Part shown: positions 1 through 53,906 of the stretch, one piece after another
How positions within the stretch are numbered: position 1 is the first letter of the stretch
How the letters are laid out: every line of letters begins with the position of its first letter
Notes under the pieces: generated by a model
The model's database searches: none
Seen by the model: the letters and a program-made list of their open reading frames with translations, nothing else
What the model was told of the DNA's origin: nothing
Source: an uncultured Acidobacteriia bacterium
GTDB taxonomy: Bacteria > Acidobacteriota > Terriglobia > Bryobacterales > Bryobacteraceae
DNA: 53,906 nt
Direction of reading: 5' to 3'
NCBI GenBank assembly: GCA_903851195.1
Contig: CAINNJ010000045.1
Coordinates: 1 to 53,906, forward strand
Translations under genes and position numbers: made by a program

Positions 1-478
1 CGGCGAACACGGGGTGGCAGCGCGACCTTTCGGTCAGCTACGAATGGAGTGGGGACGTGCTGGTGGCGCAGGGAGACGGGGCGGGGGCGCTGGGTGCGGA
101 TCGGAAGGGGCTCGGAATCGCGGAGGAACTGGCGGCGCGGGATCCGGCGAACACGGAGTGGCAGCGCGACCTTTCGGTCAGCTTTCTCAAGATTGGGGAC
201 GTGCTGGTGGCGCAGGGAGATGGGGCGGGGCGCTGGGAGCGTATCGGAAGGGGCTCGGAATCGCGGAGGAACTAGCGGCGCGGGATCCGGCGAATGCCGA
301 GTGGCAGCGCGATCTGATCGTCAGTTTTGTGAAACTCAGCGAGGTCACCGGCGAGGGGGATTACGTGGTGAAGGCGCTGCACATCGCGTTTGCCATGCAG
401 GAGCGAGGCACGCTCGCGCCGCGCGATGCGTGGCTGGTCGGCGAATTGCGGCGGCGCGCGGGCCTGGAGTCTGTTTAG
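1..478 (+). pseudogene. 3' end of a TPR-like repeat protein with a frameshift (5' end outside window)
   Basis: The sequence encodes tandem 48-residue units with the theme RKGLGIAEELAARDPAN followed by EWQRDLSVSF and GDVLVAQGDGAGAL, a tetratricopeptide-like repeat typical of large signalling or NB-ARC-type proteins. The DNA unit is 144 bp (GTGCTGGTGGCGCAGGG at 57 and 201). The next unit is only 143 bp (GATCCGGCGA at 141 and 284) because a run of five G in the first copy (GGCGGGGGCGC) is four G near 226-230. The reading frame therefore shifts by -1 and the conserved protein continues in another frame to a TAG at 476-478, ending in a non-repeat tail (about 45 residues, VTGEGDYVVKALHIAF onward). 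Either a genuine frameshift or a homopolymer sequencing error would explain this. The start lies outside the window. The function is unknown beyond protein-protein interaction. Confidence 0.7.
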
Positions 479-501
479 TTTCCTGGCGGTGTAATCGGGG
501 G

Positions 502-596
502 CGAATGTGGGGTAGAGTGTTCCACTGCGTGGCGGTTGGTCATGGGCGTTGTGGGCGGGTTTCCAACCCGCCGCCGGATGCCATCCGGCCCCACAT
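502..596. repeat. Double-hairpin intergenic repeat, copy A with an inverted half copy
   Basis: Positions 551-596 form two adjacent hairpins, GGCGGGTTtccAACCCGCC and GCCGGATgccATCCGGC, followed by CCCCACAT. The flanking GTGGG and CCCAC can also pair, which would give a three-way junction. At 502-514, GCGAATGTGGGG is the reverse complement of the family's 3' tail, so a decayed inverted half copy may precede it. It lies between converging genes. Confidence 0.75.
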
Positions 597-606
597 CCAG
601 GAGACT

Positions 607-747
607 TTCACACGGTCAGAGAAAAGGTCCGGAGAACACCATCTCAGGGTCAGAGAACAGATTCGGACAGCACCTTCGCAGGGTTAAAGAACAGATCCGG
701 AGAACATCTCACGGTCAGAGAAAAAATTGGGAGAACACGGTTAAAGA
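607..747. repeat. Imperfect 26-34 bp tandem repeats
   Basis: Five successive units begin with GGTCAGAG or GGTTAAAG at 614, 648, 682, 713 and 739 and run on through variants of AACAGATCCGGAGAACA. Spacings are 34, 34, 31 and 26 bp. No unique spacers separate the units, so this is not a CRISPR array. The last unit abuts the stop codon of the minus-strand gene at 749. The function is unknown. Confidence 0.65.
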
Positions 748-748
748 G

Positions 749-1543
749 TTAATTGGAGAGGTCGATGACGGCGTACTCGTTCATGTTGACGATGGTGAAC
801 TCGGTGGCGTCGGGGTCGGTGGTGACGTCGGTGAGTTTGGCGTTGGGGACGCCGAAGATGTGGGGGGTGGCCGTGGCGTATTTGCCGAGGACGCGGACGC
901 GCATGCCGGTGACGGGGCGCTGCGAGTAGTTGACGAGGTGGAGGCGGGCGCGGCCGTTTTCGCCGGTCAGGCGGCCAATGACGACTTCGGTGCCGTAGAG
1001 GCGGAGCAGGCGCTGGTCGTCACCTAACTGGCGGCGGATTTCGTAGGCCTGCTTGTTGGGGTCGCCGGGTTCGGTGTGGGTGACGTGTACGGCTAGTGTG
1101 GTGTCTGGTTTGGCCTCGACTCTGTAGAGCAGATTGCGGCGGGAGAGGAGGTTCATGAGCTCGCCGGATTGCGGGGTGCCGTCGTCGACGAAGCCGATGT
1201 TGGCGAGGGCGGGGAAGGCGGCGGGCGGGAGGTCCTTCAGAAAGGCGAGCATCTGGTCGAAGGGGGCGATGCCGTCGGGGCCGGTCTTGAGAAGAGCCTG
1301 GACGTCATAGGCGAAAGCTTCGGCGGCGGCGAGGGCGGTGGATTTGCCGGGGGCGTCGATGCAGTAGCGGGCCTGGGGGGAGCGGGCGAAGCGCCAGGCG
1401 TTGGAATCGACCCAGGGACTGGAGGTGGCGCGGGCGACGTTGGGGCGGAAGTTGACTTTGGGCGCGGCGACGGCGACGCAGTCGGGGGGCGCGGGCTGGT
1501 TGCCGAGCAGGGCGGGGAGGGCGGCGGCGACGAGGAGGAGCAT
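749..1543 (-). CDS. Exported protein of unknown function
   Basis: A 264-residue protein starting MLLLVAAALPALLG, a short hydrophobic signal peptide that probably ends before residue 21. The ATG (1543-1541) overlaps the TGA of the DUF362 gene as TGATG, so the two are translationally coupled and this start is well supported. A longer frame runs upstream inside the DUF362 gene but is proline/arginine-rich antisense-type sequence and is not used. The mature part has an N-terminal half with a YDVQALLKTGPDGIAPFDQM segment and a C-terminal half that looks beta-rich, with alternating hydrophobic residues (VIGRLTGENGRARLHLVNYS). I do not recognise a family. The context suggests a role with the exported DUF362 protein. 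Confidence 0.75.
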   Translation of the reverse strand: MLLLVAAALPALLGNQPAPPDCVAVAAPKVNFRPNVARATSSPWVDSNAWRFARSPQARYCIDAPGKSTALAAAEAFAYDVQALLKTGPDGIAPFDQMLAFLKDLPPAAFPALANIGFVDDGTPQSGELMNLLSRRNLLYRVEAKPDTTLAVHVTHTEPGDPNKQAYEIRRQLGDDQRLLRLYGTEVVIGRLTGENGRARLHLVNYSQRPVTGMRVRVLGKYATATPHIFGVPNAKLTDVTTDPDATEFTIVNMNEYAVIDLSN

Positions 1544-2670
1544 CAGAGCTGAATCGCCTTTTCTTTGATGCGGGCGAGGTCGTAGGTGCCGAGGCCGAGG
1601 TTGGCGGCGAACTCGATGTGGCCGGGTTCGCGGACGAAGTTGTTGGCGTTGGGGTCGTGATCGAAACCCTGGTGGACGTTTTGAGGGGAGCGTTCCCAGA
1701 CGGAGATGGCGTTTTCCTGTTTGCGCTTGGCCTCGATGACGTCGAGGAGGAGGCGGTCCATGGCGACGGGGTCGGTGCCGAAGAGCATCTGTTTGGGGTA
1801 GAAGCGGAAGCGCTTTTCGTGGAGGAAGGGGCCGCCGTGCCAGACGCCGCGCATGCCGTCCATGATGTTGAGGACGGTTTTGGAGCGGAGGGGTTCGGTG
1901 GAGGCGAGGGTGCCGATGAAGGAGAGGGTGTTGGTTTTGGAGAACTGGTGGGAGCGGGCGACGTTGGAGAAGTTGCCGTAGGCGATGTTTTTGAGGCAAC
2001 CGGTGACGCCGGAGGCGCCGTGGTCCTTCATGTTGGGGACGTTGATGATTTTAGTGAAGCGCTCGGTGACGTGGCGGACCATCATGGAGCGGGTGTCGTC
2101 TTCGCCGAAGAAGTCGACTTCGACATAGGTGGCGGGGTCGTAGCCGAGGACGGAGGTGCGGGTTTTTTCGATGCCGTCGACGTGGACGCCGTCGGGGACG
2201 AAGTTTTCGTATTTGACGGTGGCCATCTGGTCGGGGAAGCGTTCGTAGACCCAGATGTTTTTGGCGGGGACGCCGACTGTGATGAGATTGCGGACGATTT
2301 CGGCGACGACTTCGGGGCTCGACATGACTTCGGGGGCGCCGGAGCAGTTGACTTTGATGCCGACGACGTCGGAGGGGTCGAAGAAGGAGCGCCAGGCGTC
2401 GCGTTCGTCGTTCATGCCGGTGAGGCCGCGCATGCCTTGGGAGATCATGTCCCGGATGGCGGGGACGTGGATCTTTTCGGTGGCGGTGTCGATGGCGTTT
2501 TCGGAGCGAACGCGGACGACGGAGCCGGCGTAGCGGCCGGGCATGCCGGACTGGGGGACGGGTTTGAAGCGGGAGACGGTGCGGTATTTGGGGAGGTCCG
2601 CCGAGAGCGCCGCCGCGCCAAGTGCTGGCGCGGCGGCGGCGGCGACGGACAGGAACATGCGACGGTCCAT
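1543..2670 (-). CDS. Exported DUF362 domain protein
   Basis: A 375-residue protein beginning MDRRMFLSVAAAAAPALG, a twin-arginine-like signal peptide, which fits export of a folded, possibly cofactor-bearing protein. The body matches the DUF362 family: a Gly-Ile-Lys-Val-Asn segment (VVGIKVNCSG), later the segments NVPNMKDHGASGVTGCLKN and FGTDPVAMDRLLLDVIEAK. DUF362 proteins are often found near iron-sulfur proteins, but no ferredoxin-type cysteine cluster is visible here and the reaction is unknown. A strong ribosome-binding site (AAAGGAG, six bases before the ATG) supports the start. It is transcribed after the RidA-like gene (12 bp gap) and overlaps the next gene by one base. Confidence 0.85.
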   Translation of the reverse strand: MDRRMFLSVAAAAAPALGAAALSADLPKYRTVSRFKPVPQSGMPGRYAGSVVRVRSENAIDTATEKIHVPAIRDMISQGMRGLTGMNDERDAWRSFFDPSDVVGIKVNCSGAPEVMSSPEVVAEIVRNLITVGVPAKNIWVYERFPDQMATVKYENFVPDGVHVDGIEKTRTSVLGYDPATYVEVDFFGEDDTRSMMVRHVTERFTKIINVPNMKDHGASGVTGCLKNIAYGNFSNVARSHQFSKTNTLSFIGTLASTEPLRSKTVLNIMDGMRGVWHGGPFLHEKRFRFYPKQMLFGTDPVAMDRLLLDVIEAKRKQENAISVWERSPQNVHQGFDHDPNANNFVREPGHIEFAANLGLGTYDLARIKEKAIQL

Positions 2671-2682
2671 AGGAGACTCCTT

Positions 2683-3129
2683 TTAGACGTAGGCGATGAC
2701 GTCGATTTCGACGAGCGAGTTGCCGGGGACGCCGGATACGGCGACGGTGGTGCGGACGGGCGGTTCGTCGCCGAATTTGCCTTTGTAGACCTCATTCATG
2801 GCGGCGTAATCTTTGAGGTCGGCGAGGAAGACGGAACACTTGAGGACTTTGTTCATGGATGAACCGGCGGCTTCCAGTTGCTTTTTGATGTCGGCGAGGA
2901 CGGCTTCGGTGTGAACTTTGATGTCGCCTTTTTCGTGGTAGCCGACGCCGGAGATGAAGATGAGGTTGCCGAACTGGATGGTGGGGGAGTAGAGGGGCGG
3001 GGTGGCGGGTTTGGGGCCGCTGCGGATGACCTTCTTCTCGGGCTTGGTTTGGGCGGAGGAGGTGGCGGCTCCGGCGGCCATGGCGGCGACGGTACCGGTG
3101 ATGAGGTTGCGGCGAGTGTTGCGGGGCAT
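2683..3129 (-). CDS. Exported RidA (YjgF/UK114) family protein
   Basis: A 148-residue protein with a Tat-like leader (MPRNTRRNLITG, hydrophobic to about residue 25) in front of a complete RidA domain. RidA proteins are trimeric deaminases that hydrolyse reactive enamines and imines. The signature VRTTVAVSGVPGNSLVEIDV is present, with the substrate-carboxylate Arg at 126 and the conserved Glu at 141, the same 15-residue spacing as in cytosolic RidA. An AAGGAG site lies about ten bases before the ATG. The unusual point is the export signal, since RidA normally protects cytosolic PLP enzymes. The neighbours (a metallohydrolase with signal peptide, DUF362) are also exported, so a periplasmic pathway generating imines can be inferred but not shown. 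Confidence 0.88.
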   Translation of the reverse strand: MPRNTRRNLITGTVAAMAAGAATSSAQTKPEKKVIRSGPKPATPPLYSPTIQFGNLIFISGVGYHEKGDIKVHTEAVLADIKKQLEAAGSSMNKVLKCSVFLADLKDYAAMNEVYKGKFGDEPPVRTTVAVSGVPGNSLVEIDVIAYV

Positions 3130-3162
3130 CGTTTTTGATCTCCTTAAAGTTTACTTGCGGCT

Positions 3163-4452
3163 TTATTTACGGCTCCGGACAGTGGCGTTCAGGGTGCCGT
3201 CCCAGGTGTCCGCGCCCTGCGCTTTGTAGTTGCGGTCGAGCTTCGTCCAGTCGTCCCGGGAGAGGCCGTTCTGGTCGAAGACGACCAGGCCGTCTTTCAC
3301 GGTGAGTTCGCAGGTGAGGCGACGGGTTCCGTTCAGTTTAGCGCCATAGGAATCGATGAAGCCGAAGGCGCCGCGTTCGAGGCGGAGGATGGCGAGGTCG
3401 GCGGGGGATCCGACGGAGAGATTGCCGAGGGTTTCGCGGTGGATTTCGCGGGCGGGATGCCAGGTGGATTCGGCGATGACGGCGGGGAGGGACTGGCCCA
3501 TGTTGAGGAATTTTGACATGACGTTGAGCATGTCTTTCATGCCGCCGGCGGCGCTGCTGACGTGGAGGTCGGTGGAGATGGAGTCGGGGGTCCAGCCCTG
3601 TTGGAGGGCAGGGACGGCCTGGCGGAAGAGGAGGCTGCCGCCGCCGTGGCCGACGTCGAAGAGGACGCCGCGTTTGCGGGCTTCGTTGAGGTAGGGGAGG
3701 AGCTTGCGGTTGGCGTCGAGCATGGGGACCATGTCGAGGTACATGTGGGTGGAGATGTCGCCGGGGCGGAGTTTCTTGAGGACGAGATCCTGGTAGGGGC
3801 GTTCGGGGCGGAAGACGCCGAAATCGACCATCAGGGGGATGGCGGCGAGGGTGGCGGCTTCGAGGGCGCGGTCGACGGGGATCCATTCGGGGCCGGCGTA
3901 GTGGGCGGTTTTGATGCCGACGATGAGGTCGGGGAATTCCCTGGCGCGGGCGGCGGTGGCTTGGGCGTCCATGTCTTCGGTATTCTGTTCGACGTTGCCG
4001 CCGCCCATGCCGAGGCCGACGATGTTGAGGAGGGCGAGGACGCGGGTTTTGGAGCGGGAGATGACGCGGTCTTTGAAGTCGGGGAAGTTGCGCCAGCCGG
4101 AGCTGCCGGCGTCGACGACGGTGGTGACGCCGCTGCGGAAGGTGTAGCCGTCGGGGTAGACGGAGAGGTCGCCCGAGTAGGCGCCGCGGGTGCCGGTTCC
4201 GGCGTAGACATGAACGTGGATGTCGACGAGGCCGGGGGTGATGTAGAGGCCGGTGGCGTCGATGGCTTTGGTGGCCTGGGAGGGCGGGATGTGGGGGGCG
4301 ACGGCGGCAATTTTGTGGTCTTTGATGGCGACGTCGCGGATGGCGTCGAGGTTGTTTTTGGCGTCGATGACGTGGCCGTTGCGGAGAAGGAGGTCGTAGT
4401 GAGGCTGGGCGAGTGCGGGGATGGCCAGGAAGAGGAGGGAGGCGCGTCTCAA
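3163..4452 (-). CDS. Exported dihydroorotase-like amidohydrolase/deacetylase
   Basis: A 429-residue amidohydrolase-superfamily enzyme with a signal peptide (MRRASLLFLAIPALA). The metal motif HVHV is at residues 79-82 (DIHVHVYAGTGTRG), followed by RSGVTTVVDAGSSGW, FPDLIVGIKTAHYAG with the likely carbamylated or metal-bridging Lys, and ISTDLHVSS with the metal-binding Asp. This order matches the cytosolic dihydroorotase/deacetylase-like family around EF_0837, some of whose members act on N-acylated amino acids or sugars. The C-terminal beta-sandwich (VKDGLVVFDQNGLSRDDWTK) is complete. The gene is divergent from the gntP-like permease across a 41-bp gap, a layout often seen when an importer and hydrolase share control. 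The substrate is unknown. Confidence 0.88.
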   Translation of the reverse strand: MRRASLLFLAIPALAQPHYDLLLRNGHVIDAKNNLDAIRDVAIKDHKIAAVAPHIPPSQATKAIDATGLYITPGLVDIHVHVYAGTGTRGAYSGDLSVYPDGYTFRSGVTTVVDAGSSGWRNFPDFKDRVISRSKTRVLALLNIVGLGMGGGNVEQNTEDMDAQATAARAREFPDLIVGIKTAHYAGPEWIPVDRALEAATLAAIPLMVDFGVFRPERPYQDLVLKKLRPGDISTHMYLDMVPMLDANRKLLPYLNEARKRGVLFDVGHGGGSLLFRQAVPALQQGWTPDSISTDLHVSSAAGGMKDMLNVMSKFLNMGQSLPAVIAESTWHPAREIHRETLGNLSVGSPADLAILRLERGAFGFIDSYGAKLNGTRRLTCELTVKDGLVVFDQNGLSRDDWTKLDRNYKAQGADTWDGTLNATVRSRK

Positions 4453-4493
4453 GCTGTCAGTTTATACCGGAAAGGGTGTGAGAGTATGAGACC

Positions 4494-5795
4494 TTGCATC
4501 TGATACTTCTTGCCTTTGGCGCGGTGGCGCTGCTGCTGTTTTTGATTCTCGCGGTGCGTATGCACGCGTTTCTGGCGATGCTGATTTCGGCGTTCGCGAT
4601 GGGGCTGGCGGCGGGGATGAAGCCGGCGGCGGTGTTGAAGTCGATCCAGTTCGGATTCGGGGATGCGCTGGGATTCATCGCGGTGGTGCTGGGGCTGGGC
4701 GCGATGATCGGGGCGTATCTGGAGCACTCCGGCGGCGGGAGGGCGCTGGCGGACTGGCTGATCGGAAAGTTCGGGCAGGAGCGGGCGGCGTGGGCGCTGA
4801 TGGTGGCGGCGTTTCTGGTGGGGATGCCGATTTTCTTCGAGGTGGGATTCATTATTCTGGTGCCGCTGGTTTACAGCCTGACGCGGGAAGGGAAGCGGTC
4901 GCTGCTGGTGTATGGGCTGGCGATGACGGCTCCGCTGACGATTCTGCATTCGCTGGTGCCGCCGCATCCGGCTCCGGCGGCGGCGGCGCAGTTGCTGGGG
5001 GCGGATCTGGGGCACTCGATTTTGTATGGCGTGCTGCTTTCGGTGCCGATGACGCTGATCAGCGGGATGTGGTACGGGCAGTGGATCGCGAAGAGGATTA
5101 CGGTGCCGTTGCCGGCGGCCGCGCTGGAGATTCAGCCGGAACGGACGGGGAATCCGCCTTCGGTGCTGGTGGTGACGATGCTGCTGGTGCTGCCGGTGGC
5201 GCTGATTCTGCTGGCGACGCTTTGGCCGAAAAATCAGGTGCTGGGGCTGCTGGGGCATCCGTTTTCGGCATTGTTAGTCACGCTGGTGGGGGCGATGGTG
5301 CTGCTGGGGTCGGCGAGGGGACTGAATCGGGATCAGATTACGGCGCTGGCGAATAAGGCGCTGGGTCCGACGGCTTCACTGCTGCTGATCATGGGCGCGG
5401 GCGGTGGGATGAAGCAGATTATTGTCGACACGGGGGCGGGGGCGATGGCGGGGAAGATGCTGGCGGCGACGCAGATTTCGCCGCTGGTGGTGGCGTTCCT
5501 GATGGCGGCGGTGCTGCGGATCGCGCAGGGGTCGGCGACGGTGGCGATTATCACGGCGGCGGGAATTATGGCGCCGATTGTGAAGGTGATGCCGGGGTAT
5601 CGGCCGGACATGATGTATTTGTCGCTGTGCTGCGGGGGGACGTCGCTGTCGATTGTGAACGACGCGGGGTTCTGGATTGTGAATCAGTATTTCGGGCTGA
5701 CGGTGCCGCAGACGCTGAAGACGTGGACGGCGATGAAGCTGGTGTCGGGGCTGGTGGGGTTTGGAATTGTGCTGGGGATTAATGCATTTTTGTGA
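4494..5795 (+). CDS. GntP-family gluconate/organic acid permease
   Basis: A 433-residue, very hydrophobic inner-membrane protein with about twelve predicted helices. Family hallmarks include FGDALGFIAVVLGLGAMIGA, GMPIFFEVGFIILVPLV and the HSLVPPHPAPAAAA loop characteristic of GntP/GntT transporters (H+ symport of gluconate or related hydroxyacids). The C-terminal part (RIAQGSATVAIITAAGIMAP) also fits. No in-frame ATG precedes the first helix, so a TTG at 4494 is taken as the start; an ATG at 4486 is in another frame and stops after five codons. It is divergent from the exported amidohydrolase, with which it may form a uptake/degradation unit. Its 3' end is overlapped antisense by the HigA tail. 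Confidence 0.9.
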   Translation: MHLILLAFGAVALLLFLILAVRMHAFLAMLISAFAMGLAAGMKPAAVLKSIQFGFGDALGFIAVVLGLGAMIGAYLEHSGGGRALADWLIGKFGQERAAWALMVAAFLVGMPIFFEVGFIILVPLVYSLTREGKRSLLVYGLAMTAPLTILHSLVPPHPAPAAAAQLLGADLGHSILYGVLLSVPMTLISGMWYGQWIAKRITVPLPAAALEIQPERTGNPPSVLVVTMLLVLPVALILLATLWPKNQVLGLLGHPFSALLVTLVGAMVLLGSARGLNRDQITALANKALGPTASLLLIMGAGGGMKQIIVDTGAGAMAGKMLAATQISPLVVAFLMAAVLRIAQGSATVAIITAAGIMAPIVKVMPGYRPDMMYLSLCCGGTSLSIVNDAGFWIVNQYFGLTVPQTLKTWTAMKLVSGLVGFGIVLGINAFL

Positions 5796-6082
5796 GGTTG
5801 CGCCGGAGCCGGGGAAGTTTTTGAAAAGGCTTTGCCGCCCTGTTGCCGGGCGAGGTCGAGTTCATAGGTGCTTTGCAGGTTCATCCAGAAGTCGGCGGAC
5901 ATGCCGAAGTACTGGCCCAGGCGTAACGCGGTGTCTGACGTAACGTTGCGTTTTCCGGCGAGGAGCTGGTAGAGGCGATTCGGCGGCACTTCGAGGAGGT
6001 CGGCGACATTCTTTGCGGTAAGACCGAGTTCTTCGAGTTCGTCCGCGAGAATCTCTCCGGAATGGATGGGTGTTCGGGCCAT
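5684..6082 (-). CDS. higA: HigA-family antitoxin with a run-on C-terminus
   Basis: A 132-residue protein starting MARTPIHSGEILADELEELG, the canonical start of HigA/VapI-type HTH antitoxins. The XRE helix-turn-helix lies at about residues 18-70 (LTAKNVADLLEVPPNRLYQL, then GKRNVTSDTALRLGQYFGMS), followed by FWMNLQSTYELDLAR, where typical homologs end within some 15 residues. Here about 40 extra low-complexity residues (SPAPAQPHKNALIPSTIPNP) follow, because the frame runs on into the antisense of the gntP 3' end (5684-5795). HigA normally binds HigB and represses its own promoter. The ATG is 13 bp after the restored end of higB and has a GGAAC-type site upstream. The tail suggests that the original stop was lost when the locus landed here. 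Confidence 0.82.
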   Translation of the reverse strand: MARTPIHSGEILADELEELGLTAKNVADLLEVPPNRLYQLLAGKRNVTSDTALRLGQYFGMSADFWMNLQSTYELDLARQQGGKAFSKTSPAPAQPHKNALIPSTIPNPTSPDTSFIAVHVFSVCGTVSPKY

Positions 6083-6095
6083 GGGCGGTTCCTTT

Positions 6096-6380
6096 CTAAT
6101 AGTAGTCGACAATTTCCACATCGGAAGGCCCAGGCGCGTCGTCAGGCTACTTGAAGCAGATGCGCCACTGGTCGTGGATTCGGATCCAATATGATCCCTT
6201 TCGATCGCCCTTCGGGTTTTCGAGACGGTTCGAGTTGAGAGCGGCAAGACCCCTCAGTGACGTGGCAGAATCAAGAACTCGCAAGCGCTTTTCGGCCTGC
6301 TTTCGGAACGGTTCCCACTGCCGAATTTTTTGGCCAGCGGATAACCGCGCCGTATCTCTATCGCGGAAACTCCGAATCAA
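6096..6380 (-). pseudogene. higB: higB-like RelE-superfamily toxin interrupted by an in-frame amber codon
   Basis: The frame from a TTG at 6380 reads MIRSFRDRDTARL ... LRGLAALNSNRLENPKGDRK and DQWRICFK, a HigB/RelE-fold mRNA interferase. A TAG at 6149-6147 follows, where homologs carry a Trp (typically FxWxDGDA). After the TAG the same frame continues PDDAPGPSDVEIVDYY and stops at 6098-6096, exactly the conserved family C-terminus. The total of 94 residues with read-through equals the family length. A single TGG-to-TAG change therefore explains the break. The truncated 77-residue product lacks the final beta strand and is probably inactive. higA follows 13 bp downstream in the usual toxin-first order. 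Confidence 0.85.
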
Positions 6381-6434
6381 GAGCTGTCATACACGAGGAT
6401 TCGACGATTGACGTCAAGCGTACACGGAGGAGCG

Positions 6435-6575
6435 ATGAAGCTGGCGGGGCGGGTTGCAGTGGTGACCGGGGCTACGCGGGCGTGGGCCGGGGTGTGGCTG
6501 CGGAACTAGCGGCGGCGTGGCTGGATCTGATGCAATTCGGAATCGCCGGAGTTTGTCGGGCGGGCGTTGGCGGCG
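6435..6575 (+). pseudogene. Remnant of a short-chain dehydrogenase/reductase
   Basis: An ATG at 6435, preceded by GGAGG, begins MKLAGRVAVVTGATR, the Rossmann start of an SDR. A one-base deletion then moves VGRGVAAELAA into another frame, and a TAG closes the first frame at 6507-6509. At 6540-6575 a separate piece reads ESPEFVGRALAA, which matches the conserved C-terminal region of the same kind of SDR. Almost the whole middle of the gene (roughly 180 residues) is gone. The remnant joins directly onto the antitoxin gene downstream. Confidence 0.6.
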
Positions 6576-6611
6576 AGAGTTCCGGGGCGTATAGTGAGAG
6601 TGAGGTTGATC

Positions 6612-6848
6612 GTGGCGACCAATCAAACCAGCACGGAGATCGTCGGGATCCGGCCACCTGCGCGTCTTCTGGCTTTGTCCGTCCGGGCAGGTGAGGTATT
6701 TGCAAATCGGGAAAAGGCGCTGTCCTGGCTGGAAACGCCGAATCCATCTTTGCGGGGCCGTAGTCCGATCGACGCGACGAGCACAGAAGAAGGTTTCGAA
6801 GCGGCAGACGATATCCTGACGCGTTTGGAACACGGCGTCCTTGGCTGA
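6612..6848 (+). CDS. MbcA/ParS/Xre-type antitoxin, toxin-binding domain only
   Basis: The frame encodes a DUF2384 (MbcA/ParS/Xre toxin-binding) domain: LALSVRAGEVFANREKALSW, then TPNPSLRGRSPIDATSTEEG, ending ILTRLEHGVLG. Full-length relatives have about 60-70 more N-terminal residues forming a helix-turn-helix; here the upstream DNA is the SDR scar, so that domain is missing. The start is uncertain: GTG at 6612 with a GAGG upstream gives 78 residues, and GTG codons at 6594 and 6600 are alternatives. The TGA overlaps the ATG of the RES toxin by one base (TGATG). The protein may still neutralise its toxin but should not repress the operon through the usual HTH. Confidence 0.72.
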   Translation: MATNQTSTEIVGIRPPARLLALSVRAGEVFANREKALSWLETPNPSLRGRSPIDATSTEEGFEAADDILTRLEHGVLG

Positions 6849-7324
6849 TGAGGGCTTTTCGCCTGTGCCGGGCGGGTTATGCGCCCTACGACGGGGAAGG
6901 TGCGCGCCGCGCCGGTGGGCGGTGGAACTCGAAAGGAACACGCGTACTGTACATGAGCGAAAACCGCTCGCTTGCAGTCCTGGAGATCCTGGTTCATTTA
7001 TCGGAATCGCTGCCGGATCGGTATGTACTCGGCGTTGCGGACATCCAGGGTGACGTTACGGTCGAGGTGCTCGACGAGAGTCGATTACCGTTGAACTGGT
7101 CCGCGTTCAATCCAGGCGAGCAGGGATTTACGAAACGAATCGGAGACGAGTGGGTGGCCCAGCAACGCTCCGGACTTCTGTCCGTACCATCGGTGGTCAG
7201 CGGTGAACGCAATTATGTTCTGAATCCTGCCCACCCTGAATTTCGCCGCGTTGCATTTGCTGATCCTGTCCCGTTCCACTTTGACGCGCGCCTGTTGCGC
7301 TCGCAATCCCCACGAATCGTTTAG
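6848..7324 (+). CDS. RES-domain toxin (NAD+-targeting)
   Basis: A 158-residue RES-family toxin, homologous to MbcT-like NAD+ phosphorylases and ParT-like enzymes that deplete NAD+ or modify targets with it. The N-terminus MRAFRLCRAGYA and the motif EGARRAGGRWNSKG are classical. The three name-giving residues are visible: Arg25 in GGRW, Glu46 in LAVLEILVHL and Ser115 in SVPSVV, followed by NYVLNPAHPEF. The length is normal and no internal defect is seen. It is coupled to the antitoxin by a one-base overlap. Neutralisation depends on the N-terminally short antitoxin next to it. Confidence 0.88.
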   Translation: MRAFRLCRAGYAPYDGEGARRAGGRWNSKGTRVLYMSENRSLAVLEILVHLSESLPDRYVLGVADIQGDVTVEVLDESRLPLNWSAFNPGEQGFTKRIGDEWVAQQRSGLLSVPSVVSGERNYVLNPAHPEFRRVAFADPVPFHFDARLLRSQSPRIV

Positions 7325-7931
7325 TTAGTCGAGTCCTGCTGTAGAAAGCTCTGAGAGCACTGGTTAAACCGACTGGCCTATGAAGTTATTCTCACTGGCG
7401 GCCGCTTGGGATATGAACCGAGGAGACGCGACTGGCCATTGTTGTCCAGGTTGTCAAGACCTATGCAGCAGAGTTCCCGACGAAATCAGTGGCGGTGGTG
7501 CGAAACCAAGTAAAGCGCGATCAAGAAGAAAAGAAATGCGACAATGCCGATTTTGTCGAAGCGCGCCCCTGCTTTCCTCTTTGCATACGCCCGCCGATTT
7601 CGCTCTCTATTGCGCATTTCGTTTTCAAGAAACTCTGATCGTGCCTGCCGATTCGACTTGTAGTTCATCCCGGAAATTATACAGAATGATCCGCCCTGTT
7701 TACGCACTATCATCGGGATCGAGCGCCAGCTTTTTCGTGCACCATTAACGCAGTGTCCGATACAGAGGGCGCATTCTCCGGACAGTGAACGTCGCTGCAC
7801 CGAGGATCATTGCAAAGGGTTGCGGCTGATTGTGAAAGTCACGTTCTGGGACGGAAGTATATTGGGATGTGGCGCACGGGGCTTCGAAGGCCGAGGCAGA
7901 TCAACAGACGGGTTGACACTGGAAGGATGTC
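7325..7931. other. 607-bp low-coding region after the RES toxin
   Basis: Apart from one possible small minus-strand gene (7486-7668), no convincing gene is present. The base composition is visibly less GC-rich than the flanks. A plus-strand stretch around 7430-7520 reads LAIVVQVVKTYAAEFPTKSV in one frame without a proper start and may be a fragment of a toxin-antitoxin-associated protein. It is too short to name. No inverted terminal repeats of an insertion sequence were found. Confidence 0.4.
7486..7668 (-). CDS. Possible small single-pass membrane protein
   Basis: A 60-residue frame from an ATG at 7668 with a highly charged N-terminal half (RNRERNRRAYAKRKAG) and one hydrophobic C-terminal segment (IGIVAFLFFLIALYLV) followed by SHHRH. 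The charge and helix pattern fits a small membrane protein with its N-terminus in the cytoplasm. There is no convincing ribosome-binding site and no family that I recognise. A longer start at 7800 is possible but adds sequence without recognisable character. The gene may not be real. Confidence 0.35.
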   Translation of the reverse strand: MNYKSNRQARSEFLENEMRNRERNRRAYAKRKAGARFDKIGIVAFLFFLIALYLVSHHRH

Positions 7932-8432
7932 TTAATCCGGCCGGTTGCTAATAGCGCGGATGAGTTTCAGGCCGGACCAGGTGATGGTCGCGAAGAAGAT
8001 GCCGAAGCTGATGAGGATTACGGTGAGGCGGCGTTGCGGGGGGAGTTCGCGGGCGGGGAGGCTGACTTCGGGGGTGAGGTCGGTGCGGACTTCGAGCGAG
8101 ACGGTGACGGGCGGGGCGTTGCGTTCGTTTTTTACGACTACGGCGTACTGGCCGCGCCGATCGATTACGCGGCGAAAGGCGCCAGTGCGCGAGTTCGGGG
8201 AGACGGCGAGGGTTTGGTGGCGGTGGCCGCGGTTGAAGGCGCGGAATTCGGACATGGGGAGGAGTTCCATGTGCACGGACGGCTCGCCCTGGAGGACTTC
8301 GAAACTGCAGCGGACTTCGGTGGGCAGGTGCGTCACCGTGAAGGGGATCCAGCGGTAGTCGCCCGATTCGAGGCGGATGGCCTGGGGGGCGGGCGTGGCG
8401 GCCAGAAGCAACAGGAGGACGGCGGGCTTCAT
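7932..8432 (-). CDS. Exported protein with C-terminal membrane anchor
   Basis: A 166-residue protein with a signal peptide (MKPAVLLLLLAATPAPQA), a beta-rich middle (IRLESGDYRWIPFTVTHLPT to about residue 120) and a single hydrophobic segment near the C-terminus (LTVILISFGIFFATITW) followed by a short basic tail. The middle resembles GOLD-like beta-sandwich domains, with an outward-facing domain tethered by a C-terminal helix, but this is a shape argument and not a sequence match. Its ATG overlaps the TGA of the upstream amidohydrolase gene (ATGA), so it is co-translated with it. The function is unknown. Confidence 0.75.
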   Translation of the reverse strand: MKPAVLLLLLAATPAPQAIRLESGDYRWIPFTVTHLPTEVRCSFEVLQGEPSVHMELLPMSEFRAFNRGHRHQTLAVSPNSRTGAFRRVIDRRGQYAVVVKNERNAPPVTVSLEVRTDLTPEVSLPARELPPQRRLTVILISFGIFFATITWSGLKLIRAISNRPD

Positions 8433-10078
8433 GGTTTTTGATAAACGGGCGTGCCGTAAACAATCCGGCCACCGACGACGGTCAGGGTCACTTTGGTGTC
8501 GCGGATTTGGGATTCCGGTATGGTCATGACGTCGGCGGAGAGCATGATGAAGTCGGCGAGTTTGCCGGGTTCGAGGGAGCCCTTTTTGGATTCCTCAAAC
8601 GCGGCGTAGGCGCCTTCGAGGGTCCAGCTGCGGAGGGCTTCTTCGCGGGAAAGTTTCTGGTCCGGGAACCAGCCGCCCGGGGGCTGATTGTTCTGGTCCT
8701 GACGGGTGATGGCGGCGTGGAGTCCCCAGAGCGGATTGGGGTTTTCGACGGGGAAGTCCGAGCCGTTGGGGAGGTGGACGCCGAGTTTCAGGAAGGTCTG
8801 CCAGGCGTAGGCGCCTTTGATGCGGTCGGGGCCGATGCGGGTTTGCGCCCAGGGCATGTCGCTGGTGGCGTGGGTGGCTTCGACGGAGGCGAGGACGCTG
8901 TAGCGCTGAAATTTGGCGAAGTCGGCGGGGGCAACGATTTGCGAGTGTTCGATGCGGAAGCGCTTGTCGTTAGGGCCTTTCAGGACGTCACCGTAGGCAT
9001 CGAGGGCGGCCTGGTTAGCAGCGTCGCCGATGGCGTGGGTGTTGACCTGGAAGCCGCGGGGGACGGCTCTTTCGGCGACGGCGCGGATGGCGGCGCGGTC
9101 GAGGATGAGCAGGCCGCGGTTGCCGGGCTCATCAGAGTAGGGCTGGAGCATGGCGGCACCACGGGAGCCGAGCGCGCCGTCGGCTACCAGTTTGATGCTG
9201 CGGATGGTGAGGTCGTCGGCGATTTCGGGACCTTTGGCGAGCCAGGAGTCGAGCAGGGGGCCGGCACCGCCGATCATCACGTAGGCGCGGATGGGGAGTT
9301 TGCCGGCGGCCTGCAGGGAGTGGTAGGCGGCGATGCCGGGGGCGCCGACGCCGGCGTCGTGCACGGTGGTGATGCCGAGGCGGGCGCACTCCTGGAGGGC
9401 GGTCAGGATGCGGCGTTCCACTTGTTCGGGCGTGGCGGCGGGGATTTTGCGATCGACCAGGCTGCGGGCACGGTCGAGAAGAACACCGGTGGGCTTGCCG
9501 GCGGTGTCGCGGAGGATTTTGCCTCCGGCGGGCTCCTGGGTGGCGGCGTTGAGATCGGCGAGATCCATGGCCTTTTGGTTGACCCAGGTGGCGTGGCCGT
9601 CGACACGGGTCAGGGCGACAGGGTTATTGGGGGAGGCGGCGGTGAGGGAGGCGGCGGTGGGGAAATCTTTGGTGGGCCAGAGGTTCTGGTCCCAGGCGCG
9701 GCCGAGGATCCATTCGCCGGGTTTGGCGGTTTGGGCGGCGGCGCGGACGCGGTCGGCGATCTGCTGTTCGGAGGCGACGCCGCGGAAGTCGAGATTTTCC
9801 AGAAAAGAGCCGAGGCCTTCGACGTGGCCGTGGGAGTCGATCAGGCCGGGGAGAATGGTGGCGCCGCGGGCGTCGATGACTTTGGTATTCGGGCCAATGA
9901 GGCTGGCAACGTTGTCGCCGATGGCGGCGATTTTGCCCTGCCGGACGGCCATCGCGGCGGCGCGCGGCTGTTGGGGATTTACGGTGTAAATCCGGGCGTT
10001 GATGACTGCGAGGTCGGCGGTTTGGCCGTGGAGGGACAGCGCTGCGAGGGTCGCGAGGAGGATCCGGGGCAGTGTCAT
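8429..10078 (-). CDS. Exported YtcJ-like amidohydrolase
   Basis: A 549-residue amidohydrolase of the YtcJ/Amidohydro_3 group, with signal peptide MTLPRILLATLAALSLHG. Motifs appear in order: LPGLIDSHGHVEGLG (metal-binding HxH), GRAWDQNLWPTKDFP, VALTRVDGHATWVN, ITTVHDAGVGAPG, VNTHAIGDAAN, FRIEHSQIV and PNGSDFPVE (metal Asp). All catalytic elements look intact and the length is typical. Such enzymes hydrolyse amide or ester bonds of poorly defined substrates; an export signal places it in the periplasm. It is followed, with an ATGA overlap, by the anchored protein at 7932-8432. Upstream it is divergent from an epimerase gene across 34 bp. Confidence 0.9.
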   Translation of the reverse strand: MTLPRILLATLAALSLHGQTADLAVINARIYTVNPQQPRAAAMAVRQGKIAAIGDNVASLIGPNTKVIDARGATILPGLIDSHGHVEGLGSFLENLDFRGVASEQQIADRVRAAAQTAKPGEWILGRAWDQNLWPTKDFPTAASLTAASPNNPVALTRVDGHATWVNQKAMDLADLNAATQEPAGGKILRDTAGKPTGVLLDRARSLVDRKIPAATPEQVERRILTALQECARLGITTVHDAGVGAPGIAAYHSLQAAGKLPIRAYVMIGGAGPLLDSWLAKGPEIADDLTIRSIKLVADGALGSRGAAMLQPYSDEPGNRGLLILDRAAIRAVAERAVPRGFQVNTHAIGDAANQAALDAYGDVLKGPNDKRFRIEHSQIVAPADFAKFQRYSVLASVEATHATSDMPWAQTRIGPDRIKGAYAWQTFLKLGVHLPNGSDFPVENPNPLWGLHAAITRQDQNNQPPGGWFPDQKLSREEALRSWTLEGAYAAFEESKKGSLEPGKLADFIMLSADVMTIPESQIRDTKVTLTVVGGRIVYGTPVYQKP

Positions 10079-10112
10079 GAGGGTCTGTAATGTATTATCG
10101 CGTGTTGAACTT

Positions 10113-11054
10113 ATGAGAACACTTGTAACGGGTGCGCAGGGCTGTATCGGGTCGTGGGTGGTACGGCGGCTGGTGGAGCAGGGTCACGAGGTGATCACGT
10201 TCGATGTGAACGATTCGGCGGCGCGGCTCGAGATGATTTCGAGCGCGGAGCTGGTCTCGAAAGTGGACCGGCGGGTGGGCCGGATTGAAGACACCGAAGC
10301 GGTGAAGAAGCTGGTTCGCGAGGAAGAGATTTCGCACATCGTGCATCTGGCGGCGGTGCTGATGCCGTTTTGCCAGAAGAATCCGGTGCAGGGCGGGCTG
10401 ATCAATGTGATCGGGACGCTGAATGTGTTTGAGGCGATCCGGGATGCGGGGCGGAAGATTCCGCTGGTTTATGCGAGTTCGTCGGCGGTGTGGGGGCCGA
10501 CGGATGAGTACGGGGAAGGGCCGCTGACGGAGGATCTGCCGCTGAAGCCTTCGACGCATTATGGGGTATTTAAGGCCGCAAATGAAGGAAATGCGCGGAA
10601 TTTTTACTCCAGCGACGGGATTTCGAGCATCGGGCTGCGGCCGTGGACGGTTTTCGGGCCGGGGCGGGATGCGGGGCTGACGGCGGATCCGACGCTGGCG
10701 ATGCGGGCGGTGGCGCAGAAGAAGCCGTTCCAGATCCGGCTTTCGGGGCATATGGATCTGCAGTATACGCGCGATGTGGCGGATATTTTTATTCAGTGCC
10801 TGCTGAGCGGGACCGAGGGAGCGCATGCGTTTAATCTGCGCGGGGAAGTGGTCGCGATGGAAGAGTTGCGCGGGATGCTGGAGGAAATCCGGCCGGGCGC
10901 GGCGGAGCTGATTTCGGTGAGCGGGCCGGAGGTGCCGGTGGCTTATCGGATGAGCGATGAGGCGCTGGTGAAGACGGTGGGCGAGATTCCGCGAACGCCG
11001 TTGCGGGCGGCGATTGTGGAGACGATCGAGAAGTTCGAGAGTCTGGAGGGGTAG
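10113..11054 (+). CDS. NAD-dependent epimerase/dehydratase
   Basis: A 313-residue extended short-chain dehydrogenase. The start MRTLVTGAQGCIGSWVVRRL carries the GxxGxxG nucleotide-binding motif; Asp32 after the second strand (VITFDVN) indicates NAD rather than NADP. Downstream are IVHLAAVLMPFCQ, YASSSAVWGP and YGVFKAANE, the last being the catalytic YxxxK. The family converts nucleotide sugars, but other substrates occur. A longer in-frame start exists upstream inside the divergent gene; the ATG at 10113 is preferred because it leads straight into the Rossmann strand. No sugar-pathway genes are adjacent, so the substrate is open. Confidence 0.88.
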   Translation: MRTLVTGAQGCIGSWVVRRLVEQGHEVITFDVNDSAARLEMISSAELVSKVDRRVGRIEDTEAVKKLVREEEISHIVHLAAVLMPFCQKNPVQGGLINVIGTLNVFEAIRDAGRKIPLVYASSSAVWGPTDEYGEGPLTEDLPLKPSTHYGVFKAANEGNARNFYSSDGISSIGLRPWTVFGPGRDAGLTADPTLAMRAVAQKKPFQIRLSGHMDLQYTRDVADIFIQCLLSGTEGAHAFNLRGEVVAMEELRGMLEEIRPGAAELISVSGPEVPVAYRMSDEALVKTVGEIPRTPLRAAIVETIEKFESLEG

Positions 11055-11070
11055 TTCGATTGAGTGGCGG

Positions 11071-11113
11071 TGGGCGGGTTTCCAACCCGCCGCAGGATTC
11101 CATCCTGCCCTAC
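11071..11113. repeat. Double-hairpin intergenic repeat, copy B
   Basis: Hairpins GGCGGGTTtccAACCCGCC and GCAGGATtccATCCTGC are followed by CCCTACT. The element sits in the 63-bp gap between converging genes, directly after the epimerase stop codon. Confidence 0.8.
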
Positions 11114-11117
11114 TCTG

Positions 11118-14100
11118 CTACTTTGCGGTGATCCACATGGGGCTTGCCCAGACTAACTGGCCGTCGGATTGTTCGCCGCGCACGTAGTAATAAGACGTTT
11201 TGTTGGGTTCGGCGGTGGTGTCGGACCAGGTGAACGTTACGTCCGCCGTGTTGGGCGTGGTGACGGAAACTTCCTGGCCGTCCTTCACGATGACGACTTT
11301 CGCGAAGGGGGCGGTGCCGGTCAGCTTCACCGTGATGGACGGCTGTCCGGAGACACTGAATTCATCGCCCATGATGTTGTCGCCGCAGCGCACGTCGGCG
11401 AGGATGTTGTCCGTGGCGGCGTAGACGTGCCGCTTTTTGAGCGCGTCGAGGATGCCTTCGCGCGTGGGTTCGGCGGCCAGCACACTCGTGAAGGACTGGT
11501 GCGTGGAGAAATGGTCGCTGGCGGCGGTGAAACCTAACCGGTAGCCTTTTGCGAGCGCCTGTGACACGTAGCCAAGCGGGCGGAGATTGCCCAAGGCGTC
11601 ACCGGGTTTGGCGGCGCGGGGGGCGTCTTCCTTCTCATAACTCTGGCGGCTGCCCTGATAGATCTCGACGGCGGGTTCGGCGAGGGGGTCGTGATCGCGC
11701 CAGTCGGTGCCGAAATCGGTGGCGGTGGTGTGGGGGATGGAGATGCCGCCGAAGGCTTTGAGGTAGCGGTAGAGCATCTGCGTGTCGGGCGCCGGAGCGG
11801 GCGGGGAGTCGATGGGGACCGGGGCGAGGTGGGGCAGGGGACGGATGCCGCGCTTCGCGAAGAGAACGACGCGGTGGCCTTCGGGATAGCGGACCTGGCG
11901 CTCGAAAGCGAAGAGTGAAATAAAGCGGCCGGGCATCTGGTAGGCGTCGGTAGCGGTTTGCTGACGCCACCAGAAGTACTCGTGGCCTTCGCCGTTTTCG
12001 TTGTCGCAGCAGCCGCCCCAGTCGAGCGCGGCGGCGTCGATCATGTAGCGGTAGGCGTCGTCGAGGGAGCCGTCGCGGGTGCCGACGAGGGAGTATTCGG
12101 TGTGGCGGTGGAAGTCGCCACGCAGGATGCGGAGTTGGGCGGACTGGTAGGGAATGCGGTAGGCGCGGAGGCGGGCGACCTGGTCGTTTTCGGCCTGGAC
12201 GCGGGGGTCGGCGGGAAGGGCGGGGTCGGGCGGGATGGGGGCGAGTTCGGGGTTGGCGGAGGGTGCGGTGAGGCCGTCGAGGCGGAGATCGGCGGCGTAG
12301 AGGTCGCTGTTGATTCGTTCGGCTCCGGCGGGGCCGAGGCCCTGGGGAATGGACTGGCGATGGTCCATGGCGGAGACGGCGAGCAGGCGGCCGGCTTCGA
12401 GAGGAAGCAGCGCGGGGAAGCCTTCGAGAAGGCCATCGGTGCGCGGCACGAAGATGGGGCCGACCCATCTGTGACCGTCGAAATAGACGAGGTTTTCGAC
12501 CCAGACGGAACCGAGCGGCGAGCGGATGTTAAACGGCGTGGCGAGGGTGCGGAAGGCGAGATAGACGCCGCCGGCGGGGTCGATGGCGAGGCGCGGGAAG
12601 CTGTTGAGCGGGCCTGCGCGGAGACCGATTTGCTGGCCGGGGCGGCGGTTACGGGCGGCGTTCGGGTTGGGCGGGGCGGGGTTGCGGTTGCGCGTGGGGC
12701 GCGGATTGCGTGGGGCACCGATGGGGGTGCCGGGCAGGGCGTTCAGGAGGTCGGCGGACGTGGTGAATGAAGCCGAGCCGTCGAAGCATTTCAGGCGGAT
12801 GTTGCGATCGTCATAGAGCGGCGAACCGGAGGTGTCGTAAGCGCCGTAGTTCTTGCCCCAGCGGGCGCTGGAGACTTCGTAGGCGAGCCAGAGGCGGTTT
12901 TTCGCGTCGAAGGCGATGGAGGAGTGGGCTTCGAACAGAGGCGTGGTGGCGGCGGGAACGGCGGTGTCGAGTTCGATGGCGCCTTTCGCGCCGGCGTGCA
13001 TGCGGTTGAACCAGATGTCGTAATCGCCCTTCGCGTAAGTGCCCCAGGAGACGGCGACATCGCCGTTGGGAGCGGCGGCGAGGGCGGGATCCCAGTCGTT
13101 GGCGGGGGAGACGGAGACAGTGGTTTCGGGGGTGAAGGCCGCGCCGTTCTGCACGGCGGCGAGGATTTCGAGGTTGTTGTTGCGGTAGCCTTGCCAGGCG
13201 ACCCAGACGCGTCCCGCGGAATCGGTGACGGCGACGGGGTTGAGGTCGGGGCCGCCATTGGCGGAGAGCCGGACTTCGGGGCTCCACTGGACGGCGCCGG
13301 TGTTTGGGGTGGAGCGGCCGGCGCGGGCGTAGATGTCGAAATTGCCGTTGCGGAACGCGGACCAGACGACCCAGAGGCGGTTTTCGCCATCGATGGCGAC
13401 AGCGGTGCGGGAGACGTTCTCGCCTTTGGGCGAGACGGGCACCGGGGCGGACCAGGTGTTGGTGGCGCGTGACCAGCGGGTGGCGAGCACCTGATCGCCG
13501 GCGGCGGGGCGCGTGAACTGTTCGAAGGTGTCGGGCGCTTTACGGAGGTTCTGGAAGGATTCTTTGTTGCGGTCGGCGTGGGAAAAGCGGACGTAGCTCA
13601 TCCAGACTTCATCGCGATTCGCGCCGACGCCGCGGGCGATGGCGGGGAAGTCTTCATCGTCGTCCGAGGTGGTGATTTGGGCGGTGGCGGGGACGCGGTC
13701 GACTTCGACGGCGGCGTCGAGGAAGGTGACGTGATCGCCCCATTTGAGGTCGGCGAGGGTGAAGCTGAAGTCGCCGCGCGGGGTGTGGATGGACCAGCGG
13801 GAATCGGGGGCGGCGAGGGCGGTAATGAGGACGCCGTTTTCGAGGACGCCGCCCTGGCCCTGAGCGCGGGTGACGGCTTTCCAGGATTTCGAGTAATCGG
13901 TGGAGTCTTCCGGGCCGAAACGCACACCCTGGATGGCTTTTACGGCGCCGGTGGTGATTGATACGGTTCCGTCCCAGGTGGAAGGCGCGGTGTCGGTGAG
14001 GCCGAAGAGGAGGCGCACGGAGACGGCGTCCGTGTGTGGGTCCGCGGGCTGGGCTCTCACGGAGCCGCGCTGCAGGGAGGTCAGGGCGATCGCGGTAAGT

Positions 14101-14174
14101 ACGAGGATGCAGTAACGAGTCAGACCCCTATTATGGGGCAAAACGGGTATGAAGCCAAACGGGCAGGCGGTCAC
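11118..14174 (-). CDS. Exported beta-propeller plus PHP-domain protein (DUF3604-like)
   Basis: A 1018-residue exported protein. The N-terminal hydrophobic stretch RYCILVLTAIALTS is a signal peptide; the only ATG puts about 20 residues before it. Residues ~165-480 contain repeated blades with the theme RVWVAWQGYRNNNLEILA, ENRLWVVWSAFRNGNFDIYA and GDVAVSWGTYAKGDYDIWF, a propeller. A short Asn/Pro/Arg-rich insert follows near residue 490. From about residue 690 a PHP/DUF3604-type metal-dependent phosphoesterase-like domain begins with ILRGDFHRHTEYSLVG, then HEYFWWRQQ, ISIPHTTATDFG and LGFTAASDHFSTH, all with clustered His and Asp ligands. A C-terminal beta domain ends the protein. The substrate is unknown. 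It faces the epimerase gene across repeat copy B. Confidence 0.82.
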   Translation of the reverse strand: MTACPFGFIPVLPHNRGLTRYCILVLTAIALTSLQRGSVRAQPADPHTDAVSVRLLFGLTDTAPSTWDGTVSITTGAVKAIQGVRFGPEDSTDYSKSWKAVTRAQGQGGVLENGVLITALAAPDSRWSIHTPRGDFSFTLADLKWGDHVTFLDAAVEVDRVPATAQITTSDDDEDFPAIARGVGANRDEVWMSYVRFSHADRNKESFQNLRKAPDTFEQFTRPAAGDQVLATRWSRATNTWSAPVPVSPKGENVSRTAVAIDGENRLWVVWSAFRNGNFDIYARAGRSTPNTGAVQWSPEVRLSANGGPDLNPVAVTDSAGRVWVAWQGYRNNNLEILAAVQNGAAFTPETTVSVSPANDWDPALAAAPNGDVAVSWGTYAKGDYDIWFNRMHAGAKGAIELDTAVPAATTPLFEAHSSIAFDAKNRLWLAYEVSSARWGKNYGAYDTSGSPLYDDRNIRLKCFDGSASFTTSADLLNALPGTPIGAPRNPRPTRNRNPAPPNPNAARNRRPGQQIGLRAGPLNSFPRLAIDPAGGVYLAFRTLATPFNIRSPLGSVWVENLVYFDGHRWVGPIFVPRTDGLLEGFPALLPLEAGRLLAVSAMDHRQSIPQGLGPAGAERINSDLYAADLRLDGLTAPSANPELAPIPPDPALPADPRVQAENDQVARLRAYRIPYQSAQLRILRGDFHRHTEYSLVGTRDGSLDDAYRYMIDAAALDWGGCCDNENGEGHEYFWWRQQTATDAYQMPGRFISLFAFERQVRYPEGHRVVLFAKRGIRPLPHLAPVPIDSPPAPAPDTQMLYRYLKAFGGISIPHTTATDFGTDWRDHDPLAEPAVEIYQGSRQSYEKEDAPRAAKPGDALGNLRPLGYVSQALAKGYRLGFTAASDHFSTHQSFTSVLAAEPTREGILDALKKRHVYAATDNILADVRCGDNIMGDEFSVSGQPSITVKLTGTAPFAKVVIVKDGQEVSVTTPNTADVTFTWSDTTAEPNKTSYYYVRGEQSDGQLVWASPMWITAK

Positions 14175-14218
14175 GCGCGCGATCGCGCCGGCCCGGCAGC
14201 CAGGTAGTGCGGCGGAAT

Positions 14219-14362
14219 TTATTTAATGAACTGCACGGCGAAGATGCCGCAGACCACGACGACGGAAACGACGCCGATCAGGACGTATTTCAGCATCCGT
14301 TCCTTCGTCGAAGCCTCCGCCTGTGCGTCGTGCTTCATTTGGTCGTCAAGACTTTCGAACAT
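14219..14362 (-). CDS. Small single-helix membrane protein (47 residues)
   Basis: A short gene encoding MFESLDDQMKHDAQAEASTK, then ERMLKYV and one transmembrane helix (VLIGVVSVVVVCGIFAV) ending QFIK. A strong Shine-Dalgarno sequence (GTGGAGG, six bases before the ATG) and a clean TAA support it. The pattern of an acidic, Gln/His-containing N-terminus, ERMLK and a single C-terminal helix looks like a small protein common in Acidobacteria, as far as I recall. The role is unknown; a subunit or assembly partner of a membrane complex is possible. It lies downstream of the methyltransferase gene, separated by a pair of 17-bp repeats. Confidence 0.8.
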   Translation of the reverse strand: MFESLDDQMKHDAQAEASTKERMLKYVLIGVVSVVVVCGIFAVQFIK

Positions 14363-14378
14363 AGTAACCTCCACTCTC

Positions 14379-14412
14379 TCCCGTAGTTAGCGGGCTCCCG
14401 TAATTAGCGGGA
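14379..14412. promoter_or_regulatory. Two tandem 17-bp CCCG-TAATTA-CGGG repeats
   Basis: TCCCGTAGTTAGCGGG at 14379 and TCCCGTAATTAGCGGG at 14396 are direct repeats with a 17-bp period, each with CCCG/CGGG dyad arms around an AT-rich core. They lie 17 bp upstream of the small membrane protein start on the minus strand, where an operator or promoter would be. The function is inferred from position only. Confidence 0.5.
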
Positions 14413-14482
14413 CCGGGTGTATCCCATGGCCGAGATACTACTCCTGTTTCACTCCAAAGTGAAGGGGGCTGAATCGATTGCC

Positions 14483-15160
14483 TTAACGCCTAAAAATTAT
14501 GAGGTGCTGCTGCGGGAGCGATTCGATGGACTGATCGAAGCGCAGGCCTTGTGGTTCGAGCTCGGCGCGGACCTGTTTGAGGGTCATTTTGTGCTCGGGG
14601 CGAATCGGCACATTCGGGTCTTCGGCGCGATATTCGAGGAGCACGAGGCGGCCGCCGGGCTTGAGGGATTCGCGCATGCGGTCCACCATTTTTATGGGCT
14701 CGGAGAATTCGTGATAGACGTCGACCAAAATGATGAGGTCGAGGGAGTCTTTGGGGAGTTTGGGGTTGTCGATATCGCCGAGCACGGGGCGGACGTTGGT
14801 GATGTGGCGGTCTTTCATGTTGCGGGCGAGCTGATCGAGCATGCTTTGCTGGATGTCTTCGCCGTAGACGATGCCCTCGGGTCCGACGCGTTCGGCGAGA
14901 CGCCAGGTGAAGTAGCCGACGCCCGCGCCGATATCGGCGACGGTGGAGCCTTTGGCGATTTTGAGGGCGTCGAGGGCCTGATCGGGATGTTCTTCTTCCT
15001 GACGTTCCGGGCGGACGAGCCAGTCGGCGCCGCCGGGGCCCATGACCTGGGCGATGCGGCGTTTGGTGACGGGATGAACCTGCTGGCCGCAACAGACGAA
15101 GGCGGAAAGCAGCAATGCCGCTATAAACCGGCTCTTTATCACAAACCGGCTTTTTTCCAT
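14483..15160 (-). CDS. SAM-dependent methyltransferase with a signal-like N-terminus
   Basis: A 225-residue class I methyltransferase. The SAM-binding motif is VADIGAGVGYFTWRLAERVG, followed by VYGEDIQQSMLDQL (acidic loop), VRPVLGDIDNPKL, LIILVDVYHEFSEP and LKPGGRLVLLEYR. The N-terminus (RFIAALLLSAFVCCGQQ) is strongly hydrophobic and looks like a signal peptide or lipoprotein-like leader, odd for an enzyme that needs cytosolic SAM. Its ATG is 22 bp inside the 3' end of the ubiD-type gene, so the two are translated together; a quinone-type substrate is a reasonable inference but not demonstrated. The residues before the fold (HPVTKRRIAQVMGPGGADWL) recur in exported homologs of other soil phyla. 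Confidence 0.82.
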   Translation of the reverse strand: MEKSRFVIKSRFIAALLLSAFVCCGQQVHPVTKRRIAQVMGPGGADWLVRPERQEEEHPDQALDALKIAKGSTVADIGAGVGYFTWRLAERVGPEGIVYGEDIQQSMLDQLARNMKDRHITNVRPVLGDIDNPKLPKDSLDLIILVDVYHEFSEPIKMVDRMRESLKPGGRLVLLEYRAEDPNVPIRPEHKMTLKQVRAELEPQGLRFDQSIESLPQQHLIIFRR

Positions 15161-16584
15161 AAATCGTCCACCTTTTTCTTAATTTCCGGAGTCATGCGGA
15201 GAACGTCGGGCCAGTCGCGGGTGAAGCCTTCGCCGGGCCATTTTTTGGTGGCGTCCACGCCCATCTTACTGCCGTAATTGACGAGGCGGCTGGCGTGGTC
15301 GAGCGAGTCGATGGGGCCCATGGTGAACTGGATGTCGCGTTCGGGATCGATGTTGTTGAGGGCGCGCCAGGCGACTTCGCTGATGTTCTGGACGTCGACA
15401 TCCTCATCGACCACGACGATGCATTTGGTGAACATGGCCTGGCCGAGTCCCCAGATGGCGCTCATGACTTTGCGCGCGTGGCCGGGGTAGGACTTGCGGA
15501 TGGACACGAGCATGATGTTGTGGAAGATGCCTTCGGCGGGCATGCACATGTCGCGCACTTCGGGCAGCTGCATGCGCATGAGGGGGAGGAAGATGCGCTC
15601 GATGGCTTTGCCCATGTAGAAGTCTTCCATGGGCGGCGGGCCGACGATGGTGGTGGCGTAGATGGGCTCTTTGCGCTGGGTGATGCAGGTGACGTGGAAG
15701 ACGGGGTATTCGTCGGCGAGGGAGTAGTAACCGGTGTGGTCGCCGAAGGGGCCTTCGGTGCGGTGCTCGCCCAGTTCGACGTAGCCTTCGAGGACGATTT
15801 CGGCGTTGGCGGGGACTTCGAGATCGTTGGTCTGGCACTTGACCATTTCGACGGGACTGCCGCGGAGGAAGCCGGCGATCATCATCTCGTCGAGGTCGGG
15901 CGGGAGGGGGAGGATGGCGGAATACATGGTGGCGGGGTCGGAGCCGATGGCGACCGAGACATCCATGCGGGTCTGGCCTTCGGCGAAGCGGCGGCGGGCG
16001 TGTTCGGCGCCCTGTTTGTGGGTCTGCCAGTGCATGCCGGTGGTGCGTTCGTCGTAGACCTGCATGCGGTACATGCCGCAGTTGCGCTTGCCGGTTTCCG
16101 GGTTCTTCGTGAAGACCATGGGCAGCGTGATGTAGGGGCCGCCATCGCCGGGCCAGCAGGTGAGGACAGGGTAGTCGTAGAGCGAGAAGTTGTCGTGTTT
16201 GACGACTTCCTGACAGGCGCCTTTGGAGACAATCTTCGGGAAGAAAGCGCCCATTTCGGCCAGCTTCGGGAGCATTTTGAGCTTGTTGATCAGGCCCTCG
16301 GGCATGCGCATTTCGAGGTATTCGGCGATGCGTTTCGCGACGTCATCGACGGAACCGACCTGGAGCGCGATTTCCATGCGCTTCATGCTGGCGAAGCCGT
16401 TGATGAGCAGCGGGACTTTGGAGCCTTTGGGCTTTTCGAAGAGGAGGGCGGGGCCGCCGTTTTTGACGGAGCGGTCGGCGAACTCGGTGATTTCGAGCTT
16501 CGGATCGACCTCGAAGGGGATCCTCTTGAGCTCTTTGTTCTTTTCAAGGGCGCGAATGAAGTCGCGCAGATCGTCGTATGCCAT
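15139..16584 (-). CDS. UbiD-family prFMN-dependent decarboxylase
   Basis: A 481-residue UbiD-type decarboxylase of normal length, starting MAYDDLRDFIRALEKNKELK. UbiD enzymes use prenylated FMN, made by UbiX, to decarboxylate aromatic or unsaturated acids, for instance in ubiquinone or menaquinone synthesis. The catalytic region EHRTEGPFGDHTGYYSLAD is present, as are TCWPGDGGPYITLPMVFT, SVAIGSDPATMY and ATTIVGPPPMEDFYMGKAIE. No ubiX is in the window. The gene is divergent from fabG across 34 bp and overlaps the methyltransferase gene at its 3' end. A role in menaquinone maturation fits the neighbour but other aromatic acids are possible. Confidence 0.9.
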   Translation of the reverse strand: MAYDDLRDFIRALEKNKELKRIPFEVDPKLEITEFADRSVKNGGPALLFEKPKGSKVPLLINGFASMKRMEIALQVGSVDDVAKRIAEYLEMRMPEGLINKLKMLPKLAEMGAFFPKIVSKGACQEVVKHDNFSLYDYPVLTCWPGDGGPYITLPMVFTKNPETGKRNCGMYRMQVYDERTTGMHWQTHKQGAEHARRRFAEGQTRMDVSVAIGSDPATMYSAILPLPPDLDEMMIAGFLRGSPVEMVKCQTNDLEVPANAEIVLEGYVELGEHRTEGPFGDHTGYYSLADEYPVFHVTCITQRKEPIYATTIVGPPPMEDFYMGKAIERIFLPLMRMQLPEVRDMCMPAEGIFHNIMLVSIRKSYPGHARKVMSAIWGLGQAMFTKCIVVVDEDVDVQNISEVAWRALNNIDPERDIQFTMGPIDSLDHASRLVNYGSKMGVDATKKWPGEGFTRDWPDVLRMTPEIKKKVDDLWKKAGL

Positions 16585-16618
16585 GTGGAATCTACTATGA
16601 TTGCAAGTTCAAAGTCTT

Positions 16619-17353
16619 ATGAGTCGTACAGCGATGGTAACGGGCGCGAGCCGGGGAATCGGCAGGGTGTGCGCGCTGGAACTGGCGAAAGCCGGATGCC
16701 GGGTGGCGTTAGCGGCGCGCCAGGTGGAGAAGCTGGAGGAAGTGGCGGCGGAGATACGGGCCGCGGGGGGCGAGGCGTTCGTGGTGGCGATCGATCTGGC
16801 GTCGCACGAATCGATTAAAGAGGCGATTGCGAAGGTTGCGAAGGAGTTCGGCAGGATCGACATTCTGGTGAACAACGCCGGGGTGACGAAGGATAATCTG
16901 GCGCTGCGGCTGAAGCCGGACGACTGGAATCTGGTGCTGCAGACGAATCTTTCCGGCGCGTTCTTCTGCATCCAGCAGGTCATCTCCCCAATGATGCGCG
17001 AACGGTGGGGGCGGATTGTGAACATTTCGTCGGTGGTGGGGCAGGCGGGGAATCCGGGGCAGGCGAATTACGTGGCGTCGAAGGCGGGGCTGCTGGGGCT
17101 GACGAAGTCGCTGGCTCAGGAACTGGCGTCGCGGAATATCACGGTGAACGCGGTGGCGCCGGGGTTTATCGAGACGGATATGACGAATGCGCTGAAAGAC
17201 GAGCAGAAGGCGCGGATTACGCAGGGGATTCCGATGGGGCGGATCGGGACGGCGGCGGAAGTGGCGGCGGCGGTGCGGTTTCTGGCGAGCGAGGAAGCGA
17301 GTTACATCACGGGGAATGTGATCGACGTGAATGGCGGGATGTATATGCGATGA
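16619..17353 (+). CDS. fabG: 3-oxoacyl-ACP reductase, FabG type
   Basis: A 244-residue classical short-chain dehydrogenase. TGASRGIGRVCALELAKAGC is the NADP-binding motif, LVNNAGVTKD the structural NNAG, and NISSVVGQAG with NYVASKAGLLGLTKSLA supplies the catalytic Ser, Tyr and Lys. ITVNAVAPGFIETDMT and ASYITGNVIDVNGGM are typical of FabG, which reduces 3-oxoacyl-ACP in fatty acid elongation. A TTG start six codons upstream is possible, but the ATG at 16619 aligns with the family. No other fab genes are adjacent, so another SDR substrate cannot be excluded. The stop overlaps the next start as ATGA. Confidence 0.88.
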   Translation: MSRTAMVTGASRGIGRVCALELAKAGCRVALAARQVEKLEEVAAEIRAAGGEAFVVAIDLASHESIKEAIAKVAKEFGRIDILVNNAGVTKDNLALRLKPDDWNLVLQTNLSGAFFCIQQVISPMMRERWGRIVNISSVVGQAGNPGQANYVASKAGLLGLTKSLAQELASRNITVNAVAPGFIETDMTNALKDEQKARITQGIPMGRIGTAAEVAAAVRFLASEEASYITGNVIDVNGGMYMR

Positions 17354-17916
17354 CGCCGGTTTTGGACACGGCGAGGCTGGTGCTGCGCCCGTACTCGATG
17401 GAGGACGCGGCGCCGTTGCAGGCGGTGTTTCCGCAGTGGGAGATTGTGAAATATCTGGCGAATGTGGTGCCCTGGCCGTATCCCGCGGACGGGGCATTTT
17501 GCTATTTGCGGGATATGGCGCTGCCGGCGATGGAGCGGGGGGACGAGTGGCACTGGACGCTGCGGTTGAAGGGGGACGAGAGGCGGGTGATCGGGGCGAT
17601 CGGGTTGATGAAGGGCGAGGCGTTTAATCGCGGGTTCTGGATTGCGCCGGAGTTTCAGGGGCGGGGTCTGATGACGGAAGCCTGCGAGGCGGTGACGGCG
17701 TTCTGGTTCGAGGTGCTGGGGATGCCGGTGCTGCGGGCGCCGAAGGCGGTGGCGAATGTGGGGTCGCGGCGGATTTCGGAGAAGAGCGGGATGCGGGTGG
17801 TGCGGGTGGAAGAGCGGGAGTATGTGTCGGGGCGGTTGTTGAGCGAGATTTGGGAGATTACGGCGGCGGAGTGGCGGGAGCGGGCGCCGAATCCGCCGTT
17901 TCGAACATTACGTTAA
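17350..17916 (+). CDS. GNAT-family N-acetyltransferase (RimJ/RimL-like)
   Basis: A 188-residue acetyltransferase with the opening TPVLDTARLVLRPYSMEDAA typical of RimJ/RimL-like enzymes, the acetyl-CoA-binding strand and loop FWIAPEFQGRGLMTEACEAV (Gln-x-x-Gly-x-Gly/Ala) and the terminal NVGSRRISEKSGM. These enzymes acetylate protein N-termini, amino acids or small molecules. The ATG overlaps the fabG stop as ATGA, so both come from one transcript; the functional link is unclear. Confidence 0.88.
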   Translation: MTPVLDTARLVLRPYSMEDAAPLQAVFPQWEIVKYLANVVPWPYPADGAFCYLRDMALPAMERGDEWHWTLRLKGDERRVIGAIGLMKGEAFNRGFWIAPEFQGRGLMTEACEAVTAFWFEVLGMPVLRAPKAVANVGSRRISEKSGMRVVRVEEREYVSGRLLSEIWEITAAEWRERAPNPPFRTLR

Positions 17917-17987
17917 CGATTGAGTGAACGCTGAAAACCTTTGATATGATCTCTCCATTCGGCTGAAAACGGTTGGAAGGGGGATTT

Positions 17988-20900
17988 ATGAACAAAGGAA
18001 TGAGTCTTCTGGTTCTCGCACTGGCGGGAACGCAGCTCTTCGGTCAGGTCACAACCGGCTCTCTCACGGGAAATGTGGTGGACGCCTCGGGATCCACCAT
18101 TCCTAACGCCAATGTGACTTTGACCAGCGACACCACGAAAGAAGTGCACACCGCCAGGACTAACAGCAGCGGCACTTACACCTTTGTAGCGATACAGCCC
18201 TCCACCTACACGCTTCGCGTGGAACAACAGGGCTTCCGCAGCGCCGAGCGCACGAACATCAACGTCCTGGCGGACGACCGGGTGAGCATGGGCGAAATCC
18301 GCCTTGATGTCGGGACTCAAAAAGACACGATCGTGGTGGAAGAGCATTCCACGCAGGTCGCCACCGACAGTTCTCAGATCACCGGCGCCATCACGAGCAA
18401 CCAGCTCTCGAATCTCACGGCGCGCGGCCGCGACGTTGTCTCCCTGCTGCGAACCATTCCGGGCGTCAGCTATCAGGCCGATCAGGATTCGGCCGGCGGC
18501 ACGTATGGCACCGGCACGCCGAGCATCGGCGGGACCAGTTCGAATAACAATCACATCGCCGTCGACGGCGTGACCAGTAACGATCAGGGCAGCCCCAACG
18601 TGTTTTCGAGCGTCACGACGCTGGATGCCATCGGCGAAGTCAAGGTCCTGCTGAACAGTTATCAGGCCGAATACACCGGAAACGGCGGGCCGATCGTCCA
18701 GGTGGTCACGAAGTCCGGGACCAAAGACTTCCACGGCAGCGCTTATGAGTACGCGCGCAACGAAGCGCTGAATGCCAACAGCTTTTTCAATAACCGGAAC
18801 GGCGTGCGGCGTCCCAGCTATCGTTACCACACGCCGGGCGCGACTCTGGGCGGCCCGATCTATATCCCCGGCGTCTGGAACACGGCGAAAGACAAGCTGT
18901 TCGGCTTTTACAACATCGACATCCAGTCGATCAAATCGCCGGGCGCCCTCACCACTTACACCATGCCTTCGGCGATGGAGCGTAAGGGCGACTTTTCGCA
19001 GACTGTCGATCTGAACAACGTGGTGATCCCCATTAAGGACCCGAGCAATGGCGGCGCGCAGTTTCCCGGCAATATTATTCCCGCGTCCCGTCAGAATTCC
19101 AACGGGCAGGCGCTGCTGAACATTCTTCCGCTTCCCAATTACTTCAACCGCGCGATTTCTCTGGGCAATTACAATTACCAGATTCAGGAGACTATCCTGA
19201 CGCCCAAGCGCAGCCAGTTATTCAAGATCGACTACGTGCCCAGCGACAAGGACCGCTTCTATGTCCGCGGCAAGACCTACCTTTCCGAGAACAAAGGCTA
19301 CTCGGTTTCGAGCGGCGCGACGCCTGTCGGGTTCTTCGGCCAGTGTTACTGCTTCACCGAGTCGGGTCTCGCCATCGTGGGCACGCATATTTTCAGCCCG
19401 AGCATCGTGATGGAATACAACACGGGCGTGCGGCACAACCACGAGGCGTGGCATCCCTACGGCGAGAACGGCGCAACCGATCAGCAGGAGCTCGACAAGG
19501 TGACCCGGTCCAAAATCGGCTATAACCTGGGTCAATGGTATCCGCAGGCGAATCCCGAAGGCTGGATACCGCGTTACTCGTTCGGCGGTGTGAACAACGC
19601 GCCGAACGTCAGTTACGACAGCCGCTTTTTGAAGGGCGGCACGGATTTCGGATTCAACTTCGACGATTCCGTCAGCATCACGCGCGGGAACCATCTGATC
19701 AAGGTGGGGGGCAGCTTCCTGCGCGACCGCGAATACGAAGGGGAGACCAGCACTTTCAGCGGTACCTTCGACTTCGGCAGGAACACTTCCAATCCGCTCG
19801 ACACGAATTACGCCTATTCGAATGCAGTGCTCGGCGTGTTCAACAGCTACACGGAATCGAATGCGCGCTATGGCGCCAATCTTCGCCAGACCACTGTCGA
19901 CTGGTTCGCGCAGGATTCGTGGAAAGTAAACCGGCGGCTGACGATTAACGCGGGCATCCGCTGGAGCTGGGCCAACGAGGCGTATCCGCGCTACGACGGT
20001 CAGTTGGCGCAGTTCGCGCTTTCCCGCTACGACCCGCGCCAGGCGCCTCCCCTGTTCCGGCCGGTTCTGGTGAACGGCGTACGGCAGGCGCAGAACCCGC
20101 TGACGGGCGACCTGCTGCCGGCGCCTTACATCGGAGCTTTTGTGCCCGGCGTGGGCAATCCGGGCGACGGCGGGGTGCTTTCCGGAGATAAGAATTACCC
20201 GCGCGGTTTCATCAATCAGCAGCCGGTGCACTGGGGTCCGCGTCTCGGACTGGCCTGGGATCCTTTTGGCAAGGGTAAGACTGTGTTGCGCGCCGGAGGC
20301 GGCATTCTTTACACCACGCGCGAGAGCAAGTGGGGGAACTTCGTTACCAAGCCGCCCGCCGTTTTCTCGCCGGTTGCCAACTTCGGCGATATGCGCACTT
20401 TCCTGCAGAGCGCCGGATATCTCTCGCCGGGCGGCACTTCCGGTTACGACATTAACAACAAGACGCCGAACAATTACAGCCTGAACCTGGGCATCCAGCA
20501 GGATCTGGGGCATTCGTTCATCATGGACGTTTCTTACGCGGGAACGCTGGGCCGTAATATCGAGCAGACCATCGACCTGGACCGGCTGAATTACGGCGCC
20601 CGCTTCCTGCCGCAGAACGCCGACGCGAGCAATGGCGGCAAGCCGTTGCCGGACAACTTTTTCCGGCCGCTGCCCGGCTATTCCAGTGTCTCCATTACGA
20701 ACGCCGCGTATGGCTCGAATTACCACTCCCTGCTGGTTACCATCAACCGCCGGTTCTCGAAGGGTCTGACCATGGGGCTCTCGTATACTTTCTCGAAGTA
20801 TCTCGATTACAGCGGCATTCCGACTTACCAGCCGCTGCGCAGCTGGGCTTACGGCTTCAACGGTTCGGACCAGACGCATAACGTGGTCGTCAATTACACC

Positions 20901-21431
20901 TACGACGTGCCGAAAGCGTCACGGCTGAAGAACAATGGTTTCGTTCGCACTCTGGGCGACAACTGGACGCTGGCCGGCATCAGCCAGTTCGTCAGCGGAA
21001 CTCCGGCTTCCATTAGTTTCACCACGGTGCAGGGCACGGATCTGGCGGGGGGCGGCGATGGCCAGCGCGTGGTGGTTACGGGAGATCCCAACGCGCACGG
21101 TTCCACCTTCAACGCCTGGTTCGATCCGACCGTGTTCGCCCTGCCGCCGGGCGGTTCCGCCGGCAACGCCAGCAAGAACAGCGTTCGCAATCCGGGCGTG
21201 AACAACAACGACGTGACGATGTCGAAGCGCTTTCTCATCCGGGGCGAGCAGCGCTTTCTGCAGTTCCGCTGGGAAGCCTATAACGTCTTCAATCACACGC
21301 AGTATTCGGGTATCAATACGGCGGCCCGTTACGATCTCACCACCGGCGCCCAGGTCAACGCGCAGTTTGGCCAGGTGACCTCGGTCCGGAGCGCGCGGGT
21401 GATGCAGGGGGTTCTGCGGTTCGTTTTCTGA
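17988..21431 (+). CDS. TonB-dependent receptor, Oar-like, with carboxypeptidase-regulatory-like domain
   Basis: A 1147-residue outer-membrane receptor. After a signal peptide (MNKGMSLLVLALAGTQLFGQ), residues ~20-105 form a transthyretin-like carboxypeptidase-regulatory domain (GNVVDASGSTIPNANVTLTS). A plug follows (ITGAITSNQLSNLTARGRDV; GGTSSNNNHIAVDGV; VVTKSGTKDFHG), then a long beta-barrel ending RVMQGVLRFVF with the terminal Phe of outer-membrane proteins. Oar-type receptors are abundant in Acidobacteria and take up large substrates using TonB energy; the ligand is unknown. GGAAGGGGG before the ATG at 17988 sets the start. There is no SusD-like partner. A second receptor of the same type is at 32322-35711. 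Confidence 0.92.
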   Translation: MNKGMSLLVLALAGTQLFGQVTTGSLTGNVVDASGSTIPNANVTLTSDTTKEVHTARTNSSGTYTFVAIQPSTYTLRVEQQGFRSAERTNINVLADDRVSMGEIRLDVGTQKDTIVVEEHSTQVATDSSQITGAITSNQLSNLTARGRDVVSLLRTIPGVSYQADQDSAGGTYGTGTPSIGGTSSNNNHIAVDGVTSNDQGSPNVFSSVTTLDAIGEVKVLLNSYQAEYTGNGGPIVQVVTKSGTKDFHGSAYEYARNEALNANSFFNNRNGVRRPSYRYHTPGATLGGPIYIPGVWNTAKDKLFGFYNIDIQSIKSPGALTTYTMPSAMERKGDFSQTVDLNNVVIPIKDPSNGGAQFPGNIIPASRQNSNGQALLNILPLPNYFNRAISLGNYNYQIQETILTPKRSQLFKIDYVPSDKDRFYVRGKTYLSENKGYSVSSGATPVGFFGQCYCFTESGLAIVGTHIFSPSIVMEYNTGVRHNHEAWHPYGENGATDQQELDKVTRSKIGYNLGQWYPQANPEGWIPRYSFGGVNNAPNVSYDSRFLKGGTDFGFNFDDSVSITRGNHLIKVGGSFLRDREYEGETSTFSGTFDFGRNTSNPLDTNYAYSNAVLGVFNSYTESNARYGANLRQTTVDWFAQDSWKVNRRLTINAGIRWSWANEAYPRYDGQLAQFALSRYDPRQAPPLFRPVLVNGVRQAQNPLTGDLLPAPYIGAFVPGVGNPGDGGVLSGDKNYPRGFINQQPVHWGPRLGLAWDPFGKGKTVLRAGGGILYTTRESKWGNFVTKPPAVFSPVANFGDMRTFLQSAGYLSPGGTSGYDINNKTPNNYSLNLGIQQDLGHSFIMDVSYAGTLGRNIEQTIDLDRLNYGARFLPQNADASNGGKPLPDNFFRPLPGYSSVSITNAAYGSNYHSLLVTINRRFSKGLTMGLSYTFSKYLDYSGIPTYQPLRSWAYGFNGSDQTHNVVVNYTYDVPKASRLKNNGFVRTLGDNWTLAGISQFVSGTPASISFTTVQGTDLAGGGDGQRVVVTGDPNAHGSTFNAWFDPTVFALPPGGSAGNASKNSVRNPGVNNNDVTMSKRFLIRGEQRFLQFRWEAYNVFNHTQYSGINTAARYDLTTGAQVNAQFGQVTSVRSARVMQGVLRFVF

Positions 21432-21460
21432 TCTGCGGTGGTGTGAAGACTCGCGAGCAG

Positions 21461-21505
21461 CGCCGGTTTACCAACCGGCGCGCAGATTTCCAATCTGCCC
21501 CACAT
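21461..21505. repeat. Double-hairpin intergenic repeat, copy C
   Basis: Hairpins CGCCGGTTtaccAACCGGCG and GCAGATTtccAATCTGC are followed by CCCCACATTCGC. The stem bases differ from copies A, B, D and F but remain paired. The element lies 29 bp after the TonB receptor stop and before the end of the converging DUF885 gene. Confidence 0.8.
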
Positions 21506-21522
21506 TCGCAGCCGGTGCCAGC

Positions 21523-23295
21523 TTATTCCTGTTTTGCCAGTAAGCGGGCGAGGGACGGCAGAGGTACCGCGCCTTCTTTCAGGGCCCGATCGTGGAAGTC
21601 GTGCAGATTAAACGACGCTCCCTGGGCGGTTCTGACCTGGTCGCGGGTGCGGAGCCAGTCGCGCCAGCCGGCGAAGTAGGTGGGCAACTGCGTGGAAGAA
21701 AGCTTGGCTCGCTGGAGTTTGGCGACGGCCTCTTCGTGCTCCTGGAAGGTGGATTTTTCCATGAGGTCCATGGCCTCTTCGTCGGTCATGCGGTTGGTTT
21801 GCAGGCGGATGTCGAGGATGGCGTTGGCGTCGACGCGGAGTTCCTGTTTGAGAAGGGTCAGGCGGAGTTCCGGGGAGTTGGCGAGGAAGCCCTCGTCGAG
21901 CATGACCTGGGTGATGTATTGGGCCCAGCCTTCGACGTAAGCGCCGCTGCCGAAGATGGCGCGGAGGATGCGGCGGGTGGGGGGCTGGACGTTGTTGGCG
22001 AACTCGCCCTGGACGTAGTGGCCTGGCATGGCTTCGTGGATGACGAGGAGCCGCAGATTGTAGGCATTGTACTCGCGCAGTTTGGATTCGACGCGCGCTT
22101 TCGGCCATGTGGCGGGGATGGGTGTGAGCCAGAAAAAGGCGCCGAGCTGCGGCTCGAGCACGGGCGCTGGGTTGAAGCCGCCGACGGCGTAGATGCCGCG
22201 CTGGAATTCCGGGGTGGGGATGACCTGGAGGTTGCCACCCTGCGGGAGCGTGAGCAGGTTCTTCGAGGCGGCGAAGGCGCGGGCTTCGTCGAGATCTTTC
22301 TTTGCGTCGTCGAAGTAGGAGGCGGGGGTGGAGTGGTCCTGGGCGATGTGGTCCATCACTTCGGCGATGGTTTTGTTGTCGTCTTCTTTGTTCGAGTTTT
22401 GGGCGGCGTGACCGGCGTACCATTTCGCGTGCAGGGGCGTGGCGATTTGCAGCATGGCGGCGCGCACTTCCCGGAGGCGCGTTTCGGCGTCGCCGAGAAC
22501 CTGGTCGGGGGTGCGGTCGGTGGCGAGGGCCATGCGGAATTTGGTGGCGTACTGGTCGGGACCGAGCCGCCAGTCAGGCTTTTCGGGGCCGCGGGTTTTG
22601 TGGGGGAGGTCGGTTTCGAGGAAGCGGTTGAGGGCGCGAAGAGCGTCGAGGGCGGGCGCGGCGGCGACGTCGTAGGCGGCCCTCACGCTTGCGGGGGCGG
22701 CTTCGCGGAGGGTTTTGTCGACGAGGCCGATATTGCCGTCGTTTTCTTCTTTGGCGACTTTGGCCCAGATGTCGGGGACGCCCGCGAGCTGGCGGCGGGC
22801 GATATCCACGAAGGCGGGAATTTTCTCGAGACGGGCGACGATGTGGCGATAGCGCTCCTCTTTGGGCGCGTACTCGACGACGAGGGGATTGAAGAGAGCC
22901 GAGCCGAGGAGTTCCACGTAAGACTGCGGGCTTTTGCGCCAGGACTGGGCGACGTCGGTGTCGAAGAGGGAGAGGCCGATCTGGTAGTCGATAACGTCGT
23001 AATCGGCCTGCTCTTCGGGGGTGAGGGCGGCCTTATCGAATGCGGCGAGGCGCTTGTGGAGTTCGACAAGGTAGTTGCGCTGGACCTGGAGGGCGCGGAA
23101 GTTCAGGTTGTCGAGGTCGGTGTCGAATTCGTGACCGTTGTATTTGTGGAGGCCCTGAGCGGAGGCGTTCACGGGGGAGAAGGCGAGGATTTTGTAGACG
23201 GCCTCTTCGGTGAGTTTCGCGAAGGCTCCGGCCGGGGGCTTGCGGGAGCATGAAGAACAGATGAATCCGGCGAAGAGAAGGGCCGCTAATCTCAT
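21523..23295 (-). CDS. DUF885 family metallopeptidase-like protein
   Basis: A 590-residue DUF885 protein, a gluzincin-related family. The N-terminus MRLAALLFAGFICSSCSRKP is a signal peptide, perhaps of a lipoprotein, although the lipobox is not canonical. The zinc-site motif is VIHEAMPGHYVQGEFAN (HExxxGH variant), followed by EGWAQYITQVMLDEGF with the likely third ligand. The length is normal. Relatives hydrolyse unknown exported substrates, possibly peptides. A tandem 17-bp direct repeat lies directly upstream of the start codon. It is divergent from lpxD. Confidence 0.87.
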   Translation of the reverse strand: MRLAALLFAGFICSSCSRKPPAGAFAKLTEEAVYKILAFSPVNASAQGLHKYNGHEFDTDLDNLNFRALQVQRNYLVELHKRLAAFDKAALTPEEQADYDVIDYQIGLSLFDTDVAQSWRKSPQSYVELLGSALFNPLVVEYAPKEERYRHIVARLEKIPAFVDIARRQLAGVPDIWAKVAKEENDGNIGLVDKTLREAAPASVRAAYDVAAAPALDALRALNRFLETDLPHKTRGPEKPDWRLGPDQYATKFRMALATDRTPDQVLGDAETRLREVRAAMLQIATPLHAKWYAGHAAQNSNKEDDNKTIAEVMDHIAQDHSTPASYFDDAKKDLDEARAFAASKNLLTLPQGGNLQVIPTPEFQRGIYAVGGFNPAPVLEPQLGAFFWLTPIPATWPKARVESKLREYNAYNLRLLVIHEAMPGHYVQGEFANNVQPPTRRILRAIFGSGAYVEGWAQYITQVMLDEGFLANSPELRLTLLKQELRVDANAILDIRLQTNRMTDEEAMDLMEKSTFQEHEEAVAKLQRAKLSSTQLPTYFAGWRDWLRTRDQVRTAQGASFNLHDFHDRALKEGAVPLPSLARLLAKQE

Positions 23296-23300
23296 TGTAT

Positions 23301-23330
23301 TGAATTATACGGGGTTCTGAATTATACGGG
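23301..23330. promoter_or_regulatory. Tandem direct repeat TGAATTATACGGG
   Basis: TGAATTATACGGG occurs at 23301-23313 and again at 23318-23330, a 17-bp period. It sits 5 bp upstream of the DUF885 start (minus strand) and 33 bp before lpxD (plus strand), so it could be an operator or a promoter for either gene. No known regulator motif was recognised. Confidence 0.5.
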
Positions 23331-23362
23331 TAAGCGTGTGGCAGCCAGTAAGCTGAGAGCTG

Positions 23363-24349
23363 ATGACGGCGTCTGAACTTTCCGGGTTGCTGGGGATTGC
23401 TTTGCGGGGCGACGGCTCGCGCGTGCTGACGGGGGCGGCGGTGCTGGACGAGGCGGAGACCGGGCAACTGGCGTTCGTGGGGTCGGCAAAGTACTTCGCG
23501 AGCGCGGCGCAGTCGAGGGCGGGGTGTCTGATCGCGCCGGCGGAATATGCGGCGGCGGAGGGGCAGACGGTGCTCGATTCGCCGCAACCGCGGGCGCATT
23601 TCGCACAGGCGCTGGCGCTGTTGTATCCGGTGGCTGCGGTGCGGCCGGGGATTCATCCGTATGCGGTGGTGGAAGCGGGCGCGGTGGTGGATCCGACGGC
23701 GGAGATCGGGCCGCATGTGTCGATCGGGCGGGGGGCACGGATCGGGGCGGGGACGCGGCTGGAGAACGGGGTTACGGTGGGCGAAGCGGCCGTGGTGGGC
23801 GAGGGGTGCGTGCTGCGGGCCGGGGTGACGCTGTATGCGCGGGTGACGGTGGGGGCGCGTTGCATCCTGCACGCGGGCGCGGTGGTGGGGGCGGACGGGT
23901 TCGGGTTCGAGATGGCCGGGGGCAAGTACCACAAAGTCCCGCAGGTGGGGACGGTAGTGATCGGGGACGATGTGGAGATCGGGGCGAATTCGTGCATCGA
24001 CCGGGGGACGCTGGGGGCGACGGTGATTGGGGACGGCACGAAGCTCGACAACCTGGTGCATATCGCGCACAACTGCCGGATCGGGCGGCATGTGGTGATC
24101 GCGGCGCAAACGGGGCTGGCGGGCGGGGTGTCGATCGGGGATTACGCGGTGGTGGGCGGGCAGGTGGGGGTGGGGGATAAGGCGCGGATCGAGGCGCGGT
24201 CGGTGATCGGGTCGGGGGCGGGGATTCTGACGTCGAAGATCGTGCGGGCGGGGGAGCCGGTCTGGGGCACGCCGGCGCGGCCGCTGCGGCAGTATCTGGC
24301 GCAGCTGGCGACGTTGTCGCGGCTGGCGAAGAAGCGCGGGAGTTCGTAG
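23363..24349 (+). CDS. lpxD: UDP-3-O-acylglucosamine N-acyltransferase LpxD
   Basis: A 328-residue LpxD, the third enzyme of lipid A synthesis, which transfers an acyl chain from acyl-ACP to the 2-amino group of UDP-3-O-acylglucosamine. The N-terminal uridine-binding domain ([11 protein letters not shown] ... [15 protein letters not shown]) is followed by a left-handed beta helix of hexapeptide repeats ([20 protein letters not shown] and so on). The catalytic region [19 protein letters not shown] and [18 protein letters not shown], then [10 protein letters not shown] with the active His, are all present. A C-terminal helix closes the protein. It indicates an LPS-bearing outer membrane. The next gene begins immediately after its stop codon. 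Confidence 0.95.
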
Positions 24350-24934
24350 ATGCTGGTGGTGGTGGGCGGGCATTCGCGGAATATCGGGAAGACTTCCGTG
24401 GTTTGCGGGATTGTGCGGGGGCTGGCGGAGCGGCGGTGGACGGCGGTCAAGATCACGCAGTTCGGGCATCAGGTGTGCTCGGTAGCGGGGGAGGCGTGCG
24501 AGTGCGCGGATCCGAAGCATCCGATTGCGGTTTCCGAGGAGCGGGGGCTGGCTCCGGAGACGGATTCGGGGCGGTTTCTGGCGGCGGGGGCGGCGCGGGC
24601 GTTCTGGGTGCGGACTCCGGCGGGCCGGCTGGCGGAGGCGCTGCCTTCGTTGCGGCGGATACTGGGCGGGGCGGAGAACGCGATTATCGAGTCGAACAGT
24701 GCGCTGCAGTTTCTGCGGCCGGACCGGTATTTGATGGTGGTGGACGGGGCGGTGGCGGATTTCAAGGCGTCGAGTTTGCGGTTTCTGGATCGGGCGGATG
24801 CGCTGGTGGCGACGTCGGGTGCGGAGTTGGCGTGGGCGGGGGTGCCGGCGAGTCTGGTGGCGGGGAAGAGGGTTTATCGGGCGGATGCGCCGTTGTATGA
24901 GAGCGCGGAGTTGTGCGCCAGTCTCAAAGGGTGA
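24350..24934 (+). CDS. P-loop NTPase, MobB-like
   Basis: A 194-residue protein whose first residues, MLVVVGGHSRNIGKTSVVCG, form a Walker A loop of the SIMIBI type seen in MobB (molybdopterin guanine dinucleotide synthesis). Further segments are VKITQFGHQVCSVAGEACEC, a Cys-rich loop, and NAIIESNSALQFLRPDRY, which occupies the place of the Walker B/ESN region in MobB-like and dethiobiotin-synthetase-like proteins. No other molybdenum-cofactor genes are nearby. It starts directly on the base after the lpxD stop (TAGATG), so it is co-expressed with lipid A synthesis. The role is unknown. Its 3' end overlaps the converging GT9 gene by 11 bp. Confidence 0.7.
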   Translation: MLVVVGGHSRNIGKTSVVCGIVRGLAERRWTAVKITQFGHQVCSVAGEACECADPKHPIAVSEERGLAPETDSGRFLAAGAARAFWVRTPAGRLAEALPSLRRILGGAENAIIESNSALQFLRPDRYLMVVDGAVADFKASSLRFLDRADALVATSGAELAWAGVPASLVAGKRVYRADAPLYESAELCASLKG

Positions 24935-25670
24935 TGGGGTTTACGGAGGGGCCTCGGGGGGACCAGAGGCGCGGGGCGGTGGTGCGGAAGAGGGCGAGGA
25001 CCGGGGTTCCGACGGCGGCGGCGAGGTGGGAGATGCCGGAATCGTTGCCGACGTAGATGCGGGCTCCGCGGAGGCGGCAGGCGAGATCGTAGAGGTTGTC
25101 GGTGCGGATGGCGTTGGGGAGATGTTCTTCGGGTCCGCAGAGCCATTCGACGGGCATTTCGCGGGCGAGGCGGTCGGCGGCGCGTTCAAAGAGTTCCATG
25201 GGGGCACGTTTGGCCTGGCTGCTGGCGAACGGATGGATGATGGCTACGGTTCGGGGCACCGGGGGGCAGGGAATTACCGGGAAGCGGGATGCGGGCGCTT
25301 CGGTTTGGCGGCGGTAGAACTCTACGGCGTGGGTGTCGCCGGTGGGGAGGGCGCTGAGGAAGCGGAAGGGAAGGCTGGCGTTCGCGACCAGGTCGCGGAA
25401 GTCGGGGCGGTTGGCGCCGTACCAGGAGACGATGGAGTCGAAGGCGCGGAGGCGTTCGAGGACGTCGTCGGCGGGGAGGAAGCCGAGGCGGTCGAGTCCG
25501 GCGGAGACGATGGAGCGGGCGGAATCGGCGAAGCGGGCGAGGGGGACGTTCTGCTCGGCGCACCAGACTTCCGTGTAATCGGCGGTGTCAGCGGCGCGGA
25601 GGGATTCCATGGCGGGAAGGCTGACGATGAAGTCGCCGATGGCGCCTGGCCGGATCAAAAGACGTCGCAT
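24924..25670 (-). CDS. Glycosyltransferase family 9 (heptosyltransferase-like)
   Basis: A 248-residue GT9 protein starting MRRLLIRPGAIGDFIVSLPA, the hallmark start of ADP-heptose:LPS heptosyltransferases. The C-terminal sugar-nucleotide-binding part includes IHPFASSQAKRAP, EWLCGPEEH and YVGNDSGISHLAAAVGTPVL. It is shorter than the enteric enzymes (about 320-350 residues), a common length in this family outside enterics. GT9 enzymes build the inner core of LPS, which fits lpxD nearby, although the genes converge and are separately transcribed. It is divergent from the cysM operon across 69 bp. Confidence 0.87.
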   Translation of the reverse strand: MRRLLIRPGAIGDFIVSLPAMESLRAADTADYTEVWCAEQNVPLARFADSARSIVSAGLDRLGFLPADDVLERLRAFDSIVSWYGANRPDFRDLVANASLPFRFLSALPTGDTHAVEFYRRQTEAPASRFPVIPCPPVPRTVAIIHPFASSQAKRAPMELFERAADRLAREMPVEWLCGPEEHLPNAIRTDNLYDLACRLRGARIYVGNDSGISHLAAAVGTPVLALFRTTAPRLWSPRGPSVNPITL

Positions 25671-25739
25671 CCCAATCTGGTGGCGGTGAATCTCTAATTG
25701 TAAGATGATGATAGTCCAGATTCATCCTCTACAACCTGC

Positions 25740-26669
25740 ATGACCACTCGGATGGCGCACGACGTTATCAGTCATATCGGCAACACACCTTTGCTGCGTT
25801 TGGCGAAGGTGACCGCGGATTTTCCCGGCGTGGAGATCTATGGGAAGGCCGAGTATTTCAATCCTGGCGGGTCCGTGAAAGACCGTCCGGCGCTGAATAT
25901 GATTCTGGAAGGGGAGCGCGCCGGGTTGCTGAAGCCGGGCAAGATCCTGATCGATTCGACGAGCGGGAATACGGGGATTGCGTACGCGATGCTGGGGGCG
26001 GCGCGGGGCTATAAGGTGAAGCTTTGCCTGCCGCTGAATGCGTCGCCGGAGCGGAAGAAGATCCTGAAGGCTTATGGCGCGGAACTGGTGCTGACGCCGG
26101 CGGACGAGGGGTCGGACGGGGCGATCCGCAAGGTGCGTGAGATTTACGCGGCGGAGCCCGATAAGTATTTCTATCCCGATCAGTACAGCAACGACGCGAA
26201 CTGGCAGGCGCATTTCAAGACCACGGCGCCCGAGATTCTGGAGCAGACCGGGGGGCGGATCACGCATTTCGTGGCGCTGCTGGGCACGAGCGGGACGTTC
26301 ATCGGCACGTCGCGGCGCCTGCAGCAGGATTTGCCGGGCGTAGAGTGCATTTCGGCACAGCCTTCCACCGGATTTCACGGGCTGGAAGGCACCAAGCACA
26401 TGCCGACGGCGATTGTGCCGGCAATTTACGACGAGACGGTGGCGAACCGCAATTTGTGGATCGAGACGGAATCGGCGTATCGCATGGTGAAGCGGCTGGC
26501 GCGGGAAGAAGGGCTGCTGGTGGGGATTTCCGCCGGGGGCAACGTGCATGCGGCGGTGACGCTGGCGAAGGAACTGCATGAGCAGGGCAAGCCCGGCGTG
26601 ATTGTGACGGTGCTCTGCGACGGCGCCGATAAGTACCTGAGCGAGCACTTCTGGGAAGACTCTGAATGA
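25740..26669 (+). CDS. cysM: Cysteine synthase (CysM/CysK type)
   Basis: A 309-residue PLP-dependent beta-substitution enzyme. The PLP lysine is in NPGGSVKDRPALNMI, the asparagine loop is STSGNTGIAYAMLGAARGY, and LLGTSGTFIGTSRRLQ with VGISAGGNVHAA completes the fold. The first gene of a four-gene operon with Mec, CysO and MoeZ, it probably uses a thiocarboxylated sulfur carrier protein rather than free sulfide, as CysM of Mycobacterium tuberculosis does. Whether the acceptor is O-phosphoserine or O-acetylserine cannot be read from the sequence. The stop overlaps the mec start as ATGA. Confidence 0.9.
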   Translation: MTTRMAHDVISHIGNTPLLRLAKVTADFPGVEIYGKAEYFNPGGSVKDRPALNMILEGERAGLLKPGKILIDSTSGNTGIAYAMLGAARGYKVKLCLPLNASPERKKILKAYGAELVLTPADEGSDGAIRKVREIYAAEPDKYFYPDQYSNDANWQAHFKTTAPEILEQTGGRITHFVALLGTSGTFIGTSRRLQQDLPGVECISAQPSTGFHGLEGTKHMPTAIVPAIYDETVANRNLWIETESAYRMVKRLAREEGLLVGISAGGNVHAAVTLAKELHEQGKPGVIVTVLCDGADKYLSEHFWEDSE

Positions 26670-27091
26670 TCCATATTGAACGAAGCCCCTGGCGCGACAT
26701 GGTGAACCACGCGCAGGCGGCTTATCCGAATGAATGCTGCGGCGCGATGATCGGGTCGATCGACGGCGATCAGAAGACGGTGGTGTATTCGCTGGCGCTG
26801 GACAATGTGTCGGAAGGCTCGCAGCGCGCGCGGTATGAACTGCGTCCGGAAGATCTGCTGAAGGCGGACCGGGAGGCGCGGGAGAAGAAGCTGGATCTGA
26901 TCGGCATCTATCACTCGCACCCGGACTGCGACGCTTACTTTTCCGAGACCGATCTGAAGAACTCCTGTCCGTGGTATTCGTTTGTCGTGCTGTCGATCCA
27001 GGACGGCAGGTTTCACCATGCGAACAGCTGGCTGCCGAACGCCGAGCAGACCCACGCCGAGAAAGAGGAATTATTATGGCCCGAATCCTGA
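26666..27091 (+). CDS. mec: Mec-like JAMM (M67) metallopeptidase
   Basis: A 141-residue JAB1/MPN metalloprotease. Glu23 (PNECCG) and the motif HSHPDCDAYFSETD, with His83, His85, Ser93 and Asp96, form the JAMM zinc site. In the sulfur-carrier cysteine pathway this enzyme cuts cysteine off the CysO-cysteine adduct; related JAMM enzymes (QbsD) also trim C-terminal extensions of their sulfur carrier. Both activities may be needed here because the downstream CysO has a tail after Gly-Gly. The ATG overlaps the cysM stop, and the 3' end overlaps cysO by 16 bp. Confidence 0.9.
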   Translation: MIHIERSPWRDMVNHAQAAYPNECCGAMIGSIDGDQKTVVYSLALDNVSEGSQRARYELRPEDLLKADREAREKKLDLIGIYHSHPDCDAYFSETDLKNSCPWYSFVVLSIQDGRFHHANSWLPNAEQTHAEKEELLWPES

Positions 27092-27360
27092 TCCCCACGC
27101 CCCTCCGCCAGTTCGCGGAGAAGAATGACACTGTTGAACTGCCCGGCGCGACTGTCGCCGAAGTGCTGGCCGCGCTCACGGCGCGCTTTCCGGAACTGAA
27201 GAAGAATCTGTATTCCGAAGAAGGAAAGCTGCGGAGTTTCGTGAATGTGTATCTGAACGACGAAGATATCCGCTATATCGGAAAAGAAAGCGCGGCGGTG
27301 CAGGACAGCGACACGCTTTCGATTGTGCCGAGTATCGCAGGCGGCTCGCATGTCGGCTGA
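27076..27360 (+). CDS. cysO: CysO/MoaD-like sulfur carrier protein with a C-terminal extension
   Basis: A 94-residue ubiquitin-fold sulfur carrier starting MARILIPTPLRQFAEKNDTV, with FPELKKNLYSEEGKLRSFVN and VYLNDEDIRYI, a pattern close to CysO. The C-terminus is IVPSIAGGSHVG, so the Gly-Gly (89-90) that must be free for adenylation is followed by four more residues. Mycobacterial CysO ends in Gly-Gly. The extra codons are the ones overlapping the start of moeZ (ATG at 27350). The ATG at 27076 lies within the end of mec. Removal of SHVG by the JAMM peptidase is an inference by analogy with QbsE/QbsD. Confidence 0.9.
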   Translation: MARILIPTPLRQFAEKNDTVELPGATVAEVLAALTARFPELKKNLYSEEGKLRSFVNVYLNDEDIRYIGKESAAVQDSDTLSIVPSIAGGSHVG

Positions 27361-28540
27361 CGCTTTGCTTCCGGATGAAGCCGTTTCGTTATCGAAGGAG
27401 GAAATCCTTCGCTACAGCCGCCACCTGATCATGCCGGAAGTGGGCATGGAGGGGCAGCTCAAGCTGAAGCAGGCGAGCGTGCTGCTGATCGGCGCAGGCG
27501 GGCTGGGCGCGCCGCTGGGACTGTATCTGGCGGCGGCGGGGATCGGGCGCATCGGGATGGTGGATTTCGATGTGGTCGATTTTACGAATCTGCAGCGGCA
27601 GGTGATCCACGGGACGAAGGACGTGGGCCGGCCGAAGCTGGATTCGGCGTTCGACTCCATGCGGGATATCAATCCCTTCGTGCGGCTGGAACGGCATGAA
27701 GTGCCGATTACGAGCGAGAATGCGTTCGAAATTCTGAAGAATTACGACATTATCGTCGACGGCACGGATAACTTTCCGACGCGGTATCTGATTAACGACG
27801 CGTGCGTGCTGCTGAAGAAGCCGAACGTGTACGGGTCGATCTTCCGGTTCGAGGGTCAGGCGACGATTTTCGCGACGGAGGGCGGGCCGTGCTATCGCTG
27901 CCTGTATCCGGAACCACCGCCTCCGGGGCTGGTGCCGAGCTGCGCGGAAGGCGGCGTGCTGGGGATTCTGCCGGGAATTATCGGGCTGGTGCAGGCGACC
28001 GAGACGGTGAAACTGATCCTCGGGATCGGGACGCCGCTGATTGGCCGTCTGATGCTGTACGACGCGCTGGGGATGAAGTTCCGCGAGCTGAAGCTGCGGC
28101 GGAATCCGGAGTGTCCGATTTGCGGCGATCACCGGACGATTACGGAATTAATCGATTATCATCAGTTCTGCGGAATTCCGCAGCAAACGCCTCAGGAGGC
28201 GCCCGTGACCGGTCAGACGGATCCGACAGTGATTGAACCGACGGAAGTAAAAGCGAAGCTCGACAGGGGCGACGATTTCGTGCTGATCGATGTGCGGGAG
28301 CCGCATGAGTATCAGATCGCGAAGATTCCGGGGGCGAAGCTGATTCCGCTGGGGGAACTGCCGAAGCATCTGGGTGAATTGAATCCGAACGACGAGTTCG
28401 TGATGCACTGCAAGATGGGCGGGCGGAGCGCGAAGGCTTGCGATCTGCTGCGGCAGAACGGGTTCACGAAGGTTCGGAATATGACGGGCGGGATTACGCG
28501 GTGGAGCGATACGGTGGATCCGTCGGTGCCGAAGTATTGA
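27350..28540 (+). CDS. moeZ: MoeZ-like adenylyltransferase/sulfurtransferase (ThiF + rhodanese)
   Basis: A 396-residue two-domain protein. The ThiF/MoeB domain has LLIGAGGLGAPLGLYLAAAG (ATP site, GAGGLG at 48-53), DFTNLQRQVIHGTKDVG, DGTDNFPTRYLIND, and two Cys pairs that bind zinc (CYRCLYPEPP and CPICGDH). From about residue 285 a rhodanese domain has the active-site Cys354 in MHCKMGGRSAKA. Such proteins adenylate and then thiocarboxylate the C-terminal glycine of CysO or MoaD. The ATG at 27350 overlaps the cysO stop by 11 bp; a longer frame from 27323 is less likely. It ends the operon and repeat copy D follows. Confidence 0.92.
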   Translation: MSADALLPDEAVSLSKEEILRYSRHLIMPEVGMEGQLKLKQASVLLIGAGGLGAPLGLYLAAAGIGRIGMVDFDVVDFTNLQRQVIHGTKDVGRPKLDSAFDSMRDINPFVRLERHEVPITSENAFEILKNYDIIVDGTDNFPTRYLINDACVLLKKPNVYGSIFRFEGQATIFATEGGPCYRCLYPEPPPPGLVPSCAEGGVLGILPGIIGLVQATETVKLILGIGTPLIGRLMLYDALGMKFRELKLRRNPECPICGDHRTITELIDYHQFCGIPQQTPQEAPVTGQTDPTVIEPTEVKAKLDRGDDFVLIDVREPHEYQIAKIPGAKLIPLGELPKHLGELNPNDEFVMHCKMGGRSAKACDLLRQNGFTKVRNMTGGITRWSDTVDPSVPKY

Positions 28541-28547
28541 GGCGAGC

Positions 28548-28591
28548 GGGCGGGTTTCCAACCCGCCGCAGGATTCCATCCTGCCCCACAT
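28548..28591. repeat. Double-hairpin intergenic repeat, copy D
   Basis: Hairpins GGCGGGTTtccAACCCGCC and GCAGGATtccATCCTGC are followed by CCCCACATT. The element lies eight bases after the moeZ stop codon, where it may end or stabilise the cysM operon transcript. Confidence 0.8.
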
Positions 28592-28632
28592 TGGGATAGC
28601 TAATACTGCGAGCGCTTTGATATTGTAGAGCC

Positions 28633-29799
28633 CTGCCTCTACCTGTCTTTCTTGCCGCGCTCGCGATTATTTTCGACGGGCTGGATAATCAACTGATCGG
28701 GTTTGCCATTCCCGCGATTTTGCGGGACTGGCATGTGACCCGGGGCGCGTTCGGTCCGGTGATTGCGGCCGGACTGATCGGGATGGGGTGCGGCGCCGGG
28801 TTTTCCGGGCCGTTCGGGGATCGATTTGGACGCAGGACCGCGCTGATCGGCACGGTCCTGCTTTTTTCTTTGGTGACGGCCGCGACGGCGTTCGCGGGAA
28901 GTCTGCCGGTGCTGGGGCTGCTGCGGTTTTTGGCCGGACTGGGGATCGGCGGGGCGATGCCGAATGCGACGGCGCTGGCGGCGGAGTTCGTGCCGGTGGG
29001 GCGGCGGGCGATCGCGGTGTCCGTGACGATGATCTGCGTGCCTTTGGGCGGGATGATCGGGGGGCTGGCGGCGGCGCAGATTTTGCCGGGGTACGGGTGG
29101 CGGATGTTGTTCGCGGCGGGCGGGGTGGCGCCGCTGCTGCTGTGCGTGCTGCTGTGGTTCGTGCTGCCGGAATCGCCAGGGTTCCGGGCGGGGGCGCCGA
29201 AGGGGGAACGGGCTTCGCTGGCGGCGGTTTTCGCGCCGGACCTGCTGCGCGACACGCTGATCCTGTGGTTGTTGTTCTTCTGCAATCTGCTGGCGGTTTA
29301 CATGGCGTTCAGCTGGCTGCCGACGCTGCTGACGGCGGAGGGGCTGGGGCTGGCGGCGGCGAGTTCGGGGCTGGCGTTTTATAACCTGGGCGGGGTGGCG
29401 GGCGTGCTGATCTGCGGGGCGTTCATTACGCGGTTCGGGTCGCGCGTGCCGCTGCTGGTGGCGGCGCTGGGGGCGGTGGCGAGCGCGCTGTTCATGAAGG
29501 GCTGGCCGGGGTATTTGCTGGGTGGATTCGCGGCGAACGGATTCTTTGTGAACGCGGTGCAGGTGGCGTCTTTCGCGCTGGCGGCGCATGTGTATCCGGC
29601 GAAGATCCGGTCGACGGGCATTGCGTTCGCGCTGGCGTTCGGGAGGCTGGGGCCGGTGCTGAGCGCGTTTTTGGGGGCGGGGCTGATTCAGGCTGGGCGG
29701 GGGGCGTTTTTGAGTTTTCTGGCGCTAGTTATGGGGTGCACGTTTGTGGCGTTGGCGTTGTTGAGGAATCATATCCCGGGGACACAGAGGGGCCGCTAA
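28633..29799 (+). CDS. MFS transporter, aromatic acid/H+ symporter type
   Basis: A membrane protein of about 388 residues with roughly twelve helices. The first helix, FLAALAIIFDGLDNQLIGFA, carries the conserved Asp of the aromatic acid:H+ symporter (PcaK/BenK) branch; GDRFGRRTALIGTVLLFSL is the loop 2-3 motif and LPESPGFRAGAPKGE the central loop. The first helix is encoded upstream of any ATG, GTG or TTG in this frame: the frame opens after a TGA at 28618-28620 and the only near-cognate codon before the helix is a CTG at 28633. A TTG at 28720 would remove the helix. The start is therefore unusual. The substrate is unknown. Confidence 0.8.
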   Translation: MPLPVFLAALAIIFDGLDNQLIGFAIPAILRDWHVTRGAFGPVIAAGLIGMGCGAGFSGPFGDRFGRRTALIGTVLLFSLVTAATAFAGSLPVLGLLRFLAGLGIGGAMPNATALAAEFVPVGRRAIAVSVTMICVPLGGMIGGLAAAQILPGYGWRMLFAAGGVAPLLLCVLLWFVLPESPGFRAGAPKGERASLAAVFAPDLLRDTLILWLLFFCNLLAVYMAFSWLPTLLTAEGLGLAAASSGLAFYNLGGVAGVLICGAFITRFGSRVPLLVAALGAVASALFMKGWPGYLLGGFAANGFFVNAVQVASFALAAHVYPAKIRSTGIAFALAFGRLGPVLSAFLGAGLIQAGRGAFLSFLALVMGCTFVALALLRNHIPGTQRGR

Positions 29800-29991
29800 C
29801 AAGCCTTCCGGCGCTCGCCTGTACAACCATTTTAATTGAATGCGGACCCCGGAAAAGGCCCACAAAATCCGAAGCGGTCCAAGGCGTTCGTGCTCGTAAA
29901 CCTTTCGGCCGAGTCGACGCCATTACAATCAGAGGTACACTCCGAAACTGCTTTGACCAAATCGGATTCCACACAGGTTGGCACTCCATGC

Positions 29992-30627
29992 CTATCGCGC
30001 CTGGGCGGGAAGTCGATGCCAGACCTGCGTTACAGAACGCGATTCCCGCGGCTTCGGTGTAGCCACGTAGCGACCGACCAGTTCGTCCCTGTTTTTCAGC
30101 CAGAGCTCGAAATCCACCCCGGGATACTTAACGGTAATCAAGACGAACAGGCTGCCCTGCTTCGCGCCCGCCTCGACGAAGAATTCGTTGAAAATATCCC
30201 GGGCTTCACTGGGCGTCCAGCGGGAAGTGTTGAAGACGGCGTTGAATCCAACTGGTACGGCAGCCTTGTCCGGTATTCCGCCTGTACACAAATCGTCCGC
30301 CAGACCAGACAGGCAGACTGCCGCCGGGGGGTAGGGCATTACTGTCAGAGAGCCTCCAAGTTCATCAAGGCGCGACTCCTGGATTGCCGCGCGGCTCGGT
30401 CCGCCGATTTGCAGTTGAATGATAGTTCCGTTCGGCAAGTATTCTGGCGATAACCGCTCGCCCGTTGCCGGTTCCTCAGTTTCTATTCTCCAGGTTCCAT
30501 TCAGCATTACGTTGACCTCAGGTCTCCTGACCGATGGTATGACAGCCTTCCGCTGACCGTATGCCCACGGCTCTGGCAGCAGAATCGCCGCCGCCAATGC
30601 CACCAGCAGCGCGAGTGGCGGACTCAT
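29992..30627 (-). CDS. Exported protein, candidate immunity protein to the muramidase
   Basis: A 211-residue protein with signal peptide MSPPLALLVALAAAILLPEP, hence periplasmic. The mature part is mixed alpha/beta with one Cys pair close together (AVCLSGLADDLCTGG) that could form a disulfide, and a C-terminal half ITVKYPGVDFELWLKNRDEL. I recognise no family. The ATG overlaps the muramidase stop as ATGA, so the two are translated in fixed ratio. Position after a peptidoglycan-degrading enzyme plus periplasmic targeting is the classic arrangement of an immunity protein that protects the producer's wall. That is inference. The base composition is lower in GC than neighbouring genes. Confidence 0.7.
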   Translation of the reverse strand: MSPPLALLVALAAAILLPEPWAYGQRKAVIPSVRRPEVNVMLNGTWRIETEEPATGERLSPEYLPNGTIIQLQIGGPSRAAIQESRLDELGGSLTVMPYPPAAVCLSGLADDLCTGGIPDKAAVPVGFNAVFNTSRWTPSEARDIFNEFFVEAGAKQGSLFVLITVKYPGVDFELWLKNRDELVGRYVATPKPRESRSVTQVWHRLPAQAR

Positions 30628-31745
30628 TCCACAGATTCCCCGGGCTGGGAGGTGTGTTCGTTCCAATATTCGAGTTCTTCCTTGCCTCGGCGGGAGATTA
30701 AATTATTATTGCTCTCGGTCTTCAATTCGATGGCGTTCCGTGCCGCGGCGGGATCGCCCGTGATCAGCGCATCGGCGTATTGTTGCATGTCCTTCCGCTT
30801 CTTCTTCTGAATGGAACCCTCGTGGTAGTAGGTCGAGAAGAGCACAGTTTGGTCAGTGCATGAGAGATCGTCGAACCCCTTCGCGTGCTCAATCCTGTTC
30901 TGCCAATCCTCAATCCTAGCGTCATCGGGGTTTTTTTTCTTATTTTCCTTATTAATCAAAGCCCGGCATTCGGCGATGTACTTGTCTCTCCGTGCGTCGA
31001 ACGACTTCTTTAGCGGCGCCACCCGGGACTGGAAAGCGTCCTGATCGATTTTCTGCACGTCGCCTGCGTCAAAGACCAATGGCTTATCACCTTTCAACTC
31101 GCGCAGCGCCTTACAAGCATCCGCGCCCTGCATCCCGAGCAGCGGCTTCATCTTGTCAAGTGTTACCTGCGAAACGCCGGCCTTCCTGAGCCGTTCGAGA
31201 TCTTTCGCTTTCATGGCGCCAAGGTCCACGCCGGTCCCGATTGTTACGCCAGAGTGGTTTCCCTGGGTCACGACGGGTCGCCCTTTCTTGTCCCTGCCGA
31301 TGGGCCCCCAAGGAATGTATGGCGAAAGGTAAGACCCGCCCTCTTCCTGCGAAACAAATACGGCGTCGATGCAGATCTTGTCGGTTTTCAACCCCTCAGA
31401 TACTTCTGATGAGAGCGCACAACCGTTGCCGGTCGTCCCGCCCGGGCAATCGAATGGATCGGCATCCACGCAATTTATCAGTCTGGGTTTAATGGGACAG
31501 GCCAGCACGATCTTGCCATCGATATAGGTGGTCCCCTCGCACTTCCTGCTGAGCTGCCGGAAAAGTTCCTCCTTCTCCTGAGGACTCATATGTGTCGTAC
31601 TTTTGTCAACCCACTTCTGGTCTACCTTAATCTGTTCCGCGAGCTTTTTTTCGGCTTCCTCCTCCTTACTCCGAATCTCTTCCGGCGTAGGCTTCGGGAG
31701 TCCGGACTTCTTCATCTTCGGCGGCGGCGGCTGTATTTTACTCAT
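30624..31745 (-). CDS. Pesticin/T4-lysozyme-like muramidase, likely secreted effector
   Basis: A 373-residue protein with no signal peptide. Residues 1-70 are proline- and lysine-rich and then helical (PEEIRSKEEEAEKKLAEQIK). A Cys-rich middle (about 69-125) follows. From residue ~130 the segment FVSQEEGGSYLSPYIPWGP and GNHSGVTIGTGVDLGAMKAK match the catalytic region of pesticin-like muramidases, where a Glu (134/135) is followed by the SGVTIGTGVDLG hairpin (165-176). The C-terminal lobe has TVLFSTYYHEGS and NLISRRGKEELEYW, as in phage-type lysozymes. Such domains are delivered by colicins, type VI secretion or contractile injection systems. The start at 31745 overlaps the upstream gene by eight bases; an upstream start is possible. 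Confidence 0.78.
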   Translation of the reverse strand: MSKIQPPPPKMKKSGLPKPTPEEIRSKEEEAEKKLAEQIKVDQKWVDKSTTHMSPQEKEELFRQLSRKCEGTTYIDGKIVLACPIKPRLINCVDADPFDCPGGTTGNGCALSSEVSEGLKTDKICIDAVFVSQEEGGSYLSPYIPWGPIGRDKKGRPVVTQGNHSGVTIGTGVDLGAMKAKDLERLRKAGVSQVTLDKMKPLLGMQGADACKALRELKGDKPLVFDAGDVQKIDQDAFQSRVAPLKKSFDARRDKYIAECRALINKENKKKNPDDARIEDWQNRIEHAKGFDDLSCTDQTVLFSTYYHEGSIQKKKRKDMQQYADALITGDPAAARNAIELKTESNNNLISRRGKEELEYWNEHTSQPGESVE

Positions 31746-32121
31746 GGCGCCTTTCCGTGTCCGGCGGCGCATTCCCATTCAGCCCCCAAGCCAACAATTC
31801 GAGCGCGGCCTCCTCGGCGGGCATAGCGGCAACAAAAAAATCCAGCCCCTCTCCTATCGTCAATTTCGGAATCTCGTTTTCCCAAGCGCTGAGCACCACA
31901 TGCAGCACCGCGTACGCGCAGTCGGTGTGCGGGTTCCAATATACGTCTTCCAGCTTTTGGAGCACATACTGGCTGACATCCCATGCGTCTTCGTAAGACG
32001 TTTTGGGGGCTTTTGCATAAACCCGGCGGTAAATCGCAAACCAATCCGAGATTGCCGTCAGGAAAAAGTCGTAGCGTGCCTTAGCCTCAAACACATCGAG
32101 TTGTTCCGGTCGGATAATCAC
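31738..32121 (-). CDS. Small effector-associated protein, possible adaptor or chaperone
   Basis: A 127-residue acidic protein beginning MIIRPEQLDVFEAKARYDFF. This start resembles small proteins found beside VgrG, PAAR and type VI effectors (often MxxIRxEQMxxFE...ARxxF), which are thought to help load or stabilise an effector. The rest is helical (DVSQYVLQKLEDVYWNPHTD). The family match rests on the N-terminal pattern only. Its stop codon overlaps the muramidase start (ATGAGTAA), so the three genes 32121 to 29992 form one coupled unit. No type VI structural genes lie in the window. Confidence 0.6.
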   Translation of the reverse strand: MIIRPEQLDVFEAKARYDFFLTAISDWFAIYRRVYAKAPKTSYEDAWDVSQYVLQKLEDVYWNPHTDCAYAVLHVVLSAWENEIPKLTIGEGLDFFVAAMPAEEAALELLAWGLNGNAPPDTERRHE

Positions 32122-32321
32122 GGAGACCTTATTATAACCCTGTGCCTTGCCCTCGATAACGACAAATAATCAAGATATTTCCCGCCAACTGCTGTATAGT
32201 CCAGAAATCTCCGCCAACGGCTCCTGCACACGCCAACAAACCAAAGCCACCGCGAACAACAAGTCCGACGAATCACATCCGGCGCCGGGGGTGAGGCCGG
32301 CGCGGACGGCGTGCATTCTGG

Positions 32322-35300
32322 TTAGAATGCCAGGCGGAGCATGCCCTGGAGAGTTCCGTTGGTCCCGTAGAAGTTGCTGAAGGAGTAACCGGTGGTGGCC
32401 GGGAACTTGCCGAAGTTCTGGGGGCTGCCGAGGTTCACGGTGTTGTTCGCGGTGCTCAGCCAGACGGTCTGCGGGAAGAGATTGTTCGCGTCCATGCGGA
32501 CGGAGAGCTTGTACTTTTCCTTGTAGGCCCAGGTCTTGGTGATCGAGTATTGCGGCCACCACATCCAGCCGGTTCTCGCGATGCCGGAGCCGGCGTTGCC
32601 CTGCGTGAAGGCGGCGGGGTAGGCGAAGGCGTTGATGTTGTAGAAGGGGTTCTGGGCGGACTGCGGGAAGGTGTTGGGGCCGAGCGAGTAGTTGTCCACG
32701 TTGATCTTCTGGCCGGGGACGATGTTCAGGCCGCCTTCGCCGGGCAGGTAGCGGTTGGGGCTGCCGGCGCTGCTGAAGGTGACGGGCAGGCCGCTGCGGA
32801 CGCTTTGGATGGTGAGGATGGTCCAGCCGCCGATGACCTGGTCGAGGAAAGCGTTGCTGTTCAGGAAGCGGCGGCCTTTGCCGAAGGGCAGATCGTAATT
32901 GACCTGGTTGACCCACTGGAATTTCTGGTCGCTGCCGACGACGGCCTTGGTCTGGCTCCAGTCGTAGAAATTGTAGCCCGAGGTGGCGCCGCCCGCGAGG
33001 TTCTTGCTGTAAGTGAAGAGGAAGTTCGCGGAGAAGCCGGAGCTGAAGCGGTGCTGCATGCGGCCGATGAGCGCGTGGTAAGTGCTGTGGCCGGGGTTCG
33101 TCAGGTAGTTGATGGCGCCGAACTGCGGGTAGGGCAGGTAAGGCTGTGAGTTGGCGTAAACGCTGTTCAGCAGGGTGGTGTCGGTGGATTTGTAAATGGA
33201 CAGCGGCAGGTTGTTGATGTTGACCGAGCCGGTGAGGTGGACGGCGGCGGAGCCCTGGTAGGTGACTTCGGCGAGGTAGTTGGGGCGGAATTCGTACTGG
33301 AAGCCGCCGGACCAGGTCATGGAGTACGGGTTGCGCAGGTGGGAGTCGAAGAACGTCGTGTTGCGGCTGCTGTAGTTCGTCCCGACGAAGGGCGCGGTAC
33401 CGTCGCTGCGGGTGTTGTAAACGATGGGGCCGGGACCCTGGGAGAGATAGAAAGCCGGGAGGGGGTTGCCGGAGTTCTGCTGCACGACGGCCTGGGTGGT
33501 GTATTCGTCCTGACCGAGTTGCTGGACGAGGTCCTGCGTGAAGAAGCCGAAGGAGCCGCGGAAGACGAACTGCGGACGGAAGTTCCAGGCCACGCCGAGG
33601 CGGGGGGTGAAGTTCGCTTTGGCGGGGCTGTAGAGGCCGCCTTTCGGGTGGGTGATGGCGCCTTTGAGGCCGGTGAGCGGGTCGGTGCCGGCGGGGTCGA
33701 ACTGGGATTTCTGGCCGTACTGGGTGTCGGCGGAGGTTTCGTAGTTGTAGCGGACGCCGAAGGAGAGGGTGAGGTCGCGGCGAATGCGCCAGTCGTCCTG
33801 TCCGTAGAACTGGTGCAGGTTCCACTTGGGCAGGTAGTTGGAGAGCAGTTTGGTGAAGGTGGCGGACGAGACCGCGCCGAGTTCGAAGGAGGCGAAGGAG
33901 TTGCCGGTGTTCGGCGTGAGGGGGGCTCCGGTGAGGCCGGAGGTGAAGTTGAACACGCCGGAGGGCTGGGAGGCGGTGACGTCGTTCTCGCGCTGCAGGA
34001 TGCCCTGATAGCCGAATTTCAGGGTGTGGAGGCCGCGCACTTTGGTGAGGTTGTCGGCGATGGTGACGTCTTCGTTGAGCGTGCGGGAGCCGCCGCCGGG
34101 GTTGGCCGACCAGTTGATGGAGCTGTTGCCGGAGCTGACGAAGCCGGGGAAGGTTTCGGGGCCGACGCCGGGGATGCCGAGCGCGGCGGCCCAGCCCTGG
34201 TTGGCGGTGACGGGATACACGTTGTCGTTACGGCGCTGGTAGCCGAGGGACAGTTCGTTGATCACGGTCGGGCTGATGGTGAAGACGTGGCTGAAGGCGA
34301 TGTTGCGTTCGTCGATGGGTTCGGGGCGGCCGAAGGCGAGAGAGGTGTTGTCGATGTCGGTCCAGTGGAAGAGGATGTTTTCGCGGGAGCCGATGACGCG
34401 GTACTTATTCCAGATATAGCGGACGAAGACCTTCTGTTTGTCGTTGATGGTCTGGTCGATTTTGCCGAGGTAAGCCTGGCGGTCGGAGATGTAGTGATTG
34501 CCGGCGATGAAGTTGTTGGTGGGGCCGGTGGTGGTGAAGGTGGTGGGCAGGTTCGGCAGGTTGTAGGGGTTCAGGGAGAGGAACTTCAGGGCGACGGGGT
34601 CGAAGCGGCTTTTGGGGATGGTCTTATTGGCGAAGGCGGTGGCGGTGTAGCCGGTGCCATCGGCGCAGCTGGCTTTGGTGCAGGTGAGGGTTTTGGGGTC
34701 GTAGATCGGGTAGCCGAGGCCGTTGAAATTGAAGTCGCCGTTGAGCATGTCCTGGGTGGGAACGGAGACGGTGGCGTAGTTCTGTTCATGGTCGTAGTCG
34801 AGACGCCAGCCGAGGAGGAAGAAGGTGCGGTTTTTGCCGTTGTAGAGTTTGGGGATGACGATGGGACCGCTCATCGTCGTATTGAAGTTGTGGTATTCGA
34901 AAGGCGTGTTGGTGGCGCCCTGGTTGAACTTCTGGCGGTGCAGCCAGGCTTTGTTGATGTAGCGTTCTTCGGCGGAGAAGTGGAGTTCGTTGGTGCCGCT
35001 TTTGGTGGTGAGGTTGTAAGCGCCGCCGGCGGAGTGGCCGATTTCGGCGGGGATGCCGGTGGTGAAGACCTGCGCTTCCTGGAGGGTGTCGACGGGGGGC
35101 GTGATCAGGGTGTTGGTATCGCCCAGCGCTTTGCCGAGGGCCTGTTTGGCGGTAACGCCGTCGAGCGTGTAGTTCATCTGGGATTCGGGCTGGCCGAGGA
35201 TGTGATAGCTGCCGTCGTTATTCGCCTGCGCGCCTTCGAGATAGTACATGAAGTGCTGGGGCTTGGACTGGGGGATGGGCTCGTCGTGGATGTCTTTGGC

Positions 35301-35711
35301 GGTGGCGATGCCGCCGACGACGGCACTGTCGGTCTGCAGCAGGGCGGCCTGGGCGGTGACTTTGATTTCTTCGGAGACGGCGCCGACCTGGAGTTTGACG
35401 TCGATGCGGGGCGTTTCTCCGGCGTTGAAGAGGAGGCCGGTCTGCTCGTATTTTTTGAAGCCGGGGGCTTCGATGGATAACTGGTAGTTGCCGACGTTGA
35501 GGAAGGGAACGTAGTACGCGCCGTCCTCATTGGTCTTGCCGCGGGTGGCGACGTTGGTGTCGACGTTGGTGACCGTGACGGCGGCGTTGGCGATGGTGGC
35601 GCCGCTCGAATCCGTGACATTGCCGACCAGCGTGGCGGTGCGGAGATTCTGCGCGCAGATGGAAGGTGCGGCGGCGAGTGCCAGCAGGGCACAAATTCCC
35701 AGTTTCTTCAT
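32322..35711 (-). CDS. TonB-dependent receptor, Oar-like, second copy
   Basis: A 1129-residue outer-membrane receptor with signal peptide MKKLGICALLALAAAPSICA. The carboxypeptidase-regulatory-like domain covers about residues 22-105 (TLVGNVTDSSGATIANAAVT; GAYYVPFLNVGNYQLSIEAP). The plug includes MNYTLDGVTAKQALGKALGD and AGGAYNLTTKSGTNELHFSA, followed by a long barrel ending NGTLQGMLRLAF with the terminal Phe. AGAGG ten bases before the ATG at 35711 supports this start. It is not closely related to the receptor at 17988-21431 apart from architecture. No SusD-like gene or dedicated hydrolase is attached, so the ligand is unknown. Confidence 0.92.
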   Translation of the reverse strand: MKKLGICALLALAAAPSICAQNLRTATLVGNVTDSSGATIANAAVTVTNVDTNVATRGKTNEDGAYYVPFLNVGNYQLSIEAPGFKKYEQTGLLFNAGETPRIDVKLQVGAVSEEIKVTAQAALLQTDSAVVGGIATAKDIHDEPIPQSKPQHFMYYLEGAQANNDGSYHILGQPESQMNYTLDGVTAKQALGKALGDTNTLITPPVDTLQEAQVFTTGIPAEIGHSAGGAYNLTTKSGTNELHFSAEERYINKAWLHRQKFNQGATNTPFEYHNFNTTMSGPIVIPKLYNGKNRTFFLLGWRLDYDHEQNYATVSVPTQDMLNGDFNFNGLGYPIYDPKTLTCTKASCADGTGYTATAFANKTIPKSRFDPVALKFLSLNPYNLPNLPTTFTTTGPTNNFIAGNHYISDRQAYLGKIDQTINDKQKVFVRYIWNKYRVIGSRENILFHWTDIDNTSLAFGRPEPIDERNIAFSHVFTISPTVINELSLGYQRRNDNVYPVTANQGWAAALGIPGVGPETFPGFVSSGNSSINWSANPGGGSRTLNEDVTIADNLTKVRGLHTLKFGYQGILQRENDVTASQPSGVFNFTSGLTGAPLTPNTGNSFASFELGAVSSATFTKLLSNYLPKWNLHQFYGQDDWRIRRDLTLSFGVRYNYETSADTQYGQKSQFDPAGTDPLTGLKGAITHPKGGLYSPAKANFTPRLGVAWNFRPQFVFRGSFGFFTQDLVQQLGQDEYTTQAVVQQNSGNPLPAFYLSQGPGPIVYNTRSDGTAPFVGTNYSSRNTTFFDSHLRNPYSMTWSGGFQYEFRPNYLAEVTYQGSAAVHLTGSVNINNLPLSIYKSTDTTLLNSVYANSQPYLPYPQFGAINYLTNPGHSTYHALIGRMQHRFSSGFSANFLFTYSKNLAGGATSGYNFYDWSQTKAVVGSDQKFQWVNQVNYDLPFGKGRRFLNSNAFLDQVIGGWTILTIQSVRSGLPVTFSSAGSPNRYLPGEGGLNIVPGQKINVDNYSLGPNTFPQSAQNPFYNINAFAYPAAFTQGNAGSGIARTGWMWWPQYSITKTWAYKEKYKLSVRMDANNLFPQTVWLSTANNTVNLGSPQNFGKFPATTGYSFSNFYGTNGTLQGMLRLAF

Positions 35712-35820
35712 GGACTGATAACCTCTTGTTGGTGAAGCCATCAGATCATGGATCGGCCGCGCAGTCACCTGACTTTAGTTGGGGTCTCTTTGGTTGGTGT
35801 TTCGGGAAAGGCGGGTGGAG

Positions 35821-36096
35821 ATGAACATATTCGAATTTGCCGCCATGCTGAAAGAAGCGACCGGGTGCGAGGTGCGGGCGTTTCAGAGTTTTCGGGAGAG
35901 GCCGGACGAGCAGCGGACGATGGAGACGATTCTGGCGGGGCACGGGACGGAAATCGATGTGGACGATTTTCTGCGGCGCGAGGTGAAGCCGGCGGGGCTG
36001 GTGGTCGCGTATCTGAATCATGAGACGGAAGTGCCGCGGGTTTATGAGATGAGCGAGGAAGTGTCGGAGAACTGGCGGCAGCGGGCGACGTCATGA
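35821..36096 (+). CDS. Small soluble protein of unknown function
   Basis: A 91-residue protein starting MNIFEFAAMLKEATGCEVRA, with a GGTGGAG site directly before the ATG. It has no signal peptide or membrane segment and ends in an acidic helical tail (RVYEMSEEVSENWRQRA). I recognise no family. It overlaps the cytochrome gene as ATGA, so the two products are coupled, which suggests a function with that cytochrome or simply shared expression. Confidence 0.75.
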   Translation: MNIFEFAAMLKEATGCEVRAFQSFRERPDEQRTMETILAGHGTEIDVDDFLRREVKPAGLVVAYLNHETEVPRVYEMSEEVSENWRQRATS

Positions 36097-36413
36097 GGGG
36101 GATGATTTTGGGGGCTCTGGTCGCTTTGGTCGGTGCGGCGGCGGGGGAACAGAAGCCGGATGCTTCGAAGGGTAATGAGACGTTCGATGAGCAGTGCAGT
36201 TCGTGTCATTACGCGGATCGTATCGACGATAAGGTGGGGCCGGGTTTGAAGTGGCTCTACAGCAAGGGCAAGCTGGATGCGAACGGGAAGCCGGTGAATG
36301 ACGCGAATGTGCTCGGGATGATTAACCGGGGCGGGAAACAAATGCCTGCGTTTAAAAACACGCTTACGGAAGAAGATAAGAGTAATTTACTGGCATATTT
36401 GAAGACGCTCTGA
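36093..36413 (+). CDS. Small c-type cytochrome
   Basis: A 106-residue monohaem cytochrome c. The first ~20 residues (MRGMILGALVALVGAAAG) are a signal peptide for Sec export. CSSCH at about residues 35-39 binds haem covalently, and the Met in NRGGKQMPAF is the likely sixth ligand. KVGPGLKWLYSKGKL and EEDKSNLLAYLKTL are typical class I segments. It would carry electrons in the periplasm, partner unknown. Its 3' third has a decayed copy at 38564-38682, showing that this gene was once part of a duplicated segment. Confidence 0.92.
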   Translation: MRGMILGALVALVGAAAGEQKPDASKGNETFDEQCSSCHYADRIDDKVGPGLKWLYSKGKLDANGKPVNDANVLGMINRGGKQMPAFKNTLTEEDKSNLLAYLKTL

Positions 36414-36491
36414 GCGTGCTGAAATAAAAACGACATAAATTGCCGTTGCGTGGCTTTTTGATCAATAATACCCGGTGAATCGGTGATTTTA

Positions 36492-36520
36492 TTGACATTA
36501 TTCCTGCCGTGTAGTACCTT
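36492..36520 (+). promoter_or_regulatory. Promoter of the first PEP-CTERM gene, leaderless arrangement
   Basis: TTGACA (36492-36497), a 17-bp spacer and TACCTT (36515-36520) lie only six bases before the ATG at 36527, so the transcript would begin at or next to the start codon. There is no Shine-Dalgarno sequence before the ATG. The same layout is kept at 37543-37571 in front of the paralog. The upstream block AATACCCGGT is conserved in both. Confidence 0.6.
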
Positions 36521-36526
36521 TCAGCG

Positions 36527-37150
36527 ATGAATATCACAGCGACGCGCCTCGCTCTGGCCGCATTTTTTTTGGCGTCGGCGGTTATTCCGCCGGCCCGTGC
36601 AGGCACCATTTTTGACAACACATCCGCTTCGGCAGACGATTATTGGATTTGCTCGGGCGGCGCGCCCTGCGGTCAGGCGTTTACGACCGTCGCGGCGGGC
36701 GAGACTGTCACGGGAGTGGCGCTGGACGTTTCTGATGTCACTACCCCAAGCGCGATCCATATCGATTTGTACTCCGACAGCGGTTCGAGTTTGCTCGGGA
36801 CCAGGATTGGGCAACTCGGAACCATCTCACCCAGTTCCGGTACAAACTCGGCCGGTTTGGTGGTTGTGACGCTGACCGGCAATCCTGTCCTGGCGCCAAA
36901 CACGAGGTACTGGATCGTTTTCGCTCCAACGGATGGCGGCGCCGTGTGGAAATCCACGTATCAGTTATCCGATGCCAATTTGTTTTACACCGATAGTGGC
37001 TCCATAACATACTCCGCGGAGAACTACATCATGAGTGTTACGGGCACGGAAGCCTCAGCCACACCCGAGCCCGCGACTTTTGCCGGTTGTCTGGTGGCAG
37101 CCGGAATGGCAGCCGTTTTTGGACGGCGCCGCTTCCATTCAGCGCGTTAA
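36527..37150 (+). CDS. PEP-CTERM protein, first paralog
   Basis: A 207-residue exported protein. MNITATRLALAAFFLASAVI is the signal peptide, ending near PPARAG. The mature beta-rich domain (TIFDNTSASADDYWICSGGA onward) has a Cys pair near its start. The C-terminus TPEPATFAGCLVAAGMAAVF followed by GRRRF is a PEP-CTERM sorting signal: Pro-Glu-Pro, a hydrophobic helix and basic residues, recognised by exosortase. No exosortase gene is in the window. The central domain resembles choice-of-anchor/GSxxL-type beta sandwiches (YSDSGSSLLGTRIGQLGTIS). The paralog at 37578-38219 is nearly identical at both ends and differs in the middle. Confidence 0.92.
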   Translation: MNITATRLALAAFFLASAVIPPARAGTIFDNTSASADDYWICSGGAPCGQAFTTVAAGETVTGVALDVSDVTTPSAIHIDLYSDSGSSLLGTRIGQLGTISPSSGTNSAGLVVVTLTGNPVLAPNTRYWIVFAPTDGGAVWKSTYQLSDANLFYTDSGSITYSAENYIMSVTGTEASATPEPATFAGCLVAAGMAAVFGRRRFHSAR

Positions 37151-37174
37151 ATTCCAAAAGCTTTAACACGGCAG

Positions 37175-37225
37175 CAGGCCGGTTCCGGAACTGCGTGAAA
37201 GACCGCAATGTCCGGAACCGGCCTG
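37175..37225 (+). terminator. Perfect 15-bp hairpin after the first PEP-CTERM gene
   Basis: CAGGCCGGTTCCGGA (37175-37189) and TCCGGAACCGGCCTG (37211-37225) are exact inverted repeats around a 21-base loop. There is no T-tract after it, so it may act as a transcript-stabilising or Rho-assisted end and not as a classical intrinsic terminator. A diverged version follows the paralog. Confidence 0.5.
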
Positions 37226-37265
37226 TCTGAACTGAAGGCGCCCGGCGCGGAATGCAAAAAAGTGC

Positions 37266-37512
37266 GGATTTTATCGATTACTCGGTTCTTTATCACGGGC
37301 AATCGACGGGGGCGGGTCCGGCGGTCAGGAGTTTACGACTGCCGGGGCGAGCGGGACGCTCACGGGAGTGACACCGGATCCTGGCGGCTTTGGCAGCCTG
37401 GCGGGGGTCAACGTGGATTCGTACTCGGGCCGAGCCCGCGAATTTCGCCGGTTGTCCGGTGGCCGCGGGAATCGCAGCCGTTTTTGGACGGCGCCGCTTT
37501 ATCGGTTTTTGA
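37266..37512 (+). pseudogene. Decayed PEP-CTERM gene copy
   Basis: The segment resembles parts of the flanking PEP-CTERM genes: GGTCAGGAGTTTACGACTGC corresponds to GGTCAGGCGTTTACGACCG, and the end reads PANFAGCPVAAGIAAVFGRR, matching the sorting signal of the intact copies. The start codon and signal peptide are lost and the middle is deleted. It directly precedes the promoter of the second intact gene. Confidence 0.8.
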
Positions 37513-37542
37513 TTAGTAATACCCGGTAAAGCGGTGAATTTA

Positions 37543-37571
37543 TTGACATTATTCCTGCCATATGATACTTT
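37543..37571 (+). promoter_or_regulatory. Promoter of the second PEP-CTERM gene, leaderless arrangement
   Basis: TTGACA (37543-37548), 17 bp, TACTTT (37566-37571), then six bases to the ATG at 37578. The spacing is identical to that of the first copy, and there is again no Shine-Dalgarno sequence. The sequence between the boxes is conserved (TTATTCCTGCC). Confidence 0.6.
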
Positions 37572-37577
37572 CCCAAA

Positions 37578-38219
37578 ATGAATATCACAGCGTCGCGGCT
37601 CGCTCTGGCCGCATTTTTTTTGGCGTCGGCGGTTATTCCGCCGGCCCGCGCAGGCACCATTTTCGACAACACATCCGCTTCAGCGGACGATAATTGGGAG
37701 TGCTACGGCGTCGGGCAGCCCTGCGGTCAGGCGTTTACGACCGGCACGGCGGGCGAGACGGTCACGGGAGTGGCGCTGGACCTTTATCTGAACCCTGATA
37801 ACGGCGACACTACCCCAAGCGCGATCCATGTCGATTGGTACTCCGACAGCGGTTCGAGTTTGCTCGGGACCAGGATTGGGCAACTCGGAACCATCTCACC
37901 CGGTTCCGTTCCAGCCTCGTCCGGTTTGGTGAGTGTGACGCTGACCGCCAATCCGGTCCTGGCGCCAAACACGAGGTACTGGATCGTTCTCACTGCAGTG
38001 GACGGCGACGTCAACTGGGACTCCACGTATCAGTTATCCGACGCCGATTTGTTTTACACCAATGGTAGCGACATAACATACTCCGCGGAAAACTACATCA
38101 TGAGTGTTGTGGGCACGGAAGCCTCGCCCACACCTGAGCCCGCGACTTTTGCCGGTTGTCTGGTGGCAGCCGGAATGGCAGCCGTTTTTGGACGGCGCCG
38201 CTTCAAAGCAATGCGGTAG
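37578..38219 (+). CDS. PEP-CTERM protein, second paralog
   Basis: A 213-residue paralog of the protein at 36527-37150, with almost the same signal peptide and the sorting signal TPEPATFAGCLVAAGMAAVF followed by GRRRF. It differs by a few insertions (for example NPDNGDTTPSAIHVDWY) and substitutions in the central sandwich, with the Cys pair kept (WECYGVGQPCGQ). The two signal-peptide ends are more alike than the middles, which indicates recent duplication followed by divergence or gene conversion. It would be exported and processed by exosortase; its surface role is unknown. Confidence 0.92.
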   Translation: MNITASRLALAAFFLASAVIPPARAGTIFDNTSASADDNWECYGVGQPCGQAFTTGTAGETVTGVALDLYLNPDNGDTTPSAIHVDWYSDSGSSLLGTRIGQLGTISPGSVPASSGLVSVTLTANPVLAPNTRYWIVLTAVDGDVNWDSTYQLSDADLFYTNGSDITYSAENYIMSVVGTEASPTPEPATFAGCLVAAGMAAVFGRRRFKAMR

Positions 38220-38243
38220 AACCACTCCGTTTCCAATTGGCGG

Positions 38244-38292
38244 CAGGCCGGGGCGGGAATTGCGTGAGTACCGCATGTTCCGAACCGGCCTG
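38244..38292 (+). repeat. Diverged hairpin after the second PEP-CTERM gene
   Basis: CAGGCCGGGGCGGGA (38244-38258) and TTCCGAACCGGCCTG (38278-38292) are imperfect inverted repeats with a loop similar to that at 37190-37210. This is the paralogous copy of the perfect hairpin at 37175-37225, with the inner stem decayed. Confidence 0.5.
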
Positions 38293-38450
38293 ACTGGTTT
38301 CGAAGCACCCGGCGAATAACGAAACAAAGGCAGTGACTCTATCGATAAGCCGTCGCATATCGACAGATTTTTGGAATTATTCGTTCCCGCGCGCTTTCAA
38401 CAATAAATTACAGTGCCCGGTTCGCTTCCGACAAGGTTTTCGTGCATCAG

Positions 38451-38682
38451 GGATTATGCCGCCGGCCATCCGGGCGTAAATTTTGACAATATTTCTGCTT
38501 CGGCAGACGATCCCCGCCGCGAGGGAATCAAGGGCTGCGCACGCGGCACGGGCTCCGGCAGAGCCAAACTGGACGCGAACGGCAAGCCCGGGATTGGTGC
38601 GAATATGCTCGGGATGATGAACCGGGGCGGGAAGCGGATGCCCTGGTTTCAGAGCACGGTTACCGGATTCCTGAAAACGCCT
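38451..38682 (+). pseudogene. Chimeric remnant: PEP-CTERM start joined to cytochrome c end
   Basis: Positions 38451-38511 resemble the signal-peptide/early mature region of the PEP-CTERM genes (ATTATGCCGCCGGCC, then VNFDNISASADD). Positions 38564-38682 resemble the C-terminal third of the small cytochrome (KLDANGKPGIGANMLGMMNR and GGKRMPWF against the intact GGKQMPAF). The haem motif is absent. The order is explained by a tandem cytochrome/PEP-CTERM array with a deletion between the two parts. Confidence 0.75.
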
Positions 38683-39103
38683 TGCAGATTAGCGAGATTG
38701 GCAGGCCGACCAGGAGCACGACGGCGAGGACTCCGTTGACGAAGGGCCAGCCGAAGAAGGCTGGCTGTCCGGCTTTCGAGAGCAGCAGGACGATCAGGTT
38801 CATGAAGGCATAGACTCCCGCGCCGTAAAGCAGGCCGGAGATGATGGCGTGTTGCCGGGCGAAGGGGAGGCGGCGGCTGATCAGAAAGAAAAGGATTGTT
38901 GCGGTGAAGGCGATCAGGTAGTGCAGCGCGGCGCCGAGTAGGGCGGTTTTCGCGCCGCCCTGGAAGGACGCGCGACCGAGCAGACCGGCGGCGATGGATT
39001 GCAGGATTCGCACGGGGCTGACGCCGCGGAAGCCGTAGAAGATGAAGGCGTCGAGGATGTCGAGAGTCCCGGCGATCAGGCCGGCGGTGAGGATGGCGCG
39101 CAT
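38660..39103 (-). CDS. Four-helix membrane protein of unknown function
   Basis: A 147-residue inner-membrane protein with about four hydrophobic segments: MRAILTAGLIAGTLDILDAF, GAALHYLIAFTATILFFLIS, IISGLLYGAGVYAFMNLIVL and NGVLAVVLLVGLPISLI. The segment GVSPVRILQSIAAGLLGRAS recurs in an uncharacterised family of small membrane proteins in soil bacteria. It lies just downstream of the S9 peptidase gene (7 bp gap), so it may be in the same transcript. Its 3' end overlaps the chimeric remnant on the other strand. Confidence 0.8.
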   Translation of the reverse strand: MRAILTAGLIAGTLDILDAFIFYGFRGVSPVRILQSIAAGLLGRASFQGGAKTALLGAALHYLIAFTATILFFLISRRLPFARQHAIISGLLYGAGVYAFMNLIVLLLSKAGQPAFFGWPFVNGVLAVVLLVGLPISLICKAFSGIR

Positions 39104-39110
39104 CGGGTTT

Positions 39111-41231
39111 CTAATGCCCGGTCATGCCGAGGGCTTCGGAGAGGAAGGCGAAGCGGTCGGCCCATTCGTCGATTTGCTTGGAGGTGGGCTTGCCCGCGCC
39201 GTGGCCGGAACGGGTGTCCACGCGGAGAAGGATGGGCGCGGGGCCTTCCTGGGCGTGCTGCAGGGCGGCGGCGTATTTGAGGCTGTGGCCGGGCATCACG
39301 CGGTCGTCATGGTCGGCGGTGGTGATGAGGGTGGGCGGGTACTTGACGCCGACGCGGACGTTGTGGAGGGGTGAGTAGGCGCGGAGGACTTTGAAGTCTT
39401 CGGGGTTGTCGGGCGAGCCGTATTCGCCGACCCACTGGGTGCCGAAGCCGAATTTGTGGAAACGGAGCATGTCCATGACGCCGACGGCGGGCATGGCGGC
39501 GCCGAAGAGTTCGGGTCGTTGGTTGAGGACGGCACCGATAAGGAGGCCTCCGTTGCTGCCGCCGAAGATGGCGAGTTTCGGCGTGGAGGTGTAGTGGTTG
39601 GCGATGAGCCACTCGCCGGCGGCAATGAAATCGTCAAACACGTTCTGCTTTTTTGCGCGCATGCCGGCTTCGTGCCAGGCCTCGCCGTATTCCGAGCCGC
39701 CGCGCAGGCAGGCGACGGCGTAGATGCCGCCGAGTTCCATCCAGGTGGCGACGGCGGGGCTGTAGGCGGGCGTCATGGAGATGTCGAAGCCGCCATAGGC
39801 GTAGAGCAGCGTGGGGTTTTGGCCGTCGAGGCGGAGCCCTTTTTTGTAGCTCAGGAAGAGGGGGACGCGGGTGCCGTCTTTGCTGTTGTAGAAGACCTGT
39901 TTAGTTTCGTAGTCGCCGGGGCGGAAGACGTTATTGGTGGGGCGAACGGGCGCGCTTTTGCCGGTGGTGAGGTCGAGGCGGTACTGGGCGGGGGGCTGGG
40001 TGTAGCTGGTAAAGCTGTAGAAGGCTTCGGTGTCGGCCTGGCGGGCGGGCGAGAAGTAAGCGGTGCCAAGGCCGGGCATCTCGACGTCGGAGATCGGTTT
40101 GCCCTGCAGCGTGCAGAGACGCGCGGCGGTGTGGGCATCCTTCATGTAAACGAGCAGGAGTTTGCCGCCGGCGAGCAGCGCTTCGTCGAGTTTGTCGGGC
40201 TGTTGAGGGACGATCTCTTTCCAGTTGGCGCGGGCGTGGCTGGTGAGGTCGATGGCGACGATGCGGCCGCGCGGGGCGTTGAAGGTGGTGCGGACGTAGA
40301 GGAGGGAGCCGACGACGCCGAGGGGGTCATAGCCGGCATCGGGCCCGGGGGTGAGTTCAACGGTTTTGGGAGCGGCGTCGCGGAGGTTCTGGAAGGCCAG
40401 CATTTCGCGGCCGGGCTCACCGGGTTCCATGTGGAAGATCAGGTACGGCGAGCCTTCCATGACGGAGGCGACGAGGGTCCAGGCGGGGTCGGCGGGGCGT
40501 TCGTAGACGAGCTTGTCGGCGGATTGGGGGTCGCCGAGTTTGTGGAAGTAGATCTTATGGTGCAGGGCGGCGGCGGTGAGGAGTTGTTCGGGGGCGGGTT
40601 CGGGGAAGCGGGAGTAGTAGAAGCCGTGGTCGTCGGCGGCCCAGTGGACGGAATAGCCTTTGGACCAGCGCACGAGGTCGGGGAGATCCTTGCCCGTGGC
40701 GACGTCACGGACGCGCCATTCGTCCCAGTCGGAACCCGCCTGCGCGATGGCGTAGGCGAAGAGTTTGCCGTTCCAGCTGACGGCGTGGGGGCCGAGGGCG
40801 GCGGTGCCGTCCTGCCGGTAGGTGTTGGGGTCGAGGAGGACGCGCGGGGTGCCGTTCAGGGTGTCGGTGACATAGACGACGGCCTGGTTCTGCAGGCCGG
40901 TGTTGAGGCGGTAGAAGTAGGGGCCGGCCTTTTCGAGGCCGCTGAACTTTTCGTAGTCCCAGAGGGCGGTGAGGCGGGTTTTGATGGCGTCGCGGCCCGG
41001 GATCTTCGCGAGCCAGGCGAAGGTTAGCTGGTTCTCCTGTTCGACGAAGTTTTGGGTGGTCGGGGCGTCGGCGTTTTCAAGGGTGCGGTAGGGGTCGGGG
41101 ACTTTGGTTCCGTGCAGGTCGTCGGTCTGGTCAGACTTCGGCGGCGTGGGGTAGGTGAGGCGCACCTGCGCGCAGAGGCCGACGGCACTCAGGATCGCGA
41201 GGGCCAGCAGTTGGTGCAAAGGAAAAGTCAC
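39111..41231 (-). CDS. Exported prolyl oligopeptidase family serine peptidase (S9A)
   Basis: A 706-residue peptidase with signal peptide [20 protein letters not shown]. The N-terminal region [20 protein letters not shown] is the conserved start of S9A enzymes, followed by a seven-bladed propeller (about 75-420) and an alpha/beta-hydrolase domain. The triad is visible: Ser in [12 protein letters not shown], Asp in [12 protein letters not shown] and His in [31 protein letters not shown] also matches. The enzyme cuts short peptides after proline in the periplasm and is not divided or truncated. It is divergent from the M28 gene. Confidence 0.92.
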
Positions 41232-41314
41232 GGGGGAATTGTCTCATGTCAGGGGAGGGTATTGAGTAAGTCCTGGGCGGCGCGAGTTTAACCAGCTTGT
41301 GCTACCTTCTTCCC

Positions 41315-42736
41315 ATGACAAAACTTCCCCTGACAAAATCGCTGCCGCTGTTGTTCGTGGCGGGCGCCCTGGTGGCCGCGGAGCCCTCCGGTATTTCCGG
41401 GAAGTATCAGGAATCCGCACAGAAACTGATTACCGCCGCGCTGGCGGACGACGAGGGATTGCAGCGTCTGCAGTATCTTTGCGATCGGCTGGGGAACCGG
41501 ATCAGCGGTTCGGAATCGCTGGAGCGCGCCATTCAGTGGGCCGCGGGCGAGATGAAGAAGGCCGGGCTGGAGAATGTGCGGACGCCGCCGGTGAAGGTGC
41601 CGAAGTGGGTGCGGGGCAAGGAGAGCGCCGTGATGCTGGCGCCGGTGCAGAAGCCGCTCACGATGCTGGGGCTCGGGATGAGCGTGGGCACGCCCGCGGA
41701 CGGGATTACGGCGGAGGTGGTGGCGGTCAACAGCTTCGAGCAACTGACGGCGCTGGGGCGGGCGAAGGTGGAGGGGAAGATCGTGCTCTTCAATCCGGCG
41801 TGGCAGGGTTACGGGCCGACGGTGATTTACCGGAGTTCCGGGGCGTTGCGCGCGGCGGAGTTGGGGGCGGTGGCCGTGCTGGTGCGATCGATGACGGACC
41901 ACAGTTTGTCGACGCCGCATACGGGCGCGCTGAATTACACGGACGGGATCGCGAAGATTCCGGCGGCGGCGGTGACGGTGGAAGACGCGGCGATGCTGGA
42001 ACGGCTGGTGCGGAGCGGCGTGCCGGTGCGGGTGAAGCTCGCGATGGAAGCGCACCAGGAGCAGGACGCCGATTCGCACAACGTGATGGGGGAGATTCGC
42101 GGGACGGAGAAGCCGAACGAGGTGGTGGTGCTGGGCGGGCATATCGATTCGTGGGATATCGGGCAGGGAGCGAACGACGATGGCAGCGGGATTATGGCGA
42201 CGTTCCAGGCGGTGGCGCTGATGAAAAAGCTGGGGTTGAAGCCGCGGCGGACGATCCGGGTGGTGTTCTGGGTGAACGAGGAGAACGGCGGCGAGGGCGG
42301 CAAGGCGTATCGCGCGATGGTGGGCGAGGCGGTGAAGGATCACGTGGCGGCGATCGAGATGGATGGCGGGGCGGAGAAGCCGCTGGGTTTCGGGTTTGGG
42401 GGCGGAGGGGAGTTTGGGGGACGCGGCGGGGCGGCGGTTGCTACGTCCCCGGCGGCGTTTCAGAGGGCGGTGGAGATCGGGAAGCTGCTGGCGGGGATTC
42501 AGGGCGGGGAGATGACGCCAGGGGGCGGTGGATCGGATATTTCGCCGTTGCTGGCGGCGGGCGTGCCGGGGTTTGGGGTGCGCACGGTGGGCACGCATTA
42601 TTTCGACTGGCACCACACGAATTCGGATACGTTCGACAAGATTGTGCCGCTGGAGTTCCGGCAGAACGTGGCGGCGCTGGCGGTGCTCAGTTATGTGCTG
42701 GCGGATATGCCGGAGCGGTTGAGCGAGTTGAAGTAA
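41315..42736 (+). CDS. Exported M28 family aminopeptidase with PA insert
   Basis: A 473-residue enzyme with signal peptide MTKLPLTKSLPLLFVAGALV. Zinc ligands of M28 peptidases appear in order: His and Asp in LGGHIDSWDIG, NDDGSGIMA, Glu-Glu in WVNEENGGEGG, Asp in EMDGGAEK and His in FDWHHTNSDT. A protease-associated (PA) domain is inserted around residues 130-250. A glycine-rich loop (GFGFGGGGEFGGRGG) near residue 370 is unusual. The ATG at 41315 gives the signal peptide; an upstream in-frame start adds nothing. It releases N-terminal residues from peptides. Confidence 0.92.
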   Translation: MTKLPLTKSLPLLFVAGALVAAEPSGISGKYQESAQKLITAALADDEGLQRLQYLCDRLGNRISGSESLERAIQWAAGEMKKAGLENVRTPPVKVPKWVRGKESAVMLAPVQKPLTMLGLGMSVGTPADGITAEVVAVNSFEQLTALGRAKVEGKIVLFNPAWQGYGPTVIYRSSGALRAAELGAVAVLVRSMTDHSLSTPHTGALNYTDGIAKIPAAAVTVEDAAMLERLVRSGVPVRVKLAMEAHQEQDADSHNVMGEIRGTEKPNEVVVLGGHIDSWDIGQGANDDGSGIMATFQAVALMKKLGLKPRRTIRVVFWVNEENGGEGGKAYRAMVGEAVKDHVAAIEMDGGAEKPLGFGFGGGGEFGGRGGAAVATSPAAFQRAVEIGKLLAGIQGGEMTPGGGGSDISPLLAAGVPGFGVRTVGTHYFDWHHTNSDTFDKIVPLEFRQNVAALAVLSYVLADMPERLSELK

Positions 42737-42812
42737 GCTGCGATACTGTTGTTTCCGTCGTTATCCGAGCCACGTCGCCCGATCAGTTTGAGTTCACTTA
42801 TAAGGTGTCTTC

Positions 42813-44906
42813 ATGAATCGGATATTCGCCGCGTGTTTTGGGTTTTGCGCCGTGCTTTCGGGCGCTTCGCCGCAGAAGGGGACGGAAATCGTCTGGGATA
42901 AGTTCGGGGTCGCGCATGTTTACGCGAAATCGACCGAGGATTTGTTTTACGGGTACGGTTATGCGCAGGCGCAGAGCCACGGGGATCTGCTACTGCACCT
43001 CTATGGCGAATCGCGCGGCCGGGCGGCGGAGTATTTCGGGCCGTCCGGGCTGGAAGGCGATAAGTGGGTGTGGACGAACTCCGTGCCGCAGCGTTCCGAG
43101 CAGTGGCTGAAGCAGCAGACGCCGGAGTTCCGCGGGTATCTGGAAGCGTTCGCGAAGGGGATCAACGACTACGCGGCGCGGCATCCGGAGGCGTTGTCGG
43201 CGGAGTCGAAGCGGGTGCTGCCGGTTTCGGCGCTGGATCCGATTGAGCACGTGCACCGGATTGTCCATTTCACTTACATCGGTTCACAGCGACTGGCGGC
43301 GGCGGGCGGCGGGCCGGTGACGACGGCGAGTCTGCTGGAGACGCCGGAGGCGGTCGGGTCGAATGGGTGGGCGGTGGCTCCGGCGCATACGGCGAACGGG
43401 AAGGCGCTGCTGCTGGGGAATCCGCATCTGGGGTGGGGTGGCTGGCAGACCTACTATGAGATTCAGCTGAACGCGCCGGGGATCAGTCTGTATGGCGCGA
43501 GTCAGGTGGGTTTTCCGGTGCTGCGGTTTCTGTTCAGCGAGTATGTGGGCTTCAATCAGACGGTGAACAATGTCGACGCGGTGGATTTGTACCGGATTAC
43601 TCGCCAGGGCGACGGGTATTTGTTCGATGGCAAGGTGCGAGCGTTCGAGACGTCGCAGCATGAGCTGAAGATCCGGCAGGCGGACGGCGGGTTCAGGACC
43701 GAGATGCTGGGGATTACGAGCACGCTGCATGGTCCGGTGATTAAGCAGGAGAACGGCGCGCCGATCGCGATGAAAGTGGCGGGGCTCGACCGGCCTTACT
43801 TACTCGAAGAGTACTGGCAGATGGCGACGGCGCATAACTTCGCGCAGTTCGAGAAGGCGGTTTCGCGGCTGCAGGTGCCCTGTTTCAATATTCTGTACGC
43901 GGACCGGGACGGGCATATCGAGTATCTGCTGAACGGGACCATTCCGAAGCGGCGAAAGGGCGATCTGAAGTTCTGGGCGGGAGTGGTTCCGGGCGATACG
44001 TCCGAGACGCTTTGGGATAGTTATCTGAGTTACGCGGAGTTGCCGAAATCGGTGGATCCGCCGGCGGGGTATGTGCAGAATACGAACGATCCGCCGTGGA
44101 ATACGTCGTGGCCGGATACGCTGGATCCGGATCGGTATCCGCCTTATGTCGCGCCGCGGACGATTACGTTCCGGGCGGAGCGGTCGCTGCGGATGTTATA
44201 TGAAGACAAGAAGATTACTTACGATCACTTTATCGCTTATAAGCATTCGACTCGGATGGAGTTAGCGGACCGGATTCTGCCGGACTTACAGGATGCGGTA
44301 AGTCAGTTCGGGACGCCGCTGGCGAAACAGGCGGCGGGGGTGCTGGCGGCGTGGGACCGGCAGGCGGAGGCGGACAGCAAGGGCGCGGTGCTGTTCTATC
44401 AGTGGGCGATGCAGTTCATGAATCCGTCCCTGGGATCGCAGGCGGGCTTCGCGGTGCCGTACGATATCCACGCGCCGTTGTCGACGCCGCGGGGTTTGAA
44501 GGATCTGGAGAAGGCGGCGGCGCAGCTGGATGCAGCGGCGAAGGAGACGGTGAAGCTTTATGGGTCGCTGGATGTGGCATGGGGTAAGGTGATGCGGTTC
44601 CAGTATGCGGGGCTGGATCTGCCGGGGAATGGCGGGTTCGGGAATCTGGGGATTTTTCGGGTAATTACGTTCGGCAGCGCGCACGGGAATACACGGTCGC
44701 AGACGCACGGGGAGACGTGGATTTCGGCCGTGGAATTCAGTAAGCCTGTGAAGGCGAAGGTGCTGATGACTTACGGGAATTCGTCGCAGCCGGGTTCGCC
44801 GCATCAGAAGGATCAGTTGCCGCTGCTGGTGAATAAACAGCTGCGGACGGCCTGGCTGACGCGGGCGGATGTGGAAGCGAATATGGAGAGTCGGGATAAG
44901 TTTTAG
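42813..44906 (+). CDS. Penicillin acylase family Ntn hydrolase
   Basis: A 697-residue N-terminal-nucleophile acylase with a leader of about 20 residues (MNRIFAACFGFCAVLSGASP). The precursor would cut itself at Ser183 in EAVGSNGWAVAP, the new N-terminus of the beta chain, after an alpha chain and spacer. GITSTLHGPVI and the beta-chain Asn region (GSAHGNTRSQTHGETW near residue 605) fit the family. The family includes penicillin G acylases, aculeacin acylase and quorum-quenching AHL acylases such as PvdQ; the substrate here is not readable from sequence. It is transcribed in the same direction as the M28 gene after 76 bp. Confidence 0.9.
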   Translation: MNRIFAACFGFCAVLSGASPQKGTEIVWDKFGVAHVYAKSTEDLFYGYGYAQAQSHGDLLLHLYGESRGRAAEYFGPSGLEGDKWVWTNSVPQRSEQWLKQQTPEFRGYLEAFAKGINDYAARHPEALSAESKRVLPVSALDPIEHVHRIVHFTYIGSQRLAAAGGGPVTTASLLETPEAVGSNGWAVAPAHTANGKALLLGNPHLGWGGWQTYYEIQLNAPGISLYGASQVGFPVLRFLFSEYVGFNQTVNNVDAVDLYRITRQGDGYLFDGKVRAFETSQHELKIRQADGGFRTEMLGITSTLHGPVIKQENGAPIAMKVAGLDRPYLLEEYWQMATAHNFAQFEKAVSRLQVPCFNILYADRDGHIEYLLNGTIPKRRKGDLKFWAGVVPGDTSETLWDSYLSYAELPKSVDPPAGYVQNTNDPPWNTSWPDTLDPDRYPPYVAPRTITFRAERSLRMLYEDKKITYDHFIAYKHSTRMELADRILPDLQDAVSQFGTPLAKQAAGVLAAWDRQAEADSKGAVLFYQWAMQFMNPSLGSQAGFAVPYDIHAPLSTPRGLKDLEKAAAQLDAAAKETVKLYGSLDVAWGKVMRFQYAGLDLPGNGGFGNLGIFRVITFGSAHGNTRSQTHGETWISAVEFSKPVKAKVLMTYGNSSQPGSPHQKDQLPLLVNKQLRTAWLTRADVEANMESRDKF

Positions 44907-44962
44907 GTAGTTCTTTGACCGGGTGAAAGTTGTTCTCTTGATTTGTGGCAGAACCTCAACAT

Positions 44963-45007
44963 CGCCGGTTACCAACCGGCGCGCAGATTACCAATCTGCC
45001 CCACATT
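44963..45007. repeat. Double-hairpin intergenic repeat, copy E
   Basis: Hairpins CGCCGGTTaccAACCGGCG and GCAGATTaccAATCTGC are followed by CCCCACATTCGC. It is nearly identical to copy C and lies between two converging genes, directly after the M1 peptidase stop. Confidence 0.8.
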
Positions 45008-45013
45008 CGCCGG

Positions 45014-47605
45014 TTAGTTCCAGCGGGCGCGGATGCGCAGGGTGCGGTCGAGGTCGTCCTTGACTTCGAGGACTTTGAGGCGCAGGTCGGGGTCGAGATC
45101 TTTTTGGGCCAGGAAGGCTTCCACGGCCTGTTGCGCTTCGGCGGATTTGTGGCTGGCGACGAAACTGGAGAGCCAGCTGCCGAGGAAGAAGATCTTTCTC
45201 TGGCGCTTCACCAGCGGGAGCGCCTGCAGGGCGCGCGCCACGTAGGGCAGGGTAAGCGCTTCCTGGTTCCAGGCGTTGAAAGCGCTCAGGCTGGCGGTGA
45301 CGAAGTCTTCGGGCTGGGCGCCGTCCTTCAGATATTCCTCGAAATACTTGCTTTTGTTTTCCGGCGTGCCGACTCCGGCCAGGGCCGCGTAGGCGGAGCG
45401 TTTGCCGTCCTCCGATTTGTCGCGGCCGCTTTCGGACAGCACGAGTTCGGGACCATCCGGCAGGCCCTGGCGAACCAACGTGGCGATGAGGTTCCAGCGG
45501 TCGCGCTGCTGCAGCGGGACGCCGGGGATCTGGCTTTGGCCGGTGAGCAGGGCTCGGGCCTCCGCGAGAGCGGCGGGAGTTGACGCGGAGTTGCTGAAAG
45601 ACCGGAAGTAGGCGATGCGGAAATCGCGCGTGGCGGCGTTTTTCATGCGGTCCATGAGCAGGGTTTCGAAGGCGGCGGACGCGGCGGGGCGCTTCGCATC
45701 CGACAGGTAGCCGCGGATCGCCTGGCCGGTGCGGCTGAGGACGCTCTGGGTAATGTCGAGATCGGTTTCGGTGGCGAGACTGCGCACGGCGAAATCGACG
45801 TAGACGGCGGGGGAGAGCTGGGCTTCGCGGACGGAGTCCCAGAGCGCGCCCCAGTGGAGGGCACGTTCCAGAGGATCAGTCACGGCGGGCATGGCGGTCT
45901 GCATGCCGGTGAGGCTGCGCTCGTCGGGGAGGAAGCGGCCGTAGGCCTGGTCGCCGCTGTTGGCGAAGACGTAGTCGGGGCAGGGCTTGCCGACCGCGTC
46001 GGGGACCTTGGCGGTGGCGGTGCTGAAGGAGACGGGGAGCGACTCGCCGGTCCCGAGCAGGAGGCGCGTGGAGACGGGCCAGAGGTGGCCTTCGCGAAGG
46101 GAGTCCTGCTGGGCGATGTCGAAAGTGGTGAGGCGGTTGCCGGCGCAGGCCCATTGGACGGTGACGACGGGCATGCCGCGCTGGCGGACCCAGGCGTCGG
46201 CCCAGGCGCGGAGGTCCTGTTTGGAGGACGTGGAGAAGGCCAGGATGAGGTCCTGCCAGGTGGCGTTCGAGTAGGCGTGGTCGCGGAGGAAGAGGCGGAC
46301 GCCGTCGCGGAAAGGTTCCTCCCCGATTTTGTAGTTCAGGACGCGGAGCAGGCTGGGGGCTTTCTGGTAGACGATGGCGCCGTAGGCCGATTTGGCGTCG
46401 GCGAGATTGCGCACCTGCTGGTAGATGGGCGTGGTGCCCTGGGTTTCGTCGATGTTGTAGGCGAGGGGTTTTATCGATTCGTAGAAGCGCTTCCAGACTT
46501 CGCTGGGGGGCTCGAGTTCGGCGAGGGTGTGGAAGGCCATGTACTGGGCGAAGCCTTCCTTGAGCCAGAGATCGTCGAACCAGCGCATGGTGACGAAGTC
46601 GCCGAACCACTGGTGGGCGAGTTCGTGGAGGACGGTGACGGAGCGGCGCTGGTGGTCGGTGACGTTGGGCGCGGCGCGGAAGAGGACGGCGTCTTCGCGG
46701 AGGAAGGTGGCTCCGGCGTGTTCCATGCCGCCGTAGGGGAAGCCGGGCAGCAGGACCTGGTCGTACTTGGGGAAGGGATACGGCTGGCCGAAGAAAGCCG
46801 CGAGCTGGTCCATGCCGCGGTGGGTGTAGCGGGCGACTTCCGGCCACTCTTCTTTGGCGCGGGCGAGCATGCTTTTGCGGACGAAGAGGCGGAGGGGGAC
46901 GGCTGCGGTTTCGGCTGCGGGCACCGGCAGTTGTTCGAAGGGTCCGGCGGCGAAGGCGAAGAGGTAGGTGCTGATGGGGCGGGTTTCGGCGAAGCGGAAA
47001 TGGCCGGGGGCGGTGGACTGTTCGGCGGTGTTCGAGATGACGGTCCAGCCGGCGGGCGCTGTGGCTTCGAAGGTGAAGCGGGCTTTGAGGTCGGGCTGGT
47101 CGAAGCAGGGGAAGGCGAGGCTCGCGTCCATGGGGACGAAGAGGGTGTAGAGGTATTCGTTGTTGTCGAGGGGGTCGATGACGCGGGTGACCGCGCGGTT
47201 GGACTGGGCGATGGCGGATTCGAAGTCGAGATCGATGGTGTTCTCGCCGGCGGTGAGGGCTGAGGCTTCGACGATGATGTGGCCGTTGGCCTGTTGCGGC
47301 GTGCGGGCGGCGCCGTTGACGCGAACATTGCGGATGCGGCCGTTGGCGATGTCGCCCGAGGGGGAGAGATCGCGGAAATCGAGGATGAGGTCGCCAGCGG
47401 TGGCGGTGCGCTGAAACCGGATGGTTTCGCTGCCCTGCAGGGTGGGCGCGTTGGGGGCCAGTTGCACGGAAAGCCGGTAGCGCACGGCGGAGAGGGTTTT
47501 CGCGCGCGTTTGGGCGAGTTCGAGCGTTACGCCCTGGGCCGGCGCCTGAGCGAAGGAATTTGCCGCACCTAGCAGCAGTACTAATAGTGACAAGAGTTGG
47601 CGCAT
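45014..47605 (-). CDS. Exported M1 family aminopeptidase
   Basis: An 863-residue zinc aminopeptidase with signal peptide MRQLLSLLVLLLGAANSFAQ. The exopeptidase motif is GGMEHAGATFLRED (GxMEN-like) and the zinc motif is HELAHQWFGDFV, with the third ligand in WLKEGFAQYM. The C-terminal ERAP1-like helical domain (from about residue 540) is complete. M1 enzymes remove N-terminal amino acids from peptides; this one acts outside the cytoplasm. The GAMEN asparagine position is His here (GGMEHAG), a substitution seen in some exported relatives that may alter specificity. It is divergent from the E2-like gene. Confidence 0.9.
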   Translation of the reverse strand: MRQLLSLLVLLLGAANSFAQAPAQGVTLELAQTRAKTLSAVRYRLSVQLAPNAPTLQGSETIRFQRTATAGDLILDFRDLSPSGDIANGRIRNVRVNGAARTPQQANGHIIVEASALTAGENTIDLDFESAIAQSNRAVTRVIDPLDNNEYLYTLFVPMDASLAFPCFDQPDLKARFTFEATAPAGWTVISNTAEQSTAPGHFRFAETRPISTYLFAFAAGPFEQLPVPAAETAAVPLRLFVRKSMLARAKEEWPEVARYTHRGMDQLAAFFGQPYPFPKYDQVLLPGFPYGGMEHAGATFLREDAVLFRAAPNVTDHQRRSVTVLHELAHQWFGDFVTMRWFDDLWLKEGFAQYMAFHTLAELEPPSEVWKRFYESIKPLAYNIDETQGTTPIYQQVRNLADAKSAYGAIVYQKAPSLLRVLNYKIGEEPFRDGVRLFLRDHAYSNATWQDLILAFSTSSKQDLRAWADAWVRQRGMPVVTVQWACAGNRLTTFDIAQQDSLREGHLWPVSTRLLLGTGESLPVSFSTATAKVPDAVGKPCPDYVFANSGDQAYGRFLPDERSLTGMQTAMPAVTDPLERALHWGALWDSVREAQLSPAVYVDFAVRSLATETDLDITQSVLSRTGQAIRGYLSDAKRPAASAAFETLLMDRMKNAATRDFRIAYFRSFSNSASTPAALAEARALLTGQSQIPGVPLQQRDRWNLIATLVRQGLPDGPELVLSESGRDKSEDGKRSAYAALAGVGTPENKSKYFEEYLKDGAQPEDFVTASLSAFNAWNQEALTLPYVARALQALPLVKRQRKIFFLGSWLSSFVASHKSAEAQQAVEAFLAQKDLDPDLRLKVLEVKDDLDRTLRIRARWN

Positions 47606-47644
47606 TAACTAATTCCGATATTGTACGATTCAATCCGTATTGGG

Positions 47645-48409
47645 ATGATAAAGAGACGCATGGTGAAGGGACGAGTAGAACGGCTGGATTTCGCCGAGCG
47701 CTGGCTGCACGATGGCCTGCGTCTGATCGAGTTTCCGGGCGGACTGTTGTCGGTGGAAGTCGACATGTCGAAGGCCGTGGCGTTCCGGCAGCGAATGAAA
47801 GAATCGGGCAGTCCGGTCACTTACACCCATCTTATTGTGTTAGCGGCGGCGCGGGTACTGGCGGAGCATCCGGAGTTACACCGACTGGTGGCCGGGACGA
47901 AGCGACTGACTCCGGATTGCGTGGATATTTGTCTGAGCGTGGCGGGGGATGGCGTGGTCACGCCGGTGGTGCTGGTGCGGGATGCGGCCAACAAGGATTT
48001 GCCGGAGATTGCCCGGGAGGTTCGGGAGGGCGCGGTTCGGGCCAAGGCGGAAGACGAGAAGATGCGGGCGATCCTGCGGCGGTGGGGGTGGCTGGTGCCG
48101 GCCGGTGTTTTGCGTCGGGCGCTGTTGCGGTTTTTACGGAGCCGGTTGTCCTATTGCCGGAGGGTCAGCGGCACGTTTCAGATCTCGCTGATTCCGTCGG
48201 TGGATCTGTTTACGCCGTTCCTGTTCAACACGGCGGCGGTGCTGGCGGCGGGGCGTGTGCGGGACCGGGTGGTGGCGGTGGACGGCAAGGCGGTGGTCCG
48301 GCCGACGATGGCGCTGACGTGCTGTAACTCGCATAAGATCTGGAACGGGATGAATACGGCGATGTTCCTGAACTGCGTAAAGGAAAAGCTGGAAGAGGCC
48401 GCGGTTTAA
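47645..48409 (+). CDS. Stand-alone 2-oxoacid dehydrogenase E2-like acyltransferase
   Basis: A 254-residue protein of the chloramphenicol acetyltransferase/E2 catalytic superfamily, without lipoyl or E3-binding domains. Matching segments are VTYTHLIVLAAARVLAEHPE, LSVAGDGVVTPVVLVRDAAN, KDLPEIAREVREGAVRAKAE, GTFQISLIPSVDLFTPFLFN and VVRPTMALTCCNSHKIWNG. In active E2 enzymes the catalytic motif is HxxxDG; here it is His230-Lys-Ile-Trp-Asn234-Gly, so the Asp is replaced by Asn. Trimer formation without a lipoyl arm implies a free thioester donor. No E1 or E3 genes are adjacent. The start is taken at ATG 47645; 47660 is an alternative. Confidence 0.82.
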   Translation: MIKRRMVKGRVERLDFAERWLHDGLRLIEFPGGLLSVEVDMSKAVAFRQRMKESGSPVTYTHLIVLAAARVLAEHPELHRLVAGTKRLTPDCVDICLSVAGDGVVTPVVLVRDAANKDLPEIAREVREGAVRAKAEDEKMRAILRRWGWLVPAGVLRRALLRFLRSRLSYCRRVSGTFQISLIPSVDLFTPFLFNTAAVLAAGRVRDRVVAVDGKAVVRPTMALTCCNSHKIWNGMNTAMFLNCVKEKLEEAAV

Positions 48410-49665
48410 GGGCTGGGTTGTGGGAGGAGTTGTTCGGCGAGGTCGGCGGCGCGGGAGAGGCCTCCGGCGCGTTGGATGGCCTGGCTCATGCGGTCTGCCG
48501 AGGCTTTGAAGGGGTTGCCGGGCGCGAGGGCTTGCTGCACGGCGGCGCGCAGGCGGGCTGTCGTCAACTTCGCGGGCGGGATCACGATGCCGGCACTGGT
48601 GCGGGCGGTTCGGGCGGCGATGGCGGGCTGGTCGTGGGCCAGGGGGATCGCGACCATCGGCACGCCAAAGGCGAGCGACTGCTGGGTGGTGTTCATGCCG
48701 GAGTGCGTGATGGTGAGGGCGGCACGGCGCAGGAGTTCGGTCTGCGGCGCGTAGTTCACGACGAGCGGGTTGCCGGGGAGATCCGGAATTTTGGAGCCGG
48801 TGCTGTCACCAAGGGATAACACGAGTTGCGCGTCGAGACCGGCGCAGGCTTCCGCCATCAGGGCGAAGTAGTGGCTGTCCTTTCTTTGCAGCGTGCCTAA
48901 AGAACCGTAGATCAGCGGGCGTCCGTCGAGGCGATCAAAGGGGAAGGGGACGGGCGGGGCTGCGGCGTCGAACCAGGGGCCGAGATAGTGGAAGCCGGCG
49001 GGCAGGCGGGAGCGCGGGAAGTCGAATTCGCGGGGCATCTGGGCGAGTTGCGCGGTGGGGGAGAAGGAGTCGTCGGGAATGCGGAGCGCGGGCAGGTTCC
49101 AGCGGCGCCGGTAGCGGTTGAGGACGGCCTGGATGGGCGCGATGAAGTGGTCGGAGACGGCGTAGGCGAGGCGGTTGCGGAGGGCGGCGAGGGGGGAATC
49201 CGACCAGCCCCAGGGGGCGAAGGGGGGCGGGATGAGGGGCTCGCGGTTGAGGGGCAGGCTGGTGCAGATGCTGGCGAAGGGCAGGCGGAGGTGTTGGGCG
49301 ACGGTGGCTCCGGCGGGCTCGTTCTGATCCACTAGCAGGGCTTGAACGCCGGAGGCGGCGATGGCGGCGGGGGCGAATTCGAGGATGAGTTCGGAGATGC
49401 GGACGGCGCCTTGAATCGCGAATTTGAGGCTTTGGGTTCCGGTCAGGGTGGCGAGGTGGTCGACGGATTGGGCGAGGGTGCCGGGCGGGAAGTGGTCGGC
49501 GCCGAGAGGTGCGAATTCGAGGCGGGCGGCGAGGATCTTCGGTTCCAGTTCGGCGACGTGGAAGAAAGTGACTCGGTGGCCGCGGGAAGTGACGGTTCGG
49601 CCCAGTGCCGCGAGGGGATTGATGTGGCCGGGAATCGGGGGACAGACGATACCGAAGTGGGCCAT
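48406..49665 (-). CDS. Glycosyltransferase family 1 (UGT/MGT-like)
   Basis: A 419-residue GT-B glycosyltransferase starting MAHFGIVCPPIPGHINPLAA, as in macrolide and carotenoid glycosyltransferases. The sugar-nucleotide motif near the C-terminus is THSGMNTTQQSLAFGVPMVA, followed by IPLAHDQPAIAARTA. The closest functional type by pattern is a zeaxanthin glucosyltransferase-like (CrtX) enzyme acting on a hydrophobic aglycone, but no carotenoid genes are present. The stop shares bases with the converging E2-like gene. Repeat copies F and F' lie upstream of the start. Confidence 0.87.
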   Translation of the reverse strand: MAHFGIVCPPIPGHINPLAALGRTVTSRGHRVTFFHVAELEPKILAARLEFAPLGADHFPPGTLAQSVDHLATLTGTQSLKFAIQGAVRISELILEFAPAAIAASGVQALLVDQNEPAGATVAQHLRLPFASICTSLPLNREPLIPPPFAPWGWSDSPLAALRNRLAYAVSDHFIAPIQAVLNRYRRRWNLPALRIPDDSFSPTAQLAQMPREFDFPRSRLPAGFHYLGPWFDAAAPPVPFPFDRLDGRPLIYGSLGTLQRKDSHYFALMAEACAGLDAQLVLSLGDSTGSKIPDLPGNPLVVNYAPQTELLRRAALTITHSGMNTTQQSLAFGVPMVAIPLAHDQPAIAARTARTSAGIVIPPAKLTTARLRAAVQQALAPGNPFKASADRMSQAIQRAGGLSRAADLAEQLLPQPSP

Positions 49666-49682
49666 GGAGTGGTGCTCGGGCT

Positions 49683-49780
49683 CATGTGGGGCAGACTGTT
49701 GAATAGCTGCGCGCCGGTTGGTTCATCGGCGGAGTTGGCGGGTTTCCAACCCGCCGCAGGAAGACATCCTGCCCCACATC
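49683..49780. repeat. Inverted pair of double-hairpin repeats (copy F and a decayed reverse copy)
   Basis: Positions 49737-49780 are a forward copy (GGCGGGTTtccAACCCGCC, then GCAGGAagacATCCTGC and CCCCACATC). Positions 49684-49730 are a reverse-complement copy of the C/E subtype with decayed stems (ATGTGGGGCAG ... GCGCGCCGGTTGG). The outer arms ATGTGGGGCAG and CTGCCCCACAT are exact inverted repeats, so the pair resembles a BIME. It separates tal from the downstream glycosyltransferase gene on the minus strand. Confidence 0.7.
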
Positions 49781-49808
49781 GAGAGAACGACTTTACCTTG
49801 TCAAAGAA

Positions 49809-50813
49809 CTAGACGAGGGCCGGTTCGGGCTTCTCTTCGAGTTCGGTGATACGTTTGGCGAGAAGGGCCTCCAGGCTTTCAAGCGCCTTGCTGAAGCCGG
49901 CGATGCCTTCGGCAAGTTTGTCGGTGGCCATGCGGTCGGCGGCGTGCATTTTGTCGAAAGTTTCGCGGTCCATGTCGATTTTCTGAATGTCCATGGCGGC
50001 GGCTTTGGCCGGGTCGAGCTTGCGGGGCAGGTCGCCGGTGGCGGCGTCCAGCTGGGCGAGCAGGGCGGGGGAGATGGTCAGCAGGTCGCAACCGGCGAGT
50101 TCGGTGATCTCACCAATGTTGCGGAAGCTGGCTCCCATGACCTCGGTCTTGTAACCGAACTTCTTGTAGTAGTTGTAGACGCTCTGCACGGAGAGCACGC
50201 CCGGATCTTCGGTGGCGGCGTAGTCGTGTCCGGTGTCCTTTTTATACCAGTCGAGGATGCGGCCGACGAACGGGGAGATCAGGGTGATGCCGGCTTCGGC
50301 GCAGGCGATCGCCTGGTGGAGGCCGAAGAGCAGGGTGAGGTTGCAGTGGATCCCCTCTTTTTCGAGGATTTCGCCGGCGCGGATTCCTTCCCAGGTGGAG
50401 GCGATCTTGATGAGCACGCGCTCGCGGCTGACGCCCGCGGCTTCGTACTGGGCGATGATGGAGCGGCCTTTGGCGACGGTGGCGTCGGTATCGAACGAAA
50501 GACGGGCGTCCACTTCGGTGGAGACGCGTTTCGGAACGATTTTGAGAATGCGCTTGCCGAATTCGACGGCCAGGCGCTCGAAGGCGAGGTTGGCGACCTG
50601 GGCGGGTTCGGAGGAATCGCCGAGTTCTTTGCGGGCCGCGAGCAGCGTCTCGTCCACGATTTCGGCGTACCTCGGCATTTCGGCCGCGGCGGTGATGAGG
50701 GACGGGTTGGTGGTGGCGTCTCTCGGTTTAAATTTTTCGATGGCTTCGATGTCCCCGGTGTCGGCGACGACCACGGTCATCTCGCGAAGTTGCTCCAAAA
50801 GCGTTTTGGACAT
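49809..50813 (-). CDS. tal: Transaldolase
   Basis: A 334-residue class I aldolase of the pentose phosphate pathway that moves a dihydroxyacetone unit from sedoheptulose 7-phosphate to glyceraldehyde 3-phosphate. [20 protein letters not shown] and [20 protein letters not shown] are the typical start; the Schiff-base Lys is in [19 protein letters not shown], and [20 protein letters not shown] and [18 protein letters not shown] follow. The length fits the TalB-type subfamily. AGGGAG seven bases before the ATG at 50813 sets the start; the longer upstream frame is not used. It is divergent from the TPR gene. Confidence 0.95.
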
Positions 50814-50994
50814 TTTCAATCTCCCTGTTTGCTTGTTGCCGATGCTTTGCGATGCTTGCTTCGATCTGCGAAAAACCATGCGCGAAAAAAGCGGGCTCTG
50901 TCGCTCCGAATTTGTCGCTTCTTTTCTGTCGCTTCTTTGAGGATAACGCCATTCCGGTGACGCAGCGGGTGCGATTCGGCGAGAATGGAGGAAC

Positions 50995-52104
50995 ATGTTC
51001 GCTACTGAAACAAGTACCAGGATGACGGCCGGATTGCTCCTCGCCTTCGTGATACTGCCGGGAGCCGGCGCGCAACAGCCGGCGACCGCAACGGCGGAGG
51101 GGTTGTTTCAGGAAGGGCTGGTGGCGTTGAAGGGGGAGCGTTACGCGGACGCGGAGGCCGCATTCCGCAAACAGATGGAACTGGCGCCGGAAAACATTTT
51201 GGCCGTTTTGGGCGTGACCCAGGTCTATATGGCACAGAAGAGGTCGTCCGACGCGCTCCGTTTTCTGCAGGACGAGGCGGCCCGGCGTCCGGCGCGCGCC
51301 GATTTGAAGCTGGCGCTGGGCGATACGGCGGTGCGGGCGGGCCAGTACGACGTGGCGATCACGGCCTTGCGCGCGGCATTGCAGACTGGCGAGAGCGGAA
51401 TCCCGAAAGACCTGTCGGTTCCACGCGGGACGGGGAATGTGACGGCGCCGGTGAAGGAGGCCGATCCGGTGGCGGCGTCGATGAATGTGCTGATGGCGCG
51501 GGATGCGACACCGAAAGGGGAAGCCGGAATCCATGTGCGGCTGGCCGAGGCGCTGCAACTGAAGAAAGATCCGGCGGGGGCCGCGGCGGAGTGGCAGAAA
51601 GTGTCCGAACTGGTGCCGCAAAATGGGGCGGTGCTCGGGAACCTCGCGATGCAGCTGGAGTCTTCGGGAAAGAAGCAGGACGCCATTAAGACTTATCGGG
51701 AGGTGCTGGCGCTCACGCCCACCAACGCAGTGGCCCTGAATAATCTGGCGTTTCTGCTGGCGGACACGGGCGGCGATCTTTATGAAGCGCTGCGCCTGGC
51801 TCGCCGGGCCCGTGCGTTCGCGCCCGGAATGGCGAACGTGATCGACACCGAAGCTTATGTGGCGATGAAACAGGGCTTTATCGACGATGCACTGGGATCG
51901 TTCCTGCACGTGGTGGAAATGGAGCCGGACAATGTGGAGTTTCGCAAACATCTTTCGGCGGCGATTACGATGCGCAATATTCAGTCTCCGGCGACGGACA
52001 ATCTGACGAAGGCCCTGAACCGGCCGTTCGTGCCGGGTGACCAGGAAGCGATCCGGGCGCTGATCCGCAGTCTGACGACCGAGACCGAGAACAAGCGGAA
52101 ATAG
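50995..52104 (+). CDS. Exported TPR-repeat protein
   Basis: A 369-residue protein with a signal peptide ([17 protein letters not shown], preceded by nine residues) and several tetratricopeptide repeats ([80 protein letters not shown]). It has no catalytic domain. GGAGG before the ATG at 50995 is an excellent ribosome site. Such proteins scaffold envelope complexes; no specific partner is evident. A strong intrinsic terminator follows its stop codon. Confidence 0.88.
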
Positions 52105-52136
52105 AAAAAGGCCGCCGGTTGTCCGGCGGCCTTTTT
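52105..52136. terminator. Intrinsic terminator, bidirectional
   Basis: AAAAAGGCCGCCGG TTGT CCGGCGGCCTTTTT forms a nine-base GC stem flanked by A and T tracts, so it can stop transcripts from both the TPR gene and the converging radical SAM gene. It starts on the base after the TPR stop codon. Confidence 0.92.
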
Positions 52137-52158
52137 GTTCATCCAGGGCGGGTTGGAA

Positions 52159-53906
52159 TTAGTCGCCGAAGCTGCCGACTTCTTCTTTCGCTTCCACGGG
52201 GGCTTCCACAGTGGCTTCCACCGGTTTGGCGGCCGGTTTCGGCGCGGGAGCGATGCCGCCGGTCAGGGTATTCAGAGGCACGAAACCGGCTTCGACCGGC
52301 TTTTCCTTCAGGACGACTTCGCGGTACAGCTTCGCCATGCGCGCGTCTTCGGCGGCTTTCTTCGCCATTTCCGCGTTGCGTTTGCGGATTTTCTCTTCAC
52401 GAGCGGTTTTCGCGATACCCTGCGAATCCAGATCGTGCTGGATGTCGGCGTTCACGGCATCCATGTTGAGAACCAGGGAGTGTTCTTTCGAAGGCAGGTT
52501 GACGTTCTTGCCGCCGGCGATGATTTCATGGCGGCCCTTTTCCTCATACCACTTGGTCAGGGTAGCGGTCATGTGCATCTTCTCGACGATATTGCGCCAG
52601 CCCACGCCGGTGTTGTAGGCGCAGAAGCTGATTTCGCCTTCCTGGGTGGCGTAGGGGATGATGCACTGCTCGGTGCGGCGGAAATCGTAGTTGAAGAGAT
52701 CCTGGAACCACATGCCGGCGATGAAGAGGAAGTTCCAGCGGTCTTTGCGGCGCATCTCGACGTCGGCGAGGGTGCGGTCCGGGCCGACCTTGCCGTAATT
52801 GCGGCCGGTGGCGCCGAAGCACTTGTCCATTTTCTGCATCAGATCGAGCAGGCGGAACTCGCTGGGGGCTTCGAAAGGGCTGTAGTTGCGGAGCAGCGCG
52901 AGGCCGACGCCGAAGACCGAGAGGAACTTGCCGCGGGCGGCGTCGTTCACCTGCGCGATGTCTTTGGCGAGCTGTTCGGCGTCGAGGAAGGCGGTCACGG
53001 GGCGGAATTCCTTCGTCTCTTTGTCGATCATGACAGCCATGCCGGTGCCGCAGTTCGGGTGGCAGCCGCAGTTCAGCTGGCCCCAGTCGGCGGTGGGTCC
53101 ATGGATCAGATCGGCCCAGTCGGAGAAGGTGCTCATGAAGGAGATGGGGAACCAGTCGCGGGCGGGTTCGCCCATGCCGATCTGGTTCTTGGCATCGTGC
53201 GCGAGGTGCGACAGGGTGTAGCGCTGGGCTTCGCGGCGTTCCGGGGTGATCTCTTCGTCGCGGCCCGTGAAGGAGACGGGCTGGAAGGAGAGGAAGGAGA
53301 TTTTCTTCGGGTTGGCGAGGGCGAACTCGATGACTTTGCCGACCTGTTCGTTGTTGACGCCGTTGATGATGGTGATCACCGGGACGATGTCGACGCCGCC
53401 CTTGTGGAGATTTTCAATGGCGCGGAGTTTCACGTCGAACAGGTTGCCGATGGCACGATGGGAGTTGGCCGCGTTGCCGACGCCATCGAACTGGAGATAG
53501 GCGTAACGGAGACCGGCTTTCGCCGCTTCCACGCAGAATTCCGGGCTCTTGGCGAATTCGATGCCGTTGGTGGCCGCCTGCACGCTGTTGTAGCCGACTT
53601 TGCGGGAGTACTTTACGGCGTCGAGGAAGTAAGGAGAGAGGGTGGGTTCGCCGCCGGAGAACTGGACGGACATCTGGCGACGCGGTTTGATGGAGATCGC
53701 GTTGTCCAGCATGGTCTTGATTTCGTCCCACGTCAGCTCATGCACGAAGCCGACCTGGTTGGCGTCCATGAAGCACGGGTCGCACATCATGTTGCAGCGG
53801 TTCGTCAGATCGATGGTGAGAACCGAACCGCGGCCATGCGTGACCGTGCTGGAACCGTGGTTGTGGAGATCTTTGTCGTTGTGGGCGCGGATGTCGCGGC
53901 CCGGGA
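52159..53906 (-). CDS. Tes/MJ0619-like radical SAM enzyme (5' end outside window)
   Basis: The frame is open to the window edge and codes for at least 582 residues. The radical SAM cluster is RCNMMCDPC (Cys codons at 53796, 53784 and 53775), and SVQFSGGEPTLSPYF binds SAM. Later Cys-rich motifs, NCGCHPNCGTGMAVMID and RRTEQCIIPYATQEGEISFC, match the COG1964 family, which includes the archaeal tetraether lipid synthase Tes (MJ0619) and bacterial enzymes implicated in membrane-spanning lipids. The C-terminus ends in an Ala/Pro/Glu-rich tail (about 45 residues, APKPAAKPVEATVEAPVEA). A membrane-lipid coupling role is an inference. The start and any N-terminal domains lie outside the window. Confidence 0.85.
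   Translation of the reverse strand, partial: PGRDIRAHNDKDLHNHGSSTVTHGRGSVLTIDLTNRCNMMCDPCFMDANQVGFVHELTWDEIKTMLDNAISIKPRRQMSVQFSGGEPTLSPYFLDAVKYSRKVGYNSVQAATNGIEFAKSPEFCVEAAKAGLRYAYLQFDGVGNAANSHRAIGNLFDVKLRAIENLHKGGVDIVPVITIINGVNNEQVGKVIEFALANPKKISFLSFQPVSFTGRDEEITPERREAQRYTLSHLAHDAKNQIGMGEPARDWFPISFMSTFSDWADLIHGPTADWGQLNCGCHPNCGTGMAVMIDKETKEFRPVTAFLDAEQLAKDIAQVNDAARGKFLSVFGVGLALLRNYSPFEAPSEFRLLDLMQKMDKCFGATGRNYGKVGPDRTLADVEMRRKDRWNFLFIAGMWFQDLFNYDFRRTEQCIIPYATQEGEISFCAYNTGVGWRNIVEKMHMTATLTKWYEEKGRHEIIAGGKNVNLPSKEHSLVLNMDAVNADIQHDLDSQGIAKTAREEKIRKRNAEMAKKAAEDARMAKLYREVVLKEKPVEAGFVPLNTLTGGIAPAPKPAAKPVEATVEAPVEAKEEVGSFGD

Follow-up and report, generated by a model that had tools for sequence, protein, structure and literature searches.

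A three-gene acidobacterial cassette with a pesticin-type muramidase as a probable orphan cargo unit of the type VI secretion system

A compact gene cassette in an uncultured Acidobacteriia bacterium raises the question of how a signal-less muramidase, encoded between a small cytosolic protein and an exported-type protein and away from any recognizable delivery gene, is put to use. The cassette lies on the minus strand of the analyzed window, a stretch of 53,906 nucleotides from contig CAINNJ010000045.1. The first gene (32121–31738, GTG start) codes for a 127 residue cytosolic protein, a candidate type VI secretion system (T6SS) effector-loading helper of the adaptor or chaperone kind. The second (31745–30624, ATG start) codes for the 373 residue signal-less pesticin-type muramidase, and the third (30627–29992, ATG start) for a 211 residue exported-type protein, a candidate periplasmic immunity protein. 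By ORF coordinates the first two genes overlap by 8 bases and the last two by 4 bases, which confirms the positions, strand and 4–8 base overlaps given in an earlier sequence-only reading. Judged from its genes, its genome and its counterparts elsewhere, the cassette is probably an orphan T6SS cargo unit made up of a loading helper, a peptidoglycan hydrolase and a periplasmic immunity protein.

The cassette differs from its surroundings in composition, and its muramidase gave no match in close relatives. The G+C contents of the 127 residue gene (54.7%), the muramidase gene (54.8%) and the 211 residue gene (58.8%) all fall below the window ORF median of 62.2%, as had been noticed at first sight; the latter two values were computed on the longest ORFs, among 43 picked window ORFs. 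Counted from the lowest G+C, the three genes rank 2nd, 3rd and 9th in this set, and the cassette is not alone in its low G+C: the lowest value belongs to another ORF (7380–7748). By Pfam, the left neighbor is an MFS transporter gene, located behind a ThiF-rhodanese gene, and the right neighbor is a gene for a large outer-membrane barrel protein with a carboxypeptidase-regulatory-like domain. Promoter-like sites (2 versus 1.3 expected) and terminator-like sites (6 versus 3.5 expected, sd 1.9) occur near chance level. At E ≤ 0.001 the muramidase was found in one of 297 genomes of the phylum, its own; a search of 121 genomes returned its own genome and a weak match (E 0.006) in a genome of the same family, and 18 same-genus genomes gave no match. 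Two same-genus genomes that were inspected share the conserved block as far as the MFS gene, after which they carry different genes at the site. These data fit acquisition of the cassette at a variable site, and the transfer first suggested by base composition gains support from the same-genus comparison.

The enzyme itself is of a known kind. It matches the Pfam Pesticin family (PF16754) with an E value of 1.9e-16 and a score of 60.8 bits, above the family cut-off of 25.8, over residues 137–327 of the 384 residue frame, and is thus a Pesticin-domain protein for which peptidoglycan cleavage is predicted; the profile search proposed earlier thereby bears out the initial assignment to the pesticin/T4-lysozyme-like muramidases. 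Its candidate catalytic residues, Glu135, Thr168 and Asp174, align with pesticin E178, T201 and D207, which are reported as important in the available part of a T6SS effector study that also found the Asp equivalent to D207 to be required for toxicity (PMC9927483). A genome scan with domain alignment yielded 117 stretches, of which 95 were confirmed and 80 loci kept. Thirty-four domains were aligned, one from the window and 33 chosen from the 80 loci without L086. All 34 keep the Thr and Asp, and 33 keep the Glu, the sole exception being L040, whose N-terminus is cut short; the catalytic Glu anticipated from the sequence is thus conserved. The N-terminus of the muramidase is not hydrophobic, with the highest 15 residue Kyte-Doolittle mean (1.41) at residue 79, which agrees with its earlier description as signal-less. 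Approximately 125 residues precede the lysozyme domain and contain neither a Pfam-assigned fold nor, by hydropathy, a membrane stretch. This part scores 6.6 bits against its counterparts in L018 and L019, where the best of 1000 shuffles reached 6.0; against L035, 7 of 1000 shuffles scored equal or higher.

No VgrG, PAAR or tail gene was seen on reading the ORFs around the cassette, and the only PAAR match in the whole genome is on another contig, in line with the absence of these genes noted initially. The same genome does carry a T6SS cluster, on contig C64 at around 356–387 kb, which answers, as far as T6SS genes are concerned, the earlier call for a genome-wide search for injection-system genes. 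Pfam identifies VgrG, a ClpV-like ATPase, TssG, TssF, TssE (gp25), Hcp, TssC, TssB, PAAR and DUF4123 genes in this cluster, together with two TssK matches and TssL; the TssA, TssM and FHA genes were named by reading only. The cluster includes a block with the gene order DUF4123, PAAR, a 116 residue protein, a 578 residue putative effector and a 263 residue protein (G000:C64:375854-371885). As in the cassette, the gene for a small protein immediately precedes that of a putative effector here, and a third gene follows. Unlike the cassette, it has its own PAAR and DUF4123 genes, and the 578 residue protein shows no Pfam domain and hence no pesticin domain. The latter has a relative in L109 (E 2.7e-8), the 443 residue protein encoded after the small gene there; the 263 residue protein is related to a 307 residue protein of L114 whose gene comes after that of the effector (E 3.8e-12).

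Comparison with other pesticin loci reveals that the gene pairing, which the sequence-only reading did not recognize, recurs in three Pseudomonadota genomes. In Massilia aquatica (L035), VgrG, PAAR and DUF4123 genes are followed by genes for a 121 residue protein, a 373 residue muramidase and a 215 residue exported-type protein. A Lysobacteraceae MAG (L018) contains a VgrG-like piece (E 1.2e-4), PAAR, DUF4123, a 136 residue protein, a 422 residue muramidase and an exported-type protein, and a Methylococcaceae MAG (L027) a 125 residue protein, a 254 residue muramidase and a 255 residue exported-type protein. The window cassette has no adjoining VgrG or PAAR gene, and PAAR and DUF4123 genes lie directly upstream of the cassettes in L018 and L035. 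Of the 80 fetched pesticin loci, 14 contain T6SS markers, among them L060 and L096, where VgrG and pesticin are fused; no such marker was found near the other 66. TssC was detected in six of nine genomes tested (the acidobacterium's own and those of L018, L027, L035, L020 and L094) and was not found in those of L019, L023 and L029. The question of delivery, initially left open among injection systems, is largely answered in favor of a T6SS by the cluster in the same genome and by the PAAR and DUF4123 genes of two parallel loci; what stands of the earlier caution is that the cassette itself shows no such linkage.

Phylogenetic analysis places the enzyme near the same loci. In a muramidase tree of 79 rows, from which L035 and L085 were dropped for short domain matches, the window groups with L018, L019 and L040 with support of 97/95. 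In a second tree, a 31-row selection to which L035 was added by hand, the window, L018, L019, L040 and L035 form one side of a branch supported at 93/94. The window muramidase thus groups with those whose exported partner shares the GTW/two-cysteine pattern of its own partner; since the window sits on a long branch in each tree, this supports the kinship of the exported partners and does not prove it.

The 127 residue protein is the least certain member of the unit. Small genes in a similar position form a family of T6SS loci, as yet unnamed, that is defined here by the 116 residue protein of the same genome and those of L027, L108, L109, L110 and L112. Members in G603 and G570 adjoin VgrG and DUF4123 genes, and those in G603, G554 and G299 directly precede a putative effector gene. 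The 116 residue protein scores 31.5 bits on a five-protein profile, and 0 of 1000 shuffles came as high. Residues 1–36 of the 127 residue protein fit an eight-member family profile in register, start to start, at 6.2 bits; among 1000 shuffles, 3 scored at least as well as the N-terminal match when the profile had five members, 5 when it had six and 1 when it had eight. Pairwise comparison with the family over the whole length gave a null result (508 of 1000 shuffles); the same comparison gave 189 for the small protein of L018, 287 for that of L035, and 929, 890, 716 and 186 for four unrelated control segments. A family profile search of the genome at E ≤ 1 found only the C64 copy and missed the 127 residue protein. 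Because of the whole-length null, the profile miss and the confinement of the local match to the N-terminus, the protein is not counted as a family member. The effector-associated N-terminal pattern proposed in the sequence-only reading therefore survives in part: the position is that of T6SS loci and the N-terminus matches, whereas the null over the whole length lowers the adaptor claim and leaves the loading role to gene order and the N-terminus.

Similar caution applies to the other small proteins. Those of L018 and L035 fit the family weakly (their scores on the five-member profile were reached by 9 and 22 of 1000 shuffles, those on the six-member profile by 2 and 63) and are placed in it by gene position. 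By profile, the family is recognized in two of the 80 pesticin loci, L027, whose protein is itself a row of the profile, and L028, where the copy sits away from the muramidase. Searches with the 127 residue, 116 residue and L018 small proteins each returned one clear match, the query itself, and the weaker matches from two of these searches, which fell in or against unrelated genes, were rejected. The L027 small protein used as query led to genuine relatives; one further match to it, L111 (E 0.003), was dropped because of a stop codon in the match and a neighborhood without a T6SS gene. A tblastn search of plasmids with the 116 residue and L027 small proteins found nothing. The profile search proposed for the 127 residue protein yielded no Pfam or NCBIfam family above cut-off, and a phosphoglyceromutase identity was set aside (best NCBIfam match 19.1 bits versus a cut-off of 366).

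The strongest alternative keeps the muramidase as a T6SS effector and assigns the 127 residue protein another role, for example that of an additional immunity protein in the cytosol or of an unrelated gene product, so that its likeness to a helper would be one of position only. The null comparison and the failure of the family profile to find the protein in its own genome speak for this explanation, whereas the start-to-start N-terminal match, the shared size class and the location before an effector in L018, L027, L035 and the C64 cluster speak against it. It is considered unlikely. In the preferred reading, the 127 residue protein would be a loading helper, and since the small gene adjoins a DUF4123 gene in L018, L035 and L114, such a protein would be a factor additional to that adaptor.

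The 211 residue protein is proposed to be the exported-type, candidate immunity protein of the muramidase. Its placement in the position of an immunity factor fits the 4 base overlap with the muramidase gene and a strongly hydrophobic N-terminus (Kyte-Doolittle 15 residue mean 2.49 at residue 4). From the ATG there is no Lys or Arg before the hydrophobic stretch, and a TTG start 39 bases upstream would add some. In alignment, the protein shares a GT[WYF] motif, two cysteines (C105 and C114 in the window protein) and a C-terminal strand pattern with the proteins downstream of the muramidases in L018, L019 and L035. A profile of the L018 and L019 partners scores the window protein at only 1.2 bits (4 of 1000 shuffles), near noise, and the L035 partner at 2.1 bits (5 of 1000). 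Partners of this type, designated type C, occur in four of the 80 fetched loci (L018, L019, L035 and L040), as counted with a profile whose rows were the window protein and three of these four. Type-A partners are found in 31 of the 80, including the VgrG-pesticin fusions L060 and L096. The 211 residue protein gives no score on the type-A profile, and type-A immunity was rejected for it. Separately, a 257 residue protein of the same genome scores 6.6 bits on that profile (0 of 1000 shuffles).

Relatives of the candidate immunity protein are few. The profile search suggested for it gave no Pfam or NCBIfam family above cut-off, and the same holds for the exported partners of L018, L019, L027 and L035 and the small proteins of L018, L027 and L035. 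When 274 genomes from the class to which the L035 genome belongs were searched with the partner profile, the L035 genome was the only one with a match, and tblastn in plasmids with the L018 partner found nothing. Homologs of the third gene away from a wall hydrolase, which the sequence-only reading regarded as evidence against the pairing, were looked for in the profile search and in plasmids; none was found among the few homologs that exist. An AlphaFold model from four alignment rows consists mostly of strands and is of low confidence (pLDDT 46, pTM 0.44), too low for its fold to count as evidence.

Around the observed layout, domain, catalytic residues, genomic T6SS, recurrent gene order and lack of a muramidase match in same-genus genomes, we infer the steps of loading, injection, toxicity and neutralization. 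The non-exported 127 residue helper would hand the muramidase over to the C64 T6SS at its VgrG-PAAR spike, and the signal-less enzyme would be injected into the periplasm of neighboring Gram-negative cells. There, the lysozyme-like domain with Glu135, Thr168 and Asp174 would cut the glycan strands of peptidoglycan and lead to lysis. The exported 211 residue protein, in the periplasm of the producer, would block enzyme coming from sister cells. The acquisition of the cassette, on the downstream side of a conserved part of the chromosome, was probably recent.

Three further explanations were considered. The genes could encode an effector-immunity pair of another contractile or contact system, an eCIS or tailocin, with the 127 residue protein as loading factor. 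The distance of the cassette from T6SS genes, the pesticin-domain matches in eight phage records, and the many toxins reported from eCIS loci in the accessible text of one study (PMC8213781) are consistent with this, whereas the PAAR and DUF4123 genes directly upstream of two parallel cassettes and the complete-looking T6SS cluster in the same genome make it improbable. Less probable still is a self-acting enzyme of cell-wall remodeling with its inhibitor as regulator, not a weapon. An enzyme with an adjoining exported inhibitor would also be compatible with wall turnover, yet this enzyme has no signal-like N-terminus, its distribution is patchy (one of 297 phylum genomes, no match in 18 same-genus genomes), and T6SS spike genes adjoin its tree neighbors L018 and L035. 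Least probable is the remnant of a phage or tailocin lysis cassette of holin-like protein, endolysin and spanin-like third gene, since three overlapping genes with a phage-lysozyme-related enzyme, a PHROG 24780 match (7.5e-5) and the same eight phage records are outweighed by a 127 residue protein without a membrane-like stretch (highest 15 residue hydropathy mean 1.18), a third protein of 211 residue exported type, neighboring ORFs in which, by reading only, no phage structural gene was seen, and recurrence of the layout beside PAAR and DUF4123.

Taken as an orphan T6SS cargo unit, the cassette combines an enzyme of known kind with a putative helper and antidote that match no family catalogued in Pfam or NCBIfam. 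A literature search, in which subscription journals were mostly outside coverage, found no publication describing this cassette. In the portions of the literature reviewed, pesticin-type T6SS effectors are from Pseudomonadota; the present cassette is in an acidobacterium, probably as a recent arrival. Should the small protein prove to be a dedicated loader, orphan cassettes would illustrate how a T6SS gains a weapon without a new spike, and because the exported partner and small proteins match no Pfam or NCBIfam family above cut-off, work on the cassette could name immunity and helper families at once. More tentatively, the small proteins could be uncatalogued, very divergent, effector-specific T6SS helpers acting beside DUF4123 adaptors, the three-gene unit one that plugs into the resident T6SS of another phylum, and the exported partners a novel family of immunity proteins that counter pesticin-type muramidases and may fold into a lipocalin-like barrel. 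The lipocalin likeness is presumed from the GTW first strand and the strand-rich, low-confidence model.

Several known systems resemble the cassette in part. The DUF4123, DUF1795 (Eag) and DUF2169 adaptors of T6SS are, in the available text, likewise encoded by a small gene before the effector and proposed to load the spike (PMC10673891, PMC13373197); by Pfam, the 127 residue protein matches none of the three. A pesticin-like gene between two VgrG genes has been described in plant-beneficial bacteria (PMC9022076, in part). The WHIX effectors of T6SS, 448 proteins in the accessible part of their description, similarly include pesticin lysozyme-like domains and neighboring exported immunity-like genes, and differ in carrying a WHIX export domain, whereas the cassette muramidase has only ~125 residues before its lysozyme domain (PMC12135965). 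Another described parallel is VgrG3cp-TsiV3cp of Vibrio cholerae, in which a pesticin-type T6SS muramidase with the pesticin Thr and Asp conserved is followed directly by its immunity gene (PMC9927483, available part). The VgrG3cp domain is fused to VgrG, whereas the cassette muramidase, which keeps the Glu as well, is a free protein encoded behind the 127 residue gene, and its 211 residue partner does not match the profile of the type-A family found behind the VgrG-pesticin fusions L060 and L096.

A second putative wall-hydrolase/immunity pair is present in the genome's own T6SS cluster on contig C64. A 228-residue protein carrying the PF00959 domain (Phage_lysozyme, 3.7e-6) and a 257-residue exported-type protein, whose genes run against each other at L003:5369-6819 of the C64 stretch (G000:C64:370369-371819), probably constitute this pair. 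The 257-residue protein fits type A, the immunity family of exported partners found at 31 of the 80 pesticin loci, only weakly (6.6 bits, 0/1000 shuffles). The same cluster contains two TssK genes (L003:11601-15914, PF05936 twice).

The family of unnamed small T6SS-locus proteins, which includes a 116-residue protein of this genome, is also represented at two further loci. At L116:6013-6933, behind VgrG and DUF4123, a 306-residue frame consists of the small-protein domain followed by a long Ala/Pro/Glu-rich extension, and the Thiomargarita stretch contains two ORFs of the family (L028:1110-2579; E 3.6e-10 and 2.2e-4) apart from its pesticin-type gene.

Elsewhere in the window, reading of the ORFs reveals tandem near-duplicates at 36093-38739. 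Two exported-type ORFs, one at 36527-37150 and the other at 37578-38219, have nearly identical N-termini, and similar pieces lie at 36093-36413 and at 38413-38739. The lowest-G+C ORF among those picked in the window (7380-7748, 50.4%) is distant from the muramidase cassette.

A second Ottowia locus (L040:5926-7226), where the pesticin-type muramidase frame is shortened and the exported partner is split across two frames, has probably decayed. In a Terriglobia (Acidobacteriota) MAG, a pesticin-type muramidase gene is followed by a gene with an LprI lysozyme-inhibitor domain (L094:5704-7487; 5.7e-9), which is a different immunity solution.
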